A program made the translations under genes and the position numbers. A model generated the notes under the pieces. It saw only the letters and a list, made by a program, of their open reading frames with translations. It was not told the DNA's origin and did not search any database. From positions 40,575 to 104,574 of the IMG/VR virus record IMGVR_UViG_3300044844_000854: DNA of 64,000 bases; one strand, given 5' to 3'. This stretch comes from a virus. Below are positions 1 to 64,000 of this stretch, piece by piece (position 1 is the first letter of the stretch; each line of letters starts with the position of its first letter).

Positions 1-261
1 GGAAATATGGAATTACCTAAAGAATTGAATATATCACCTGATCAATTATCATCAAAATCCTTAGAAGTGCCAAGTGGTGCAGATATGATTGATTTTAAAG
101 GATTGCCACAATTACAGTCATCTTCACCTGTCACTGTAAATATTACACTTAAAGAAGCTATTATAGAGCCTACAAGTGATGTATTCTTAAAGAAAGTAGC
201 TAATACACTTGTACCACATATTCAAGATGCACTTAATAGAAACAATACATCTATTGGATAA
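1..261 (+). CDS. C-terminal end of a probable tail tape measure protein (partial)
   Basis: The reading frame is open to the left edge of the window, so this is probably the end of a longer gene, although an ATG at 7 preceded by GGAAAT could start an 84-residue protein. The last 45 residues (VTVNITLKEAII followed by a helix ending in HIQDALNRN) look like the end of tape measure proteins, which often finish with a beta strand pair and an amphipathic helix. The tape measure sets tail length and lies inside the tail tube. Its place directly before tube/LysM and baseplate genes fits. This is inference from position and C-terminal style; no long coiled coil is visible because the gene is cut. Confidence 0.5.
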   Translation, partial: GNMELPKELNISPDQLSSKSLEVPSGADMIDFKGLPQLQSSSPVTVNITLKEAIIEPTSDVFLKKVANTLVPHIQDALNRNNTSIG

Positions 262-351
262 TGTATAAAAAACGGAATGTATAAAAAAAGGAATATAAAA
301 TCTCTTTAGTATGATATATTATGAAAACAAAAATACTAAGGAGAATAAACA

Positions 352-966
352 ATGGCAGACAATTTAGGTAGTAAGAATAGTTGGTTTAAAACTACACTCG
401 AAAAAGGTAGTATAGAAGTATATGATCCTTCACAAAGACAGATTAGAGATGAGATTGGGTTTCAATTTATCCCTAGAGATGTTGTGGTAAAATACAATCC
501 AAACTATGAATTTTTATCTGCACCACAAGGTTTAAGGAATTTTGCTCAATTTGGTAGCACTAAACCAAGAGTAATTTCATTTGAACTTATGTATATTGGA
601 TCTACTCAAGATAATGATCTTAAAGAGATAGATACTATACAAAAAAAATTAAAATCTTTAGTTACACCTACAAGCATAGATAATACTAAATTAAAAACAG
701 ATATTGTTACTTTCCAAAACATAAGATTAGCACCACCACTTGTTAGATTAAAAATGGGTAATCTTGTTCAGGACACTACAGATAAATTGCCTATTGGTGT
801 AATCTCTTCTCTTACAATTAAGGGATTAAGTGTATCACCTAATGGACTTAAACTAAATCGCTTTAGTGCTGATATAGAATTTACAGAAAGCACAACAGAT
901 TATGGTTTAAACTTTGAAAATCAAGTCATATACCAAGAAATGAAGGCTAAAGGAATAATAAAATGA
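352..966 (+). CDS. Contractile-tail tube/LysM-type baseplate protein
   Basis: The 204-residue protein has the feel of the N-terminal tube-binding domain of contractile injection system LysM proteins (XkdP, or the T4 gp53 functional class). It has long beta strands, a segment FQFIPRDVVVKYNPNYEF that resembles their tube-like strand, and GSTKPRVISFELMY. Such proteins join the end of the tail tube to the baseplate hub. A good ribosome site (AAGGAG) lies before the ATG. The stop overlaps the start of the next gene, a LysM protein, which suggests that one two-domain family protein is here split into two genes. Family assignment is by pattern and context only. Confidence 0.6.
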   Translation: MADNLGSKNSWFKTTLEKGSIEVYDPSQRQIRDEIGFQFIPRDVVVKYNPNYEFLSAPQGLRNFAQFGSTKPRVISFELMYIGSTQDNDLKEIDTIQKKLKSLVTPTSIDNTKLKTDIVTFQNIRLAPPLVRLKMGNLVQDTTDKLPIGVISSLTIKGLSVSPNGLKLNRFSADIEFTESTTDYGLNFENQVIYQEMKAKGIIK

Positions 967-1268
967 GATATGATACTTCTAGAATTAACTATACGAATTA
1001 TGATCTTGATGATAGTAGTAAGAACACTATTGATGTAGTAATACCTACTAGATATACTAATCCCTTTTTTAACTATTCCGTTTTTTCTATGGGATTATAC
1101 ACTACTCAATTTAGCGATACTTACCAATCTATTGCACAGAAACTTTACAATAATCAATTGTCTTGGCATACCATTGCAGATTTAAATCCTGAGTATGATG
1201 CACTTGAATATTGTGATGGATTACCTGATAACATTACAATTAAGGTGATCATTACAGAAAGCAAATAA
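963..1268 (+). CDS. LysM-like baseplate protein
   Basis: A 101-residue protein whose second half has the LysM fold pattern: SDTYQSIAQKLYNNQLSWHT followed by IADLNPEYD and a final strand ITIKVII. In contractile tails, small LysM proteins link the tube-type protein and the hub. The ATG overlaps the stop of the preceding gene by 4 bases (ATGA), so the two are probably translated together. The position between the tube-type protein and the gpD-like hub supports the role. Confidence 0.7.
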   Translation: MRYDTSRINYTNYDLDDSSKNTIDVVIPTRYTNPFFNYSVFSMGLYTTQFSDTYQSIAQKLYNNQLSWHTIADLNPEYDALEYCDGLPDNITIKVIITESK

Positions 1269-1293
1269 CATAGAAAAAAACGGACATTAAAAA

Positions 1294-2922
1294 ATGGGAA
1301 CAATAAAAAAAACACAAAAACTACCTAACCTACCAATAGATGCTAAATCAATCTACTCTATCGACTTAATGACAGAGTATATTCCATATTTCTTAGTATA
1401 TGTAAAACATACAGAAGATACAGAATATAGACCTATTGGTGATAAATTAATGGCAAGACTCACTGATTTAGAAATACAACTTACAGATAGGAAATCACCT
1501 CTTATAGAGATCACAATTGCACTTGAGAGTATGTTTATTTCTAGCAATGTCTTTGCTTATGACTCACAAGCACTTATAGGAACTTATTATAACTTAGACA
1601 ATGCACCCAAATCAAATAAAGCTTTACCTATTACAGATGATTTACTAAGAGATGAATTTGTTAGCTCTATTGATGGTATCACTAAATTCTTTGATTTAGG
1701 TAAAAAGGTAAAACTTGATTATGGATACAATGGATTTTACTCTACAATAGAGAACTATGATATTACTGACTTTAAACTACAGTTAAAGAATGGTGGTGTT
1801 GTTGCTACAATCATTGCTCAAAAATTGGGAAGAAGAAAAGACATCATATATCCTGCAATCGTATATACTAAAGGCACTGTTATAGATATTCTTAGAGATT
1901 TGGTATATCGCACAGGTATTGAACTTGATCCAAATATTATAGAAGATACACAAAAAGAACTTAAAGCATTAGAAAGTCAAATCTATGACGAAGAATTATC
2001 TTTAGATTTTCTTATCCAACAAGAAAGTGAACTTTACACTCAATACATAAATGAACTAGCTAAATCACCTATTAGTAGTAGCGATATTGAGGCTCAAATA
2101 CCTACATCAAATGTAGATGATATAAATGGTAGAGATATAGTTAAGGTAGATGCAACTGTATTTATCTTACTTTCCGATAAATTCTTAGAGATTATCCAAT
2201 TAAGAAAAGATATTCTCACACAAAGAGAAACAATTGCAGAGATTAAAGCTACTGCTAAAAACACATCTGCATTCTCAGATACATTTAAACTTTATGAATA
2301 TACAAGTGATGAACCATTTGTTGTAGAAAGTGCAACAATAAGAAAAACACTTTTGGATTTACTTAAAACACTAAACATTACACTAGAAGGCTCTCAGGAT
2401 AAACTATCACTAACAAGAGAGAATGACTATAAACTATCTTATGGTAAGCCTAATAGTGAAATTAAATCCATCACATTTAAAACAGAAGATTTACAAGAAA
2501 AAGCTAGATATTCAGGCAAACCTATAATTACTAGAAATACTGTAAATCAAGGTACTGAAAAGATAAATTTAAATACATCTACAAGCCCAGCAGGTACTCA
2601 AAAGATAGATTTAAATCCATTGCCTACTATCTCACAAAGAGGTGCTACTGCAAAAACAAGAAGTTCATATGAACAAGCTAAGATCAATCGTAATGCAAGA
2701 AATGTTTTGACTGCAAGTGTTGAAATGCTTACAGGTTATCCTGCATTTTACCCTTTAGATAAAATTGAACTTGATTTAGGTAATTCATTTTACTCAGGTG
2801 TTTATGTTATAGATCATGTGATACATGAATTTTCTGATAGTGGATTTAAGACAAAAATGGAATTAAACAAAGAAGCATCTAAAAAACTTAAACCTAAAGC
2901 TAAAGAAGGCACTCTTAGATAA
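1294..2922 (+). CDS. Baseplate hub protein, phage late control D/gp27-like
   Basis: 542 residues. The N-terminal half has the beta-rich pattern of late control gene D/XkdQ proteins (PLIEITIALES at about 65-75, KLDYGYNGFYSTIENYDI at about 140-160). A long charged helical insert follows (about 220-330). The C-terminal domain ends with NVLTASVEMLTGYPAFYPLDKIEL and then YVIDHVIHEF, typical of the last gpD domain that holds the spike. Proteins of this family form the trimeric hub under the tail tube. The gene lies directly before the spike gene. A copy of the A-tract/CGGA element (aaaaaaacggacattaaaaa) lies just before the ATG. Confidence 0.75.
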   Translation: MGTIKKTQKLPNLPIDAKSIYSIDLMTEYIPYFLVYVKHTEDTEYRPIGDKLMARLTDLEIQLTDRKSPLIEITIALESMFISSNVFAYDSQALIGTYYNLDNAPKSNKALPITDDLLRDEFVSSIDGITKFFDLGKKVKLDYGYNGFYSTIENYDITDFKLQLKNGGVVATIIAQKLGRRKDIIYPAIVYTKGTVIDILRDLVYRTGIELDPNIIEDTQKELKALESQIYDEELSLDFLIQQESELYTQYINELAKSPISSSDIEAQIPTSNVDDINGRDIVKVDATVFILLSDKFLEIIQLRKDILTQRETIAEIKATAKNTSAFSDTFKLYEYTSDEPFVVESATIRKTLLDLLKTLNITLEGSQDKLSLTRENDYKLSYGKPNSEIKSITFKTEDLQEKARYSGKPIITRNTVNQGTEKINLNTSTSPAGTQKIDLNPLPTISQRGATAKTRSSYEQAKINRNARNVLTASVEMLTGYPAFYPLDKIELDLGNSFYSGVYVIDHVIHEFSDSGFKTKMELNKEASKKLKPKAKEGTLR

Positions 2923-2931
2923 GGAATAGTC

Positions 2932-4347
2932 ATGGCAAGATTTACTAAAGGTTTAATGACCTACAAACAAGAAGAATATGAAACAAAACAATATGGTATA
3001 TTTGCAGGTGTTGTTAAAGATACAAATGATCCCCTTAAATTTGGTAGAGTAAAGGTATTTTGCCCATCTATCTATGCAGATCAACTTTCGCCCTGGTGTA
3101 CACCATGCTTTCCAGGTGGTATGGGTATGGAAAGTGGATTTGTAATTATACCAAGATTAGAAACTTATGTATGGGTAACATTTGAGGCAGGTGATGTATC
3201 TGCACCAATTTACTTAGGTGGATTTGCAGTAGAAACCCCTATAGGTAGAAATAGTGATAATTCAATTGTAGAGAATGATATTAAACACCAAGCAAATTCA
3301 TCACCATTACCTACACATTCACAAGCAATCCCACAGGGTAGTGATGTATCTAGTATTCATACAACAGGTGCTACATTGCCACCTTCATTCAATTCTAGCT
3401 ATGGTAGTAATATTGTATTTAAAACACCTAGTGGCAACATGATTGAATTAGATGATACAGATGGTTATGAACGAATATCACTAAAGCATAATACAGATAG
3501 CTTAATGGAAATTAGAAATGATGGCACAATCAATACTGTATCTACAGGTAACCAATACCAATATGTCGCAGGTGTGCTTAATCAAAAGATAGAAAAAGAT
3601 AAAATTGTAGACACCAATATGTCTTTATTTGAAACTGTTAATGGTAATGTTGTTAAGAATTACTTATCTAATTATTCACTAAATATAGGTGAAGATTTTT
3701 CACTTTCCGTTTTTTCAGGTGATGAGAATAAGGTTTGTAACTCACTTACTCATACTGTAAATGGTAGCTCTATCACATCTACATTAGGTGATCTTGAATT
3801 TTCTTCAGGCGGTAGCTTTAATCTTGCAGGTGCAAATAGCTTAAATCTATTCTCTATTGCAAATACTACAATCTTCTCTAGCAATTCACTAGATATTACA
3901 GGTTTAACTAAATCCATATCCATAAAGGGTAGCAATGGTGTTGCTGAATTAAATGCAAGTGATAGAACTAATCTTATATCCTATGGTGTAGAATGTATTG
4001 CTAATCCACAAACACTTACACAACAGGTATTTTTAGGTAATACTACTTTACCAAGTGCATCTCGTGTAGGTCCTACTACAATCCCTTTACTTAAAGAAGG
4101 TGTTGTTATGGGGACACAATTACAGATTATGCTTACTGCTGTTATTCAAGCTATCTCTACCTATGCTAAACTACTATCTGCAGGTGGGAATGCACCAGGT
4201 CTTGGATTACCTGATCCCACACTAGCAGCAGCAAATATTGCACTTACTGTAGCACTAGATACAATTACTGCATTATACTTGACACCTATACCACCAAGTG
4301 GTAATCCTTTATTTGCTAGTGATAGTGTATTTGTATCTAAGAAATAA
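2932..4347 (+). CDS. Baseplate central spike protein (gpV/gp5-like, OB fold)
   Basis: 471 residues. Residues about 20-105 form an OB-fold base: YGIFAGVVKDTNDP, FGRVKVFCPS, and then GFVIIPRLETYVWVTFEAGD, the pattern of the gp5/VgrG base domain. The remainder is rich in Gly, Ser, Asn and Asp with repeated short strands (NSLNLFSIANTTIF, LDITGLTKSISI), as expected for a trimeric beta-helical needle. The protein pierces the host envelope during contraction. No lysozyme domain is inserted, unlike T4 gp5. It follows the hub gene after only 9 bases. Confidence 0.8.
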   Translation: MARFTKGLMTYKQEEYETKQYGIFAGVVKDTNDPLKFGRVKVFCPSIYADQLSPWCTPCFPGGMGMESGFVIIPRLETYVWVTFEAGDVSAPIYLGGFAVETPIGRNSDNSIVENDIKHQANSSPLPTHSQAIPQGSDVSSIHTTGATLPPSFNSSYGSNIVFKTPSGNMIELDDTDGYERISLKHNTDSLMEIRNDGTINTVSTGNQYQYVAGVLNQKIEKDKIVDTNMSLFETVNGNVVKNYLSNYSLNIGEDFSLSVFSGDENKVCNSLTHTVNGSSITSTLGDLEFSSGGSFNLAGANSLNLFSIANTTIFSSNSLDITGLTKSISIKGSNGVAELNASDRTNLISYGVECIANPQTLTQQVFLGNTTLPSASRVGPTTIPLLKEGVVMGTQLQIMLTAVIQAISTYAKLLSAGGNAPGLGLPDPTLAAANIALTVALDTITALYLTPIPPSGNPLFASDSVFVSKK

Positions 4348-4386
4348 CAATAACAATAACAATGATAAAAAACGGAATAGTAAAAA

Positions 4387-4581
4387 ATGACTAAACAAGA
4401 ACTAATCGACTTACTAAACCAAGCAGATAAAGATGCAATTGGATTTGATGTAGGTGCAGAAGGCGATAAGAAGATCAATGATAAAAACACTGCTTTAGCT
4501 GAAAACCTAATCAAATTTATGACAGAAAGCCTTGTGATAGATGTAGGTGGTATTACTTATCCTATAAAGGTGATACAATAA
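4387..4581 (+). CDS. Small hypothetical protein in the baseplate operon
   Basis: 64 residues, acidic and helical at the start (MTKQELIDLLNQADKDAIGF), with a beta hairpin at the end (LVIDVGGITYPIKVIQ). I do not recognise a family. It sits between the spike and further baseplate genes, with an A-tract/CGGA element directly upstream, and its stop overlaps the next ATG by one base (TAATG). A role in baseplate assembly is only suggested by position. Confidence 0.6.
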   Translation: MTKQELIDLLNQADKDAIGFDVGAEGDKKINDKNTALAENLIKFMTESLVIDVGGITYPIKVIQ

Positions 4582-5045
4582 TGAATGAGAAATTCCCCTT
4601 TACTGAATATATGGATAACCCTTTAGAATATATAAACAATTTACCTAGAAACCAATCAAATGCACTACAAGATCAAATCAAAACACTTGTAGATGAAATT
4701 GAAACTAAAAACAAACCATTTTGGGAAGAACAAGGCATTACAGAAGAGCAAGCATTACAACCAATTCTTGAAAGAACACTTGCAATGACTGAAATGATTA
4801 AAGGCACTGATAAAGGTAAGGAACTGCTAAAAAACGGAGATGTAAAAAAACAATTAAATCAAACACTCTTAGATATGAAAAATATGATAAATCTAGTAGG
4901 ATATATTCAAAAGTCTAATGAAATATCAAACCTAAAGCAAACTATGACAGGTCTTGCTAATGAGGTTGAAAGGAGTAAACATGAAATCCTACAAAGATTA
5001 CCAATCCAACCAAACACCAATAGAAAAATCGGAACTACAAAATAG
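4581..5045 (+). CDS. Hypothetical helical protein in the baseplate operon
   Basis: 154 residues, almost wholly helical and charged, with heptad-like stretches (about 25-60 and 85-140). No known family is recognised. In-gene copies of the A-tract/CGGA element fall at about 4829 (residues LKNGDVKKQ) and, with one base changed, near 5025. Its 3' end overlaps the next gene by 65 bases in a different frame. By position it could be a chaperone or small structural component of the baseplate. Confidence 0.65.
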   Translation: MNEKFPFTEYMDNPLEYINNLPRNQSNALQDQIKTLVDEIETKNKPFWEEQGITEEQALQPILERTLAMTEMIKGTDKGKELLKNGDVKKQLNQTLLDMKNMINLVGYIQKSNEISNLKQTMTGLANEVERSKHEILQRLPIQPNTNRKIGTTK

Positions 5046-6471
5046 TGTAAAAACGGAACAGATCAAAAAAGCCTTAGAAAACTCTTCTATTATTACAGGC
5101 ACACCATCTGTAAACTACACAAAGGAACAACCTTTAGGACAACAGGTATCTAATACATTATCCGACTATGCTAAAAACCAAATAGGGAAACAAATAGCAG
5201 ATGGATTTACTAGTGATGTATATAAAGATAGTGCATTTAATCAAAGCTATAATGGTGTAGAAGATTTTGCCAACAATTTTGGTAATAAACTAGGAATGTC
5301 TTGGCAAAAAACCTCACCATTTGACTTCTTAGGACTTACGGATAATTTACAAGATGCAATCGACCCTGTTAAAGGTGGTATTGACACTATTAAGGGTATT
5401 ATTGATCTTGTTGTAGCCGTTATTGATTTTGTAGCTAATCTCTTAATACTTACTGCAAATCTAGTGCAAGCTATTTTGACTGCATTCATTAAACTACTAG
5501 AAGCAGTTAGAGATTTACTTGTGAATACTAATATGTTTGTCTTAAATGCAAGTGAAAAAGCACTTACAGATAGAAGTGTTTATAATCAACTAATGGAAAA
5601 GGCTGTTCCTAGCTTAAAAACAAATCAAGATATTATACCTGATTTACTTACAAGCAGATACTTTACACCTAGCGAAACCATAAGAAGAATTTCCCTTAGC
5701 TATGATGATGAATTTGATAAAAATAGACCTATAGGTGTTACAGGTGGTGATATTCATTTGGTTGTTATGCCATATCTTTTAGCACCAAATATAGGTAACA
5801 TTATCCAACTCTATACACAATTCTTAGCATTACTAGATAAAAAAGCATTTAAAGATATACTTGATAGAATAAATAATATGGCAAATCCCGATTATGTAAA
5901 TAAATTAAAGGATAGACAATATCCCTACTACCTTTATAAAGATGGTCAAGGTCAATCACCTAATTGGACTAAAAAAGGATTAAGTGACATTACAGGTGTA
6001 GATGCTATTGTTAATTCACTAAACAAATTGATTGCTACACTAAAGGTTGCAAATAGTGCCGTAGAATTATTTAAACAAGCAGTACGACTATTCCAACAAA
6101 GAGTAAAACAAATTCAAGCAATTATAGATCGTATTCTTACTGCTATACAAGATTTAATTCAATTGACTACAATCCCTATAGGTGCTCTTACTATGTTTGG
6201 TACAGGTAGCATAGATACTGTTCAACAAGCATTCTTAGACTCACTAAATCACCCTACATCACCACTACAAGAAAAAGATGATGAAGGAAATTTACTAATA
6301 CAATCTCAAGCAAATGTATCTATGTTAGCTTATGTGATACACTTACAATTGGGTACAGGTAGTGCAATTGAATTTCTTAAAGCTCTATTCTCTGTTAGAG
6401 ATGCAGCAGTTAATGTATATTCAGGTGCTACAAATACTTCAAACATTCAAGTTAGCTACGATAATATATAA
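4981..6471 (+). CDS. Large baseplate-region protein with a hydrophobic helical stretch
   Basis: The ATG at 4981 is chosen because AAAGGAG lies just before it; an in-frame ATG at 4954 has no such site. The product has 496 residues. Residues about 130-190 are a long hydrophobic helical run (KGIIDLVVAVIDFVANLLIL and onward) that could insert in a membrane or form a buried helical bundle. A second helical run lies at about 335-400. The family is not recognised. It lies between small baseplate genes and gp25, so it is probably a virion protein. The overlap with the upstream gene is 65 bases. Confidence 0.7.
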   Translation: MKSYKDYQSNQTPIEKSELQNSVKTEQIKKALENSSIITGTPSVNYTKEQPLGQQVSNTLSDYAKNQIGKQIADGFTSDVYKDSAFNQSYNGVEDFANNFGNKLGMSWQKTSPFDFLGLTDNLQDAIDPVKGGIDTIKGIIDLVVAVIDFVANLLILTANLVQAILTAFIKLLEAVRDLLVNTNMFVLNASEKALTDRSVYNQLMEKAVPSLKTNQDIIPDLLTSRYFTPSETIRRISLSYDDEFDKNRPIGVTGGDIHLVVMPYLLAPNIGNIIQLYTQFLALLDKKAFKDILDRINNMANPDYVNKLKDRQYPYYLYKDGQGQSPNWTKKGLSDITGVDAIVNSLNKLIATLKVANSAVELFKQAVRLFQQRVKQIQAIIDRILTAIQDLIQLTTIPIGALTMFGTGSIDTVQQAFLDSLNHPTSPLQEKDDEGNLLIQSQANVSMLAYVIHLQLGTGSAIEFLKALFSVRDAAVNVYSGATNTSNIQVSYDNI

Positions 6472-6482
6472 GGATAAACAAA

Positions 6483-6863
6483 ATGAACATTACACAGATT
6501 AAGGGATTATCATTTCCCTTTAGATTTAATGCAAATGGTAGTACGGATACACAAACATCACTAGATAAGATTGGTGCAAATCTCAAAATGATTGCAATCA
6601 CTACATTAGGTGAACGAATTTATAGACCTACATTTGGTAATGAAATCACTAAATACCAATTTAGAAACATTGATTTACTAGATATTCCTGCAATCAAACA
6701 AGATTTAAAACTTGCATTTAATCGTTTTGAGCCTAGAGCAATCATTACAAACATTGAAATTACCAAACAAGGTAATCAAGGCACTGTATATGTAGATGTA
6801 TCTTATGGTGTTACTCAAAATGGCTTACAATTACAAGTAAGTAATATTACTTTTTCCCTTTAG
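6483..6863 (+). CDS. Baseplate wedge protein gp25-like
   Basis: 126 residues with the whole gp25/W-lysozyme-like pattern: a start GLSFPFRFNANGS, then LKMIAITTLGERIYRPTFGNEI at about 37-58, and a closing beta hairpin ending in TFSL. The family forms part of the inner wedge of contractile baseplates and carries the conserved core contact with sheath and gp6/J proteins. Despite its family name it is not thought to be an active lysozyme in this setting. Directly downstream lies the gp6/J-like gene, the usual order. Confidence 0.88.
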   Translation: MNITQIKGLSFPFRFNANGSTDTQTSLDKIGANLKMIAITTLGERIYRPTFGNEITKYQFRNIDLLDIPAIKQDLKLAFNRFEPRAIITNIEITKQGNQGTVYVDVSYGVTQNGLQLQVSNITFSL

Positions 6864-6912
6864 TAAATATATGATGTATAGTGAAAAAACGGAAAATAAC
6901 AAAGGATAAAAC

Positions 6913-8811
6913 ATGAGAACACTAAAGACAAAATCACTAGGTAACTTACCAATACAACTAGAGCCTACATCTAAAGAATTTCTATCCATTAGACAATCTA
7001 TGCTAGATACGATTGATCAAATTGCACCTGAATGGACGGATAGATATGCAGGTGATTTAGGTATTGTGCTTGTAGAACTTATGGCATATATGGGGGATAT
7101 TCTTTCATATAACATAGATAAAGCACAAAATGAAAGCTACCTTGCTACTGCTCAAGAACGAAAAAATATCATCAAACTTTTAGAACTAATTGGCTATAAT
7201 TTAAAATCAGGTAGTCCTGCACAAGTACCTATGGCAATCATTACTACTCAAGACCTTGTTACTATCCCTAAAGGTACTATTGTAGAGAGTAATGTAGGTG
7301 GTTATAGGTTTGAGTCACTTGAAAACATTGTGCTACAGGAGGCTGGTGTATATTGCCAAGCTGAATATGCAAGCCAATTATCACTTGCTTTAGGTGTAGA
7401 AGTAAATGCAATTAACAATGCTATTTTCTCTAGTGGTATTACTAAAACTGCATTACTTGGTAAATCAAATGGAAAAGCTAATCAAACTTTTATCCTTAGC
7501 GATATTGGTATTGTTATTGGTAGTAATAGCGACTTATCATTACAAATCAATGGTGCTACATGGACTGCACAAGAGTCATTTCTTGACACCGAGTCGGATA
7601 GTTTGGTTTATACTTATCGACTAAATGATGATGATACGGTTACAATTACATTTGGTAATGATTTAAATGGGGCAATTCCTGCAATTAACCAAAATATCAA
7701 CATTACTTATCGTGCAGGTGTTGGGCAAAAATACAATGCAATTGGTATAGGTGCAATTAGCAATCTAAAGAGTTCAATTCAAGGCATTGCTACAATTTAC
7801 AATGTTGCACAACCAAGTGGTGGTAGTGATAGTGAGTCAAATGATAGTGCTAAAAGAAATGGACCATTATCACTTAAAGCACTTGATAGGGCAATCACAC
7901 TACAAGACTTTGAAACATTAGCAATTAAAACACCAAATGCAGGTATCAAATCTGCTAGAGCTGTTGCAGGTGAAGGTGCTTATGATGTAGAAGTATATGT
8001 TGCTTGTGAAGGACAAAATCCAATCCCTAGTGGTAGGTGGTATCGTGATTTCAACACAGGCACAGGTATAGTAGGTATGGTAGGTAGGTATCTTTTTGAT
8101 CGTAAGCCTATCCCTACACGATTACTTGTAGCACCTTGTAGAGCGGTACAAATTAAACTAAATGCTAAGATTGGTGCATTATCTAACTACTTAAATGCAG
8201 AAGTAAAACTAAATGTGCTAAACTCTATTAGAACTGAATTGCTTAGATTATCTGATAGCTTTGGTAGATCATTGCCATTATCAAGGGTAATTCAAATCAT
8301 TGAAAATAGTAGAGGTGTGGATTATTGTGATATTATTACACTACATAGGAAACCTGTGCTTGTATTTAAGAATGGTAGCAATCAAAATGCAATTGATTTA
8401 GCTACACTTGATTTTGACTATGCATCTATCAGTGAAACTACTGTAGAAGATACTTATTATATAGAGTGGCAATCTACATTATCCTTTTTTATCAAGTCCG
8501 AAAAAAACGGGTATATCAAAAATGATAATACTAAGCTATTTGTAATGAATACACAGAGTAAAACATTCACAATATACACTTTACCTATAGTAGATACAGA
8601 AGATACACCTGAGAGATATAAGCAATTTACATTTACTCTTACTTTAGGTAATTCACTACCTACACAAGATGATATTTGGGAATTAAAGGTATCTCGAAAG
8701 ATTGATACAATTACACTATCACCTAATGAGATCATTGTGCCTAGATTACTTGGTAACAATCTCTTACTTGATGAGAATGATATTAAAATCAATGTTGTTG
8801 GAGGTAAATGA
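6913..8811 (+). CDS. Baseplate wedge protein, gp6/baseplate J-like
   Basis: 632 residues. The N-terminus FLSIRQSMLDTIDQIAPEWT followed by GDLGIVLVELMAYMGDILSY is the hallmark of baseplate J/gp6-like proteins of contractile tails. The middle holds the beta-rich core (ITYRAGVGQKYNAIGIG) and the conserved segment LDRAITLQDFETLAI at about 325-340. A C-terminal extension carries an A-tract/CGGA element at 8500. The protein forms the wedge ring that triggers sheath contraction. Its stop overlaps the next ATG (ATGATG). Confidence 0.9.
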   Translation: MRTLKTKSLGNLPIQLEPTSKEFLSIRQSMLDTIDQIAPEWTDRYAGDLGIVLVELMAYMGDILSYNIDKAQNESYLATAQERKNIIKLLELIGYNLKSGSPAQVPMAIITTQDLVTIPKGTIVESNVGGYRFESLENIVLQEAGVYCQAEYASQLSLALGVEVNAINNAIFSSGITKTALLGKSNGKANQTFILSDIGIVIGSNSDLSLQINGATWTAQESFLDTESDSLVYTYRLNDDDTVTITFGNDLNGAIPAINQNINITYRAGVGQKYNAIGIGAISNLKSSIQGIATIYNVAQPSGGSDSESNDSAKRNGPLSLKALDRAITLQDFETLAIKTPNAGIKSARAVAGEGAYDVEVYVACEGQNPIPSGRWYRDFNTGTGIVGMVGRYLFDRKPIPTRLLVAPCRAVQIKLNAKIGALSNYLNAEVKLNVLNSIRTELLRLSDSFGRSLPLSRVIQIIENSRGVDYCDIITLHRKPVLVFKNGSNQNAIDLATLDFDYASISETTVEDTYYIEWQSTLSFFIKSEKNGYIKNDNTKLFVMNTQSKTFTIYTLPIVDTEDTPERYKQFTFTLTLGNSLPTQDDIWELKVSRKIDTITLSPNEIIVPRLLGNNLLLDENDIKINVVGGK

Positions 8812-10343
8812 TGAGAAAAATCTTACAAGGTTGGCAATTCTCTAAGGTAAGAACTACTGAAATTGCAGATATTGTAGAAATAGGCAATCAAATCCCCCTA
8901 CTAATCGAAGAAACTAATCTTCCTTTAGGTACAACTATTCATAGGGTAGTAGTAAGACAATCAATCATAAATGTAGGTGGTCAAATATCTTATGTACTTT
9001 CTAAAGCAATTGAAGATAGTCCACAAATCACTACTGATTGTTTAATTGTTAAGGTTGGTATCCCTTTAGATACAGCTCAATTCACATTTACAGGTGATAT
9101 TGCTATCCTATCTTCTGAAATTGAATACCCTAGAGCATATGATTTAAATAGATATAAGCTAGAATTTGAAGGATATGTAAATTCATACTCTACATATCGA
9201 GATGAATATATCACACAAATCATTTTACCTAGCACAAGTGGTATTGTTAAATATATAACACTACTTTATAAGGTAAATTTGGTAGGTGTACAAAGTGATC
9301 CATTCTATATCTACTCTCAAGTAAATTGCCTTAATAGTGGTGTTGCAAATAAACTCTACAATCCTTTAGAAAGTAAATTAGGTTTAAAGCTATTCAATCG
9401 CTTACCTGCATACCTTAAAAAAGAAGATGAAAAAAACGGAAATGCAACAAAAAAACTACTTAATATATTAGGTAGAACACTTGATGATGTAGAAACTAAA
9501 GTAAATCAAATCAAAAATACATATGATGTAGATAATGTAAATGCAGATAAAATACCATACATAGATAATCTTTTAGGTTGGGAAACAAATTTTGAACTAA
9601 ATGAACAGATTAGAAGATTTGAAACAAAAACTGCTATAGATGTATATAAGACTAAATCAACAACTAGAAGTATTGAACTTATCCTACAAGAGATACTTGG
9701 TTGGAATGTAGAAATTCAAGAGGGCTACCCTTATGTCTTTAGCTTAAATCAAAAACCTTATGAATTACTAGCTAAGCCTGATGATTGGAATGATACTACA
9801 GATGGTGATTGGGATCAATTGTTAGCAAACTCACCTTTATCTGTTACATATAATACAGATATGGGTATTGTTGATATAGGCTCTACATTCTCACCTATTG
9901 CAATCTTACCATCATTTTCAGATAAAAAAGATAACACAAGCAACAATTTTCAAAATCTAAATGGTGTACTTATTAAGCTATACCCACTACCTAATCGTAG
10001 GGTAAAATTAGGAAGAGATTTACTAGATAAGCTAAATGTATTACTACCACAACTATTGGTACATTATGCAGACTATTTTATCTCTGTTCAAGATGTATTT
10101 GATGAAACTATTAGACTTGGTATTGCTGATGACTATGATGATTTCTTAGGTTATGTCAATGGTGAAACACTTGGGCTCAAATCTAAGAGTGGTACAAAAA
10201 CACCATCACTTGTATTGTTTGAAACTTGGGGTGAAGATCGTGATTATGATAGCTTACTAAATGATGATTTTTATAGGCTATTCCATAATGCTATGGGTAT
10301 TGCAGGTAGCAATGTGGACGGTGGTTATACACCAAACGAATAA
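8808..10343 (+). CDS. Tail protein I-like baseplate protein
   Basis: 511 residues. After a beta-rich N-terminal domain of about 195 residues comes the tail protein I pattern: LFNRLPAYLKKED, DDVETKVNQIKNTYDVDNV, IPYIDNLLGWE, and TAIDVYKTKSTTRSIELILQEILGW (about 198-305). These proteins lie at the rim of the baseplate and link it to fibres. The start overlaps the stop of the J-like gene, so translation is probably coupled. An A-tract/CGGA element occurs inside the gene at 9430. Confidence 0.75.
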   Translation: MMRKILQGWQFSKVRTTEIADIVEIGNQIPLLIEETNLPLGTTIHRVVVRQSIINVGGQISYVLSKAIEDSPQITTDCLIVKVGIPLDTAQFTFTGDIAILSSEIEYPRAYDLNRYKLEFEGYVNSYSTYRDEYITQIILPSTSGIVKYITLLYKVNLVGVQSDPFYIYSQVNCLNSGVANKLYNPLESKLGLKLFNRLPAYLKKEDEKNGNATKKLLNILGRTLDDVETKVNQIKNTYDVDNVNADKIPYIDNLLGWETNFELNEQIRRFETKTAIDVYKTKSTTRSIELILQEILGWNVEIQEGYPYVFSLNQKPYELLAKPDDWNDTTDGDWDQLLANSPLSVTYNTDMGIVDIGSTFSPIAILPSFSDKKDNTSNNFQNLNGVLIKLYPLPNRRVKLGRDLLDKLNVLLPQLLVHYADYFISVQDVFDETIRLGIADDYDDFLGYVNGETLGLKSKSGTKTPSLVLFETWGEDRDYDSLLNDDFYRLFHNAMGIAGSNVDGGYTPNE

Positions 10344-10455
10344 CATTAAAATAGAATGATGAAAAAAAACGGAACATAAAAAAAAGATTATGCTATACAC
10401 TACACCTTAGATATTATATAAAGAGATACAAAGACATACACTAAAGGAATACAAT

Positions 10456-11010
10456 ATGAACAAAATTGCCTTAACAATTGTGGGTAAATACCAAGACACC
10501 TTGATTGATAAAAACGGAAATGTAAAAAAACATGAGATCAAAAACAATCAAGTACAACTAACTGCTCTAAAGCTAATATCTTCACTATTTAAAAACCAAG
10601 CAAATACAATTGGTATTCAATACATTGCTTTAGGTAGTGGAGATGCTACTTGGGATTTACTAACAAATAACAAACCTAGCCCAATGCTTAATAGCAACAC
10701 TACACTTACAACAGAGATATTTAGAAAAGCTATCCCTATTACAGATATTGTATTTGTAGACCCTACGGCTGCTTTTGGTCAAGGTGCAATTTCTCAAACT
10801 GCCACTACAAGATTAAGAATTACTACTCAAATTGAAGCTAGTGAAGCTAATGATTCTCTTAGAGAATTTGCTCTTTTTGGTGGTACTGCAACAGGTATGC
10901 AAAATAGTGGATTTATGATCAATTGGGTAGCACACCCCTTGATTGAAAAGACAGAAGATGTTGTTCTTAATCGTATGATTGAACTAGACTTTGTTCTAGT
11001 AAATAACTAA
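10456..11010 (+). CDS. Tail fibre/baseplate accessory protein
   Basis: 184 residues. The pattern IQYIALGSGDATWD followed by LTTEIFRKAI and LREFALFGG resembles phage tail proteins that carry the motif of constant GTG/GSG and then paired strands (often called tail-collar or minor fibre proteins). It precedes the giant structural protein. An A-tract/CGGA copy lies at codons 15-24. A promoter-like TATACA/TATAAA pair is present upstream at about 10394-10422. Function is inferred from context and fold style. Confidence 0.6.
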   Translation: MNKIALTIVGKYQDTLIDKNGNVKKHEIKNNQVQLTALKLISSLFKNQANTIGIQYIALGSGDATWDLLTNNKPSPMLNSNTTLTTEIFRKAIPITDIVFVDPTAAFGQGAISQTATTRLRITTQIEASEANDSLREFALFGGTATGMQNSGFMINWVAHPLIEKTEDVVLNRMIELDFVLVNN

Positions 11011-11060
11011 ACTAAACACACACTCTTAGAAAAAAACGGAAATTACAAAAAGGAAATAAT

Positions 11061-14000
11061 ATGACAGCTACACACAATACTAGCAAACAAAACAGTCATA
11101 AGCCTTATAAGAACTATACACAAGTAGCTTTCCAACAAGGCAAACCTGTATTAGATTATGAACTTAATGATGCACAATCAGTAGTTTTACAACAAATTAC
11201 AAGTCACCTACAAACACTTGAACAATTTTGTGGTATAGAAACATCACCTAGTGAATTTGCTATTGTTCCATTATCCTTTGCAGATCGTGGTAAGAATGAT
11301 AGAAATATTTCAAACTTTGGTATCACTCTTGGTAGATTACCTACTAAATTTGGTGTGATTGATACTACTCACCTAAAGGAAGTTGGTAAAGGTAATACTA
11401 TTGCTTTTGACTACCATAGGTTAGAATTAAATAACATTCATACAACAGAAGATCATGTTTATGAAAACTACCTACTTAAAGGTAAAATTACAGGATATGA
11501 TAGTGCAACAAGAGTAATTACAGATGAACATAAGGACTTTTCTAAGACTCACCTTGATTTAGTTCAAACTACTAAGCAATACACTTTATCACATTCAGAT
11601 ACAGATAGTGTTACACTAAATGTAATCTCTAATGGTGCAGATATTGTATTTACTAGTTGTGCAAATTCAGGTTTAAATGGAACTAGAAGATCAATCTTAT
11701 CTATCCCTACAAGTAATTCTATCTATATTGGACTTCCAATTGGTCTTACAGTAGGCGATGAATATGTAATTATCCCCAAGAACAACTTTAGTGCAATTAA
11801 AAAATCATTTGATGATGAAACAACATTTACAAACACAATTTCAGGTCAAGAGGCTAATCCCATTGTAATCACTTATGTTCAATCATTCATTGAAGATATT
11901 GCAAGTGAAGAAGATGAAGAAATTAAATTAAGTGCAATTGGTATGGAAACTACTCACCGTAAACAACTTAGATGGTGTGTTAGAACTTCTAGAGCATTTT
12001 TAAGCTCAACTGATTTAGCAAAACTTGTATTACAAGAAAACAATGTAAATGTAGGTGTATATTCTAAATATTCAAGAGAATTACTTGGTGCATATACACC
12101 ATTTGAACAACCTGTAGACACATTCTTAGACACATTCTTAAACACACAATCTGAACTACAAGAAAACGGGGATTTAAAAACACCTTTAGCAACACAGGTA
12201 ATGCCTATATCATTAAAACTAGGCAATTTAGAAGCACCTGAATTATCTCAAAGCTATAACAATGTATACCAAAGCAAAGGTATCTCTAGTCAATCCTTCT
12301 TTGTTAAGAATAGAGCAAGTGTATTATCTATCAAAACACTAAAGGCAGTTCTATTACAGGTATTACAAGGCAACACATCACTTAATACAGAAGATGCTTT
12401 AGGTAGTGAATTTGACATCTCTATTCTACAGGTACATACTGCATCATCTAAAAGAGAAGGAAATAGCATAGTACGAAATGATACTCTTTCACCTTATTTG
12501 TATGCAGGTTTTGTGTATGAAACACCTACTGTAGCTAATACACCTATGGCTATCCCAATGTTTAACCCATTTAAACAAGGTGTACCTGAAGGTTTTCCTG
12601 TAATTGTAGATGGTTACTTCTACCAACCACCTAGAATTTTTCAATCACAATCAGAAATCTCTACAGAATTATTGCAAGCTAAATCAATGACTTATTCTTT
12701 AGGTTATATGCCTGAAAGTGATGATTTGATTACTTCACTTATGCCATTTAGTGAAAACACAGTATTCCAACCATTCACATTTAGATCAATTGTTCAAAGA
12801 CAAAATAGTGATCTACAAATTACACCTATTGCATTTGAAACACTTGGTCAAAAATTAGCATTTAATGATATTTCTGCCATTGCTATGCTAGGTATTGGTA
12901 GTGCTTTCTCTATCAGTAATAACACCATATTTGACGGATTTACTACTATACCAACTATTTCTGCAACAGGCTTTGATGGAATTGATGTAGGTTTTTCTGG
13001 TCAATTATCCACAACACAAAATACTATCTTAGGGCTAAACGAATATAGTAAGAATGTATTTGGTGGTATTGTTTTCTCAAATCCAATTCTTGCAGGTGAT
13101 ATTCCTAGCATTGCAACTCAAATCAATCACAAAGATAGCACTGATCAAACTTTGGTAGGTTATTATCTTCCTAAGGCAGTTGAAGATCAAGATGGTAATC
13201 AAACTCACTTTGTTAGCTATAATGATAAAAAACTAGGTTATTCTCTCTATAAAGATGAACAAACTTTAAGAATGAGAGAATTTGAAAATGGTATTTTACA
13301 AGCATCTGTTTTTGCAAATACATTCAATTTAAGAAAATTAGCAATCAAAACACAAGCATCACTAGAAGCAGATTTATTTACTCTTGATGTTCCACATGCT
13401 TTAGATATTTTTAGATCAGGATCAATTCAATCTGCTATTTCTCAAGCACAGTATGACAATGCAAATACTCTTTTAGACACTAATCCTGAATATAGTTCTA
13501 TTGTATATAATGCTATTCAGTTATCTGCATTCTCTGAAATTGCATTATCTTATGGATCTTCAATATCTGCTTATTTTGGTGTATCTCAATTCCCTGCAAT
13601 TAGATCATTTCTATCTAATTCAAAGATTATGGGTAACTTTTCATCAAGTGCTAATCCACTTAGTAATCTATTTAGTAGCAATATCAATGCATTACCTAGT
13701 TTACCATTCACTTTTTGGGGTAATACTAACACACTAATCTCATCAAGTAATATTGGCAATTTATCTACTACTACTGTTGATTTAGGTACTGGTACATTTG
13801 ATGTTGAATCTGTAAATTATCAATCAGGCAGTGTTTCTTTACAGTCTACTTATCGTGCATTTGATAGATCATACATTCAAAGTAATGATGACTTAGATCA
13901 ATTACATGATACTCTTTTAGATCATGAATTAGGTGCTTGGGCAGTAAAGCGAATTTCATTTGATCAATTCCATACAAACACTTCTTTAGATGCATTACAA

Positions 14001-17000
14001 TCTACATCTACATTTAGCAATAGAAATACATCTGCATCGCTAAGATACCATGTAGGCGATTTCTATCCAGGTGAAGTAGATGCAAGGGGTATTCCTAGAA
14101 ATCTTTTGGTAGATACTCTTAATCTCTATGTTAAATTAGAGCCACTACCTTTAGTGCATTGGTATACTATGCCTAAACACCAACATTCTGTTCTTGAGGG
14201 TAGCTTAGATGTAAGTGAGGCTATTGCAACATTGCTTGATATTTCTCATTCAAGAGGTATTCCTGATCACTTATTTAATTTGGGTAAGCAATTTACAACT
14301 AAACATATTGATAGTCAAAACACAATTGTAGATAAAGCAGCACTTAATGTTGACTATTTCTTAAATAAAGCAAACACAGATAATCTAAACCTTGCATCAG
14401 GTTTTGATCAAGCTAATGATAAGACAAGTGGATTTATCTCTTTTGAATTTTCAGGAACTAATAATTCTCAGAATGGATATAGTGTTGTTAAAAACATTAT
14501 CCCATCTTGGTTAGGTAGTAATTTTGCAAGCACACTACCTGGATTTGGATTATCTGCAAGAACAACACTTAATGAATCAGAAAAACAAGACCTTAGAAAT
14601 AGTACTGCATCTAATAGTTTACTTAGCTATGCAAACACTAATTTAAATGTAGGTGATATTGATCCTATGGGTATCTCATTACCTAATCAAGCACAACCAT
14701 TTATTCATTGGTATCACCCAAATATGGATAATATTAAATCTAAGAGTGCTACGATCTATACAAGTCCTTCATTTACTATTCCTGAAATGCAGATGTATGC
14801 AAAATGGGGTAGAAGATCATTGGTTATTCCTGCATTAGTGCCTATGTCAACTAGTAATGATATTGCACAAGCATCTTTTCAAGGTTTATTTCAATCTGTA
14901 GGTGGTGGATATTCTACAAATATTCCTGCTGATGGTGATAATGATGGTATTCTTATCAATAATGCAGGTATACCTACTACTGATGTATTCGATTTTACTT
15001 CTAGCATTGGTGGATTAAATGTAATTACCAAGTTCGACGGTGTTGAGCTTAGAACTATTGACGATCCACAATTATTAGCAGATGGTTACAATGCATCTAT
15101 ATATGCTGATACTTATACACATCATTCTAGTGGTTTAAATGGTAAATTTATTTTATCAGATAGACAACCTGATGGCACAAATACAGATATTGCACAAAAT
15201 CAGGACTACTACAATAAATTCCCAATGACACTAAACACCACTAGATTAAAGGTACAACAATCATTAGATTATACACCAAGTCAGGTTAGTGGTTTCATTA
15301 AACAAATTACACAAAGATCAGGTAATCCAAGACCTGTATATTTACCTGCAAGTGCATATTTTTATAATAATGCTGTTACAAATACGGATAATGCAGGCAC
15401 ACTAACTGTAGATGAAACAATTACTAATGGATCTGCAATATCTTCTCGCGTAGATGCAATGCAAACAGGCATGGGATTTCACCCTGCAATCAATTGGATT
15501 GGTAAATCATTTGCTGATATTAGACAAACAATCGCTACATCAGTAGGATTTGATGCATATAACAAAAAAGAATTTGATTTTAGATCATTCCCAACAGATG
15601 AAGATCAATTAATTTTTGAGCCTGCAATTAGAAATGCAAATCAAACAATTCATACTGGTATTGCATCATTCAAAGGTATGCTTGGCACAGAAGAAGCATG
15701 GTCTACACCTGCAATGAGAGCTTGCTTATCTACTGAAACTGTAGCTTACTTGAACTTTATGACTAAGACATACACATTTATTCCAGGTCATGATAGTATT
15801 CACCCTTATGATGATGTTAGCTATTTTGCTGACTCTAAGGCAACACCTGTATGGCTTACAACATTAAAATCAGGTCTTGATAAAGTACCAGGTAAAGGTG
15901 TTGCTAAGGATACTGATACTGCTTATGCAGGTAGTATGGGTACAAATATGCATACAACAGGTGCATCATTATTTATTGATGATTTGGTCTTTGGTGTAAA
16001 TCGTGGCACATATCGTGATGCAAATGGTAATCCTGCTAGTGATTTATTTGAACTTGCATCTAAGAAAATTATTGAAGGACTTGCAAGTGGCATACAATCT
16101 TTTCAAGCTAAAGCTATTAAATATACACCAATTATCAATGCATTCTCTAAGGGTAGTATGCAGACCAAATTGCTATATAATTGTTCTTTAAGAGTATTAC
16201 ACTCTAGACCAAATAGCTCTAAGGTAGGACAATCTACTGCACCTAGATCACTTACAGAGATGTTTTTATGTGTTGATGGTGAAAATAATAGATTGATTGC
16301 ATTACCTAGATCAACTATGGATAAAGCAGAATACAAGCCATATATTCATGTTCAAGGTATCTCTAAGGCTCTCAATCATGATTATGTAGCAACTAGTGAA
16401 GATCACCCAAATCACAAGTATATGCAACATTTAGATAGCATGATTAGTGATACACTTGGTATTGGTCAATCATTTGATAATGCTACACCATTTATCTCTG
16501 AGCAACCATTGGCATATAAGAATGCAATTCCTTTAGCTAGTTTTGTTGAAACTGATCCTTGTAGTTGTGAAGGTGAACCATTAAGACAGGTAACATCACA
16601 AGATTATACTACTGCTAGAAATGGTGATACATTCAATGCAGATCCATTTGATTTTGCATATGATAGATCAACTAAAGTAACACTAGATGAGACAAATTTA
16701 AGTGGCATCAATCCAATGATTTCTGCAAGTTCAAGCAATAGTGGTGTTGAATATGAATTGCTATCATCTCTTAGTGCTTTACACCAACAAGCTAGTGATA
16801 TTGGATTGACTGCAAATATTGGTAAGAGTACTCATGCAAACTCATACACACTACAGGATTTAATTCCTACTGCAAATGAGATGACATTGCCAGGTGATCA
16901 TGAGATTACATTTGTTCTCTACACAGGTAAGCATGGTCAAATGTATGTAGAAGATATGTTAGAGTCATTTAATCCCAATGTTGCAGGATGTCATATTAAG

Positions 17001-17159
17001 GCAACTATTGAGATCAACAGACCAACACAATACATTTCATCTACTGCACAAGAGAATGTACACTATGGTAAGACACTTGATGGACAACCAATTGAAACAT
17101 ACAAGATTGCAGGTGGTACACCACAAATTCTTACAGATATGACTGTAGTTACTCTTTGA
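11061..17159 (+). CDS. Giant tail/baseplate structural protein (DUF4815-like N-terminus)
   Basis: 2032 residues, the largest gene in the window. The N-terminus has FQQGKPVLDYELNDAQ at about 24-40, the signature of phage structural proteins whose start reads FQxGxxxLDxxxN. The rest is rich in Ser, Thr, Asn and Gly, low in Cys, with no long coiled coil seen, as in extended fibres or large baseplate appendages. It ends with a beta-rich domain (YKIAGGTPQILTDMTVVTL). No enzymatic motif was found. It lies after the gpI-like gene, so a receptor-contacting appendage is likely. A degenerate copy of the A-tract/CGGA element lies at 12163. Confidence 0.7.
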   Translation: MTATHNTSKQNSHKPYKNYTQVAFQQGKPVLDYELNDAQSVVLQQITSHLQTLEQFCGIETSPSEFAIVPLSFADRGKNDRNISNFGITLGRLPTKFGVIDTTHLKEVGKGNTIAFDYHRLELNNIHTTEDHVYENYLLKGKITGYDSATRVITDEHKDFSKTHLDLVQTTKQYTLSHSDTDSVTLNVISNGADIVFTSCANSGLNGTRRSILSIPTSNSIYIGLPIGLTVGDEYVIIPKNNFSAIKKSFDDETTFTNTISGQEANPIVITYVQSFIEDIASEEDEEIKLSAIGMETTHRKQLRWCVRTSRAFLSSTDLAKLVLQENNVNVGVYSKYSRELLGAYTPFEQPVDTFLDTFLNTQSELQENGDLKTPLATQVMPISLKLGNLEAPELSQSYNNVYQSKGISSQSFFVKNRASVLSIKTLKAVLLQVLQGNTSLNTEDALGSEFDISILQVHTASSKREGNSIVRNDTLSPYLYAGFVYETPTVANTPMAIPMFNPFKQGVPEGFPVIVDGYFYQPPRIFQSQSEISTELLQAKSMTYSLGYMPESDDLITSLMPFSENTVFQPFTFRSIVQRQNSDLQITPIAFETLGQKLAFNDISAIAMLGIGSAFSISNNTIFDGFTTIPTISATGFDGIDVGFSGQLSTTQNTILGLNEYSKNVFGGIVFSNPILAGDIPSIATQINHKDSTDQTLVGYYLPKAVEDQDGNQTHFVSYNDKKLGYSLYKDEQTLRMREFENGILQASVFANTFNLRKLAIKTQASLEADLFTLDVPHALDIFRSGSIQSAISQAQYDNANTLLDTNPEYSSIVYNAIQLSAFSEIALSYGSSISAYFGVSQFPAIRSFLSNSKIMGNFSSSANPLSNLFSSNINALPSLPFTFWGNTNTLISSSNIGNLSTTTVDLGTGTFDVESVNYQSGSVSLQSTYRAFDRSYIQSNDDLDQLHDTLLDHELGAWAVKRISFDQFHTNTSLDALQSTSTFSNRNTSASLRYHVGDFYPGEVDARGIPRNLLVDTLNLYVKLEPLPLVHWYTMPKHQHSVLEGSLDVSEAIATLLDISHSRGIPDHLFNLGKQFTTKHIDSQNTIVDKAALNVDYFLNKANTDNLNLASGFDQANDKTSGFISFEFSGTNNSQNGYSVVKNIIPSWLGSNFASTLPGFGLSARTTLNESEKQDLRNSTASNSLLSYANTNLNVGDIDPMGISLPNQAQPFIHWYHPNMDNIKSKSATIYTSPSFTIPEMQMYAKWGRRSLVIPALVPMSTSNDIAQASFQGLFQSVGGGYSTNIPADGDNDGILINNAGIPTTDVFDFTSSIGGLNVITKFDGVELRTIDDPQLLADGYNASIYADTYTHHSSGLNGKFILSDRQPDGTNTDIAQNQDYYNKFPMTLNTTRLKVQQSLDYTPSQVSGFIKQITQRSGNPRPVYLPASAYFYNNAVTNTDNAGTLTVDETITNGSAISSRVDAMQTGMGFHPAINWIGKSFADIRQTIATSVGFDAYNKKEFDFRSFPTDEDQLIFEPAIRNANQTIHTGIASFKGMLGTEEAWSTPAMRACLSTETVAYLNFMTKTYTFIPGHDSIHPYDDVSYFADSKATPVWLTTLKSGLDKVPGKGVAKDTDTAYAGSMGTNMHTTGASLFIDDLVFGVNRGTYRDANGNPASDLFELASKKIIEGLASGIQSFQAKAIKYTPIINAFSKGSMQTKLLYNCSLRVLHSRPNSSKVGQSTAPRSLTEMFLCVDGENNRLIALPRSTMDKAEYKPYIHVQGISKALNHDYVATSEDHPNHKYMQHLDSMISDTLGIGQSFDNATPFISEQPLAYKNAIPLASFVETDPCSCEGEPLRQVTSQDYTTARNGDTFNADPFDFAYDRSTKVTLDETNLSGINPMISASSSNSGVEYELLSSLSALHQQASDIGLTANIGKSTHANSYTLQDLIPTANEMTLPGDHEITFVLYTGKHGQMYVEDMLESFNPNVAGCHIKATIEINRPTQYISSTAQENVHYGKTLDGQPIETYKIAGGTPQILTDMTVVTL

Positions 17160-17248
17160 TAAATAAGCTAAAATAAGAATATTGATTGAATTTCTTTTAG
17201 ATAAGGTATAATATCTCTGTATCACATTAAAAAACGGAGATAGAAAAA

Positions 17249-17623
17249 ATGGCAGCAATTCCTTACGATAGTCCATATAAGGCTACAACTAAAGAAATTA
17301 CATGGGATACAACAAATCCATTAAACTTAACAACAGATGCAAAATTAGATGGCACAAGAGCATTTAGATTAGCCGTATCATCTTTGCCTGCAGGAGCAAC
17401 AATCTCTTTACAAGGTGCATTGATTGAAACACCATCTTTAGATGCACATTGGTCAACCATTTCTAGCTTGACTTCAAGTGGATTTATTACTGATTTTGAT
17501 AATCACTATAAGATTATGCCACATAAGGTTAGATTAAAACAAACTGCAGGTGCTACTACATCAAATGCTACTAAAGTGCTTGTTGTATCTAAGCATATTC
17601 CACCTGAATTAACTAAGCCTTAA
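17249..17623 (+). CDS. Hypothetical virion-region protein
   Basis: 124 residues, rich in Thr, Ala and Ser, mostly beta, with no recognised family. A -10-like TATAAT at 17207 with a poorly matched -35 lies about 40 bases upstream, and an A-tract/CGGAG element gives the ribosome site directly before the ATG. Its place between the giant tail protein and the holin region suggests a small head or tail decoration protein. Confidence 0.65.
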   Translation: MAAIPYDSPYKATTKEITWDTTNPLNLTTDAKLDGTRAFRLAVSSLPAGATISLQGALIETPSLDAHWSTISSLTSSGFITDFDNHYKIMPHKVRLKQTAGATTSNATKVLVVSKHIPPELTKP

Positions 17624-17653
17624 TAGATAGCATAAAAAAACGGAGATTACAAA

Positions 17654-18250
17654 ATGGAAAAGATTTTAGAATTCTTAGCTAAACAATACTTAAAGACTAA
17701 TAACATTGCACCTACTACAAGTGATTTGATTTCATTGTTAGAAATCTGTCAACAAGAAAGCACATACTCTCAAGCAGTGCAAGCAAAGATTTTGGATATT
17801 CAAAAACCTGTATCTGTTATTCAGCAAGTAGGTAGTAATGCGATTGCTAAATTTAAAACAATCATTGTAAATGGCAAGAAAGTACAAGTACCTGTTCAAG
17901 GTGGCACAACTACTACTGCTACTACTAAGGTTGTTGATAAGAGTAGCCCAAATGGTGCTATTGCATTGATTGATATTATTAAAGGTGCTACAGGTGATAC
18001 ACTAATCAATAGTGATGTATCTAAATGGCTTGTGGATAGTCCAAAAACTATGGAACTTCCCTTTAGTGATTTTGTTCTTACTAGTGATATTGTTGTATTT
18101 ACTCAAGGTAATACTACTTGTTTTGGTATTACTACTAAGCCTATTACAAGTGAATTACTAGAAGTATTTGTATGGATTTCTAAGCCACAAGTTTTATCCA
18201 TTCCGTTTTCTTCTGTATCTAAAGTATATCGTTTATTACAAGAACCATAA
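17654..18250 (+). CDS. Hypothetical protein in the tail/lysis region
   Basis: 198 residues. The first 60 residues are helical (MEKILEFLAKQYLKTNNIAP). A Thr-rich linker follows (GGTTTTATTKV), then a beta domain of about 110 residues. Family not recognised. The A-tract/CGGAG element serves as the ribosome site. The two-part build with a flexible linker would suit a virion protein, but nothing else supports a function. Confidence 0.6.
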   Translation: MEKILEFLAKQYLKTNNIAPTTSDLISLLEICQQESTYSQAVQAKILDIQKPVSVIQQVGSNAIAKFKTIIVNGKKVQVPVQGGTTTTATTKVVDKSSPNGAIALIDIIKGATGDTLINSDVSKWLVDSPKTMELPFSDFVLTSDIVVFTQGNTTCFGITTKPITSELLEVFVWISKPQVLSIPFSSVSKVYRLLQEP

Positions 18251-18274
18251 GCATAAAAAACGGAGAATAACAAA

Positions 18275-18643
18275 ATGACTATGACTACAATATTAGAACA
18301 ATTACTACCTATTATGGGTACTGTTGTAAGTGCAATTGTTTCTTATGTACTCACTCTTCTAGCTAAGAGATACCAACTACAATTAAGCAATGAACAAGAA
18401 ACTCAATTAAGACTTACTGTTCGTTCTGCTATTGCAGGTGCTGAAGAATGGGGTGCAAGAAAAATGAATGTTGAAAAACTTGATTATGTTAGTGGTAAGG
18501 AAAAGGCAGATTATGCTTTAGCTATCATTAAGAGTTTATACCCAAAAGCAGAACAAGAAGATATGTTAAAGCTGATTGACTGTGAAATTGCTACTATGCA
18601 AGACTTGGGTGCAACTAAAAGAAAAATCGACATTGAAATCTAA
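18275..18643 (+). CDS. Holin-like protein (LLH family-like)
   Basis: 122 residues. One hydrophobic segment at about 8-28 (LLPIMGTVVSAIVSYVLTLL) is followed by a charged, helical cytoplasmic part containing LRLTVRSAIAGAEEWG and KADYALAIIKSLYP. This is the pattern of LLH-type phage holins, in which a single N-terminal membrane helix precedes a soluble domain. Holins form membrane lesions that release endolysin at the end of infection. The endolysin candidates here lie more than 40 kb downstream. An immediately following 43-codon membrane gene may be a partner. Confidence 0.65.
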   Translation: MTMTTILEQLLPIMGTVVSAIVSYVLTLLAKRYQLQLSNEQETQLRLTVRSAIAGAEEWGARKMNVEKLDYVSGKEKADYALAIIKSLYPKAEQEDMLKLIDCEIATMQDLGATKRKIDIEI

Positions 18644-18653
18644 GGTATAATAA

Positions 18654-18785
18654 ATGATAACAAGCATTGTCACTATCTTAGCTACTGCACTTACACCTGT
18701 TATTGTTAAGGCTATTGAAAAAGCACTTGATTTAGATAAGCCTACTACCAAAAAACCTACTAAAAAGAAAAAAACGGAAGGTTAA
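18654..18785 (+). CDS. Small membrane protein next to the holin
   Basis: A 43-codon gene in the gap between the holin-like gene and the next tail gene. It encodes a hydrophobic helix (about 3-20, TSIVTILATALTPVIVKAI) followed by a Lys-rich tail (KKPTKKKKTEG). The ATG follows the holin stop by 10 bases and its stop lies 2 bases before the next ATG, so it fits the operon exactly. Size and build suit a second holin, antiholin or small lysis regulator. The A-tract/CGGA element overlaps its last codons and serves the following gene. Confidence 0.55.
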   Translation: MITSIVTILATALTPVIVKAIEKALDLDKPTTKKPTKKKKTEG

Positions 18786-18787
18786 AA

Positions 18788-19132
18788 ATGGCAGGATTAC
18801 ATAACATAGAAATCATACAAGGATCAACATTTACACTAGAGATACAATGGAAAGATGCAGATGATACACCTATCTCTTTAGATGGATTTCAAATTCATAT
18901 GCAAATTAGAAAATCTTTTGAAGATAACTCTACACCACTTGTTGATTTATCTCTAGGTAATGGTATAACTCTTACAGGTGAAATTGGTGGACTTAAAATC
19001 ACAATTCCACATACTGTTACTAGAAATATTACACAATCCACAGCAAAGTATGATATAGAAATTACTACACCTGATGAAGTAATCAATCTTCTTCGTGGCA
19101 ATGTAAATATCATAGGAGAAATTACAAGATGA
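18788..19132 (+). CDS. Small beta-sandwich tail protein (BppU N-terminal-like)
   Basis: 114 residues with the pattern IEIIQGSTFTLEIQWKDADD, then DGFQIHMQIRKSF and a closing YDIEITTPDEV. This resembles the Ig-like beta-sandwich domain found at the N-terminus of baseplate upper proteins and in other phage tail proteins. It would attach a fibre or receptor-binding protein. Its stop overlaps the next start (ATGA), and fibre genes follow. Confidence 0.55.
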   Translation: MAGLHNIEIIQGSTFTLEIQWKDADDTPISLDGFQIHMQIRKSFEDNSTPLVDLSLGNGITLTGEIGGLKITIPHTVTRNITQSTAKYDIEITTPDEVINLLRGNVNIIGEITR

Positions 19133-19467
19133 GTATCGTAACAAATCCATCTAAAGGTATTGTTGTTATTAAAGAACGAGGATTAAGAGGTGCTACAGGT
19201 CCATCTTCTGTATCTTCCGAACGGATTGAGATTACGGTTTCAAATCCTATTCCACAACCATACACTTATGTTTTTCCTAAGAATATTAGTACAGATGCTA
19301 ATATGTCACCCCTTGTTCAGGTAGAATTGAATGGATTATCTGCTGTTCTTACAGATGATTTTACAGTCGATTTAAATACTAGAACATTTACTTGGACTTC
19401 ACCTATTACACTTATCGCAAATGATAAGCTAGTTATTAGGTATGTTCCATCATCTATCCCTGTTTAA
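19129..19467 (+). CDS. Small fibre-associated protein
   Basis: 112 residues. A short collagen-like Gly motif (RGLRGATGPS) at about 17-26 is followed by a beta domain with paired strands (LVQVELNGLSAVLTDDFTVD, LIANDKLVIRYVP). This small domain is often seen at the end of tail fibres or as a separate attachment piece. It overlaps the previous gene by 4 bases and is followed by a fibre gene. Confidence 0.55.
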   Translation: MSIVTNPSKGIVVIKERGLRGATGPSSVSSERIEITVSNPIPQPYTYVFPKNISTDANMSPLVQVELNGLSAVLTDDFTVDLNTRTFTWTSPITLIANDKLVIRYVPSSIPV

Positions 19468-19500
19468 AAGACAAACCCTTAAAAAAACGGAGCTTATAAA

Positions 19501-20862
19501 ATGGCACAAATTAGACCAGAGCAAATTAAATTAACAGAGAATACACTCTTAGTTGGTGTACTTGAAAACGGTGCAGAAGTAGCTAAAGCATTACCATTAA
19601 ATACAGACGGTAATGTATCTTTCTCTATTGTAGATGGTGCTTTAAAATTATCTGTAGATGCAGGTGGTATTACTGCTACTGAAATTGCAGATGGTACAAT
19701 CACATCAGAGAAATTCGCACAAGGTGCAATTACTACAGATGCTATTGATGATTATAGCATTTTACCTGTAAAGCTAACTGCTGATCCTGATGAAACATTT
19801 GTATTTCAAACATCAAATCAAGATTGGAATGATAAAGCAGTTCTTCAAGTTTATGGTATTCCTGTTTCTGATGAAGATGTTGTTAATAAAGCATATGTAG
19901 ATAGTGTTGCAACAGGTCTTGATTTTAAAGAAAGTGTTATCCTTGCTTTAGATTATGATGTAGATGCATTAAATGGTCTTTTTGCAAATCCTGATCAATC
20001 CTTAATTACAAGTGCAGGTGCTGAATATCGTTTATTGCTTTTAGGTCAAAATAATCCTATTGAAAACGGTATCTATCAAGTACAAACATGGACTAACGGT
20101 GGTAATGATATTGCTATTATCAGAGCCCAAGATGCAGATTCATCTTCTGAATTAAATACAGGTGCATTTGTATATGTTGAAGCAGGAGAATATCAAGGTG
20201 CAGGCTATGTCTTACAAGCTAATCAAGACGGTACTTCACCACAAGTAGGTGTAGATGCAATTAACTTTGTTCAATTTAACGGTGCTACATCTCTTACTGC
20301 AGGTGAAGGTATCACTAAGCCAGCTGCAAATACAATTGCAGTAAAGATTGATGCAAATTCAAGTGCATTACAATTCTTAAATGATAACTCTTTAGCTTTA
20401 AGCATCAATTCAAATGCATTAAGTATTGATCAAAATGGATTATCTATTATTTGTACTACAGGATCAGGTATTCAAGTAGGTGGTAATGGATTAGAACTTA
20501 TCATTGATGAAAATTCTGTTATTGTAAATCAAGCTAATGAATTACAAGCAGCTATTATGCATTCATCTACACTTTCAGGTGCATTCCAATCAGGCACAGG
20601 TGTAACAGGTTATTCTGTATCTCGTGATCCTATTAGCGATGGTAAATTCTTATTGCTTGTAAATGGTATTGCACAAAGACTTGGTGATGGCACTTCTGTT
20701 GGTTGTGATGCATTCTTCTGTGTAGGTGTAGGCAACCAATCACCACTCAATCTATCTCAAGTTCTTGCAGGTCATGCTCTTTATTGGAATACAAGTGTTG
20801 CAGGTTTTGCTCTTGAAGGTACTGATTATATTGACTTAATCTATCAAACAAATGACTACTAA
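19501..20862 (+). CDS. Tail fibre protein
   Basis: 453 residues. The N-terminal part has the repeat style of fibre shafts (ITATEIADGTITSEKFAQG, AITTDAIDDY). The segment VNKAYVDSVATGLDFKESV at about 135-155 is a widely seen phage fibre motif. Distal repeats ALQFLNDNSLALSINSNALS resemble triple-stranded beta shafts. The C-terminal domain (about 350-453) is probably the receptor-binding tip. An A-tract/CGGAG element is the ribosome site. Confidence 0.8.
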   Translation: MAQIRPEQIKLTENTLLVGVLENGAEVAKALPLNTDGNVSFSIVDGALKLSVDAGGITATEIADGTITSEKFAQGAITTDAIDDYSILPVKLTADPDETFVFQTSNQDWNDKAVLQVYGIPVSDEDVVNKAYVDSVATGLDFKESVILALDYDVDALNGLFANPDQSLITSAGAEYRLLLLGQNNPIENGIYQVQTWTNGGNDIAIIRAQDADSSSELNTGAFVYVEAGEYQGAGYVLQANQDGTSPQVGVDAINFVQFNGATSLTAGEGITKPAANTIAVKIDANSSALQFLNDNSLALSINSNALSIDQNGLSIICTTGSGIQVGGNGLELIIDENSVIVNQANELQAAIMHSSTLSGAFQSGTGVTGYSVSRDPISDGKFLLLVNGIAQRLGDGTSVGCDAFFCVGVGNQSPLNLSQVLAGHALYWNTSVAGFALEGTDYIDLIYQTNDY

Positions 20863-20968
20863 TATTTAAGATAGATAGATTTAATAGCATAAAAACACAA
20901 TATCATTTATAATCCCTTAGAAATAATGCTATATATAAGACATTCTAAAAACAAACTAAGGAGATTAT

Positions 20969-21478
20969 ATGGCTATCGTCCCTGCAAAACAGATTGCACC
21001 ATTTACAATGAAAACGGCATCATTTACTACTAATCTATTGGATTTAAATAATTACTCACAGAGATCACATACACAAGTTCTTACACTTACTAATGTTCCT
21101 AGAGCATTTATTAGAACAATTAGATTAAGTAGAACACCTGCATCATTTAATACAGGAACTTATGGTGATTATACAGGTCAAAGTGGTTATAATATTGCAG
21201 TAAAACTATATGATTTCGTTACCATTTCTACTAATTACTCAGATATTTACTACACTAAAGATAGCTCTACATTAAGTTCAAATACAGGGTATGACGCATC
21301 TACATCAGGTATTGTATTAGATTTTAATATGGATACATGGTATTCTAATCAAGCTATTGGAACAAATAATATCTACTTACCTATTGTCATTCAAGATAAT
21401 ACTGCTATTAGTGGTGGTCATGGCACAAGTGTTAAGTATGATGTTGTTGTTTATTATGATAGTGTTAATGCTGTTTAA
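20969..21478 (+). CDS. Hypothetical structural protein after the fibre gene
   Basis: 169 residues, rich in Thr, Ser, Tyr and Asn, beta throughout, no recognised family. Ribosome site AAGGAG precedes the ATG. Upstream, CTTAGA at 20917 and TATATA at 20930 look like a weak member of the promoter family seen elsewhere, so the gene may open a separate transcript. A capsid or fibre decoration role is a guess from composition. Confidence 0.6.
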   Translation: MAIVPAKQIAPFTMKTASFTTNLLDLNNYSQRSHTQVLTLTNVPRAFIRTIRLSRTPASFNTGTYGDYTGQSGYNIAVKLYDFVTISTNYSDIYYTKDSSTLSSNTGYDASTSGIVLDFNMDTWYSNQAIGTNNIYLPIVIQDNTAISGGHGTSVKYDVVVYYDSVNAV

Positions 21479-21493
21479 ACTAAGGAGATTATT

Positions 21494-21754
21494 ATGTTTG
21501 GCATTTTTTATAAGCCCGAAAAAATCAATAATGTGGAAACACTTATAGGCTACCCTGCTTGTATGATTTCTACAGAAAAAAAAGGAAATGAAAATAACTT
21601 GGGAACAAACTATTGTAAAGTTCTCACAGGTATTGCAACTGATGATATTAAACCTATCTCTAGGGTAATTACTAATCCTACAGATAAATGTAGTCATGCT
21701 TTCCTTTGGTTACCATTAACAATTACACCACAAGATTTAGGCATTCAAATCTAA
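21494..21754 (+). CDS. Hypothetical small protein
   Basis: 86 residues, beta-rich, with Cys at about 23, 41 and 67. It follows the previous gene by 15 bases and has AAGGAG before the ATG. No family recognised. An overlapping minus-strand frame of 106 codons is present but lacks a ribosome site and is treated as a shadow. Confidence 0.55.
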   Translation: MFGIFYKPEKINNVETLIGYPACMISTEKKGNENNLGTNYCKVLTGIATDDIKPISRVITNPTDKCSHAFLWLPLTITPQDLGIQI

Positions 21755-21765
21755 AGGATTAAACA

Positions 21766-22161
21766 ATGAAACAGAAAATGACACCATTTACTACTCATAG
21801 CAAACAAGGATTTACATCTAGGGATTTACCATATATTACAGGTAATAAAATCCTTGTAAGTGAATACTTTGTCAAACGACTTGGTGGTAAAGGATTTGTA
21901 TATACAGGTGGCGAAACACTTGATTTCTCTCAAGGATTAAAAGAACCTACCACTGATACACCTAGCTATCTTGATTTGGATATGGTGCTAAAAACACTAT
22001 TTGATGAGGTAGAACAACTTAAATTACAAAATGCTTTACTTGCTGAATGTTTAGCTATTCGTGGGATTGAAATCGTAGCAAATAAAGCAATCTATCACCC
22101 TATTGGGAAAACAGAAAATACATTACCTGCATTCTCTAGGTATGTTAAATCTGAAAAATAA
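21766..22161 (+). CDS. Hypothetical protein
   Basis: 131 residues. The second half is a helical, heptad-like stretch (LDMVLKTLFDEVEQLKLQN) and may form a short coiled coil. The first half has YITGNKILVSEYFVKRLGGKGFVYTGGE. No family recognised. It is 11 bases after the preceding gene and belongs to the same run of small genes. Confidence 0.55.
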   Translation: MKQKMTPFTTHSKQGFTSRDLPYITGNKILVSEYFVKRLGGKGFVYTGGETLDFSQGLKEPTTDTPSYLDLDMVLKTLFDEVEQLKLQNALLAECLAIRGIEIVANKAIYHPIGKTENTLPAFSRYVKSEK

Positions 22162-22175
22162 TTAAGCTATATACA

Positions 22176-22204
22176 TTGACAAATACAGACAATATTACTA
22201 CATT
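22176..22204 (+). promoter_or_regulatory. Predicted sigma70-type promoter
   Basis: TTGACA at 22176 and TACATT at 22199 are separated by 17 bases. The -35 is perfect, the -10 weak. It would drive the small gene at 22242. Confidence 0.4.
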
Positions 22205-22241
22205 GATCTAAAAGCTAAAGACACTCTCAGGACATGATAAG

Positions 22242-22535
22242 ATGTTTGAAACAATATACACAGTACAGATTAAGACATTATTATTTGAAATTAGTATTGT
22301 ATGTTCACAATTACTAGATAATGATGAGCCTATTGCATTTGATTTATCCACAGAATTAAACCAATGGTGGATTGATGATAAAGATTATAAAACAACACCA
22401 AATGCAATCACTTTAGGTGTATGGCTTAAAACTATGGAATTACTTAAACAAGATAAATTATATTCAAGTAGAAATCTTACTTGTAAATCTGTGTTATTTG
22501 AGAGCCCATCTAAGATTGTTAGATTTACACCATAA
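22242..22535 (+). CDS. Hypothetical protein
   Basis: 97 residues, mixed helix and strand, with DLSTELNQWWIDDKDYKTTP in the middle. No recognised family. AGGA lies before the ATG at a long spacing. A TTGACA/TACATT promoter candidate lies 40 bases upstream. Confidence 0.5.
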   Translation: MFETIYTVQIKTLLFEISIVCSQLLDNDEPIAFDLSTELNQWWIDDKDYKTTPNAITLGVWLKTMELLKQDKLYSSRNLTCKSVLFESPSKIVRFTP

Positions 22536-22586
22536 AAAACGGAATATTAAAAAACCAAACTACAAAAACACCATAGGAGATATACT

Positions 22587-23006
22587 ATGTCACAAGAAAC
22601 ACAAGAACAACAAGTAGAACAAGAACAACCACAATCTACTACACAAGAAACACAAGAACAAGCTCAACAACAATCTCAAAATCCAAATGATGCTTTAGGT
22701 TTAACACCTGATGATGAGATTGAAACTGCGGTATTACTTGTTATGACTAAGAAGGATAAGGCTATTTTGCCTGTTGTAAATATTGGTAGCTTAAAAACTG
22801 ATAGAATTGCATCACCTAGAGAAGTATATCGTATGTGCCTTGATGTTGCAGATCAAATCTCTTCTGTATCTCTTTTAGGTGAACTTACCAATGTACAGGT
22901 AGCATTACTTAAAGAAAGCAATCAACAGGTATCAAACCTTACTGCTCAAAAGATTGCAATGGCATTAAATCGTGCAGTAGATGGTAGCAATAAACAAAAT
23001 GGCTAA
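22587..23006 (+). CDS. Hypothetical protein with Gln/Glu-rich N-terminus
   Basis: 139 residues. Residues 1-35 are a low-complexity Gln/Glu/Thr stretch, probably disordered. Residues about 45-139 are a compact helical domain ([20 protein letters not shown]). GGAGATAT before the ATG is the ribosome site. Its last codons overlap the start of folE by 8 bases, so the two are probably coupled. No family is recognised. Confidence 0.55.
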
Positions 23007-23565
23007 AATCAATGAAGATAATTTAGAAGTCATTCGTGATTTAATCTCTATCATTGGAGATAATCCATTTAGAGAAGGCTTGATTGATACACCTAAAAGA
23101 GTGCTTAAATCTTATGATGAAATCTTTGCAGGATATTCACAGAATGCTAGAGAAATCCTATCTACTACATTTGAAGAAGATATAAGCTATAACCAAATCA
23201 TTCTTTCTAGGGATATTCCATTCTCATCATTTTGTGAGCATCATATGTTACCATTTACAGGTAAGGCTCATGTTGCCTATTTACCTAATAAAAAGGTTGT
23301 AGGATTATCCAAACTTGCAAGAGTAGTGGATATGTTTGCAAAGAGATTACAAATTCAAGAGAAAATGACTGATCAAATTGCAGATGCTATCTTTGATGTA
23401 TTACAACCTAAAGGTGTAGGTGTTATGATTACTGCACACCATACATGTATGAGTATGAGAGGTGTAAATAAGCAAGACTCTCAAATGCTTACTACTGCTC
23501 TTAGGGGTACATTTCTTACAGAAGAACATAAGCAAGAATTTTATAATATGATCAATACTAGATAG
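22999..23565 (+). CDS. folE: GTP cyclohydrolase I
   Basis: 188 residues from the ATG at 22999, chosen because the alternative ATG at 22981 lies deeper in the preceding gene. The protein converts GTP to dihydroneopterin triphosphate, the first step to preQ0 (and to folate). Visible marks are [14 protein letters not shown] at the start, the zinc and active-site segment [38 protein letters not shown], and HHTCMSMRG with the second set of metal/active residues. Length matches bacterial FolE. Together with QueC, QueE and DpdA it indicates 7-deazaguanine synthesis for DNA rather than folate. Confidence 0.95.
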
Positions 23566-23611
23566 ATATTATTTCCTTTTTTAAACCACCGAAAAAAACG
23601 GGATATATAAA

Positions 23612-24007
23612 ATGAGTAGAAAAGTAATAGCAATAGACTTTGATGGAACTCTTACTCATCTACAAGATAACTATCATAATATGGAAATACATGAATTAAG
23701 ACCTAATGAAACAATTATCAATTATGTAAGAGCATTGCATAGTGAGTATCATTTCATTGTGATCTTTACTGCTAGATTATCTCACTATAGGGAAGAGATC
23801 GCAGCATACTTGAATTTCCATAAGATACCTTTTGATCTTATTCATACAGAGAAATTAAGGTTTGATGTGTTAATTGATGATAGAACTCTACACCCTAGCT
23901 TGATTGAGGCATTTGCAAACGATACTCATCATCAACTTGTGGATAAGATTAGACTAGAAACATTATCTCTAAACCTTAATCTAAGTGATGTAAATAAAAA
24001 TGAATGA
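23612..24007 (+). CDS. HAD-superfamily phosphatase
   Basis: 131 residues. Motif I IDFDGTLT holds the catalytic aspartates (about D8 and D10), FTAR supplies motif II, and KLRFDVLIDDR carries the acidic motif IV. The size and lack of a cap domain resemble small phage HAD phosphatases acting on nucleotides or on nucleic acid 3' phosphates. Substrate cannot be told from sequence. In this operon it might act on a pterin or nucleotide intermediate, for instance dephosphorylating the FolE product, but that is inference. Confidence 0.75.
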   Translation: MSRKVIAIDFDGTLTHLQDNYHNMEIHELRPNETIINYVRALHSEYHFIVIFTARLSHYREEIAAYLNFHKIPFDLIHTEKLRFDVLIDDRTLHPSLIEAFANDTHHQLVDKIRLETLSLNLNLSDVNKNE

Positions 24008-24398
24008 GAAGAAAAAGACAGATGAAGTTCAATTTGAATATGATATTAAAGAACTTGAATTCTATTGGGATTTACTTATGGAAACATATCTTTCTATCCA
24101 TTCTAGATTGAATTACCAAAGGGAAAAAACACCTTATGATTTAAATAGCCTTATGATGACTATCAACTCAGCTACAAACTATTTACTTGGTGAAATCTCT
24201 TATAAAGATAAAGAAGATGAAATCTATGTATGTAAGCATTGTAGAAAGCTATATGTAGATCAATTCCCTTGCTATGAACGAAGAAAGAATAATCCATCAC
24301 TTCTACTTAAATGTGAGAAAGCCGATCAACCTATAGATAAAGATACTGACTTTAGCGACTATCTTGATTATGCAAAAAACGGAAAGTTTAAAAAATAA
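24000..24398 (+). CDS. Hypothetical protein with Cys pair
   Basis: 132 residues. A helical N-terminal half is followed by YVCKHCRKLYVDQFPCYERR and a further Cys about 17 residues on, so a zinc-binding ribbon is likely. It overlaps the HAD gene by 8 bases and the next gene by 1 base. Near its end is a copy of the A-tract/CGGA element (residues AKNGKFKK). Function unknown; it is part of the modification operon by position. Confidence 0.6.
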   Translation: MNEKKKTDEVQFEYDIKELEFYWDLLMETYLSIHSRLNYQREKTPYDLNSLMMTINSATNYLLGEISYKDKEDEIYVCKHCRKLYVDQFPCYERRKNNPSLLLKCEKADQPIDKDTDFSDYLDYAKNGKFKK

Positions 24399-25510
24399 TG
24401 TTAAAAATATGCTATATCCAAAGACCTGATTACCAAATAGAACTATCTGGTCCATATATTAAAAGACAAGCATACCATAAAATGCTAGATAGCTTATCTC
24501 TACTTACAATCATTAAACTAGAAGAAACAGATTATAAAGTACCTAATTGTGTTAAGCCTGATTTTCTTGATCTTACATATTACCAACAGGTGTTAGATTT
24601 ACGACTTGAACAATATGACTTAGTATTTAATGAGAGATACACATTACTACCTATACTTGATCAAATTGGTGTAAGACATGTATTTTTACCACATATGACT
24701 TGGGAATGTAATGATGGATTTGCCCATGACTTAGAGAAATATGCACCTTTTAGTGATATTGTTATTTGTGAAACTTCTCTTATTAAGGGTATGTTTATTA
24801 GATTTACTAAGAATTGCTTTGTATTACCAAATCCCAACACTATTAAAGAGTTTAGATATAATCATACTTTAAGTGATGTAAATAATAATGTCATTATGGT
24901 AGGTAGAGATGATGATGTTAAACAAATGTATTTAGGTATAGATGCATTCAACAATGCTAGATTACCTTGTAAATTGGATATTTATTCATCTATCCCTTTA
25001 AGTAAAAAAACGGAAAGTAAAATAAATCCTAAAACAACAAGAGTACATATCGGCAAACCAACAAACTATGATAGATCAAGTATATTACTACATACATCTA
25101 TCCATGAAACAGCTTGTATTACTATTCAAGAAGCAATCTCTAATGGACTTACATTGGTTATCCCTAGAGAATTTGGGTATGATCACTATGTAGAGAATGA
25201 ATATACATTTAAATTTAATAGATCAAATATCTACTCTAAACAGGTTAAACTGATTATTGATACTCTTAACTATGCACATATGATGCAGACTACAGATAAA
25301 TCTTCACAGTTAGATTTCCACAATAAACATACTATGAGTGTAATTTGTAGACTACTTAAAGGCATACTTGATCAAATCAAAATACTTTTAGATGAACAGG
25401 CTAGAGATAAACACCTTGATTGTGATACTAGCTTAAAACTAACACAATTGATCTATAGGGAACTAAAAGAAGATAACAAGATAAAACTTGATAAAAAAAC
25501 GGAACAGTAA
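24398..25510 (+). CDS. Glycosyltransferase, GT-B/GT4-like
   Basis: 370 residues. The pattern is that of a two-domain GT-B enzyme: an N-terminal Rossmann-like half (YDLVFNERYTLLPIL, HVFLPHMTWE, DIVICETSLIK, CFVLPNPNT). The C-terminal half has NNVIMVGRDDDVKQM, VHIGKPTNYDRSSILLHTSI, and the nucleotide-sugar site-like ETACITIQEAISNGLTLVIP. GT4 enzymes use E-x7-E here; the sequence has E-x6/7-E spacing. The acceptor is unknown: DNA base, virion protein or host envelope. A place inside the folE-queC-dpdA operon makes modified DNA an attractive acceptor. Two A-tract/CGGA elements lie in the gene. Confidence 0.7.
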   Translation: MLKICYIQRPDYQIELSGPYIKRQAYHKMLDSLSLLTIIKLEETDYKVPNCVKPDFLDLTYYQQVLDLRLEQYDLVFNERYTLLPILDQIGVRHVFLPHMTWECNDGFAHDLEKYAPFSDIVICETSLIKGMFIRFTKNCFVLPNPNTIKEFRYNHTLSDVNNNVIMVGRDDDVKQMYLGIDAFNNARLPCKLDIYSSIPLSKKTESKINPKTTRVHIGKPTNYDRSSILLHTSIHETACITIQEAISNGLTLVIPREFGYDHYVENEYTFKFNRSNIYSKQVKLIIDTLNYAHMMQTTDKSSQLDFHNKHTMSVICRLLKGILDQIKILLDEQARDKHLDCDTSLKLTQLIYRELKEDNKIKLDKKTEQ

Positions 25511-25512
25511 AA

Positions 25513-26139
25513 ATGTTTTTAGACAAATACAAATCAAATATAGATACAAATATCCATAGATCACTATACAACAAAGATGATAATGGTAGATCAATGGAAA
25601 ATGAAGATCATATTAGATTAGCAGTAAATCACTTTATCCGTAAATGTAGACCAGGTGTTAGAGCTAGATTTTTTGATATTGGTGCTGATTATGGATTTGC
25701 TATGCATATTGCTAAGACAAGATTTATAGATGTTTATGGTATTGAGCCATACCCGCATATTGATCCCATAGACCCTATGATTAAGATTGATCAAGATACA
25801 ATAGAAACACTTGATTTTGCCCAATATCCTAGCGGTGAGTATCATGTATTTTTAAACCATGTCTTAGAACATTTGGAAAATCCCATAGGTGCATTGAATA
25901 AGCTAAGTGCATTTACAGATTGCCAATATCTCTTTATCTCTACACCTAATGGATTATGTCAAGATATGGATTGGGTATTCCCAAGAGGGCATTTACATTC
26001 ATTTATTCCTGAATTTTTTTCTATTGTAGTGCCTAGAGAAACACGATTTAAACTTATGGAACAACAAATTGTGTGCTTTAGAAACGGTTGGGAAGAAATT
26101 TGGAATGTATACCAAAGAAAATCAACAACGGAAGAATAA
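25513..26139 (+). CDS. Class I SAM-dependent methyltransferase
   Basis: 208 residues. ARFFDIGADYGFAMHIAK at about 50-67 is the SAM-binding motif I (DxGxxxG). VYGIEPYP supplies the acidic motif II residue, and EYHVFLNHVLEHLENPIGAL is the usual motif IV segment of Methyltransf_11/23 enzymes, then YLFISTPNG. The substrate is not clear: small-molecule, sugar or base. It follows the glycosyltransferase by 2 bases after an A-tract/CGGA element, so the two are likely made together. Confidence 0.8.
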   Translation: MFLDKYKSNIDTNIHRSLYNKDDNGRSMENEDHIRLAVNHFIRKCRPGVRARFFDIGADYGFAMHIAKTRFIDVYGIEPYPHIDPIDPMIKIDQDTIETLDFAQYPSGEYHVFLNHVLEHLENPIGALNKLSAFTDCQYLFISTPNGLCQDMDWVFPRGHLHSFIPEFFSIVVPRETRFKLMEQQIVCFRNGWEEIWNVYQRKSTTEE

Positions 26140-26140
26140 G

Positions 26141-26449
26141 ATGAAAAACACTTTTGATAACATTGCTAGTGATCTTGCTAGATTACTTACTGCTAAGAAT
26201 GATGCTTATGGTAATGCATTTGATAAGACTACTCAAATCTTAACATTACTATATCCTAAAGGCATTCCCTTATCTAGCTATAAAGATGTACATGTCATTA
26301 TTAGAATGCTTGATAAACTTTCAAGGATTGCACAAAACAATGATCCATTTGGTGAGTCACCATACCAAGACATTGCAGGCTATTCATTACTTGCTTTAAA
26401 ATCACACCTAGACACTCAAGAAAAAACGGAAGTTAAAAAAGATGAATAA
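26141..26449 (+). CDS. DUF1599/Nmad1-like nucleotide-modification protein
   Basis: 102 residues from the ATG at 26141, which has GGAAGA before it; an upstream in-frame start at 26069 would overlap the methyltransferase gene. The pattern LTAKNDAYGNAFDKT, VIIRMLDKLSRIAQ and FGESPYQDIAGYSLLAL is that of the DUF1599 family, also named nucleotide modification associated domain 1, a MazG-like all-helical fold common in phages with altered bases. It may cleave a nucleotide triphosphate or sanitise the pool. The end carries an A-tract/CGGA element that overlaps the queC start. Confidence 0.75.
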   Translation: MKNTFDNIASDLARLLTAKNDAYGNAFDKTTQILTLLYPKGIPLSSYKDVHVIIRMLDKLSRIAQNNDPFGESPYQDIAGYSLLALKSHLDTQEKTEVKKDE

Positions 26450-27218
26450 ATACCAATTAGCAATCATGATGAGTGGTGGATTAGATAGCTTTGTTGCCTA
26501 TCACTATGCACAGAAAGAACTAAACATTCCTAAAGATCAAATTGTATGTGTATGGGTAAATTTGGGACAACCATATAACCATAAAGAAAAACAAGCAATA
26601 GATCACCTACAACAATCTCACTCTTTAGATAATGTTAGAATAATCACTTGTGATATATTAAGAGCTGAATGGGATAATCTACCACAGGTTAAAGAGCCTA
26701 AACAAATCATACCTGCACGAAATCTACTACTTTCTAGCATAGGTGCAATGTATGGTAATACTGTATGGATTTGTGCCTTAGAAAGTGAAATGCATGATAA
26801 AAATCCACTACAATTAGATAAGAGTCATAAATTCTACCAACTAGCTACAGATACTCTTACTGCTACACATGGCATTCCTATTAAGGTTGAAACACCATTC
26901 TCTAAGATGTCTAAAACTGATTTGATTGCATGGTCAATAAAAAACGGAATATCAAAAGAAGAACTTTTAAGTACATCTACCTGCTATGATGAAAATATTA
27001 GAAATTGTGGAAGATGTGGAACTTGCTTTAAGAGAAAGATTGGATTTATTCTAAATAATATAGAAGAACATTATGAAAATGATCCATTTACAAGTGATTT
27101 TGCAGAGCCATATCTTAGAAAACTACTTGATGCACAAGCTAAACAAGATTATTCTCACTATACACAAAAACGAGTAGAAGAAACTATATTAGCTATGTCT
27201 AAAAACAAAAAGGAATAA
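26442..27218 (+). CDS. queC: 7-cyano-7-deazaguanine (preQ0) synthase
   Basis: 258 residues. The PP-loop ATP pyrophosphatase motif is MMSGGLDSFVAYHYA at about 9-23. IIPARNLLLSSIGAMYG is the conserved middle segment. STCYDENIRNCGRCGTCFKRK near 180-200 holds the four zinc-binding cysteines typical of QueC. The enzyme converts 7-carboxy-7-deazaguanine to preQ0 with ATP and ammonia. It overlaps the preceding gene and is followed at 4 bases by dpdA, so precursor synthesis and insertion are encoded together. Confidence 0.93.
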   Translation: MNKYQLAIMMSGGLDSFVAYHYAQKELNIPKDQIVCVWVNLGQPYNHKEKQAIDHLQQSHSLDNVRIITCDILRAEWDNLPQVKEPKQIIPARNLLLSSIGAMYGNTVWICALESEMHDKNPLQLDKSHKFYQLATDTLTATHGIPIKVETPFSKMSKTDLIAWSIKNGISKEELLSTSTCYDENIRNCGRCGTCFKRKIGFILNNIEEHYENDPFTSDFAEPYLRKLLDAQAKQDYSHYTQKRVEETILAMSKNKKE

Positions 27219-27221
27219 CAA

Positions 27222-28841
27222 ATGAAAGTCGTTCTTGCAGGTGCACAATCTAAAAATGCTATGGAAGATTTACTATGGGCAGGCACACCCAATGTACTTG
27301 TTTCATATGAATATCTTAAAGATCAAAAAAATAAGGGTATAGAAGTCCTTAAAACATTCAAATCAGCAGAACGATGGATACTTGTTGACTCTGGTGCATT
27401 TACATTTAAGGTAAAATATAAATTTTTAAACTCAGCTTATTTTGATACAGATACATTTCCACCTAAACCTAAGGCATCTTTTGAACAACAATCTGTAGAT
27501 CAAATTGTAGAATACTTTAAAGAACAACAAATACCATTTGATCCTAGAACACAATGGGAACAAGCTAAAGAATATGCAATTAAAGATGTAACAAACTACT
27601 TTTTAGAACATTTAGATTGGATTAGACAAGCAGCACCTTATGCTAATGCATTTGCAGAACTAGATGTTGAATGGCTTATAGGTGATACTATTTGGCAATG
27701 GCGAGATCAATATAAAAAGGTGCTAGATGAAAACAATCCTGATGCAGAACTCATTTGTACACCACACATTTATAATTCAGATGAAGATTTAAAAAACATT
27801 GCTACCAAAATCACTAGATATATTGGATCTGACTTTTTAAATGCTAGAAAAGATAGTAGGCTATGGACTACACAAATGCCTATCTTAAAGGAACATCGTA
27901 TTAGGGTACATGGTTGGGCTCTCACAGGTCATATCTCTATGAGAGAGCTACCGTTCTATAGCATTGACTCTACAACATGGCTTGGTGGCGCTAAATATGG
28001 GACAACATATCACTATAGGGGTAATTGGGATATTGTTACTTATGATCACACAAGAAAGGTAGAGAATAGACAACAATTCAAGGGATTTTGTAAGGAACAT
28101 GAAATCGACTTTGATCAATTTATAGCTGATCATATCCCTACTGTAAATCGTTTTAATGCTAAGATGTGGACACTATGTGCGATAGACTTGGAACGAGATA
28201 TATCTAGAGCATATTGGTTATCTGAAGAAGAATTACAAAATGCAATCTCTACACAAAGATCAGAATTTGGACTTGATAAACCTTTAGAAGTTAGACATAG
28301 ACTTGATTTGATTTCACCTGAAGAGGCAAGATTACAATCTATCAATTATACAAGAATGTGTAATGCTTGCTTTCTAAACACAAAGTGCCCTGTATTTAAA
28401 AAAGATGCAACCTGCTCTATTGATACAGGTATCTCTATAGATAATAAAGATGCTATGATGCAATTACTAAATAAAGTGATTGAATTACAAGGTCAACGAG
28501 TAATGTTCGGTGTATTTGCAGAAAGAATACAAGGTGGTGTGATCGACCCTATGGTTGGTAAAGAAATGTCTTTATTATTCAAATTAGGTGAGCAAGCTAA
28601 AGCAATTGAACAAGAAAACACTACTGCTACAATCTCTTTCTCTAGTGGTGAAAAGAAACCTGCAGGTGGTATCCTATCTCAACTGTTTGGTGGGTATGGT
28701 AGAAATGGTGGTGGTGGATCTAAACCATCTCAATCTGAGAAAGTGATTGATGTTCAACCTATAGAACAATTAGAATTCCAAGAATTAAAACAAATTGAAA
28801 ATCAAGTAGTTATAAGATCAAAACCTGACAGTGAAAAATAA
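27222..28841 (+). CDS. dpdA: DpdA-like DNA-guanine transglycosylase
   Basis: 539 residues. The protein is of the tRNA-guanine transglycosylase-related type that puts 7-deazaguanine bases into DNA. RWILVDSGAFTF at about 50-61 is the N-terminal barrel aspartate motif. FAELDVEWLIGD, IRVHGWALTGH and YSIDSTTWLGGAKYG hold further barrel motifs, with D in SIDST as a likely catalytic residue. CNACFLNTKCPVF plus a nearby Cys form a probable zinc site at about 379-400. The last 80 residues are Gly/Gln-rich and look disordered. Adjacency to queC is strong support. Which base it inserts (preQ0, preQ1, amido or other form) cannot be read here. Confidence 0.88.
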   Translation: MKVVLAGAQSKNAMEDLLWAGTPNVLVSYEYLKDQKNKGIEVLKTFKSAERWILVDSGAFTFKVKYKFLNSAYFDTDTFPPKPKASFEQQSVDQIVEYFKEQQIPFDPRTQWEQAKEYAIKDVTNYFLEHLDWIRQAAPYANAFAELDVEWLIGDTIWQWRDQYKKVLDENNPDAELICTPHIYNSDEDLKNIATKITRYIGSDFLNARKDSRLWTTQMPILKEHRIRVHGWALTGHISMRELPFYSIDSTTWLGGAKYGTTYHYRGNWDIVTYDHTRKVENRQQFKGFCKEHEIDFDQFIADHIPTVNRFNAKMWTLCAIDLERDISRAYWLSEEELQNAISTQRSEFGLDKPLEVRHRLDLISPEEARLQSINYTRMCNACFLNTKCPVFKKDATCSIDTGISIDNKDAMMQLLNKVIELQGQRVMFGVFAERIQGGVIDPMVGKEMSLLFKLGEQAKAIEQENTTATISFSSGEKKPAGGILSQLFGGYGRNGGGGSKPSQSEKVIDVQPIEQLEFQELKQIENQVVIRSKPDSEK

Positions 28842-28949
28842 ATAATTGACCTTTAGGTGTTATTCATCTAGCTTATTGCAAATTTTCCTATTGCTAGGTA
28901 TCTATCAAAAAACGGGATATTAAAAAACCAAACAACAAGAGAAGGTAAA

Positions 28950-30917
28950 ATGAAACAATCATTTACACTAGATACATCATTTGTAGAAACATATAAATCT
29001 AAAAAAGTAAGATGGGGTGGACTTGGGTATGTTGTATTTAAGAGAACATATGCTAGATCACTTGAAAATGGAAATACAGAAGAATGGTATCAAACAATTG
29101 AAAGAGTAGTTAATGGCACATACTCTCTACAGAAAAATCACTGTAAATCTCTCAATCTCTATTGGAATGAAGAAAAATCTCAAGCATCTGCTAAAGAAAT
29201 GTATGATCGTATCTTTAATTTCAAATTCCTACCACCTGGTCGTGGATTATGGGCTATGGGTACAGATATGATCTACAAGCAAGGATCAGCATCACTCAAT
29301 AATTGTGCATTTGTATCTACAGAAGATTTAGAAAGTGATCCTGTTGAGCCATTTATGTTCCTTATGGATATGGAAATGCTTGGTGTAGGTGTAGGGGCTG
29401 ATACACTAGGTAAAGGTAAAATCAATGTCAACAAAAAAACGGTGGTAGAAGAAACCCATATCGTACCTGATACAAGAGAAGGTTGGGTAGAATTACTTGG
29501 TATTATTCTAAAGGCATACTTTGTTAAAGGTGCAACATATCCTAGCACAATTGACTATTCACTCATTAGACCTGCAGGATTACCAATTAAAGGCTTTGGT
29601 GGTGTAAGTAGTGGTAAAGACCCACTTGAATTACTTGTTAAAGAAATCACTACACTACTTGATACATTCTTAGGTGACCTAGATAGCAAGCCAATCTCAT
29701 CTACAATCATTGTGGATATTTGTAATTATATTGGTAAATGTGTAGTAGCAGGTAATGTAAGAAGAACTGCTGAGATTATGTTTGGTACACCTGATGATGA
29801 AGAATTTCTTGATCTAAAAACGGACATGGAAAAACTATCTTCACACAGATGGGCATCAAACAATTCTGTATTAGCACATGTAGGTATGGATTATACTCAA
29901 ATTGCAAAACGAATTGAAATCAATGGTGAGCCAGGACTCATTTGGCTAGATAATGCTAGAACATTTGGAAGATCAAAAGATAAAAATACAGATGATTTTC
30001 GTGTTAAGGGAACAAATCCATGTGGTGAACAATTCTTAGAGAGTTATGAATTATGTAATCTTGTAGAAACATTTCCTGCACATCATGATAGCTTAGAAGA
30101 TTTTATGCTTACACTCAAGTATGCATATCTCTATGCAAAGTCAGTAACACTTACACCTACACACAATGCTAGAACAAATCAAGTAATGATGAGAAATCGT
30201 AGAATTGGTTGTTCTATGTCAGGCATTGTTCAAGCAATCAATAAATTTGGATTAGATACATTTAGAACATTCTGTGATCAAGGCTATAAAAAGGTAAAGG
30301 AATATGATCGCCAATATTCTGAATGGTTATGTATTCCTAGATCAGTAAGAATGACAACTGTAAAACCAAGTGGCACTGTATCACTACTTTGTGGAGCAAC
30401 ACCAGGTGTACACCAAGAGCATTCAGAGTATTATATTAGAAGAGTAAGATTAAGCAAAAACTCACCATTGCTAGAAGTCCTTACTAAAGCAGGCTACCAT
30501 ACAGAGCCATGTAAATACCAACCAGGAAGTATTGTTGTATCCTTTCCAATGAAGGTAGAGAATTTTAAGAAAGCTAAAGCAGATGTAACACTATGGGAAC
30601 AGGTTGCACTATGTTCATTTATGCAACAACATTGGAGTGATAATAGTGTTAGCAATACAATTACATTTACAAAGCAAGAAGCTAAAGACATTCCTATCTT
30701 GTTATCATTCTATGAAGATAAATTGAAGAGTGTATCTATGCTACCACTAAATGATCATAGCTATGAGCAAGCCCCTTATGAGTCAATTACACAAGAACAG
30801 TATTTAGAAATGATTAAGCCAATTGTAGATATTGATGATGTGCTTGTTAAAGATACACATGAAGAAACAGAAAAATTCTGTGATGGTGATAAGTGTACAA
30901 TCAAGTTAAACCAATAA
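28950..30917 (+). CDS. nrdJ: Class II (B12-dependent) ribonucleotide reductase
   Basis: 655 residues, close to monomeric adenosylcobalamin-dependent ribonucleoside triphosphate reductases. NNCAFVS puts the first redox Cys at 119. NPCGEQFLESYELCNLVE gives the radical Cys at 358, Glu 360 and the second redox Cys at 369. VKPSGTVSLLCGATPGVH is the conserved substrate loop. The C-terminal FCDGDKC (Cys 644 and 649) is the CX4C pair that passes electrons from thioredoxin. It makes dNTPs without oxygen dependence but needs vitamin B12 from the host. The leader carries an A-tract/CGGG element. Confidence 0.93.
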   Translation: MKQSFTLDTSFVETYKSKKVRWGGLGYVVFKRTYARSLENGNTEEWYQTIERVVNGTYSLQKNHCKSLNLYWNEEKSQASAKEMYDRIFNFKFLPPGRGLWAMGTDMIYKQGSASLNNCAFVSTEDLESDPVEPFMFLMDMEMLGVGVGADTLGKGKINVNKKTVVEETHIVPDTREGWVELLGIILKAYFVKGATYPSTIDYSLIRPAGLPIKGFGGVSSGKDPLELLVKEITTLLDTFLGDLDSKPISSTIIVDICNYIGKCVVAGNVRRTAEIMFGTPDDEEFLDLKTDMEKLSSHRWASNNSVLAHVGMDYTQIAKRIEINGEPGLIWLDNARTFGRSKDKNTDDFRVKGTNPCGEQFLESYELCNLVETFPAHHDSLEDFMLTLKYAYLYAKSVTLTPTHNARTNQVMMRNRRIGCSMSGIVQAINKFGLDTFRTFCDQGYKKVKEYDRQYSEWLCIPRSVRMTTVKPSGTVSLLCGATPGVHQEHSEYYIRRVRLSKNSPLLEVLTKAGYHTEPCKYQPGSIVVSFPMKVENFKKAKADVTLWEQVALCSFMQQHWSDNSVSNTITFTKQEAKDIPILLSFYEDKLKSVSMLPLNDHSYEQAPYESITQEQYLEMIKPIVDIDDVLVKDTHEETEKFCDGDKCTIKLNQ

Positions 30918-31048
30918 TTTAAACCAATATCGTATAGTAAAAAAACGGGATTTTTAAAAAAGATATACTTAGAACATATACAAAGAAATGACAATATACC
31001 TTATTATATATATATATGCAAATTTTCACTTTTTAAACCGTCCTGTAA

Positions 31049-31300
31049 TCACAAAGACTTTTCTCTTAGTTCATGTAATTCATGATTAAGCCTTGAAATC
31101 AAATGATCAATATGACTAAGGTATTCTTCTCTTATAGGCTTGTTCTTTAGCATTGTGGTAGCAATATCCTTGATCAATTTAAGACTTTCAATATCAAGAT
31201 TAATCTCATCTAGTAAAGGTACATCTCTAAAGATTGTGCCATCATTCTTACAATTACAGGTATATAAACCATCGTGGGTATGGGTATTTAGATTTAACAT
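31049..31300 (-). CDS. Small hypothetical protein on the minus strand
   Basis: 83 residues if read from the ATG at 31300, which has AAAGGAAA at a fair distance; an ATG at 31327 would add nine residues. Sequence starts MLNLNTHTHDGLYTCNCKND, so His and CNC suggest a metal site. The rest is helical and charged. A TATAAT box (31336 to 31331 on the minus strand) lies just upstream. It is the only convincing minus-strand gene of the window and converges on nrdJ. Function unknown. Confidence 0.6.
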   Translation of the reverse strand: MLNLNTHTHDGLYTCNCKNDGTIFRDVPLLDEINLDIESLKLIKDIATTMLKNKPIREEYLSHIDHLISRLNHELHELREKSL

Positions 31301-31330
31301 AGCATGATTTCCTTTCTTTATGCTCATTAC

Positions 31331-31359
31331 ATTATAACAGATTACTTTAAACTTTTCAT
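31331..31359 (-). promoter_or_regulatory. Predicted promoter of the minus-strand gene
   Basis: A perfect TATAAT on the minus strand (31336-31331) lies about 30 bases before the coding region. At 17 bases spacing the -35 position reads ATGAAA, a weak match. Confidence 0.4.
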
Positions 31360-31427
31360 TAACATTGACAATTTAAACTTAGATTTACATATATACATTT
31401 TAATAAAAATACACAAATTGCTAGATA

Positions 31428-31456
31428 TTTACACTATTCACTAAGATTGCTATTCT
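31428..31456 (+). promoter_or_regulatory. Promoter with CACTAAGA spacer element
   Basis: TTTACA at 31428, 17-base spacer containing CACTAAGATTG, TATTCT at 31451. The downstream start region reads TATTATCATTTTGAT as at 35360 and 35962. It drives the gene at 31526, whose leader ends CAACAACAAAAGG. Confidence 0.7.
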
Positions 31457-31525
31457 TATATTATCATTTTGATATTGCATTTTTTCGCAAATCAATTTTT
31501 TCTTCAACAACAAAAGGTATAGATT

Positions 31526-32002
31526 ATGTTAGATTTTGACATTATTCTAAATGCTAAAGCTAGATTACCTAAAGATGCTCAAATTCGACTTGAAAATAGA
31601 GCTAAATCTTTACTCGATCAGATTACAACTTTGCAAATCCCATTGCTATGGTTAAAAGATAACCTTTATGCAAGCATCTCTGAGCAAATTCATAATACTT
31701 ATCGTTATGGTAATGAATTTAATGGTGATCCTGAAGGTTATGAAACTGTTAGAGAATTTTACACAAACAATCAAACTGTTGTGGAATTACTTTCAAGTGC
31801 AGAAATTCGTACATGTTGGATTAACAACGGACACAATGGTTATGTAATTGCTTGTCCTTCATCACAAAAAGATGGTTTACTCTTTTATTTAGAAGCAGGG
31901 ATTATTCTTTGTGATCATCGTGATGCACTCAATGATGCAGAAACAGAAATCTACACCTATTTACACACTCTAGAAAAAAGTGGTGAACATAATGAGCCTT
32001 AA
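31526..32002 (+). CDS. Hypothetical protein of a short early-type unit
   Basis: 158 residues, mostly helical, acidic at the end, no recognised family. It has its own promoter 70 bases upstream and a CAACAA leader, like several other small genes that are probably expressed early in infection. It overlaps the next gene by 11 bases. Segment CWINNGHNGYVIACPSSQKD is the most distinctive. Confidence 0.6.
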   Translation: MLDFDIILNAKARLPKDAQIRLENRAKSLLDQITTLQIPLLWLKDNLYASISEQIHNTYRYGNEFNGDPEGYETVREFYTNNQTVVELLSSAEIRTCWINNGHNGYVIACPSSQKDGLLFYLEAGIILCDHRDALNDAETEIYTYLHTLEKSGEHNEP

Positions 32003-32609
32003 CAGTCAAGAAAAGAAATCATTGCTACTCTACCAACTTGATAGCGATAAATTAAAGAGTCGCTTTGAACAAGAGTATGCAACTAGAGATATTGATACTG
32101 TAAATCAAGAATTAGAAACAATCATTGATATTGCAAGCAGTCATTTCAAAAGATGTATTGAATTTCCAATCAATCTAAGATGCATTGAAGAAATTCATAC
32201 TATGGAACTTGATCGTGATTTCTATCGCACAAGTCAAAGTAAAACACACACTGATAACTTTTCTGAAGGTTATGATCTGTTTCTCTTTAGTATTGATCAA
32301 GTGCATTCATTCTCAGATGCTCATGGATTAAATCAATCAAGCTCATGGACTTCACCAATGTTAGAAACATTAAAGCTATATCGTTATGCAGTATCAACAC
32401 CTGAATGGCTAAATAGTTCATACCATTGTATTCTAGCTTTGGAAGTAAATGTTGGACTAAGAGAATTGACACAAATCATTATTGCTCACATTCATGGTTA
32501 TTCTACATGGTCATATATTACTGAAGATGAATTTAGTGATTTTGATTGTGTTGATGATATTCACAAAGAAGAACTACACCTTAGTGATGATATTGTGTTT
32601 GTCATTTAA
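31992..32609 (+). CDS. Hypothetical protein, second gene of the short unit
   Basis: 205 residues from the ATG at 31992; a GTG at 31980 in frame is possible. Acidic, helical, without a recognised domain. Notable stretches are KSRFEQEYATRDIDTVNQEL and the acidic end DDIVFVI. Start overlaps the previous stop, so expression is coupled. Function unknown; early takeover proteins often look like this, but that is only a suggestion. Confidence 0.6.
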   Translation: MSLNSQEKKSLLLYQLDSDKLKSRFEQEYATRDIDTVNQELETIIDIASSHFKRCIEFPINLRCIEEIHTMELDRDFYRTSQSKTHTDNFSEGYDLFLFSIDQVHSFSDAHGLNQSSSWTSPMLETLKLYRYAVSTPEWLNSSYHCILALEVNVGLRELTQIIIAHIHGYSTWSYITEDEFSDFDCVDDIHKEELHLSDDIVFVI

Positions 32610-32979
32610 AGACTAAAAAAACGGAACATTAAAAACACTGTTAAAAACAAAGACACTAAACACCTTAGATTATATTTAAGGCAATAAACATCAATGATAA
32701 TTTATGATATAGGTTATCACAAAAACATACTTGGTATATGGTCAAGGTATCTTTTCCATTCGGTTTAAATACTTGTATATTAAATGGTTTGTAGATTATA
32801 AACTATTGAAATATATGATGATTTATAGATACAAAATATTTTGTAAAAGATATATACATATTACATATAGTATGCTATTCTATGACTACTGATTAAATGA
32901 ATGTGATTAAACACTAAATCGACATGATACATCACACTAGAAAATCAGTTTCTTTTCTCTCACTCTTAGGAGTAAAAAA
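32610..32979 (+). other. 370-base non-coding region before the SSB gene
   Basis: AT-rich gap with no convincing gene. It holds one A-tract/CGGA element (32614), a CCTTAGATTATATTTAAGG imperfect palindrome near 32663, and the promoter at 32853. A 24-codon frame at 32694 has no ribosome site and is not called. The long leader after the promoter, about 90 bases, ends in CTTAGGAG. Confidence 0.6.
32853..32881 (+). promoter_or_regulatory. Promoter of the SSB gene
   Basis: TATACA at 32853, 17 bases, TATTCT at 32876. The block AGTATGCTATTCT is shared exactly with the promoter at 39923. Confidence 0.55.
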
Positions 32980-33699
32980 ATGAGTTGGTATAATAACTCT
33001 GAACAAACTCAAGCAACCGATAAGGTAGGTCGCTTTCTCTTGATGCAAAACAATGGTGCTGAAATCACTTTCTTAGATGAAGCTACCGTAACCATTGATG
33101 GCAACACAGTCGCAACACCAATCAAATATGGTGAATACAGAATTCAAATTCCTTATGGTTTTATCACAAAATTACCAGATTCAAAGAGAATGTCTGCTGA
33201 AAACACCTTAGCTGCACTTGGTTTCAAAGAAGGTTGGAATAACTATGCTACATCAACACCTAGTTGCCCATTAAGCTCAATTGCCAAGCCATCAGCCGTT
33301 GCCGTATTTTCCGTAATCGACCACTCTTCTTGGACTAGCCCAAAAGGCAAAGTGTACAAAGACCTTGTTAAGTTGTTTGTCGTAAAGCGATCATCACCTA
33401 CTTGGGGTATCCTTCAAAAGCAACAGGAAAAACGTGGTGGCTCACTTCGTGGCTGTCGCTATTCTGTTGAACGAGTTGGTGACAAATCCCCAAGTGTCGG
33501 TAATGTCTTTGAATTTTTGGAAAAAGTAGATGCTACAAATCTTCCCAAAGCAGTCGATTATGGCAAGGTGCTTACACCAAAGAATGAATTTGAATTATCT
33601 AAATTGATCACTCTCTTAGGTGGTCAAGGTGCTGAAGATAATGAAGATGCTCACAATACCTTTGCAACAGATGATGATGATGGTGATGTGCCTTTTTAA
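32980..33699 (+). CDS. Single-stranded DNA-binding protein
   Basis: 239 residues. The end is TFATDDDDGDVPF, matching the acidic DDDIPF-type tail by which SSBs recruit partners. Basic and aromatic residues before it (KLFVVKRSSPTWGIL, LRGCRYSVERVG) suit an OB-like ssDNA-binding body. Codon use stands out from neighbours, with more GCC, GTC and CGT, as in a highly expressed gene. It has its own promoter, a strong AGGAG and a terminator just after, so it is a single-gene unit. The fold is inferred; the tail is direct evidence. Confidence 0.7.
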   Translation: MSWYNNSEQTQATDKVGRFLLMQNNGAEITFLDEATVTIDGNTVATPIKYGEYRIQIPYGFITKLPDSKRMSAENTLAALGFKEGWNNYATSTPSCPLSSIAKPSAVAVFSVIDHSSWTSPKGKVYKDLVKLFVVKRSSPTWGILQKQQEKRGGSLRGCRYSVERVGDKSPSVGNVFEFLEKVDATNLPKAVDYGKVLTPKNEFELSKLITLLGGQGAEDNEDAHNTFATDDDDGDVPF

Positions 33700-33744
33700 G
33701 TCATAATCCAATCAGCTCTCTCTCACGATTAACCCATAGAAATA

Positions 33745-33781
33745 GGTGACTTGTCAATAAAATGATAGGTTGCCTTTTTTT
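33745..33781 (+). terminator. Rho-independent terminator after the SSB gene
   Basis: Stem 33745-33755 (GGTGACTTGTC) pairs with 33764-33774 (GATAGGTTGCC) through 11 pairs including several G-T pairs, loop of 8, followed by seven T. Confidence 0.75.
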
Positions 33782-33820
33782 ATATCTAGAAACTACCTTA
33801 AAAAAACGGAATAGTAAAAA

Positions 33821-34231
33821 ATGCCATATCCTAGATTACAGGTAAATGAAACAATATCTAAAAATAAAGAAAACCAAATACAAATCACTAAATGGGGATT
33901 TATTACAGATAACATTATCTATGGAACATTTAGCACAAAACACAAATACATGGATATTAGTCATTATTATTCACATGGTAATGGAATGTATCAAATTGTA
34001 ATGATAGCAGCTAAAGATAATCATAGTGAGAGTGTAGAATTACAAGTGCCAAATGAATACACAATTGAGAGTGTAAATTTTGTAGCACTAAAATGGGAAT
34101 ACCAAATCTATGTAATTGTATCTAGCAAGAACAATGAATTGAACTACAATTTAGCAGATAGCTTAGATATTGCATCATACTGTGATGATACCTTTAGTGA
34201 TGAAGAAATTGAAAAGATGAATAATAGGTAA
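33821..34231 (+). CDS. Hypothetical protein
   Basis: 136 residues, beta-rich in the first two thirds (IQITKWGFITDNIIYGTF, YQIVMIAAKDNHS), acidic at the end. No family recognised. An A-tract/CGGA element immediately precedes the ATG and probably supplies the ribosome site. It lies between the SSB terminator and the thyX promoter. Confidence 0.55.
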   Translation: MPYPRLQVNETISKNKENQIQITKWGFITDNIIYGTFSTKHKYMDISHYYSHGNGMYQIVMIAAKDNHSESVELQVPNEYTIESVNFVALKWEYQIYVIVSSKNNELNYNLADSLDIASYCDDTFSDEEIEKMNNR

Positions 34232-34265
34232 TTTACTGTTTTTCCATATAGCTAAGAAATACACC

Positions 34266-34295
34266 TTGACAAATAATTTTAAAAAGATATATATA
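34266..34295 (+). promoter_or_regulatory. Predicted promoter of thyX
   Basis: TTGACA at 34266 and TATATA at 34290 with an 18-base spacer; an overlapping TATAAT at 34294 is spaced at 22. Confidence 0.55.
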
Positions 34296-34361
34296 TAATA
34301 GCTTTTGCAAAAAAGCAACTGCGAATGCAGGATAACATTTAATTCTAGCTATGGAAAACAG

Positions 34362-35285
34362 ATGAAAAAAATTGATTTATTTAATGGTGGATATGTAGAA
34401 TTATTGCACCAATATGGAACTGAACTTGATGTAATCAATGTAGCTAAGGTGTCATTTGATAATTCAGCAAATGAATGGCAATCACCATCTATGGATAAGC
34501 TATTTAATTATTTATGGCAACATGGTCATACATCACCATTTAGACATGTATTTTTATCATTTAGAGTACATGCACCTATATCCATTGTAAGACAGTGGGA
34601 AAAATATCGTGTAGGATCACCAATAGATACACCAAGCAATGAAGTAAGTGGTCGCTATGTTGAACTAAAAGAAGAATTCTTTATCCCTAGCGAATGGCGA
34701 ATACAATCTAAGAGTAATAAGCAAGGCTCATTTGGATCACTACCTGAAGAATTACAGCAGCAGATAGATGAAAAAACCAATGATCACTATAAGAATTGCC
34801 ATGATTATTATGAAGAATTACTACAATCAGGTGTAGCTAAAGAACAAGCAAGATTTGTATTACCTAATGGATTATACACTACATTTATTTGGACACCATC
34901 TTTACAAGCATTGATGCATTTCCTTGAGCAAAGATTATCTCATGATGCCCAAAAGGAATTACAGGAATATGCCAAAGCAGTATATGAAATTGCTAAAACA
35001 ATCTATCCTAGATCAATGAATGTATTGTTAGATAAGATTGTGCCTAAGCACCACCATGTGATGACAATTCAAGAACAAAGTGTAGAAGAATTAAACCTTA
35101 TCCCAATTCTACATGAAGGCTACCAACTCTATGTAGAAAAAACGGAACTTGAAAAAATGGGTAAGAAAGAAACAAATAAGATAAGCCATATTATATATAA
35201 GATAGCTAAAGAAGATATAACTGCATATTGCTTAGGTAAAGACTTAAATCGCTTTAAAGAACATGGTTGGAAGGTTGTTGAATGA
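34362..35285 (+). CDS. thyX: Flavin-dependent thymidylate synthase
   Basis: 307 residues from the ATG at 34362 (GGAAAACAG before it). ThyX makes dTMP from dUMP with FAD and methylene-folate. LWQHGHTSPFRHVFLSFRV and SIVRQWEKYRVG at about 50-95 are the FAD/dUMP segments, and SNEVSGRYVEL completes the signature. The usual RHRx7S run is altered: KYR replaces RHR and about six residues (GSPIDT) are inserted. The C-terminal part is longer than in bacterial ThyX and carries an A-tract/CGGA element. The upstream TTG at 34305 was rejected because it lacks a ribosome site. Confidence 0.9.
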   Translation: MKKIDLFNGGYVELLHQYGTELDVINVAKVSFDNSANEWQSPSMDKLFNYLWQHGHTSPFRHVFLSFRVHAPISIVRQWEKYRVGSPIDTPSNEVSGRYVELKEEFFIPSEWRIQSKSNKQGSFGSLPEELQQQIDEKTNDHYKNCHDYYEELLQSGVAKEQARFVLPNGLYTTFIWTPSLQALMHFLEQRLSHDAQKELQEYAKAVYEIAKTIYPRSMNVLLDKIVPKHHHVMTIQEQSVEELNLIPILHEGYQLYVEKTELEKMGKKETNKISHIIYKIAKEDITAYCLGKDLNRFKEHGWKVVE

Positions 35286-35330
35286 TTGCTTAACTGATTA
35301 AAAATTGATTTTTCTTTTATTTTCTAGCTA

Positions 35331-35359
35331 TTTACACAATTCACTAAGATTACTATACT
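35331..35359 (+). promoter_or_regulatory. Promoter with CACTAAGA spacer element
   Basis: TTTACA at 35331, 17 bases containing TTCACTAAGATTAC, TATACT at 35354, then GATATTATCATTT. Drives the gene at 35418. Confidence 0.7.
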
Positions 35360-35417
35360 GATATTATCATTTGAAAATTGATGATTTCTTTAACCTATCA
35401 CTGCACAGGAAAATCAA

Positions 35418-35771
35418 ATGGTTGCACACGATAATGATCAAGAAGTTCTTTTACTTCAACCTAGCTATAATGCTCTTGAAAGTGTTTGCAAAACAACTGA
35501 TGGTGTTGCTTACATTGATCAAAGCTCTTTTATCCTTTACACAGCTTATAATGGCTCTGTCTCTCAAATGTCTTGGTGGTATTATGTTGTATCATACAGC
35601 ATCAATACAAAATCTTTAGGTCAATATGATCTCGAAATGGTTATTGATGCAGGTGCATTTGATGCTTATGTGGTTTACCAAAATGTTTCTCTAGCATTTG
35701 TTGCTGATTTTGTAAAAAATGAAGCCTCAAATCCATACAATAAAGAGGTATATCAACGAACTTTAGTATAA
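35418..35771 (+). CDS. Hypothetical protein, single-gene unit
   Basis: 117 residues, aromatic- and beta-rich (YNGSVSQMSWWYYVVSYSIN), no recognised family. AGGAAAATC before the ATG is the ribosome site. It has its own promoter 59 bases upstream and a terminator about 90 bases downstream. A shorter overlapping frame at 35371 is a shadow. Confidence 0.6.
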   Translation: MVAHDNDQEVLLLQPSYNALESVCKTTDGVAYIDQSSFILYTAYNGSVSQMSWWYYVVSYSINTKSLGQYDLEMVIDAGAFDAYVVYQNVSLAFVADFVKNEASNPYNKEVYQRTLV

Positions 35772-35858
35772 AAAATGTATTCAGCTTATTAAATAATACT
35801 TGGCTATACTGATTAGCTTATATTTACCAAATAAGTAATTTTTAAATAAAAAATCTCA

Positions 35859-35886
35859 ACCACTGACTTTTGTTGGTGGTTTTTTT
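35859..35886 (+). terminator. Rho-independent terminator
   Basis: Stem ACCACTGAC (35859-35867) with GTTGGTGGT (35872-35880), nine pairs, TTTT loop, then seven T. It ends the unit at 35418. Confidence 0.88.
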
Positions 35887-35932
35887 ATACCTTATTTAGT
35901 AATACCTAGTAAAAATTATACTTATATAGAAC

Positions 35933-35961
35933 TATACCTATATCACTAAGATCACTATACT
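35933..35961 (+). promoter_or_regulatory. Promoter with CACTAAGA spacer element
   Basis: TATACC at 35933 (weak), 17 bases containing TCACTAAGATCAC, TATACT at 35956, then GATTTTATCATTTTGAT as at the two preceding family members. Confidence 0.6.
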
Positions 35962-36029
35962 GATTTTATCATTTTGATTGATCTATGAATGATCAATTTT
36001 TATCAACAACTTTTCAAAAGAGAACACAA

Positions 36030-36371
36030 ATGTACACTCTAGAAAAAACCTGTGGCATTTTGACCACCAAAAAAGAATTCTTAGCAGTAAAAAATGCTGA
36101 AACTATGGCATTCATCAAGCACAATTTTGAAACATTTGAAAGTGTATACCAAGAAGTCGCTTATGCTCAAAAGAACACAGATGGCACTTATCATGTAGAA
36201 ATCATTGCTTGTTGGGTATCTCATGGACCTACAAATAGCCTTGTTGCAGTAGAACCTGTAAGCAAATTACAAAATCCTGATTGTGAAAGAACTGTTGCAA
36301 ATGTAAAAGCTAAGTCACCTAAAGAAGCTATTCTATCTGTTGTTAAGCCCATTGTGTACAATCGTGGATAA
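36030..36371 (+). CDS. Hypothetical protein, single-gene unit
   Basis: 113 residues from the ATG at 36030, giving a 60-base leader like its sister units; an ATG at 35985 would add 15 residues but leave a leader of about 17 bases. The leader carries ATCAACAAC. The protein is mixed alpha/beta with no recognised family (HVEIIACWVSHGPTNSLVAV). It is bounded by its own promoter and a terminator. Confidence 0.55.
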   Translation: MYTLEKTCGILTTKKEFLAVKNAETMAFIKHNFETFESVYQEVAYAQKNTDGTYHVEIIACWVSHGPTNSLVAVEPVSKLQNPDCERTVANVKAKSPKEAILSVVKPIVYNRG

Positions 36372-36440
36372 ATAGTAATTCACTTAGCATTGCTAATCTA
36401 TTGTGATGCTTACCATTATCTAGCAACCAAATATTAGACG

Positions 36441-36468
36441 ACCCCCTGATTATATTGGGGGTTTTTTT
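36441..36468 (+). terminator. Rho-independent terminator
   Basis: ACCCCC (36441-36446) pairs with GGGGGT (36457-36462), loop of 10, then a run of T. It separates the small unit from the DNA polymerase unit. Confidence 0.88.
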
Positions 36469-36499
36469 ATACCTAGAATTTAAATAAAAATGACAGTGT

Positions 36500-36528
36500 T
36501 TTACATTTATCATATAGAATGATATACT
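36500..36528 (+). promoter_or_regulatory. Promoter of the DNA polymerase gene
   Basis: TTTACA at 36500, 17 bases (no CTAAGA, but ATAGAATGA at the same place), TATACT at 36523. Confidence 0.6.
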
Positions 36529-36577
36529 TATTATATCAAAAACCAACCACCACCGAAAAAACGGAGGATTACAAAAG

Positions 36578-38488
36578 GTGATCAACAAACTAAAGAAAAC
36601 AATCATCTCTAGTGATACTGATTTACAATTACTAGAAGATGAACTATCAAGCTATGATACATATTGCTTTGATACAGAAACAACAAATGATAATGGTGAT
36701 GGTCTTGCATTTAATCGTTATATGTTTGGTTGCTCTATTGCAGTTAAACACAATGATAGGTGGAAAGGCTATTACATTTCTGTAAGACACAAAACTAACA
36801 ATCAAGTTAGCTTATTTGATAACAATCATTGTGAGAATTGCACACCTGAGAAAGTATCTAAAACAATACAAAATCTACTAAGCAATAAGCGAGTGATTAT
36901 TCACAATAGCCAATTTGAACGAGGTGTATTCAAAAACGAAAACATTGACTATAGCACCTTTAACATCATTGACACACTACCTTTAGCATGGTTACTTGAT
37001 CCTGAGAGGGAAGGTGGCAATGGTCTTAAAAATCTTGTTAAGCAACAACTCAAATATAAAATGACAGAGTTTTCTGCATTCAAAGAGTTTAAAGATGCAA
37101 GCCTAGCACCACAATCTACTATGTCTTTATATGCCGTAGACGATGTTGTTCAATTAGGTAAGCTATATGACAAACTATATCCTATGCTACTTAAAGATAG
37201 CCGTATGGCTAAAATATATCACGAGATATACCTAGAGTTAGTTAGCATCGCTTTTGAGATGCACTATGAAGGCATTGAAGTAGATACAGAAAAACTATCT
37301 TCACTTGCAAATGTTTGGGATATTGAATGTAGACAAATTGAACAAACAATCAAAGATAGTGTTAGACCAATGCTAAGCGACTCAGACATATCTGTGGATA
37401 AATTAAATATGGGTAGCTCTAAGCAACTATCCGAATTATTTATAGATACCTTGTGCCTATGGCAACCACTAGAGAATGATCGTGGTGGTAATGGTAGCTG
37501 GTCAACTGCTACAGATAATCTTAAAACATGGACAAAATCAAAATCTACACCTTTAGGTAAAGAGATTGCTACACATATTTTAAGACATCGTGAAATATCC
37601 AAACTATGCTCTACCTATGCAGAGCCACTTGCACAACTTGGTAATAGTGATGTAAGAAAGCGAATACATTGCTCACTTAATCCAATAGGCACAGCGACAG
37701 GTAGATTTTCCTGTACCAACCCCAACCTACAAACCATTCCTAGTAAATCCAAAGATGGTAAAATTATTAGAGAATGTTTTGTTGCTCAAAAAGGGTATAA
37801 GCTAATAGGTTGTGACTATTCACAAATTGAGCTTAGATTACTTGCACATTTCACTAAATCTAAACCACTTGTAGATGCATATCATGATGGTAAAGATGTA
37901 CATTCTGCCACTGCAAGTTCCATATTTCAAATACCTATTGATCAAGTAGATGAACAGAAGAGAAGAATTGGTAAAGGTATTAACTTTGCACTTATCTATG
38001 GTCAAGGTCCACGAGCCCTTGCAGAAAGTGTAGGTGTATCTGAGAGTGATGCAAAATTGTTTATCCAAAGATACTTTGACAATGTTAAAGGTGTTAAGGA
38101 ATGGAAATCATCTTATATAGAAGAATGTAGATCAAACCTAAACACTAAAACAATCTTAGGTAGAACACGATTATTGCCTGAATTTACAACTAAAGATCGT
38201 GAATTGGTAGCAAGAGCAGAAAGAGTATCTGTAAATACTCGTATTCAAGGTAGTGCAGCAGATTTGTGTAATTTAGCTATTCGTAATTTTTATCGTAAGC
38301 TACAAGAGTTAAAGATTGATGCAAAACTTCTCTTACAGGTACATGATGAAATCGTTGTAGAGTGTCGTGAAGATATTGTAGAGTATGTTAAGGATTTACT
38401 TGTAGACACAATGCAGAGTGTTGTTAAACTAGAAGTGCCACTTATAGCTGATCCTGCTATTGGTAATAATCTAAGAGAAACAAAATAA
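36578..38488 (+). CDS. DNA polymerase, family A, with 3'-5' exonuclease
   Basis: 636 residues from a GTG; CGGAGG lies 10 bases before it. Exonuclease motif I is FDTETT (D32, E34), motif II is in HNSQFERGVF, with Glu where Asp is usual, and motif III is YAVDD at about 185. Polymerase motif A is DYSQIELR (D413), motif B KRRIGKGINFALIYG (461-475), motif C VHDE (D590). No 5'-3' exonuclease domain, as usual in phage enzymes. It is the replicative polymerase. Altered exo II could lower proofreading, but a nearby Asp may replace it. Confidence 0.93.
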   Translation: MINKLKKTIISSDTDLQLLEDELSSYDTYCFDTETTNDNGDGLAFNRYMFGCSIAVKHNDRWKGYYISVRHKTNNQVSLFDNNHCENCTPEKVSKTIQNLLSNKRVIIHNSQFERGVFKNENIDYSTFNIIDTLPLAWLLDPEREGGNGLKNLVKQQLKYKMTEFSAFKEFKDASLAPQSTMSLYAVDDVVQLGKLYDKLYPMLLKDSRMAKIYHEIYLELVSIAFEMHYEGIEVDTEKLSSLANVWDIECRQIEQTIKDSVRPMLSDSDISVDKLNMGSSKQLSELFIDTLCLWQPLENDRGGNGSWSTATDNLKTWTKSKSTPLGKEIATHILRHREISKLCSTYAEPLAQLGNSDVRKRIHCSLNPIGTATGRFSCTNPNLQTIPSKSKDGKIIRECFVAQKGYKLIGCDYSQIELRLLAHFTKSKPLVDAYHDGKDVHSATASSIFQIPIDQVDEQKRRIGKGINFALIYGQGPRALAESVGVSESDAKLFIQRYFDNVKGVKEWKSSYIEECRSNLNTKTILGRTRLLPEFTTKDRELVARAERVSVNTRIQGSAADLCNLAIRNFYRKLQELKIDAKLLLQVHDEIVVECREDIVEYVKDLLVDTMQSVVKLEVPLIADPAIGNNLRETK

Positions 38489-38529
38489 TATAATCTAAGA
38501 TAAGTGTTTAATAAATAAGGAAAAACTGA

Positions 38530-38535
38530 TATAAT
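38530..38535 (+). promoter_or_regulatory. Extended -10 promoter box before the helicase gene
   Basis: CTGATATAAT gives a TGn extension to a perfect TATAAT. The -35 position (TTTAAT at 38507) is poor. Confidence 0.45.
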
Positions 38536-38570
38536 AGGTATTGCAAAAAAGATACCTTTAAGGAGCTTAA

Positions 38571-39881
38571 ATGAATACAACAGGCATGATATGTATGGCA
38601 AAAAACGGAATGTTAAAAAAAGATTTAGATAAGATCAAAAAAGACTTAACATTCATAGACTATACAGATGAACAATTTCCACAATATAAGCTATATATAG
38701 ATACAAGTGATTTTATTTATATACCTAGAGGATATGATGATTTTAAATACTACCAAGTAGAAAGCATAGACATACCAAACACTATGCAAGAAAAAACGGA
38801 ATTTAAAATCACCCTTAGAGAATATCAAAATAAAGCAGTAGATACACTATATGAAAATGTAATAGCTAAAGGTGGTGCAACTCTTATAGGTGGTTGTGGT
38901 ACAGGTAAAACAATTATGGGAATTGCAACTGCTATGAGAATAAAACATAAAACTTGTATCTTAGTGCATAAAGAGTTTTTGATTGAACAATGGATTGAAC
39001 GAATAGAGATGTCATGCTCAAATTGTAAGATAGGAATATGGCAACAAGATAAAATACCTGATGATGATTGTGATTTTGTAATAGCAATGGTGCAATCTCT
39101 ATATGCTAGAACATATCCAAGTGAAGTATATGATAGATTTGATTTGGTAATTACAGATGAAGTCCATAGGTTTTCTGCACCTACATGGCAAAACATTATT
39201 AGTAATTTTAAAGCTAGGTATAGAATAGGACTTACTGCCACACCCAATAGAAGAGATGGATTACAAGAAATATTTTACAATCATATAGGGAAATCTGTAT
39301 ATGAAATTCAAGGCACACTATTACAACCAACAATCTTTAGGTATGAAACTAAGATAGGGATAGCAATCAATAAATACACTGATTTTAAAGGTGGATTAAA
39401 CAATGCTAAACTACTTACAATCCTAGCAGAAAATAAAGATAGAAATACACAAATAGCAACACTACTTACCAATGCAAAAAAACGGAATAGGAAAATACTA
39501 TTATTATCAGATAGAATAACAATGCTAGATAACTTACTAGATATACTTACAGGTGGTATAGGTGAAACAGAAGATGTAAGGAAATATGTAGGTGGATTAT
39601 CTAGTAATGAGCGAGAACAAGCAAGTAAAGCTAAAATCATACTTGCCACTTATGGTATGGCACAGGAAGGACTTGATATTCCTGATATTGATACACTATT
39701 TCTAGCTACACCTAAAGCAGATGTTGTGCAAGCAGTAGGTAGAATATTAAGACCACACCCTGATAAACTTGAGCCTATTGTTATGGATTTTGTAGATCAT
39801 ACACCACTAACCTATGCTTTATACAAGAAGAGGAAAACAATGTATGAAACTAGCAACTATCTTATAAGAGATTATAAATGA
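38571..39881 (+). CDS. SF2 DNA/RNA helicase (UvsW/RAD25-like)
   Basis: 436 residues. Q-like start LREYQNKAVDTLYE, Walker A GGCGTGKT (107-114), motif II DEVH (196-199), motif III LTATPNRRDGL, motif V/VI YGMAQEGLDIPDIDTLFLATP and QAVGRILRP. This is the set of phage UvsW-type helicases that remodel branched DNA and restart replication. It follows the polymerase. Three in-gene A-tract/CGGA elements occur at 38599, 38791 and 39475, in different frames. Confidence 0.88.
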   Translation: MNTTGMICMAKNGMLKKDLDKIKKDLTFIDYTDEQFPQYKLYIDTSDFIYIPRGYDDFKYYQVESIDIPNTMQEKTEFKITLREYQNKAVDTLYENVIAKGGATLIGGCGTGKTIMGIATAMRIKHKTCILVHKEFLIEQWIERIEMSCSNCKIGIWQQDKIPDDDCDFVIAMVQSLYARTYPSEVYDRFDLVITDEVHRFSAPTWQNIISNFKARYRIGLTATPNRRDGLQEIFYNHIGKSVYEIQGTLLQPTIFRYETKIGIAINKYTDFKGGLNNAKLLTILAENKDRNTQIATLLTNAKKRNRKILLLSDRITMLDNLLDILTGGIGETEDVRKYVGGLSSNEREQASKAKIILATYGMAQEGLDIPDIDTLFLATPKADVVQAVGRILRPHPDKLEPIVMDFVDHTPLTYALYKKRKTMYETSNYLIRDYK

Positions 39882-39922
39882 CTATGCTTAAATAAAAACA
39901 TATATAAATAAAATCATAGCAC

Positions 39923-39951
39923 TTGAAAACTGATACTAAGTATGCTATTCT
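39923..39951 (+). promoter_or_regulatory. Predicted promoter
   Basis: TTGAAA at 39923, 17 bases containing ATACTAAGTATGC, TATTCT at 39946. It shares AGTATGCTATTCT with the SSB promoter at 32853. Confidence 0.6.
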
Positions 39952-40042
39952 TTTACTATATGAATTTGATTAACTGATTAACTTTTCTTATGTGATCACT
40001 TTCATAGAAAACAACAACAACAAAAACATTAGGAGTAGCCAA

Positions 40043-40501
40043 ATGGCAGAACTAATTCTTGCAAATGACTTGCCACAACCAAGCAGTATCGTGGCTAAAT
40101 TGCTCAAAATCAAGGTACTCAAGGATCAACTCGATCAACTCGAAGAAGAACTTAGAGCAGAATACAAATCAACAAATCCACCTAAGAAACAACAAACATC
40201 TTCAGGTGAAATCAGTGTTACAGAAACCCAAAGGCTCACATTCAACAATGATTTAGTATTAGCAGTTGCAACTGCAAAAGGCATTGATCCATGTGTTCTT
40301 GGTGAATTTGCTTTTAAGGCTGATGAAAAGAAAATCCAAGCAAGTATTTCTGCAGGCTTAATTACAAACGAAGAATTGAGTGGTGCCGTAAAAATTAGCA
40401 CCTTCGATAGATTCACCATCAAGCCAACTGAAAATGTTGTAAGTAGTCTTTCTGTACAAGCTAAATCTGTTTTATTACAGTTAGCATCTGAAAAGATTTA
40501 A
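40043..40501 (+). CDS. Hypothetical protein of the recombination region
   Basis: 152 residues from the ATG at 40043, which has AGGAG; an in-frame ATG at 39992 lies upstream of it without a ribosome site. A coiled coil covers about 15-45 (VLKDQLDQLEEELRAEYKS). The rest is a small alpha/beta domain. No family recognised. It shares its promoter sequence with the SSB gene, hinting at joint regulation, and it precedes the RecA cluster. Confidence 0.6.
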   Translation: MAELILANDLPQPSSIVAKLLKIKVLKDQLDQLEEELRAEYKSTNPPKKQQTSSGEISVTETQRLTFNNDLVLAVATAKGIDPCVLGEFAFKADEKKIQASISAGLITNEELSGAVKISTFDRFTIKPTENVVSSLSVQAKSVLLQLASEKI

Positions 40502-40566
40502 GTGTTCTGCATAGGTTTTTCTTCTACCAAGCACTACAATCACTTAAAAAAACGGAGTATTACAAA

Positions 40567-41265
40567 ATGGTAGTAGAAAAACCAATCCAACCAATCCAGC
40601 CACAAACAGTTAAAAATCCTGTGTTCTTTGAAGATGATGCACCTATTACTTCTATAGAAAAAGATAGCATTAAGAAGAAACAAAATTCTGCTTATTTTAG
40701 ATCCTACTATTTGAAGAATAAAGAGAAAATCCTACAAAGAAGAAAACACAGGTACTTAAACGACCCTGATTATAGAGAAATCATTCAAAGGTCTAAAGAG
40801 TTTGCTAAACTAAGAAACCTTGAAGTATCAAATAATCTAGAGTCTACTACTATTTCCCCTGTTGCTACAGGTAATCCACTTGCAAATAGAGCTAAGAAAC
40901 TCAAAATCAAATCACCTACTTTAGGTGAGGCTGTTGTCAAATTCTTAACGATTGGGCAACTTGCAGAGGCTATTGGCATTGCTGTGGCTACTTGTAGAAA
41001 ATGGGAACGAATGAATATTTTACCCCCTAGCAATTATCGAAATGAAGGTGGTCATAGATTATACTCTATTGATCAAGCACAACTTGCTACTGATATTTAT
41101 CATAAGCACCTAAATAAATTTGCAGATAAATGTGAAAAATGGCGATTGACAGAAGATTTTCAAAAAGAACTCTTTGACTCTTGGCAATCTTTACATATGG
41201 GGGTAAATCCAAATCGCTTTAAGCACACTGATCTATCTAAGCTAAACGATGCTTTAGATGAATAA
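40567..41265 (+). CDS. MerR-like helix-turn-helix protein
   Basis: 232 residues. FLTIGQLAEAIGIAVATCRKWERMNILPPS followed by GGHRLYSIDQA at about 124-165 is a clear MerR-type winged helix. The N-terminal part has a basic segment (YYLKNKEKILQRRKHRYLND) that could hold DNA or RNA. The C-terminal helical part has no known effector-binding pattern. It may be a transcription regulator or DNA-binding subunit of replication/recombination; in phages both occur. The A-tract/CGGAG element is its ribosome site. Confidence 0.75.
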   Translation: MVVEKPIQPIQPQTVKNPVFFEDDAPITSIEKDSIKKKQNSAYFRSYYLKNKEKILQRRKHRYLNDPDYREIIQRSKEFAKLRNLEVSNNLESTTISPVATGNPLANRAKKLKIKSPTLGEAVVKFLTIGQLAEAIGIAVATCRKWERMNILPPSNYRNEGGHRLYSIDQAQLATDIYHKHLNKFADKCEKWRLTEDFQKELFDSWQSLHMGVNPNRFKHTDLSKLNDALDE

Positions 41266-41290
41266 ACAACACACTAAACAAGGATATACC

Positions 41291-41563
41291 ATGACAACAG
41301 GTAAATCTTGGGTACAAGTAGGCGATAAAGCCGAACAAAAGACAATCCCAAACGAACAAATCAGCACACCAGCTACAATCACTGTATCTTCAGGTATCAC
41401 ACTCAATCTTGGCAACTATGAGTCACTTAGAGTAGATGTTGGTATCTCTTTACCATGCAAACCTACTAAGAAAGATGTAGAAGAAACTTATACTAAAGCA
41501 TTGCAATTTGTAGAAGAAAAACTTGCTGAACAGGTAGCTGAAATCAAATCAAATAAGAAGTAA
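41291..41563 (+). CDS. Conserved small phage protein upstream of recombinase
   Basis: 90 residues from the ATG at 41291 (AAGGATATACC before it); an ATG at 41258 overlaps the preceding gene. The pattern ITLNLGNYESLRVDVGISLP and then YTKALQFVEEKLAEQVAEI resembles small proteins often found near recombination or replication genes of phages and mobile elements. Beta strands followed by one helix. Biochemical role unknown. Confidence 0.6.
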   Translation: MTTGKSWVQVGDKAEQKTIPNEQISTPATITVSSGITLNLGNYESLRVDVGISLPCKPTKKDVEETYTKALQFVEEKLAEQVAEIKSNKK

Positions 41564-41571
41564 TATAATTA

Positions 41572-41600
41572 TTGACAAGTAAGTACATATCAAGTATGAT
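41572..41600 (+). promoter_or_regulatory. Sigma70-type promoter of the recombinase gene
   Basis: TTGACA at 41572, 17-base spacer, TATGAT at 41595. Start codon about 40 bases downstream. Confidence 0.75.
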
Positions 41601-41639
41601 AAATAGCCAACTATGAAATAGACAAACAAAGGCTATTAA

Positions 41640-42839
41640 ATGATGTTTAAAAAACCAAATAAAACGGATGTAGAAAAAACAACAGAAACTACACCTAAAC
41701 CAATCGAAACAAAGACAAGTGATACTTTTAATTCTTTATTGAAAGACATCAACAAGAGATATGGTGGAATGACTATTGTAAATGCTAAAACAAGTGCAGT
41801 ACTCAATAGAAGAAATCGTATCAAAACAGGGATATTTGCATTTGATCTTGCTTTAGGTGGTGGAATACCAACAGGCACAATCACTACAATCAAAGGTGAA
41901 TATTCAAGTGGTAAATCTGCAATTTCACATAAGATTGCATCTGCATTTCAAAGAGTGTGTAGAAATTGTGGTAATCCATTAGAAGAATGGAATGAAAGTA
42001 AAATGCAAGCTAAACTCATTCACTGTTGTGATCAACCTGAAAGAATGAGAGTTGTATGGTTTGATGCAGAAGGCTCATTTGATAATAATTGGGCATCTCG
42101 TCTTGGTATGCATTTAGATAGCACATTTGTTATTCGTACTGAATTTGCAGAACAAGGGATTGATGTTGCTGACACTGTTCTTAGATCAGGTGATTGTGAT
42201 TTACTTGTATTAGATAGTGTTGCACAACTTACACCATCTACAGAAATTGAAAATTCTGCTGAGAAATGGCAACAAGGATTACTTGCAAGACTAATGAATA
42301 AGGCTATGCGAAAATGGGTATCTGCTCAAAATGCAGGCTCACTTAATCGAGCATACTCACCTACAATTTTACTAATCAATCAAGTAAGATTAAACATTGG
42401 TGTAATGTATGGAAATCCTGAAACATCACCAGGTGGTAAGGGTATTGAATTTGCATCATCTGTTATTCTTAGGTGTAAGAGAAAAGGCTACAAGATGAAT
42501 AATGTTGATATGCCTATCGGACATGAGATGGAAATTGCAATTCAAAAAAATAAGACTGCACCACCTAACAGATCATGTGAGCTTACAATCCATATTCAAA
42601 ATGCAGACAATTACAGAGCAGGCTCTACTGATGAAATTGCTCAAGTGATTGCTCATGCTGAAAAATGGGGTGTGATTGAACGAAAAGGTGCTTGGTATCA
42701 ACTGTCTAAAGATCATAAAGCACAAGGGATTGAACAATCATCTATTCTTTTAGCTGAAACACCTGCATTACTACAAGCAATCAAAGATGCAACATGGCAA
42801 GCAGAAATGAAATACTTAGGTAATATTGACGATGAGTGA
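41640..42839 (+). CDS. RecA/UvsX-type recombinase with cysteine insert
   Basis: 399 residues. Walker A GEYSSGKS (86-93), Walker B DLLVLDSVAQLTPS, loop with NQVRLNIGVMYGNPETSPGGKGIEFASS (L2-like region), all as in RecA-family strand exchange proteins. Between the Walker A helix and the next strand is an inserted CRNCGNPLEEW segment followed some 15 residues later by CC, a likely zinc ribbon not found in common RecA. It catalyses strand exchange in phage recombination. Promoter TTGACA/TATGAT is directly upstream. Confidence 0.88.
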   Translation: MMFKKPNKTDVEKTTETTPKPIETKTSDTFNSLLKDINKRYGGMTIVNAKTSAVLNRRNRIKTGIFAFDLALGGGIPTGTITTIKGEYSSGKSAISHKIASAFQRVCRNCGNPLEEWNESKMQAKLIHCCDQPERMRVVWFDAEGSFDNNWASRLGMHLDSTFVIRTEFAEQGIDVADTVLRSGDCDLLVLDSVAQLTPSTEIENSAEKWQQGLLARLMNKAMRKWVSAQNAGSLNRAYSPTILLINQVRLNIGVMYGNPETSPGGKGIEFASSVILRCKRKGYKMNNVDMPIGHEMEIAIQKNKTAPPNRSCELTIHIQNADNYRAGSTDEIAQVIAHAEKWGVIERKGAWYQLSKDHKAQGIEQSSILLAETPALLQAIKDATWQAEMKYLGNIDDE

Positions 42840-43221
42840 ATTATCAAAAAAATTGGGGATTAAAAAACCTAAGCCTAATCTATTTGAAACTGAACAAAAG
42901 ACAAATAGACAAAGAGGTGATAAACACGAACAAGATACTGCAAATGAAATCAATGGTAATACACAACCAAATTCAGGTGCAACTGCATGGCAACGATATA
43001 AAGGAGATGTATCTAGTGATAACTTTTTATATCAATGCAAACTAACAGATAAGAATAGATTTACGATCAATGAAACGATCTTAGCTGAAATCACAAGACA
43101 AGCTAGAGTAAATCATAAAGACCCTGTTGTTGTGATCAAAATGGAAAGCATACAGAAACCAACACCTAATGAATGGTGTATGATACCTATGGAAGTGTAT
43201 AAATATTTAATAGGTGAATGA
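42832..43221 (+). CDS. PD-(D/E)XK nuclease, possible Holliday junction resolvase
   Basis: 129 residues from the ATG that overlaps the recombinase stop by 8 bases. RGDKHEQDTANEING supplies the N-terminal Glu, GDVSSDNFLYQCKLT gives the D...(Q)xK catalytic core, and a helix with TILAEITRQAR follows. This is the layout of small Holliday junction resolvase-like nucleases. Coupled translation with the recombinase fits a role in resolving recombination intermediates. Alternative: a repair endonuclease. Confidence 0.7.
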   Translation: MSELSKKLGIKKPKPNLFETEQKTNRQRGDKHEQDTANEINGNTQPNSGATAWQRYKGDVSSDNFLYQCKLTDKNRFTINETILAEITRQARVNHKDPVVVIKMESIQKPTPNEWCMIPMEVYKYLIGE

Positions 43222-43227
43222 AACTTT

Positions 43228-43256
43228 TTGACAAGTAAAATCAAACTAGATATGAT
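43228..43256 (+). promoter_or_regulatory. Sigma70-type promoter before the ParB-like gene
   Basis: TTGACA at 43228, 17 bases, TATGAT at 43251. An A-tract/CGGA element follows at 43285. Confidence 0.75.
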
Positions 43257-43317
43257 CTGATTGTTCATGTCTAAATACATGATATAAAAAAACGGAATAG
43301 CTAAAAAAGGATTTAAA

Positions 43318-44280
43318 ATGATTGAATACTCAAGAAGAAATGTAGATATATCTTTAGATAAAATCACTACTACATTTATCAGCAATCCAAGACAATCTTA
43401 TGATGAAGATTATATCACATCACTTATGCAGAGTATTGCAAGTATTGGTCAACAACAAGCAGTATGTGTATATGAAATTACTAAAGGTAAATATGGACTT
43501 GTATGGGGATTTTGTAGATTTAAAGCGATAGAAGAACTATCCAAGCATGGTGAAGGTGATAATACCATTCGTGCAGATATTTTAGATCCCAAGACTAATA
43601 TGGGGGATTTACTATTACTTAACCTACAAGAGAATGTTGTAAGAAAACAATTGACACCTTTAGAAGAGGCTAAGGCAATTGAATACCTACAAGATCATAA
43701 AACACAAGATGAAATTTGTGATGCTTTAGGTTGGTCAAAATCCCTATTTACACAAAGATCAAAAATCCTTAGCTATTCTGAAATCCTACAACAAGCTATT
43801 CAAGATGGATTACCTACTAGAGCAGCATCTCTTATCTCTGAATTACCAGAAGAATTACATGAGAAGTATATTGATATTGCAATGACTACATCTGTAGTTA
43901 AATTAAGAGAATTGATTGATGCTTATCTTAACTCTAATCAAGATGAAAGAGAGCCTGTTGATGTATCTAGCATTACACTTGATACAAATGATGAAGAAGA
44001 AGAACAAGAAGATAATGATACTGATTATATTGAGTCACCTACATTATCTAGAGCAGGTGATTTAAGGGATTTACTATTATCCTTACTATCTCAAGTTACA
44101 GATAGTGATGATCAAATTATGGCAGTTCAATCCATTGATTTTACAAGACTACTATCCGTTGATCAAGATCGCTTATTATCCGTCCTACAATTCTTAGCTA
44201 GTGATGATGATGATATTGAATATGAAGAAGTAGATGATGATGATGATGATGACTTTGATGATGATGATGATGATGAGTAA
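43318..44280 (+). CDS. ParB/Srx-fold protein with poly-Asp tail
   Basis: 320 residues. ISNPRQSYDEDYITSLMQSI and GKYGLVWGFCRFKAIEEL are the ParB N-terminal nuclease/CTPase-type motifs, then NLQENVVRKQLTPLEEAKAI and an HTH (TQDEICDALGWSKSLFTQRS). The tail (about 228-320) is very acidic and ends with a run of Asp coded by GAT repeats. ParB-fold proteins in phages act in partition, transcription or DNA-base modification. It is followed at 4 bases by a GT2 glycosyltransferase. No parA-type gene is seen, so plasmid-like partition is less likely. Confidence 0.8.
   Translation: MIEYSRRNVDISLDKITTTFISNPRQSYDEDYITSLMQSIASIGQQQAVCVYEITKGKYGLVWGFCRFKAIEELSKHGEGDNTIRADILDPKTNMGDLLLLNLQENVVRKQLTPLEEAKAIEYLQDHKTQDEICDALGWSKSLFTQRSKILSYSEILQQAIQDGLPTRAASLISELPEELHEKYIDIAMTTSVVKLRELIDAYLNSNQDEREPVDVSSITLDTNDEEEEQEDNDTDYIESPTLSRAGDLRDLLLSLLSQVTDSDDQIMAVQSIDFTRLLSVDQDRLLSVLQFLASDDDDIEYEEVDDDDDDDFDDDDDDE
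44209..44277 (+). repeat. GAT-rich microsatellite in the ParB-like gene
   Basis: Repeated GAT/GAC triplets encode the acidic C-terminus of the ParB-like protein. Length could vary by slippage. Confidence 0.7.
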
Positions 44281-44283
44281 TAA

Positions 44284-44988
44284 ATGATTACGGTAGCTAT
44301 TCCTGTATTTAATACTAAGCCTGCATATTTACTTGAGGCTATTCAATCAATCATATCACAAACATATACAGAATTTGAGTTAATGATACTTAATGATGGC
44401 TCTACATATCGAGATACACTTGCATTTTTAACTATTGTTGAAACACTTGATCCTAGAATTAGGTATATCAACTTTAAACAAAATCAAGGTATTGCAAAAA
44501 TAGGTAATGCAATCTTCTCTTTAGCTAAATATGATTTAATTGCAAGATTAGATAGTGATGATATTGCACTACCTACAAGACTTGAAAAACAAGTTAAATA
44601 CATGAATGAAAATCCAAATGTAGATATACTTGGAACAGGATTACACTTTTACCAATATGATGAAAAAAACGGTTGGTATAAAGGACAATCCCAAATATTC
44701 TACCCACAAATAGACAAACAGATTGCAACTAATTCTATGTGGTTTATCCACCAACCTTGTTGTATGTTTAGAAAAAGTAAAGACTTATACTATGATGAAA
44801 CTATAGAATACTTTGCAGAAGATTTTGATCTATTTATTCGTGCAATTAAACAAGGTAAGATACTACACAATTTAGATGATTACTTAAACCTATATCGCAT
44901 ACATAGTAATAGTTTATCTGCTCATCACTTTTCAAATCCTAAGCATTATGATAGAATGTTATTACTTAGAAAAACACTGTTAGGATAA
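44284..44988 (+). CDS. Glycosyltransferase family 2
   Basis: 234 residues. VAIPVFNTKPAYLLEAIQSI at the start, LMILNDGST, and ARLDSDDIALPTRLEKQV with the DxD-type metal/nucleotide-sugar site (DSDD at about 95-98) mark a GT-A fold family 2 enzyme. It lacks membrane helices. Acceptor unknown. The 4-base spacing to the ParB-like gene suggests a joint task, possibly sugar transfer to a modified base. One A-tract/CGGT variant lies at 44664. Confidence 0.87.
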   Translation: MITVAIPVFNTKPAYLLEAIQSIISQTYTEFELMILNDGSTYRDTLAFLTIVETLDPRIRYINFKQNQGIAKIGNAIFSLAKYDLIARLDSDDIALPTRLEKQVKYMNENPNVDILGTGLHFYQYDEKNGWYKGQSQIFYPQIDKQIATNSMWFIHQPCCMFRKSKDLYYDETIEYFAEDFDLFIRAIKQGKILHNLDDYLNLYRIHSNSLSAHHFSNPKHYDRMLLLRKTLLG

Positions 44989-44992
44989 TAAA

Positions 44993-46000
44993 ATGCTAGA
45001 CCAATCACTACTTGATAGGGTAATGCCAAGAATATCTAAATATGATAAATTTGAGCAGAAAATAAGATTATCTCATCTTAGGTATACAGATGATGGGTAT
45101 ATGGTTACACAAAAACCAATCAATGATAGGAAATACTTTAATCTTACTGATTATGCTAAAGACAATCTATTAGGTAAATTAGGAATACCTAAGAATTACT
45201 TTGCAAAAATTTCGGAAAGAAACAAAAAACTATCTGTAGAAATGATCAATGATGGATTATTAAGTGATAAAGAACACTACACAATTAAATTCATGGACGA
45301 TCATATTCGTGGTGTTCTTAATAGTGATGTAAAAACACTTGATGATATGACTATGCTAGCAGCAGTACAACAAGGTTTAAATGATACTGATTATGAATTA
45401 AGATCACTACATGTAGACCATAATGGATTATTCTTAAAACTATTATTTAAAGATACATACAATGACACATCTGTATATGCTAGATCATCTTCTCTTAGAG
45501 GTGGAATTACAATTACAAATTCAGATAACCTATATGCTGAAACAAGTGTAAAACCATTTTTATTTAGACAGGTATGTACAAATGATGCAACAATGAATAG
45601 TGAGAAATCATTTATTCTTAAAAACAATGTAGGGTATTCTAAAGAAGATTTATCATATAGAATTGCATCACTTGTAGCTTATTCTGTACTTAATGGTGGT
45701 GAATATGCAAGAGTTGCACTTGGATTAAATACCCTATCCATACCTAAGGATAAAATTAAAGGTATTATTGAGCAACTATGTAATCAAAATGATCTTAGTG
45801 TAAATGAAATTAAGCAGATTATTGTATCATTCAATAAAGAGCCACTCTACACACCTTTTGGGATATGTAATGCATTTACAGATTGTGCTAAGAATTTTGA
45901 AACTACTGATCTATTTAAGAAACAAAAACTTGAAGATATAGGTGGACAATATTTCAACTTACCAAAAGATAATTGGAAAGAATTACTAAAAATAGCATAG
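44993..46000 (+). CDS. DUF932-like phage protein
   Basis: 335 residues. YAKDNLLGKLGIPKNYF, DHIRGVLNSDVKTLDD, GITITNSDNLYAETSVKPFLFRQVCTN at about 165-195 match the style of DUF932 (phage/plasmid-like) proteins, which accompany replication and recombination genes. Their biochemistry is not settled. Start lies 4 bases after the GT2 stop. Confidence 0.7.
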   Translation: MLDQSLLDRVMPRISKYDKFEQKIRLSHLRYTDDGYMVTQKPINDRKYFNLTDYAKDNLLGKLGIPKNYFAKISERNKKLSVEMINDGLLSDKEHYTIKFMDDHIRGVLNSDVKTLDDMTMLAAVQQGLNDTDYELRSLHVDHNGLFLKLLFKDTYNDTSVYARSSSLRGGITITNSDNLYAETSVKPFLFRQVCTNDATMNSEKSFILKNNVGYSKEDLSYRIASLVAYSVLNGGEYARVALGLNTLSIPKDKIKGIIEQLCNQNDLSVNEIKQIIVSFNKEPLYTPFGICNAFTDCAKNFETTDLFKKQKLEDIGGQYFNLPKDNWKELLKIA

Positions 46001-46003
46001 CTA

Positions 46004-47107
46004 ATGTGTTTATATGCAAACAGCATTGACACAGAAAAGACAGACAAAGATATGAAAAACATACTTAAAGAACTTTACAATCCTGAGAACTATACAAAAT
46101 CAGCAGTAGCTAAAGAAGATGCACAACAAAAAACGGAAGTTAAAAAAGAAGAAGAACAACCAAAATACAAAAAAGGAACATTCTTCTCTAACATTGACCT
46201 AAGTAATAAAGAAGTAAAACAATCTAAAGCATACACTGAATATCCTGTAAAATCTTTAGGGATTATATCTGTAATAGATAAGCATATTGAACAGAAAAAG
46301 AATGAGCCACGATTTGGATTTCACCCATCTTCAATTTCTTTAGAAGATCCATTTTGTGCAAGGTATCATGCATTCCGTCATACAAGAGATGCACTATTCC
46401 AAACAGGTATCTTTGAAACCATTGAAGAAGCAAATCAAGCATTATCCATTCGTGGTAGATCAATAGATGTAGCATTACAAAGAGTATTTGATACAGGTCA
46501 TGCACTACACTCTATGTATCAAAATGATTATCTTTCTAGCATTCTTTGGGGTAAATGGGAAAGATATAATAAGGAAACAAAACTTGCAGAAGAACACATT
46601 GGTCATAAACCCGAAGGCAGGGGATGGGAATATATTGAGCCTACAATCAAAAATTCTGAATATGAAATTACAGGTCATACAGATGGTATTCTTAGAATAA
46701 ATGATGAATGGTATCTACTAGAGATTAAAAGTGCAAATGATGCAAGTTGGTCATTTATGCATTCACCTAGAGATGCACACCAAAAACAAGCACAGTTATA
46801 TTTACACTCTACATTGATTGGGTTTGAAGAGATAGAGCCAAAAGGTGTTGTATTTTTGTATGTAAATAAGAATACATCTAAGGAAAAGGAATTTCTTGTA
46901 TTAAAAGATAGCACAATGATACAACCAATCTTTGACGGCTTAAAGCTATTCTATGATTGCCTAGATAAACAAGAACTACCATCTAAGGTATGTTTAAGAA
47001 AGAAATGCCCTAGAGCAAATGATTGTCCTGCTCAAGAACTATGCTTTATGCTAGATGCAGGTATTGTAGGTGCAAAACAATTACAAAACATGATTTCCAA
47101 CAGGTAA
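46004..47107 (+). CDS. PD-(D/E)XK exonuclease, RecB/Cas4-like
   Basis: 367 residues. EITGHTDGILRINDEWYLLEIKSAND at about 222-247 holds the nuclease core (D, ExK), with QKQAQLYLH as motif IV helix. C-terminal CLRKKCPRANDCPAQELC has four cysteines spaced as in RecB/Cas4-type proteins that hold a zinc or iron-sulphur centre, though the first cysteine of the Cas4 cluster would lie in CARYH near 122. It probably degrades or trims DNA ends in recombination. Start may alternatively be the ATG at 46052. Confidence 0.75.
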   Translation: MCLYANSIDTEKTDKDMKNILKELYNPENYTKSAVAKEDAQQKTEVKKEEEQPKYKKGTFFSNIDLSNKEVKQSKAYTEYPVKSLGIISVIDKHIEQKKNEPRFGFHPSSISLEDPFCARYHAFRHTRDALFQTGIFETIEEANQALSIRGRSIDVALQRVFDTGHALHSMYQNDYLSSILWGKWERYNKETKLAEEHIGHKPEGRGWEYIEPTIKNSEYEITGHTDGILRINDEWYLLEIKSANDASWSFMHSPRDAHQKQAQLYLHSTLIGFEEIEPKGVVFLYVNKNTSKEKEFLVLKDSTMIQPIFDGLKLFYDCLDKQELPSKVCLRKKCPRANDCPAQELCFMLDAGIVGAKQLQNMISNR

Positions 47108-47158
47108 AAAACGGAACATTAAAAAACCAAACAGATAAGACACTACAAAGGAAACACT

Positions 47159-47662
47159 ATGTCATTCTATGAAAACAAACCAATTACAAAGAAACAACAA
47201 AATACAAGTGAATACACTACAACATCTCTAGACACACAGATGGTATTTAAAGTACCACAAATGCCTACAATGACAGATGAAGAATTACAATCACTTGAAT
47301 TACCTTTAGATTTATCACAATGCCCAACAGACCAGCTTGTAGCATTATTCACCTACTATACACACCTTGTAGCAACTACAGGGTATCAACTCTCACTGAT
47401 TGCAGGTAATGAATTACAATTACAGGTAGAGGTAGAGAGTGAAACTGCAATTCAATACTCTCAAGCAAGCTCAACTAAAGTAGGTGATAGAAAGCAGCAA
47501 GCAAGTGCATCTTTATCCGTTGTTAGCCTTAAACAAGAACTAATTCAAGCAACTAAAGATAAAATCATTGTAAATGCATTGCTAGAGGGTTATAAGACTA
47601 AATACTATTCTATTAAGAATGAACTTGATAGACGAGTACATATTAGGTACGAACATTCCTAA
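47159..47662 (+). CDS. Hypothetical protein
   Basis: 167 residues, Gln-, Thr- and Ser-rich N-terminus, then helices (about 60-105 and 120-160) that may pair as a coiled coil. No recognised family. Leader carries an A-tract/CGGA element 50 bases upstream and AAGGAAAC as ribosome site. It lies between the nuclease and the SpoVS-like gene. Confidence 0.55.
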   Translation: MSFYENKPITKKQQNTSEYTTTSLDTQMVFKVPQMPTMTDEELQSLELPLDLSQCPTDQLVALFTYYTHLVATTGYQLSLIAGNELQLQVEVESETAIQYSQASSTKVGDRKQQASASLSVVSLKQELIQATKDKIIVNALLEGYKTKYYSIKNELDRRVHIRYEHS

Positions 47663-47698
47663 ACCAACCATAACACAAGAAAAACGGAACAAACAAAA

Positions 47699-47986
47699 AT
47701 GGAAGAAAAACAAATTATCAACTTAAAGGTTAGTGGTAAATCTGATCCATCTAAAGTAGCAGGTGCTATTGTAAAATATATGCATGAAGGTAATGAAGTA
47801 GAAATCACTACTATTGGTGCAAGTGCAATCAATCAAGCAGTAAAAGCTCTAGCAATTGCAAGGGGAATGGTAGGAACAAGTGGCTATGATTTATCATTTA
47901 TTGTAGGTTTTGCAGAAGAAACAATTGATGATGAATTAAGAACAGCAATTAAATTCTTCCCTATCAAGACTAAATTTGGTAAATAA
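47699..47986 (+). CDS. SpoVS-family protein
   Basis: 95 residues. INLKVSGKSDPSKVAGAIVKYM, then VEITTIGASAINQAVKALAIARGMV, SGYDLSFIVGFAEETIDDELRTAIKF: this is the complete SpoVS pattern, a small Alba-like fold known from spore-forming bacteria and a few other phyla. In Bacillus, SpoVS affects septation and spore development; the fold suggests nucleic-acid binding. In this phage it could coat DNA or act on host cell-state genes. Family call is firm, role is not. Confidence 0.85.
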   Translation: MEEKQIINLKVSGKSDPSKVAGAIVKYMHEGNEVEITTIGASAINQAVKALAIARGMVGTSGYDLSFIVGFAEETIDDELRTAIKFFPIKTKFGK

Positions 47987-48029
47987 TAACTACTCACTAC
48001 TCACTCACTAAAAAAACGGACATTTAAAA

Positions 48030-48089
48030 ATGGCTAAAACACAAATGCCTACTAAAGATAAAGGCACAACCAAACCAAAGAAATGCTAA
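48030..48089 (+). CDS. Possible 19-residue basic peptide
   Basis: ATG directly after a full A-tract/CGGA element in the place where it precedes other genes. It codes MAKTQMPTKDKGTTKPKKC: seven Lys and a final Cys. It fits the gap between the SpoVS-like gene and queE. Too short to judge by codon use; called because of the translation signal. Confidence 0.35.
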   Translation: MAKTQMPTKDKGTTKPKKC

Positions 48090-48143
48090 ACACTAATCTA
48101 TACACTCTTTAGATATAGATAAGAAAAAACGGAAGATACAAAA

Positions 48144-48848
48144 ATGACAAAAGAAAAAACATATAAAATTGTAGAGATGTATGAAACAATACAAGGTGAA
48201 GGCTTTTGGTCAGGTCACTCTATATTCATCATTAGATTTAAAGGTTGTAATGTATGGACAGGTAAAGAAAGTGATCGACATAAAGCTAAAGCAATGTGTG
48301 GATTATGGTGTGATACAAACTTTGTAGATACCAAAAAGGAAAAGAAAGGTGGTACATATACCCTAGATGAATTAGAAGAATATGTACTAACCAATGTATC
48401 ACCTGAAAGAACACCTATCATTCTACTTACAGGTGGTGAACCAATGTTACAGGTAGATGCTGAATTGATTACTTCATTTATTGATATGGATTTTAGAGTA
48501 CATATTGAAACCAATGGAAGTCAGTCAGTAGAAGAAGTTCTAAAGGTAATCAATGAAAATCCACCATTTATGATTAGTACGGTATGGGTAACAGTATCAC
48601 CTAAGCCACCATTACCATTACATAAGAGTTTATTTGATTTACCACCATTTGCATTAGAGTTAAAGTGTGTGTTTGATAAACAGATGGATTTACATGCTTA
48701 TGATGATTTAGAATGTTATGCTAGATATATCCAACCTGTTGAAATTGATGGTAAGACTAATCTACAACAGTGTATTGATTTTGTTATGAATAATGGCAAT
48801 AGATTTGCACTTACAACACAAGCCCATAAAGTTTGGAAAATTGAATAA
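48144..48848 (+). CDS. queE: 7-carboxy-7-deazaguanine synthase
   Basis: 234 residues. YETIQGEGFWSG and FIIRFKGCNVWTGKESDR followed by CGLWCDTNF give the radical SAM cysteines with the stretched C-x14/15-C-x2/3-C spacing of E. coli-type QueE. ILLTGGEPMLQ and HIETNGSQ complete the family signature. It turns carboxy-tetrahydropterin into 7-carboxy-7-deazaguanine, the QueC substrate. It lies 20 kb from folE, queC and dpdA, in the recombination block, and is closed by a terminator. Confidence 0.93.
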   Translation: MTKEKTYKIVEMYETIQGEGFWSGHSIFIIRFKGCNVWTGKESDRHKAKAMCGLWCDTNFVDTKKEKKGGTYTLDELEEYVLTNVSPERTPIILLTGGEPMLQVDAELITSFIDMDFRVHIETNGSQSVEEVLKVINENPPFMISTVWVTVSPKPPLPLHKSLFDLPPFALELKCVFDKQMDLHAYDDLECYARYIQPVEIDGKTNLQQCIDFVMNNGNRFALTTQAHKVWKIE

Positions 48849-48920
48849 AATTAAGCAATAATCACAATAAACTTGATACATAGAGTGTTTAATGTTAAGG
48901 TTTTATGGTTGTTGTTGAAG

Positions 48921-48970
48921 TAGCTCATTTGATCTCTTATCCTTGGGGGATTGAATGGGCTATTTTATTT
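48921..48970 (+). terminator. Rho-independent terminator after queE
   Basis: TAGCTCATTTGATC (48921-48934) pairs with GATTGAATGGGCTA (48949-48962) over 14 pairs including three G-T, loop of 14, followed by TTTTATTTTAAT. Confidence 0.75.
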
Positions 48971-48982
48971 TAATCTCTTTAT

Positions 48983-49092
48983 ATGCTTTAAAATGCTTTA
49001 ATTTGATCATTCTATACTTGTTTAATACTTACCTATCTAAAACATATAATCTATTCTTAAAATGCTTTAAATCATGCTTAAAATGAATTTTT
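48983..49092 (+). repeat. AT-rich direct repeats (ATGCTTTAA), iteron-like
   Basis: ATGCTTTAA occurs at 48983, 48993 and 49062, with a variant ATGCTTAAAATG at 49074. TATACTTG/CATACTTG plus TTT is repeated at about 49012 and 49117. Such phased AT-rich repeats resemble origin iterons, but initiator binding is only a guess. Confidence 0.5.
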
Positions 49093-49282
49093 ATCTTTAA
49101 TCTATATCAATCATTCATACTTGTTTTTTTACCTATATCAATTTTTAATATACCTGATCAAATTCTAATGATACCAATTTTATAGTAAAAATAAATAAAT
49201 ATCAGCACTTTACAATTTACACTTTCTCAATACTCATTTATAAAATCACTATATATTTCAATACCTTAGACAATATAGAAAT

Positions 49283-49311
49283 TTGATTTTTTCACTAAGA
49301 AATGATATAAT
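49283..49311 (+). promoter_or_regulatory. Promoter with CACTAAGA spacer element
   Basis: TTGATT at 49283, 17 bases containing TTCACTAAGAAATG, TATAAT at 49306. Drives the gene at 49373. Confidence 0.72.
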
Positions 49312-49372
49312 GACTTTGCTTTAAATGATCACTTGATCAAAACCACCTACATGATGACGGAGAAAAGTCAAA

Positions 49373-49900
49373 ATGAGAACAAAAAGAACAACCGTTTCAG
49401 GTGTCTATTGGGACATCTTGGTAAAAAATCACCACAACGGCACAAATACCATTCCTAAGAAACCATTCAATTCAAATTGGAATGACAGTCATACACCTGT
49501 TGTAGATCACTCTTGGAACAAATACTCAAAAACAATTAGAGTTATGTTTGATGTTATTAGCAATGGTGAAGATTATCCTGATCGACAATATCAGATCAAT
49601 GTCGTCAATGTTTGGACATCATGCCCTGATAGTAGTAAATTCAATGACTACACAGATACACAACTTGCTTGGCTACATAAACTTATGACAGTATGTGTGA
49701 TCTTAAACGAACTTGTAGTTAGCGATAGTAGTTTAAATCGTGATATTGTTAAGATCAACTCTATCTTAGACACTTTATATGCTAAGCAAGATGATGTATC
49801 TAAGATCAAATTAAATGATGCACAAAGAGAAAATGCATTGATGCTTTTAGATCAATATAAGGCTCACCCCAAAATGTTAAGGCTATCCACAATCAAATAA
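49373..49900 (+). CDS. Hypothetical protein, first of the pre-primosome block
   Basis: 175 residues, no recognised family. Aromatic segment TVSGVYWDILVKNHHNGTNT near the start and a helical second half. ACGGAGAAAAGTC gives the ribosome site. Its strong promoter and position after the AT-rich region suggest early expression. Confidence 0.6.
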   Translation: MRTKRTTVSGVYWDILVKNHHNGTNTIPKKPFNSNWNDSHTPVVDHSWNKYSKTIRVMFDVISNGEDYPDRQYQINVVNVWTSCPDSSKFNDYTDTQLAWLHKLMTVCVILNELVVSDSSLNRDIVKINSILDTLYAKQDDVSKIKLNDAQRENALMLLDQYKAHPKMLRLSTIK

Positions 49901-49984
49901 TGGATATTTACGATATACACTAAGTAATCTATACTTGTATCATAAATTCTTTCATAAACCACACTTGCAACAAACGAGATTAAA

Positions 49985-51019
49985 ATGCGAGAACTCACTT
50001 TTGAAGAAGAAACAGCAATCACTTTACTAGAAACTGCTGTAAGACTAAAACCCAAAGCAACTGCACTCAAAAACGGAGCAGAAAAACTTTTGTCATTTTT
50101 AAACTCTAACAGATCAGAACGACCAAAACTGACTGAAAAGAATATTGAAGAACTTGACAATGTGTTAGCTAAACATGGTATCAACTTGGCAGTATTGTTA
50201 AAGACACAACCTACTACACAAGCTAAACAGACACCTATCGTAAATCCTGCAATGGAAGCATATAAACAAGCATTTGCGATTGCAACACCTATTGTTAGTG
50301 ATAGTAGTGTTGAACAACCAAAGGCAACTGTTACTGTGCTAAATAGCCAAATCGAAACAATTAAGAGTAAATTGTTAAAGTTAAGACTACAATTCAAACT
50401 TGATGATAAAGCAAACAAAAACAAGAATGAATGGCTTGATACCTTTTCTAGTGATTGTTTAGATCGTATTGCAAAATATGGTGATCGCACAAAATTTACA
50501 GATAAGCAGATTGATGTGATCAACAAATATGTACAAGATGATGATAACAATCTTAGCTACACACCACAGACAAACTACACACTTGCAGATGTTAGTGGTA
50601 ATAAGCTAAGAGAACTTATCCTACATACTCGTGATGTAATGGGCAAATATGCTATTGTAGGTGATACAATTCAGCACAACTACTCTATGTTATGGAATAC
50701 ACAAAGTGCTACAATCAACAAGCTACTTACACTTGAACTTACAGATGCACAAATTGTTTGGATTGTAGACTTTATGATCAAACTACAAGAAAATAGTCGT
50801 ATTGTTGCTAAGGATCACAAAGAAGATGATCGTAGAAAAAACTATTTCAAATGTGTAGAACTACTTAAAAAACTTGTAGATGGTTTAGCTACCAAACAAG
50901 ACTTACTTACTAAAGAAGATCGTGTGTTTTTACAAAGCTATGTTAAAAATACTTGGTCAAATGAGCCAATCCAAGAAGTAATCAACAGAACTGTTGAAAC
51001 ACAAAGAGAAAGACAATAA
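49985..51019 (+). CDS. Hypothetical helical protein
   Basis: 344 residues, helical, charged, with three similar stretches of style L-T-x-x-D/Q-x-x-x-I/V-x-x-Y/F (TDKQIDVINKYVQD, TDAQIVWIVDFMIK, TKEDRVFLQSYVKN), which may be degenerate repeats of a small helical unit. No family recognised. A Pro/Thr-rich linker lies at about 73-110. An A-tract/CGGA element is at 50068. A minus-strand frame of 228 codons overlaps it but has no signals. Confidence 0.62.
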   Translation: MRELTFEEETAITLLETAVRLKPKATALKNGAEKLLSFLNSNRSERPKLTEKNIEELDNVLAKHGINLAVLLKTQPTTQAKQTPIVNPAMEAYKQAFAIATPIVSDSSVEQPKATVTVLNSQIETIKSKLLKLRLQFKLDDKANKNKNEWLDTFSSDCLDRIAKYGDRTKFTDKQIDVINKYVQDDDNNLSYTPQTNYTLADVSGNKLRELILHTRDVMGKYAIVGDTIQHNYSMLWNTQSATINKLLTLELTDAQIVWIVDFMIKLQENSRIVAKDHKEDDRRKNYFKCVELLKKLVDGLATKQDLLTKEDRVFLQSYVKNTWSNEPIQEVINRTVETQRERQ

Positions 51020-51025
51020 CAACAA

Positions 51026-51439
51026 ATGTCAGACACAAAATACAAAACAAGGTTAAGATTAAGAGTATTCAACATTGAAAAAGAAAAGCTCTATTTCTTA
51101 AATGTGGATTATAGCTACAATTCTATGACTATTGCTAAACAACATCAGCAATCAACATATGAAGAATGTGAAGAAATTTGTGCTACCTTAGCACTGATTG
51201 CAAAATCAAATGGACTTGACAATGATGAGCTACAGGCAATTGTAATTCCTTTAGTGGATTATATGTATATGAACCATGCAAGCTATGATCGTAAGGAATT
51301 TAAAGATGATGTGCCTAGAACTACTGCACTATGTAGAATGATTGAAATCACAAATATCTACAAGTATTTAGGTGATATTAAGACAAACACAATCTTTAGT
51401 GATTATCTCAAATCCAAAGATATGTTATGGGGTATTTAA
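51026..51439 (+). CDS. Hypothetical protein
   Basis: 137 residues, begins with a beta hairpin (YKTRLRLRVFNIEKEKLYFL) and goes on with helices. No recognised family. It follows the previous gene by 6 bases and ends before a run of non-coding sequence with an A-tract/CGGA element. Confidence 0.58.
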   Translation: MSDTKYKTRLRLRVFNIEKEKLYFLNVDYSYNSMTIAKQHQQSTYEECEEICATLALIAKSNGLDNDELQAIVIPLVDYMYMNHASYDRKEFKDDVPRTTALCRMIEITNIYKYLGDIKTNTIFSDYLKSKDMLWGI

Positions 51440-51527
51440 GATCATACTAAACTAGACTAAAAAAAACGGAATTTAAAAAAAAGGCAATAGGTAAAAAAAT
51501 ACGAACATATTTATATATGTTTAGATA

Positions 51528-51556
51528 TTTATAACACTCACTAAGAACATTATAAT
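51528..51556 (+). promoter_or_regulatory. Promoter with CACTAAGA spacer element
   Basis: TTTATA at 51528, 17 bases containing ACTCACTAAGAACAT, TATAAT at 51551. The leader that follows ends TTTTTTTCAACAACAAGGAG. Confidence 0.75.
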
Positions 51557-51604
51557 TGATTATATCTTTTATGATATTCTTTTTTTCAACAACAAGGAGA
51601 TATT

Positions 51605-52516
51605 GTGCAAGCACTTATCAAATTCTTAGCTACATACCATTCAGTTATAGGTGAGATCGTACCCCAACACTCTCTTATGCTATGTGTATGCTTGGCAGAT
51701 AAAATCATTGGTATCAACACTACTGTAGATAACCTTACTACTAGATGTTGTGTCAATAAATATGCAGTAGACTTACTTGCATCTCGTACAGGTTATGTTG
51801 TCGTTCAAGGTAATAACATTTACTTACAAGATACATTCTTTAAGGATTTCAACATTGTTCAACAAGAACTAGCTATGGAAGTCGTATACATTGATAAATA
51901 TGTAGCACCTGAACAACCAATCGTTAGAACAGAGCAATCACCACCTGCAATCATGCTTACAACAGATAGTGGTGAACAACGATACATTGAACTTGTGCCT
52001 GCTGGTAGCACAGAAAAACCTATCCAACTGATCAATAATACAGATGCTTTAGGTACACTTACTAAAACACTCATGGCTACTGCTGATAAAAAGGCAAGCA
52101 CACGAAAGGCAGCACCAAAACAAAAAGCTACACAAGAAGGTAGCACTAATGCTGTTATTGTTGCTTTAGAGTTGTTTGATGAGTTATATCGCACTAAGTT
52201 TGCTGATTTGCCACCACCTAAGCATTCAATGAAAGATCGCACATCACTTAAAGAACTTGCTGATCACTTTGGTGGCAAGGTTTTGTCAGATACAATTCAA
52301 TGGTTTTTCACCAATTACGAAGAACTAAAGAAGAAATATAATTGGTCTTATCCTAGTGTTGGACTATTCTACGGTTTCAGAAATTCAATCTTCCCATTAG
52401 CTATCAAGAACGAAAAGGTTGATAACAATGTAAAATGGGGATCACACCACAAGGAAGATAATGAGAGAGATGATGGTGATGAAGTTGGATTTGGTATCAA
52501 GTTAGATGATGAATAA
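51605..52516 (+). CDS. Probable replication initiator/organiser protein
   Basis: 303 residues from a GTG; AAGGAG lies 6 bases upstream. Residues about 1-90 look like a winged-helix region (LADKIIGINTTVDNLTTRCC, YAVDLLASRTGYVVVQGNNI). A linker rich in Lys, Ala, Thr follows (155-180). The C-terminal domain EL FDELYRTKFADLPPP, LKELADHFGG, IQWFFTNYEELKKKY, VGLFYGFRNSIFP resembles helicase-loading/replication proteins of phages. The DnaC-like loader, DnaB-like helicase and primase genes follow. Function is inferred from build and context. Confidence 0.55.
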   Translation: MQALIKFLATYHSVIGEIVPQHSLMLCVCLADKIIGINTTVDNLTTRCCVNKYAVDLLASRTGYVVVQGNNIYLQDTFFKDFNIVQQELAMEVVYIDKYVAPEQPIVRTEQSPPAIMLTTDSGEQRYIELVPAGSTEKPIQLINNTDALGTLTKTLMATADKKASTRKAAPKQKATQEGSTNAVIVALELFDELYRTKFADLPPPKHSMKDRTSLKELADHFGGKVLSDTIQWFFTNYEELKKKYNWSYPSVGLFYGFRNSIFPLAIKNEKVDNNVKWGSHHKEDNERDDGDEVGFGIKLDDE

Positions 52517-52545
52517 TTGACAGATTATATTTGTTTATATATAGT
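52517..52545 (+). promoter_or_regulatory. Sigma70-type promoter
   Basis: TTGACA at 52517, 17 bases, TATAGT at 52540. Drives the gene at 52583, which has AGGAG. Confidence 0.65.
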
Positions 52546-52582
52546 ATGACTACTTGCATAATACAACATAGGAGTAGTCATA

Positions 52583-52885
52583 ATGCAAATCACTACATTA
52601 AATTTAAAAGGTTGCTTGATTGATCAATTATTGGTAGATGAAGAAAAACCAAGACACAAGCTAATGAAAACATACTCATATAAAAATAAATGGTTTGTGG
52701 AAATCTATGAGGCATTTAATTCACGAACTAATTCAAGAACAAGAGTATTTGCAAATCTTTTAGCACCTGATGATGCTTTTAGAACAATCCCTACACTTGC
52801 AACTAAGCATAGAATTTTTACATCTATGTATGAACATAAGAATATAGATGAATTGGAATACCAAGATTTAGTTAAAGGTATGTAA
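52583..52885 (+). CDS. Hypothetical protein, single-gene unit
   Basis: 100 residues, mixed fold, basic in the middle (YKNKWFVEIYEAFNSRTNSR). Leader TAGGAGTAGTCATA gives the ribosome site, and the promoter TTGACA/TATAGT lies 40 bases upstream. No recognised family. It interrupts the replication block as a separate unit. Confidence 0.6.
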   Translation: MQITTLNLKGCLIDQLLVDEEKPRHKLMKTYSYKNKWFVEIYEAFNSRTNSRTRVFANLLAPDDAFRTIPTLATKHRIFTSMYEHKNIDELEYQDLVKGM

Positions 52886-52950
52886 GATAATCTATCAAAC
52901 TTAAACATAACAACAACAAAAAAACGGGAATTTAAAAAATACCTTAGATA

Positions 52951-52979
52951 TATACTAACAACACTTAGATCGTTATACT
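52951..52979 (+). promoter_or_regulatory. Promoter with CACTTAGA spacer element
   Basis: TATACT at 52951 as weak -35, 17 bases containing ACACTTAGATCG, TATACT at 52974. Drives the helicase loader gene. Confidence 0.55.
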
Positions 52980-53038
52980 CTATACCATATCAATCATTGA
53001 TATATTTTTTCTATTCCGTTTTTCTCAAGGAAACACAG

Positions 53039-53680
53039 ATGACACAACAACAATACTCAAGACCTAGAGTTGAACTTACACCAAAGGTACTTGATAGATT
53101 AAACATCGGTAAACGATATTGGCAATCGTCCTTAGATACCTTGCCTAAAGAAAGCAAACACTATTCAATCACTAAAGAATATGTTAAGGAATTTGCACTT
53201 AAATATGAGCCTAAAGGTATTGGCTTGTTTCTATGGGGTAACAATTCCACAGGTAAAACATGGACTGCTACTGCTATCCTTAAAGAACTTGCTCATATTG
53301 GCTACACTGCATACACTATCTTAGGTGATGAACTTCGAGCAATTTATATAAACAATCAGATGTTCGATCCTGATAACTCTATCATTAGATGGGTAGAGAA
53401 TGTCGAAATCCTTTTGATTGAAGATATTGGTAAAGAGTATAATGCTAGTGGCAGTGGTTGGGCAGAACTATGCTTTGAAAACCTGCTTAGAAAGCGATCA
53501 CGAAATCTAAAGGTAACTATCATTACTACAAATTTGTCACCAGATGAATTTAAAGATAGGTACAAAAACTCTGCTATGGCTATCTTACTAGAGTCAATGA
53601 TAGCTATACAAGTGAAATCAACTGACAATCGTGCTAAAATCCAAGCAGAGATACAAAAAACAATCGTTAATCCTAGCTAA
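53039..53680 (+). CDS. DnaC/IstB-like helicase loader ATPase
   Basis: 213 residues from the ATG at 53039, which has AAGGAAACACAG; an upstream in-frame start at 52997 has none. AAA+ marks: FLWGNNSTGKTWTATAI (Walker A 67-74), VEILLIEDIGKEY (Walker B), ITTNLSPDEF (sensor 1 N), and a C-terminal Arg (RYKNSAMAILLES region). DnaC-type proteins place the replicative helicase on DNA. Order loader, helicase, primase with the putative initiator is a full primosome set. Confidence 0.87.
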   Translation: MTQQQYSRPRVELTPKVLDRLNIGKRYWQSSLDTLPKESKHYSITKEYVKEFALKYEPKGIGLFLWGNNSTGKTWTATAILKELAHIGYTAYTILGDELRAIYINNQMFDPDNSIIRWVENVEILLIEDIGKEYNASGSGWAELCFENLLRKRSRNLKVTIITTNLSPDEFKDRYKNSAMAILLESMIAIQVKSTDNRAKIQAEIQKTIVNPS

Positions 53681-53709
53681 AAAAACGGAACATATAAAAA
53701 GGCATAGTA

Positions 53710-54099
53710 ATGTTAAAAGGTAATTTAGATTTTAAATCACTAAATGATAGCTTAGTATTATGGTTTGAGATAAATACATTATTTACTCTAGATCATACTA
53801 AGAATTGCTATGTCATCAACAAAGAACGAATATTATTTATACATAGTGTACTTATTAAGCACTCGATCACTATCGTTAAGTATGATAATATAAATGTATG
53901 CTTTGATGATCTAAACATTAAACTAGATATTCTTGTTTTTAATAATCGTTTAGATTGTCAAGCTACTCTTTTAAGAACACCAATCCCATTCCACTTGGTA
54001 ACATTAGATGAGGAAAATCCAAGTAAAGAAACAACAACATTCACAGATAGCCTTTTATCAACATATAAGGTTTCTCGTTCTCACCTACGACAAGGATAA
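53710..54099 (+). CDS. Hypothetical protein between loader and helicase
   Basis: 129 residues, beta-rich with Ile/Val strands (KHSITIVKYDNINVCFDDLN). No recognised family. It lies 6 bases before the helicase gene and is thus part of the primosome operon; it might be a helicase-associated subunit. Confidence 0.58.
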   Translation: MLKGNLDFKSLNDSLVLWFEINTLFTLDHTKNCYVINKERILFIHSVLIKHSITIVKYDNINVCFDDLNIKLDILVFNNRLDCQATLLRTPIPFHLVTLDEENPSKETTTFTDSLLSTYKVSRSHLRQG

Positions 54100-54105
54100 C
54101 ACTAA

Positions 54106-55557
54106 ATGGACATTTCAGGTCACATTTTTTCAAGGATCATTTTAGATGATCAAACTACAATTCAAAAGGTTATTGATAGCTTATCACCTGAAGTATTTGT
54201 AGATAAGGATAGGGATATTTATACCTTTATCCAAGATTATTATCGTAACTACGGTAGCCAACCATCAGCAGATGTATTGTGTTCAGAATTCCCCACCTTT
54301 ACCGATAGGTATGTAGAGTGTGATGAGCCTATTGAATTTTACATTGCTAAAGCTAAAAAACAATTCCTTAGTAATCTACTACTCACATTATCCAAAGACA
54401 TTGCAATCAATCTCAAAGGTAACAAAGACCCTTTTGTAATTCTTGATGATAAATTAAGATCAGCAATTGCTAAAGCAGACATTCTTGCTACTGAAACACG
54501 AGATGATAATTGGAGCTCAAGTGGTTTAGATCGCTTTGATGAATACAAACAAATTCAATCAAAACATGGTATTGAAGGTATCATCACACCTTTCCCTAGC
54601 CTTAATGGTTATATGCAACTTGTAGATGGCACACTTAATTACATTGTTGCTAGACAAGGTGTGGGTAAAACCTGGTTACTTTGTAGACTAGCAATTCATG
54701 CTCATGAGTGTTCAAATAAGATCGTTATGTTTGACACTAGGGAAATGCCAATCAATCAAATCGGTAGAAGATTAGATGCACTCAAATTCAATCTATCCTA
54801 TGAAGAACTTCGTAAAGGTGATCTAAACTCTTCTGAAGAACAGAGATGGCAGATTGAATTACAAAAACAATCTCAGCTTAATTACCAACCTTTTCACCTA
54901 CTTGAAGAGAGTGGTGGTGTTATGGCACTTGCATCTAAGATTGACAAATACAAAGGTGGTATTCTATTTATAGATGGTGCATATATGATACCTGATGATA
55001 GATCAAAAAATCAAAATGCACCTGAGTGGCAAAGAATTACCAATGTCATGAGAGATTTAAAGCGACTTGCTAAACAGAAAAACATTCCCATTGTTGTATC
55101 ATTACAATTCTCTAAAGAAGCATCCAACACAAATGGTAATGCATCAAATATTGCTTTAGGTGATGTTGCAAAAGAAGCTGATTGTATCTTAGGTTTATTC
55201 CGTTCAGAAGATCAAAAAAATTCCGAACGAGCTACAATCAAAATTCTTAAAAATCGTGAAGGCACAGAGATGGGGCAAATTGAACTTGATTGGCTATTAT
55301 CCAAAGGTGTAATCAAAGAAGTTGATCATGATGTTGACTATTCTGTTGTAGAGCCTAAAGCACAACAACCTATCACTTGGGATCACAAACCTATCATTGA
55401 GCCTGTTAAACCTATACAGACCAATACACAAATGCATTCTTCTAGTGATTGGGACAGTAATAACACTATTGTTAAACAATGGACTACACAACAACCTACA
55501 CAGAATACAAATGCAAGTGGTTGGTATATGAATGATGATGGTGATATTGATTTTTAA
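54106..55557 (+). CDS. Replicative DNA helicase, DnaB-like
   Basis: 483 residues. A small N-terminal helical domain (1-110) includes SPEVFVDKDRDIYTFIQDYY, as in DnaB N-domains. Walker A is ARQGVGKTWLL (Lys 188). VMFDTREMPINQIGRRLDAL is the RecA-like H1a-H2 region, GGILFIDGAYMIPDD motif H2 (Walker B), LKRLAKQKNIPIVVSLQFS motif H3, and RAT IKILKNREGTEMG near 380-395 the Arg finger region. The end is a Gln/Thr/Asn-rich tail ending DDDGDIDF, which may contact a partner. Confidence 0.9.
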   Translation: MDISGHIFSRIILDDQTTIQKVIDSLSPEVFVDKDRDIYTFIQDYYRNYGSQPSADVLCSEFPTFTDRYVECDEPIEFYIAKAKKQFLSNLLLTLSKDIAINLKGNKDPFVILDDKLRSAIAKADILATETRDDNWSSSGLDRFDEYKQIQSKHGIEGIITPFPSLNGYMQLVDGTLNYIVARQGVGKTWLLCRLAIHAHECSNKIVMFDTREMPINQIGRRLDALKFNLSYEELRKGDLNSSEEQRWQIELQKQSQLNYQPFHLLEESGGVMALASKIDKYKGGILFIDGAYMIPDDRSKNQNAPEWQRITNVMRDLKRLAKQKNIPIVVSLQFSKEASNTNGNASNIALGDVAKEADCILGLFRSEDQKNSERATIKILKNREGTEMGQIELDWLLSKGVIKEVDHDVDYSVVEPKAQQPITWDHKPIIEPVKPIQTNTQMHSSSDWDSNNTIVKQWTTQQPTQNTNASGWYMNDDGDIDF

Positions 55558-55566
55558 TCTAAGCTA

Positions 55567-55595
55567 TTGATTGATTTTACTTAGATACTTATACT
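55567..55595 (+). promoter_or_regulatory. Promoter with CTTAGAT spacer element
   Basis: TTGATT at 55567, 17 bases containing ACTTAGATACT, TATACT at 55590. Drives the primase gene. Confidence 0.6.
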
Positions 55596-55650
55596 ATATA
55601 TAATTTCTTTTCTATCACTTATTCTTACTGAAAAAACGGAACAGTAAAAG

Positions 55651-56664
55651 ATGAAACAACAACAAATCATTAACCTATTAAAATCCATAGGTATATACTC
55701 AAGACAAGGTGCAAGTGATAATCTTATTGTTTGTTGCCCTTTAGCTGAATATAGAGAACTACACCAATTTAATAAGGATAATAAACCAAGTATGGGTATC
55801 CTTGTTAAAGATGCAGAGCCTTGTATCATTCACTGTTTTACATGTGGGTATAAAAATATCTCTTTAGCTAAAATGCTACTTGAATTACAACAGTATAGAC
55901 CTGATGATCAAGCACTTGATGTTGCTATTGATCAAGCTACATTGATTGAATTACCTAGTGAAGATGAAGTGTTATCACTAATCAATGACATCACTAATAA
56001 TCAAGCTAGAAATAATGGTAATTACCTATTGCCTAAATATGAAGAAGATACACCTTTAGATACTTCTCTATGGGATACTTACAAGAAGAAATACCATAAA
56101 TACTTTGAAGATCGTGGTATCACACTTGATACTTGTAAGGATTTTGAAAGTGGCTATGATCGTGAGAAAAAACGAGTAATGCTACCTGTATATGATAAAA
56201 ACAACATTCTTAGAGGTGCTGTGGGTAGATCAATCATACCTAACATTGATCCCAAGTATTTAAACTATTGGGAATTTAATAAAGGTAAATACCTTATGGG
56301 CGAACACCTTATACATAAGAACAACATCTTGATTATTACAGAAGGTATGTTTGATCTACTTAAAGGCTACCAATACCTAAAGCAGCATGATCTCTTAGGT
56401 ACTTATAGCATTGTTGCTCTTATGGGGGCTAGACTTACAGATATTCAAGCAATCACTATTGTTAAACTTGCAGGTGAAGTTGTATTATTTCTAGACAATG
56501 ATGATGTAGGTAGAGAAAACTCTAAGCATATTGCTACATTACTTGCTAAATCCATTATGGTGACAGGTGTAAATTGGTCAGTCCTTAAAACAAATAAAAA
56601 GGACTTAGGCGAATTAAGCTATGATGAATTTGATACTATGCTTAACTTAACAGAGATTATGTAA
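55651..56664 (+). CDS. DNA primase, DnaG-like (zinc and Toprim domains)
   Basis: 337 residues. N-terminal zinc-binding domain with CCPL and then CIIHCFTCGY at about 26-65. Toprim core: LPVYDKNNILRGAVGRS, NILIITEGMFDLLKGYQYL with the catalytic Glu, and EVVLFLDNDDVGRENS with the DxD. It makes RNA primers for lagging-strand synthesis. It is smaller than bacterial DnaG and lacks the helicase-binding C-domain. The A-tract/CGGA element lies just upstream. Confidence 0.88.
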   Translation: MKQQQIINLLKSIGIYSRQGASDNLIVCCPLAEYRELHQFNKDNKPSMGILVKDAEPCIIHCFTCGYKNISLAKMLLELQQYRPDDQALDVAIDQATLIELPSEDEVLSLINDITNNQARNNGNYLLPKYEEDTPLDTSLWDTYKKKYHKYFEDRGITLDTCKDFESGYDREKKRVMLPVYDKNNILRGAVGRSIIPNIDPKYLNYWEFNKGKYLMGEHLIHKNNILIITEGMFDLLKGYQYLKQHDLLGTYSIVALMGARLTDIQAITIVKLAGEVVLFLDNDDVGRENSKHIATLLAKSIMVTGVNWSVLKTNKKDLGELSYDEFDTMLNLTEIM

Positions 56665-56718
56665 ATTTATTGCATGATCATTGATAAAAAAACGGAATTT
56701 TAAAAAAATCCTTAGCAC

Positions 56719-56747
56719 TATACACTCTACACTAAGAATGTTATTAT
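56719..56747 (+). promoter_or_regulatory. Promoter with CACTAAGA spacer element
   Basis: TATACA at 56719, 17 bases containing TACACTAAGAATG, TATTAT at 56742. The leader holds CCAACAACCAAAG. Confidence 0.68.
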
Positions 56748-56817
56748 ATATCTATCATAAATTGATACACTTTCTTTTTATGATACCAACAACCAAAGAC
56801 ACACAAGGACATATAAG

Positions 56818-57063
56818 ATGATGAAAGAATTACATCTTGAATTACCTGTTGTAGATAAAGAAAATACCCCACCTGTACTTCCTAGCAGGTATATCACAGT
56901 CGTTGAATTAGTAGATCCAAATGATGAACGATTAAAGGGTATTCCACACAATCCAACAGATGAAGAATTAGAAACAATCATTCGCAAATATGAACAAGAA
57001 AATGAATGGACTAATAGAGTATGGGAGTCATATATTGATGAATACAGAAACCCTACAGAATAA
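56818..57063 (+). CDS. Hypothetical acidic protein
   Basis: 81 residues (or 80 from the second ATG at 56821). Very acidic and Pro-rich, with a beta segment (SRYITVVELVDPNDE) and a helical end (EELETIIRKYEQENEW). Own promoter 70 bases upstream and AAGGACATATAAG as leader end. Acidic small early phage proteins may mimic DNA, but there is no direct sign of that here. Confidence 0.55.
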   Translation: MMKELHLELPVVDKENTPPVLPSRYITVVELVDPNDERLKGIPHNPTDEELETIIRKYEQENEWTNRVWESYIDEYRNPTE

Positions 57064-57319
57064 CTCTATTGATTTCCTACAGTACCTTGATACTTACAAT
57101 CTAGTACAAGAGATCAATTTCAAAAGATCATGTATTGAACATAATGGTGAGCCCTTTTATGTAAAGTATCAAATCGCTAATATTGTACAGATTTTGCCAA
57201 CAGATAATGGCACATACCGTTGCTACCACTCAACAAATAGTTCTATCAAAGACATTAGAGAATGTAATTTTGATGAATTTACAATTGATTTTAGTGATGG
57301 CTCTGTTGAGATGTGCTAA
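57038..57319 (+). CDS. Hypothetical protein
   Basis: 93 residues from the ATG at 57038, which has GGGAG 11 bases before it and overlaps the previous gene by 26 bases. Mixed fold, Cys at about 26, 62 and 75. No recognised family. A longer reading from 56990 would overlap the upstream gene more. Confidence 0.5.
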   Translation: MNTETLQNNSIDFLQYLDTYNLVQEINFKRSCIEHNGEPFYVKYQIANIVQILPTDNGTYRCYHSTNSSIKDIRECNFDEFTIDFSDGSVEMC

Positions 57320-57377
57320 GACTATAAACCTATGGATATTTAGATTTATAATACTGATCACTGATTAAAACCTTTTT

Positions 57378-57485
57378 ATGAGAACTAGACTTGTTAGACC
57401 GTACGAATATGGCTTATACAAGCACGACCACCTGCATCATGATATGGTGCTAAACACAACCACAACCACAAGGATAACTCTATGA
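57378..57485 (+). CDS. Possible 35-residue leader peptide
   Basis: ATG at 57378, stop TGA at 57483 overlapping the next ATG as ATGA. The peptide has many His, Arg and Tyr (RPYEYGLYKHDHLHHD) and ends in a run of Thr. No clear ribosome site. The RNA of its second half forms a 7-pair hairpin (57434-57450). Might be a coupling or leader peptide; the evidence is thin. Confidence 0.3.
   Translation: MRTRLVRPYEYGLYKHDHLHHDMVLNTTTTTRITL
57434..57450 (+). repeat. Small hairpin before the gene at 57482
   Basis: GCATCAT (57434-57440) pairs with ATGGTGC (57444-57450) around a GAT loop, seven pairs with one G-T. No T run follows, so it is not a terminator. Confidence 0.4.
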
Positions 57486-57907
57486 GAGATGCCTACAATT
57501 ACAAACAATATTTAGATGATGATCATATCTTGGATATGGAATATTATTCAGGTGAATCAGATGATGAATATGAAAATGAAGCACAACTTGAATTTTGCAC
57601 AGAAACCATTGGTGAATTGCTTAAAACAATGGTCAAGCTAAGAAATACAGACTCAAACACTGTTCACCTTGATGCTTACAATATTGGCTGGCAAGCACAT
57701 TCGGCAAGTAAGCTATACACTGTCGATACAAACGATAGCGATCACACTGCAGGACTTGACTTTATCCACAAGACATTCATGCATAGATACGATGGTATTA
57801 AAATCTATGTTAAGGAAATTGACAAGCTATACACCACTGTCCATAATAATGGATTTGTTGTGATTTGCCATAGTCATGATTGTAATATGGTGATTAGCAT
57901 ATCTTAG
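57482..57907 (+). CDS. Hypothetical protein
   Basis: 141 residues, acidic N-terminal third (YYSGESDDEYENEAQLEF), then mixed helix and strand. No recognised family. AAGGATAACTCT is the ribosome site. A TATAAT at 57347 may be its -10 box but the -35 is weak. Confidence 0.55.
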   Translation: MRDAYNYKQYLDDDHILDMEYYSGESDDEYENEAQLEFCTETIGELLKTMVKLRNTDSNTVHLDAYNIGWQAHSASKLYTVDTNDSDHTAGLDFIHKTFMHRYDGIKIYVKEIDKLYTTVHNNGFVVICHSHDCNMVISIS

Positions 57908-57990
57908 CTCTTCATGTTGATATTATAGTGTCTGTATGCTATTAAACTATAAGATACAAAACGGAATATATAAAAACAATAGAGAACACA

Positions 57991-58482
57991 ATGTTAAAAC
58001 GACTAAAGAAACGATTTACTATTGATTTTAGCAAATCAGAGATTATGTTGTTTGAAAATCAGACAATACTAATCAAAAGACCTAATACTAAATATCATGG
58101 TAATATGTGTACTGTTAGATATATGGGCGATCGTGAGAAATCTGCAAAAATCTTATTTACAAGAGCAGAATATGAACGAGAAGAAATCATCTTAGGTAAC
58201 ACAGGCATTTCTGAGGTAGTGATTATTGTTAATTCTAAGAAAAACCTAGAGTATAAATCATACTTTATCTTTACAAACTATTTGGATAAAGAGAATAAGC
58301 TATACCGTTCTAGGCACACATACTATGTTTATGATAGGTATAATCCAACTGTAAAATATTTAAAAAATAGACTTACAGATGAAACAATTCTTATAGGTGA
58401 TACTAAAAAACCTACACAAGAAGAACAAATTGTGCCACAAGTACATAAAAAGAAATCTATTTTTAAGCGATTAAATAAATAG
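57991..58482 (+). CDS. Hypothetical basic protein
   Basis: 163 residues, basic at both ends (MLKRLKKRFTIDF and HKKKSIFKRLNK), beta-rich core (VVIIVNSKKNLEYKSYFIF). No recognised family. It might bind nucleic acid or membrane. Upstream lies an A-tract/CGGA variant with four A, and a TTGATA/TATTAA pair at 17 bases near 57922. Confidence 0.55.
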   Translation: MLKRLKKRFTIDFSKSEIMLFENQTILIKRPNTKYHGNMCTVRYMGDREKSAKILFTRAEYEREEIILGNTGISEVVIIVNSKKNLEYKSYFIFTNYLDKENKLYRSRHTYYVYDRYNPTVKYLKNRLTDETILIGDTKKPTQEEQIVPQVHKKKSIFKRLNK

Positions 58483-58504
58483 AAAAATCTTTACATATCA
58501 AGTA

Positions 58505-58513
58505 TGGTATGAT
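58505..58513 (+). promoter_or_regulatory. Extended -10 promoter box
   Basis: TGGTATGAT is a TGn-extended -10 box 40 bases before the gene at 58553. No good -35 at the normal distance. Confidence 0.35.
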
Positions 58514-58552
58514 AAAGTGTAAATCCCCCAACCACACAAGGAAAAAAACGGA

Positions 58553-59014
58553 ATGTATAAAACCCTTGAAGAACAGAAACAAGCAATCACTAAATTACTA
58601 TTAAATCCTGATAGTAATCTATATGATGCAATTGCTTTAGATATTAAACTAGCACTAGAGCCAATGCACATTTCTTTAGTATATCATACACTATCACTAT
58701 TACCTGATGATCAAGCATTTGATGAGTTAAAGATTATGCTTAGAGCGATTTGTTTAAACCATATTGCCCTTTTAACTAGAGATCAAATTTTGGTAAATGT
58801 TATGCCTAAAGCAGCATATGTAGTTATCAAGTATGCATACTCTTTCTTAGATCAAAAATCTCAAGAAGTATACAACAACATTCTTACACAACTTACAGAT
58901 CCAAGCTATGATGAATTTAAGGCATATTTCTTAGAACAAAAACCTATGCCCCCACACATTGCTTTAGATACACTTAAACAAGCACTACCAACCTTTTCTG
59001 AAGGAGAAGAATAA
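58553..59014 (+). CDS. Hypothetical helical protein
   Basis: 153 residues, fully helical (YKTLEEQKQAITKLLLNPDS, ISLVYHTLSLLPDDQAFDEL). No recognised family. The A-tract/CGGA element directly touches the ATG. Its last base overlaps the next ATG (TAATG). Confidence 0.55.
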   Translation: MYKTLEEQKQAITKLLLNPDSNLYDAIALDIKLALEPMHISLVYHTLSLLPDDQAFDELKIMLRAICLNHIALLTRDQILVNVMPKAAYVVIKYAYSFLDQKSQEVYNNILTQLTDPSYDEFKAYFLEQKPMPPHIALDTLKQALPTFSEGEE

Positions 59015-59286
59015 TGCAAAACTACACAATCACACCAATCTCAGCAGATACATGGAACACCAACGATCAAGAACTTGCAAATGAAATTGCCACATCAGTA
59101 ATTGATAGTGGATTTTTGACACATGATTTAAGTCAAGCACATTCAATGATTACATTCAATGAAAATGCACCTACCTTTAGATCATTTAAACTAGAATATG
59201 GTGATCGTGAATTTGTGCTAGAGATCAATGTATCACTTACAAAGAACAATGGCAGATCAAAACAACTTGTGATCACAGCAAGTTAA
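59014..59286 (+). CDS. Hypothetical small protein
   Basis: 90 residues, alpha/beta, coupled to the upstream gene by a one-base overlap. Ends with a beta hairpin (FVLEINVSLTKNNGRSKQLV). No recognised family. Confidence 0.55.
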   Translation: MQNYTITPISADTWNTNDQELANEIATSVIDSGFLTHDLSQAHSMITFNENAPTFRSFKLEYGDREFVLEINVSLTKNNGRSKQLVITAS

Positions 59287-59436
59287 TAGCTGGCAAAATT
59301 AACACTACACTACCAAAATTGCCAAGTGTGGTAATAACTATTTGAAATATATAAAGAAAATACACCACTAAAAAAACGGAATTGACAAAAACCTTATCTT
59401 AGATACCATATAAAAAACCAATGATAAGGAAACAAA

Positions 59437-60024
59437 TTGATTAAGAAATACAAAAACACAAAAGATACAGATAAAGATCACCGTATTGAAATTGCAGATC
59501 ACCATATCTATTTTTATAGCGATATTACAGATGATACTGTTGTAGAGTTAATCCAACTAATCAATGAACTAGAAAGAGATATGCTTGATGTACACTTTAG
59601 AACACAGATACCTTTACAATATTTACCTATTCATTTGCACATATCTAGTGAGGGCGGAGATGTTTATGCAGGTTTTAATGCTTATCATTACATTGTGAAT
59701 TGTAAAGTACCCGTACACACCTATGTAGAAGGATTTGTAGCATCTGCAGGGACATTCCTATCTGTTGCAGGTAAAAAACGGTATATGCAAAAATATGCTA
59801 CAATGATGGTACACCAAGTATCCTTTAGCACATCTCAATCAATGACATATGAGAAAGTAAAAGATGAAAAAGTAGCTTTAGATATGATTATGAACTCTAT
59901 CCAAGAAATCTATACTAAACATACAAAGATTAAGAAGAAACCCCTGACTGAATTACTAAAGAGAGATGCATTTATGGATGCAAATATGGCACTTACTAAT
60001 AACTTTGTGGATATAGTGCTTTAA
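59437..60024 (+). CDS. ClpP-like serine protease
   Basis: 195 residues from a TTG with AAGGA before it. LHISSEGGDVYAGFNAYHYI, then VEGFVASAGTFLSVAG with the nucleophile Ser 103, and MMVHQVSF with His 126, 23 residues on as in ClpP. DAFMDANMALTNNFVDIVL closes the fold. ClpP-like enzymes of phages can be head-maturation proteases, but the gene lies far from any head gene. It may instead act in host takeover or lysis, or associate with a host ClpX/ClpA. Confidence 0.87.
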   Translation: MIKKYKNTKDTDKDHRIEIADHHIYFYSDITDDTVVELIQLINELERDMLDVHFRTQIPLQYLPIHLHISSEGGDVYAGFNAYHYIVNCKVPVHTYVEGFVASAGTFLSVAGKKRYMQKYATMMVHQVSFSTSQSMTYEKVKDEKVALDMIMNSIQEIYTKHTKIKKKPLTELLKRDAFMDANMALTNNFVDIVL

Positions 60025-60075
60025 TCTTTTCTATATTCAATGCAATATTTCTAATTTCTCATAAATTTCTAGCTA

Positions 60076-60104
60076 TTTACAATCACTACTTAGATTGATA
60101 TACT
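60076..60104 (+). promoter_or_regulatory. Promoter with CTTAGATTG spacer element
   Basis: TTTACA at 60076, 17 bases containing ACTACTTAGATTG, TATACT at 60099. Confidence 0.72.
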
Positions 60105-60159
60105 GATTGAATACATGAAAATGTATGTATTTTCTTTACCATTCACAAGTGAGAGCCAA

Positions 60160-60678
60160 ATGATAGACTTTCTTTGCGAAATGATAGCTGAACACTACAT
60201 TGATATGACAGTAAACTCTGTTAGAAATATCACACCTAGCTATCAAGAACAATTATATAAACAATATGGAACACAATCAAAGTTCCAAATAAATTGTCGA
60301 AAACTACTTACAGATGTTGTCGCATACAATGATAGAGTAGACCTAACCTATATCACCTGCATTGCATTTAATGAAAGTAGATTTACATACAATGTTGTTG
60401 CCCTTGACGGTGCTAGAGGTATCATGCAGGTAATGCCATCTAATCTTAAAAAATTCCCTAAGAAGAAAGATTGGCAGATTGCAGTAGATTACTTAGAACA
60501 AATTATTGAACGATCACCAAGTGAATGTCATGTCTTTAGTGAATATGCAAGTGGTAGTAACTTTTGCTCTAAAAACAAAACCAACAAAACAAGGCAATAT
60601 GCTAAAAAAATGATGGAATGTAGGCAATTCCTAAATGATAGTATAAATTGTAGGTATTTTGATAGGTGTGGTTGCTAA
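60160..60678 (+). CDS. Lytic transglycosylase-like protein
   Basis: 172 residues from the ATG at 60160, preferred because the promoter -10 at 60099 would leave only a few bases before the other start at 60115; that ATG would add 15 residues. ITCIAFNESRFTYNVV has the catalytic Glu (NES) and GARGIMQVMPSNL is the SLT family GxxGxMQVMP motif. The C-terminal part has five Cys. It would cut peptidoglycan glycan strands, either in lysis or, if carried in the virion, at entry. No signal peptide. Confidence 0.8.
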   Translation: MIDFLCEMIAEHYIDMTVNSVRNITPSYQEQLYKQYGTQSKFQINCRKLLTDVVAYNDRVDLTYITCIAFNESRFTYNVVALDGARGIMQVMPSNLKKFPKKKDWQIAVDYLEQIIERSPSECHVFSEYASGSNFCSKNKTNKTRQYAKKMMECRQFLNDSINCRYFDRCGC

Positions 60679-60755
60679 ACACCAAAAAAACGGGATTGTA
60701 AAAAAGAAAAAATGATATATACTCTCTAGATACAATTAACAAAGAGAGAGAAATA

Positions 60756-61241
60756 ATGACTATTAAAAAGATTAATCCACCACTAATCATTACACCTAGA
60801 GTAGTGCCTAAATTTGATAATATTGAACTAGATGAAACAGAGATAGAAACTGCTGAAGATTTTAGAACAGAACACTTTACATTATCTGAATTAGAACGAG
60901 CATGTAAAATCCCTGACAATCTTAGACCTAATGCACTTAAACTACTAGAGAATTTACAAATCATTAGAACTAATATTGGAAAGCCTATTTCTATTTTATC
61001 AGGTTATCGTGATGAAGCACTTAATATTAAAGTGAAAGGGGCTCAAAATTCATACCATACAAAAGCTATGGCAGCAGATATTAGAGCAACTGACATTGCA
61101 CCTAAAGATTTGTTTGCAATCATTGACAAATTGATTAGGGAAAAAAAGCTATCTGAAGGTGGACTTGGATTATACACACGACCAAATGGTTGGGTACACT
61201 ATGATACAAGGGGATTTAAGGCAAGGTGGACTGATTACTAA
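60756..61241 (+). CDS. Peptidase M15-type endolysin
   Basis: 161 residues. FTLSELERACKIPDNLRPNA, then KPISILSGYRDEALN, SYHTKAMAADIRA (zinc ligands His and Asp) and GWVHYDTRG (third ligand His): the full pattern of Peptidase_M15_3, a D,D-carboxypeptidase-like or L-Ala-D-Glu endopeptidase fold used as phage endolysin. No signal peptide, so it needs a holin. It is next to the transglycosylase, and an A-tract/CGGG element with AGAGAGAG lies upstream. Confidence 0.9.
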   Translation: MTIKKINPPLIITPRVVPKFDNIELDETEIETAEDFRTEHFTLSELERACKIPDNLRPNALKLLENLQIIRTNIGKPISILSGYRDEALNIKVKGAQNSYHTKAMAADIRATDIAPKDLFAIIDKLIREKKLSEGGLGLYTRPNGWVHYDTRGFKARWTDY

Positions 61242-61298
61242 ACATTATACTTTATACCTTATATTATTTACACTGAATATTTAATAATTCCCTAGACA

Positions 61299-61327
61299 TA
61301 TACAATTCGCACTTAGAATGTTATAAT
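61299..61327 (+). promoter_or_regulatory. Promoter with CACTTAGA spacer element
   Basis: TATACA at 61299, 17 bases containing CGCACTTAGAATG, TATAAT at 61322. The leader of about 75 bases ends in AACAAAGAGG. Confidence 0.7.
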
Positions 61328-61405
61328 ATACTTGCTTTCAATTTATTTTTCTTTTTTTCTCATAAAAAATTGAATAGCAAAAACCACACAACAAAGAGGT
61401 TTACC

Positions 61406-61780
61406 ATGCTACATAGCATTATCCCCCAATTAAAAGTGTTGCCATTAGTAGAAAATGTGCAACAACAAAGTGAAAATGTTTTGATCATTCCTAAGAAGTA
61501 CCCTAAAGGCTACAAAGAAGAGAAGTGCCAAGAACCATGTACTGCTACATTTCTTTTAACATGCTCAGGTGAATATGGCGAAACACGATTGACCATTGTA
61601 GGCTCTACTGAAGATTATAATTCAAGACTTCTTGGCTACAAAAATCCACAAACTTTCACTCGTTTTCGAGATGGAAAAGTGTTTACAATTGGCGACAAAA
61701 TCGAAATTGGATCAGATGAGTTTATTTCCCTTGTTGCTAATGCTATTAAATATCTATATGGTATGTCTTTCATGAAATAA
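61406..61780 (+). CDS. Hypothetical protein
   Basis: 124 residues from the ATG at 61406 (AAAGAGG before it); an upstream ATG at 61370 lies in the T-rich leader. Beta-rich with a pair of Cys (EEKCQEPCTATFLLTCSGEY). No recognised family. It is followed by the structured non-coding region. Confidence 0.58.
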   Translation: MLHSIIPQLKVLPLVENVQQQSENVLIIPKKYPKGYKEEKCQEPCTATFLLTCSGEYGETRLTIVGSTEDYNSRLLGYKNPQTFTRFRDGKVFTIGDKIEIGSDEFISLVANAIKYLYGMSFMK

Positions 61781-61842
61781 CAAGCACATATTGTGCCTTG
61801 ACTAAACACTATGTAATACACAACTGATAAACAAAAGATCGG

Positions 61843-61962
61843 TGCCATATCTAGCGAAATTATCCATACAGGTAAGAAAGGTGTAAAAACCCCATACGGA
61901 ATAGATATGGCAGATTAGGTTTAGCCTAAGTGGTAAAAAATAAGTAGAAGATCGTTTTACAC
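61843..61962 (+). ncRNA. Candidate structured RNA
   Basis: TGCCATATCTA (61843-61853) is the exact reverse complement of TAGATATGGCA (61902-61912). Right after it, TTAGG (61915-61919) pairs with CCTAA (61925-61929) over a 5-base loop. GTGTAAAA (61881-61888), in the loop of the big stem, is complementary to TTTTACAC (61955-61962) further down, so a pseudoknot could form. No tRNA arms (no TTC-loop) were found. Could equally be a regulatory leader or DNA-level site. Only the base pairing is direct evidence. Confidence 0.42.
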
Positions 61963-62058
61963 TACAAGGAGCAAGAGTTCTTTGTTGGACTTAAACTAAA
62001 CAAGATATATTTAGCATAAATTAAAACAATATCAAATTTAATATTCAATTTGTAGATA

Positions 62059-62087
62059 TTTACCATACTCACTAAGATTGCTATTCT
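62059..62087 (+). promoter_or_regulatory. Promoter with CACTAAGA spacer element
   Basis: TTTACC at 62059, 17 bases containing ACTCACTAAGATTGC, TATTCT at 62082. The leader holds CCAACAACAACCAC and an A-tract/CGGAG element. Confidence 0.72.
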
Positions 62088-62152
62088 GTAAATGTCTTAA
62101 ATGACAATGACAAAAACCAACAACAACCACAGAAAAAACGGAGCTTTAAAAA

Positions 62153-62491
62153 ATGTCTTTAGACCTTAGCTTTGAATTTGATGCAACTCTACAAGAACTA
62201 GAGAATGCAGGTGTACCACATAACATTCGCTTATATAGAACTTATGCTGGTGCAAAACGATTACACACTATCGTACAAGAACTCTCAAACGGTACAATCT
62301 CTCTCTATCAGGATTTGGATAATCGCCATATTGATCAATTGGTATTCTGCTATAGATTAGCTAGAAATGTATTTGACAATGGTCACTTGGTGGATATGAT
62401 CGAAAACGATACACAATATCGAGATTTTTTTGATACATTGGTTGTAGTCAAAGAAAAAGAAATTAAAACTACCATTCGCCCCTTCTTTTAA
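62153..62491 (+). CDS. Hypothetical protein
   Basis: 112 residues, helical, acidic. LDLSFEFDATLQELENAGVP at the start; no recognised family. The A-tract/CGGAG element provides its ribosome site. It begins a short run of small genes under the promoter at 62059. Confidence 0.58.
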   Translation: MSLDLSFEFDATLQELENAGVPHNIRLYRTYAGAKRLHTIVQELSNGTISLYQDLDNRHIDQLVFCYRLARNVFDNGHLVDMIENDTQYRDFFDTLVVVKEKEIKTTIRPFF

Positions 62492-62502
62492 AGGAAAAAC
62501 AA

Positions 62503-63018
62503 ATGACAGACTTCTCAATTACAAGAGATCAAGATGAAATTTGGTTTGGTGTCTTACAACAAAAATTTGGACACATCTCAGAAAATCTCATCAATGACAT
62601 CAAAATGGCACTACAAGCAAAGCAGAAATTCGGTGCGATTGCAAAATCACAAAAGCAAGCATTGTTCATTCAATTGTCTTTAGAAAAATTAAGGGCAGAT
62701 TATATGCAATGTGTAAATGCTAGAAAAGAAGGTGACAATGATGATAAAGAGTTATCTACAAGCATGTTCACTACTACAACATTTATGATGGCACAGGTAT
62801 GTGATATGTATGTAGGCACAAACATTCTACCACGAGCAGAATTACCATTTGATTATGTAGGCATCGCTGATATGTTCATTGATAACCTATGCGAAGATTA
62901 TGATCGTTTGGTTGTGGAATTAAACAATCACACTATGAGTGAATTTGGTGCACCTTTAGATGAAATCAAACAAACAATCAATATGGTTAAAGAAATCCTA
63001 AAGCAAAAACCACAATGA
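62503..63018 (+). CDS. Hypothetical helical protein
   Basis: 171 residues, helical, with WFGVLQQKFGHISENLINDI near the start. No recognised family. AAAGGAAAAAC precedes the ATG, 11 bases after the preceding stop, so both form one unit. Confidence 0.58.
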   Translation: MTDFSITRDQDEIWFGVLQQKFGHISENLINDIKMALQAKQKFGAIAKSQKQALFIQLSLEKLRADYMQCVNARKEGDNDDKELSTSMFTTTTFMMAQVCDMYVGTNILPRAELPFDYVGIADMFIDNLCEDYDRLVVELNNHTMSEFGAPLDEIKQTINMVKEILKQKPQ

Positions 63019-63097
63019 TCACTTTATAAAATTCAAATTTAAGTTACAGGTTGCAAACAAAGACCTTGCATATTGATATATAATATAGCTAAATATA

Positions 63098-63126
63098 TTG
63101 ACAAATTTAGTCAAACTTGATACGAT
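63098..63126 (+). promoter_or_regulatory. Sigma70-type promoter
   Basis: TTGACA at 63098, 17 bases, TACGAT at 63121. Drives the genes at 63158 and 63442; the leader holds CCAACAACAAGCAAGG. Confidence 0.72.
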
Positions 63127-63157
63127 AATAGAGCAACCAACAACAAGCAAGGTATAA

Positions 63158-63424
63158 ATGAAATACTTTTTAAACAAAAAAACAACCGTACAGGTGTATG
63201 AATTAAATGGCTCTTGGGATGCTAAGACATTTGATGCAAACTATGAATTTAATCCTGAGAGATATATGCTTATCAAATCACCTGAGCAACATATTGAATT
63301 ATACTTTGGTGTAATCAACAATTGGCTAACAGTAGACGACAATTCTTATGGATTTGCTGAATATGAAACAGGCTTACATATCTTAGTAAATTACCATGAT
63401 ATAGATGCATTCATTGTTCAATAA
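63158..63424 (+). CDS. Hypothetical small protein
   Basis: 88 residues, beta-rich with many aromatics (YELNGSWDAKTFDANYEF). No recognised family. Own promoter and CAACAA leader. The stop codon is the first part of an A-tract/CGGG element (ataaaaaacggggattaaaa) that serves the next gene. Confidence 0.57.
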   Translation: MKYFLNKKTTVQVYELNGSWDAKTFDANYEFNPERYMLIKSPEQHIELYFGVINNWLTVDDNSYGFAEYETGLHILVNYHDIDAFIVQ

Positions 63425-63441
63425 AAAACGGGGATTAAAAA

Positions 63442-63810
63442 ATGCTACTTGGAAAACAACTACTAGAAGATTACACCAATTATAAAGAGAGAACTAAACC
63501 TAAAGACTTAGAGTCATATAAATTAGGTTGTTTTGAAACTTCCGTTTTTTTGACACTTGGTCATAGAATACCACAAGTACCTTTAGCAATTAAAAACACT
63601 TTAGATGTGCTTGATTACTCTATGGTAGAAAGCCAATACTTTACTTGTTTAAGACAAGCAGTTAAAGCAGCACTCTTTGACATCATCATTAGGAAAGATT
63701 TCAAATCACTTACTGAGCAACAACTCATTGAGCTACTACAAAAAACGGGTATGGATAAACTTGATTATGTACCTGTTATTGATATGTTAAAAAAGCACCA
63801 ATCACAATAA
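63442..63810 (+). CDS. Hypothetical helical protein
   Basis: 122 residues, helical, no recognised family (TELQQLIELLQKTG-like end, YKERTKPKDLESYKLGCFET at the start). It contains one plus-strand A-tract/CGGG element at 63739 and one of the few minus-strand copies at 63541. Confidence 0.55.
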   Translation: MLLGKQLLEDYTNYKERTKPKDLESYKLGCFETSVFLTLGHRIPQVPLAIKNTLDVLDYSMVESQYFTCLRQAVKAALFDIIIRKDFKSLTEQQLIELLQKTGMDKLDYVPVIDMLKKHQSQ

Positions 63811-63967
63811 AATCAAGAATATATTAAGAAACATACCAAGAATTGATGCTTATTCATTCCCTTTATATACCTATTTAAACTTAATGACTATTCTTTAAAA
63901 TGCTTATAACCTGTCTTAAATTTAATGTTTATACTTTAATTTTAACTTATATAATAAATAATCCATA

Positions 63968-64000
63968 ATCTAAAATTGATCTAAAATTGATCTAAACTTG
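63968..64000 (+). repeat. Tandem 11-base repeat at the window end
   Basis: ATCTAAAATTG at 63968 and 63979, then ATCTAAACTTG at 63990: three units in direct array, cut by the window edge. The 155 bases before it are non-coding, AT-rich, and share TTTAAAATGCTTA with the region at 48980-49090. Confidence 0.65.

Follow-up and report, generated by a model that had tools for sequence, protein, structure and literature searches.

Recurrent association of glycosyltransferase genes with phage deazaguanine clusters, and an orphan cassette between folE and queC

Glycosyltransferases are a supported, recurrent and statistically strong partner of phage deazaguanine gene clusters, and a glycosyltransferase gene lies, together with phosphatase and methyltransferase genes, between folE and queC in the window studied here, i.e., the whole stretch of 64,000 nucleotides (positions 40575-104574, G000:C1:40575-104574) of a 104,574-base virus record. 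The interpretation offered by the sequence-only reading of this DNA is partly supported: the exact five-gene cassette of the window is an orphan and its role is uncertain, while for the coupling of sugar transfer to deazaguanine in phage DNA the genomic pattern is strong and open to test.

Gene content and layout of the cluster

The window is AT-rich (32% GC) and encodes T4-like phage genes (tail tube, sheath, baseplate and portal). On the plus strand, the cluster reads folE, HAD phosphatase, Cys-ribbon protein, glycosyltransferase (GT), methyltransferase (MT), Nmad1-like protein, queC, dpdA and class II ribonucleotide reductase (RNR), with folE to dpdA spanning positions 22981-28841. These genes, and the two deazaguanine genes found elsewhere, are:

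22981-23565, plus strand: folE, GTP cyclohydrolase I, first preQ0 step (PF01227 1.8e-71, TIGR00063 8.5e-63)
23612-24007, plus strand: HAD-superfamily phosphatase (HAD_PNKP 1.1e-6, phrog_1238 4e-19, PDB 1xpj 2.6e-5)
24000-24398, plus strand: orphan Cys-ribbon protein (no family match)
24398-25510, plus strand: GT-B, GT4-like glycosyltransferase (PF00534 1.5e-5, phrog_2170 4.7e-6)
25513-26139, plus strand: class I SAM-dependent methyltransferase, Methyltransf_23 (PF13489 8.2e-9, above cut-off)
26141-26449, plus strand: small Nmad1/DUF1599-like protein (phrog_1485 1e-9; PF07659 0.094, sub-threshold)
26442-27218, plus strand: queC, 7-cyano-7-deazaguanine (preQ0) synthase (PF06508 1.1e-20; SGGLDS and C(x)7CxxCxxC)
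27222-28841, plus strand: dpdA, DNA-guanine transglycosylase homologue (phrog_887 1e-35)
28950-30917, plus strand: class II RNR, syntenic downstream neighbour of dpdA (phrog_367 5.7e-135)
48144-48848, plus strand: queE, 7-carboxy-7-deazaguanine synthase (TIGR04508 3.5e-37, Radical_SAM 2.9e-7)
record positions 12455-12892, outside the window: queD (PF01242 6.6e-22)

The sequence-only reading of this DNA had described five ORFs between folE and queC, and all five are there, on the plus strand. The spacings of 0-4 bases that it gave hold for GT-MT (+2) and MT-Nmad1-like (+1) but not for folE-HAD (+46), and several genes overlap (HAD-Cys -8, Cys-GT -1, Nmad1-like-queC -8), while queC and dpdA are separated by +3. 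Neither queD nor queE belongs to this operon: queE lies ~20 kb from the cluster and queD to the left of the window, the deazaguanine genes thus occupying three places in the genome. The family calls for folE, queC, queE and dpdA are solid by their profile matches, and the aligned DpdA family retains the DSG and HG residues. With FolE, QueD, QueE, QueC and the DpdA homologue all encoded within one 104.6-kb record, the gene set of the preQ0 and DpdA pathway is, as far as family assignment goes, complete.

The window contains 59 copies of the octamer AAAAACGG where 0.65 would be expected, and 55 of them are on the plus strand. It belongs to an extended consensus, AAAAAACGGAA-N2-T-N-AAAAA, and is sharply positioned 18-20 nt upstream of many start codons. 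Four copies fall within the cluster:

23594-23601, plus strand: AAAAACGG signal, 18 nt upstream of the HAD start
24375-24382, plus strand: AAAAACGG signal, 23 nt upstream of the GT start
25495-25502, plus strand: AAAAACGG signal, 18 nt upstream of the MT start
26422-26429, plus strand: AAAAACGG signal, 20 nt upstream of the queC start

Because HAD, GT, MT and queC are each preceded by a separate copy, a single operon is not certain, and the cluster genes may be separately transcribed if the octamer is a promoter.

Base composition is uniform across the cluster genes (GC 0.29-0.34). In a near-identical second contig, all of them are intact and synonymous codon changes exceed nonsynonymous ones in every gene (8:4 in GT, 6:0 in MT, 5:1 in HAD, 6:2 in the Cys-ribbon gene and 4:0 in the Nmad1-like gene), which points to purifying selection rather than to chance ORFs. 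Each of the four catalytic motifs expected of a HAD phosphatase (DFDGT / T / K / DD) is present in the window HAD. The ORF of the Cys-ribbon protein overlaps both of its neighbours; the protein carries the pattern VCKHC...CxxxxxNNPSLLLKC and found no family in Pfam-type or phrog profile searches. MT can be confidently assigned to Methyltransf_23, and no N6, N4 or C5 DNA-methylase motif was recognised in its sequence by eye. The least secure label is that of the Nmad1-like protein: the earlier assignment to DUF1599/Nmad1 finds an echo in phrog_1485, but the Pfam match (PF07659) reaches 13.5 bits for a gathering score of 25, which leaves the protein outside Nmad1 (DUF1599) as Pfam delimits it. 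A weak match (6e-4) links it to a DUF6378 protein adjoining other dpdA genes.

Deazaguanine neighbourhoods in other genomes and the dgGT family

Single-protein scans of viral contigs with GT, MT and DpdA returned one near-identical contig only, and a tblastn search of named phages with the window GT gave no match. A profile-type scan with DpdA relatives yielded 26 loci; apart from the near-identical contig, none of them has detectable homologues of the window HAD, Cys-ribbon protein, GT or MT in its flanks. A search for related phages by way of RNR revealed no close lineage; its 79 loci were reused as a control. The phylogenetic co-occurrence by which the five-gene set was to be recognised is therefore missing, with no independent occurrence in the viral contig scans, the 26 dpdA loci or the 79 RNR loci. 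Phage DSL-LC01, with an MT and a ‘beta-mannosyltransferase’ by its RNR gene, was considered as a parallel and set aside, these genes not being homologous to those of the window and the record being without queC.

Other elements of the cluster do recur. Relatives of dpdA adjoin queC in Bacteroides phage BS162P1, and the dpdA-RNR gene order is also seen in 12 of the 79 RNR loci. Actinophage-type loci have the order ~310-aa protein, ~150-aa HAD-like protein, dpdA, DUF6378 protein (in some) and RNR; this HAD-like protein was tried as kin of the window HAD and rejected, since it forms a separate family with no detectable relatedness. Menderavirus YB07 encodes an inositol-phosphate synthase and a HAD-like protein between its folE and queC genes. 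HAD-like and DUF6378/Nmad1-like small proteins thus recur next to dpdA in other phages, which suggests that phosphatases and small nucleotide-type proteins suit a deazaguanine neighbourhood.

Matches to PF00534 in the dpdA records exposed glycosyltransferases beside deazaguanine genes in two unrelated loci, L031 (folE, small ORF, GT, dpdA, further genes, queD, queE) and L036 (folE, queC, GFO/IDH oxidoreductase, GT, dpdA). Among the dpdA loci with queC, a GT4 gene directly adjoins dpdA only in L036, and is loosely near it in two more. The two enzymes are homologous to each other (8e-21) and led to a phage GT4 family with a BshA-like fold, which we name dgGT. Named phages with a dgGT-type glycosyltransferase inside que/dpdA clusters are PA5oct (EST35_0317), ACP17 (ASD50404), X1 (WEM34306), Phosso (XYS97382), BUCT-ZZ01, PhiXhv-12 and Paride-type phages.

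When an alignment of six such sequences was used as a query against the IMG/VR viral contigs, 437 relatives were found. Among the best 80 of these 437 loci (two of which come from records already used as seeds, and a few of which are near-duplicates), at least one deazaguanine gene is present in 77, and in the three exceptions the glycosyltransferase lies near a contig end. The genes counted in these best 80 loci are a ~125-aa QueD-like protein (68), folE (63), queE (62), queD (36), window-type dpdA (35) and a 540-aa protein with a TGT-like DSGGFQ motif (26), while queC is essentially absent. In contrast, the 79 control loci around RNR genes, of similar total length (1.23 Mb vs 1.26 Mb for the dgGT loci), contain no folE, queE, queD, queC or dgGT at all. 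The family also has 21 loci in cellular genome assemblies, and in 20 of these the dgGT gene lies beside que, QueD-like or DpdA/TGT-like genes. The link between dgGT and deazaguanine genes is thus near-obligate.

The structure model of dgGT is confident (pLDDT 91) and in fold most resembles BshA and MshA, which are GlcNAc transferases acting on small acceptors. Homologues of the window MT and HAD are absent from the dgGT loci. As for methyl transfer, which had been suggested as a second arm of the system, PF13489 methyltransferases occur in 9 of 50 dgGT records, only one being near or inside the cluster and that one below cut-off; an MT of the window kind is therefore not a recurring partner, and a role of MT in the deazaguanine pathway is unsupported by these comparisons.

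The window glycosyltransferase

The window GT scores just under the Pfam cut-off for PF00534 when taken as a single protein and above it in the genome search. Its donor-site residues, E-x7-E and GR..K, are present, which, with the similarity to PF00534, identifies it as a GT4-type GT-B glycosyltransferase. By sequence and by fold, its best PDB match is WaaG, both matches being weak; with a pLDDT of 49 for the structure model, the fold matches are only a hint.

On two dgGT profiles, the window GT obtains 23.1 and 24.8 bits and outscores all of 12 other GT4 proteins used as controls, the next-best of which reach 18.6 and 15.1 bits. However, the match (24.8 bits) is limited to the generic donor half, residues 225-312, and on a further profile (A6) a GT4 protein of the PDB, 8xsg, scores higher than the window GT (21.8 vs 18.2 bits). 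The window GT lacks the LEPLETRYT N-terminal motif and any full-length match to dgGT that would include the acceptor half, and no QueD-like partner was matched in the window or in the examined left part of the record. Its location, inside a deazaguanine cluster between folE and queC-dpdA, is that of a dgGT. Because the match covers the donor half only and both the motif and the partner are missing, membership in dgGT, which these comparisons do not show, is not claimed. A second glycosyltransferase family of such clusters (ZZ01_447-like) was also tried and rejected, the window GT scoring 6.7 bits, below WaaG. Taken alone, the position of the window GT is weak evidence for a deazaguanine role, the chance that one of the two glycosyltransferases of the phage falls into the five slots being ~9%, assuming ~115 genes.

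The proposal of a decorated deazaguanine, as first made from the letters of this DNA, thus keeps its footing in a complete pathway and in the recurrence of glycosyltransferases (77/80 viral and 20/21 cellular dgGT loci vs 0/79 control loci), but its extension to the window GT by way of dgGT membership is undemonstrated.

Possible roles and known systems

In the pathway that we propose, FolE, QueD, QueE and QueC would make preQ0, which DpdA, going by its family membership, would swap for guanine in the phage DNA. The window GT would then most likely glycosylate the deazaguanine base or one of its derivatives, and the sugar-bearing base would give a bulkier modified DNA able to evade host nucleases. 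The HAD phosphatase and the Nmad1-like protein would deal with nucleotides, sugar phosphates or DNA ends in this pathway, and MT could cap the added sugar or have another target. That the base inserted by DpdA is decorated by the window GT, possibly together with HAD, is a reading that we regard as evenly poised; that the window GT shares the job of dgGT we infer, and equally which sugar is donated, which atom accepts it and in what order the steps run. Only tentatively do we advance a wider proposal, in which a dedicated GT4 enzyme of many phages and some bacterial loci would glycosylate DpdA-inserted 7-deazaguanine in DNA, the window encoding a divergent form of it that depends on queC and includes a methylation step. 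The nitrile of preQ0 would be a poor and non-obvious sugar acceptor, less suitable than the amide of ADG or the amine of host-made preQ1, and the phage record yielded no QueF above cut-off, which makes the chemistry the weakest part of the proposal.

Alternatively, GT, MT and HAD could form a cassette that tailors surface or virion glycans (host LPS or capsule, or a virion protein) and is inserted between folE and queC, the DNA then carrying plain preQ0. We regard this as rather unlikely, even though Methyltransf_23, GT4 and HAD are a usual combination in polysaccharide loci, the solved enzyme closest to the window GT (weakly, by sequence and by fold) is an LPS glucosyltransferase, WaaG, the cluster comes directly after the structural genes, a second glycosyltransferase (GT2) is encoded in the window at 44284 and the placement of GT could be due to chance alone at the ~9% given above. 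Indeed, the scanned parts of the record hold no flippase, sugar-nucleotide or polymer genes, and glycosyltransferases are far commoner in phage deazaguanine clusters than expected by chance. Less probable still is that the five genes are morons, accessory genes unrelated to one another, each under a promoter of its own and sharing no pathway with the deazaguanine genes: the octamers ahead of HAD, GT, MT and queC, a gene set conserved nowhere else that we found and an MT that is not a recurring partner would all fit, but the ORFs overlap, their base composition is uniform and GT genes recur in deazaguanine clusters. Finally, we consider it very improbable that the window GT glycosylates, and MT methylates, a pterin derived from the FolE product to give a free pterin glycoside instead of a DNA base, since, although tetrahydrobiopterin glucosyltransferase is a precedent for pterin glycosylation (5zes, rank 43 among the dgGT fold matches), folE is adjacent and dgGT loci often include QueD-like proteins of pterin-enzyme type, the clusters carry queE, queC and DpdA/TGT-like genes, no sepiapterin reductase was seen and many better-ranked fold matches are not pterin enzymes.

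A decorated, DpdA-inserted base would have several relatives among known systems. Phage DNA with sugars on derivatives of cytosine or thymine is well known, and the DNA glycosyltransferases of T-even phages and RB69 produce glucosyl or arabinosyl cytosine; to our knowledge, no glycosylated deazaguanine has been described. The likeness to T-even phages and RB69 lies in a sugar that protects phage DNA from its place on a base, but in those phages hydroxymethyl- or hydroxy-cytosine is provided in nucleotide form ahead of replication, whereas here the base would be a deazaguanine inserted by DpdA. Phages also reportedly make deazaguanine derivatives with the methyltransferase DpdM, the formyltransferase DpdN and the decarboxylase DpdL, DpdM being said to have an unusual non-Rossmann fold and to act on dPreQ1, made through QueF. 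What such systems share with our proposal is the post-synthetic tailoring of a deazaguanine base by phage enzymes, including the methylation of dPreQ1; set against this definition of DpdM, the window MT, an ordinary class I Methyltransf_23 in a phage lacking QueF above cut-off, falls outside it. The dgGT enzymes, too, are GT4-like glycosyltransferases encoded within deazaguanine clusters of phages, but they have the LEPLETRYT N-terminus, a QueD-like partner and usually no queC, and the window GT resembles them in the donor half only.

The phage 7-deazaguanine modification of Hutinet et al. 2019 (PMC6884629) likewise unites folE, queD, queE and queC with a DpdA homologue in a single phage genome, but here the genes lie at three places and GT, MT, HAD and two small genes stand between folE and queC. 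The main text of Hutinet et al. 2019 (PMC6884629) mentions neither a glycosyltransferase nor a methyltransferase, and that of a jumbo phage survey reports the deazaguanine system of PA5oct with no link to a glycosyltransferase. In the literature searched, which was partial, we found nothing that joins a sugar to deazaguanine in phage DNA and no description of dgGT, so that the novelty of the family is provisional and an earlier description of either is possible.

The presence of dgGT almost always beside folE, queE or DpdA genes suggests that hypermodification of phage DNA widely includes a further step, an idea open to direct test in phages already isolated, among them ACP17, PA5oct and X1. 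Such a step has a bearing on the escape of phages from restriction and CRISPR nucleases, and may matter for the sequencing of modified phage DNA. In PhiXhv-12, moreover, a PIG-L deacetylase adjoins the dgGT gene, and the pairing of a glycosyltransferase with such a deacetylase is the BshA-BshB logic of bacillithiol synthesis.

A glycosyltransferase family in phage deazaguanine clusters

A profile search of viral contigs recovered 437 relatives of the GT4-like glycosyltransferase family dgGT, for which clusters of folE, queD, queE and dpdA form a near-constant setting (the best 80 of the 437, L049–L128, as well as loci L031, L036 and L041–L046). Most of these clusters lack queC, and a QueD-like protein of ~125 aa travels with dgGT. 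Radical SAM proteins are also recurrent members, at 18 and 10 loci, as is a phosphoribosyltransferase, at 20 loci; they may carry out further base-tailoring steps. Examples are:
L092:5936–7282, radical SAM protein
L079:9984–10634, radical SAM protein
L046:4087–4545, phosphoribosyltransferase
A separate second glycosyltransferase family also lies close to dgGT clusters (L046:6004–7347, L226:13257–14453, L228:13260–14495). Finally, in loci from alphaproteobacterial genomes (L212, L215–L217, L221, L224–L228; Magnetospirillum, Devosia, Shimia, Methylobacterium and others), dgGT adjoins a TGT-like protein of 540 aa, without folE close by; these loci may represent either prophages or defence islands.

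Sugar-type genes in named phages

In Xanthomonas phage PhiXhv-12 (L044:6873–10959), the gene order Gat-QueC-like, PIG-L deacetylase, dgGT and GFO/IDH-like hints at GlcNAc transfer followed by deacetylation. The interval between folE and queC in Stenotrophomonas phage YB07 (L011:6260–8741) is occupied by an inositol-1-phosphate synthase and an HAD-like protein, which suggests another sugar-like tailoring step.

dpdA upstream of class II ribonucleotide reductase

As in the window, dpdA is found immediately 5′ of the class II ribonucleotide reductase (RNR) gene in 12 of the 79 RNR loci (L131, L155, L171, L190, L206 and others). These 12 loci have an HAD-like neighbour and, in some cases, a DUF6378 neighbour; no preQ0 genes were found in their surroundings.

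An octamer upstream of start codons and other window genes

The octamer AAAAACGG, whose extended form is AAAAAACGGAA-N2-T-N-AAAAA, occurs at 59 sites in the window (e.g., 23594, 24375, 25495, 26422, 28908 and 48125), a ~90-fold over-representation, and also in L007 and L008. The coding strand carries nearly all copies, whose positions peak sharply 18–20 nt upstream of the ATG; some are located far within genes. The octamer probably serves as a promoter or start signal specific to the phage. Elsewhere, the window carries:
44284–44988, GT2-family glycosyltransferase
43318–44280, ParB-like protein
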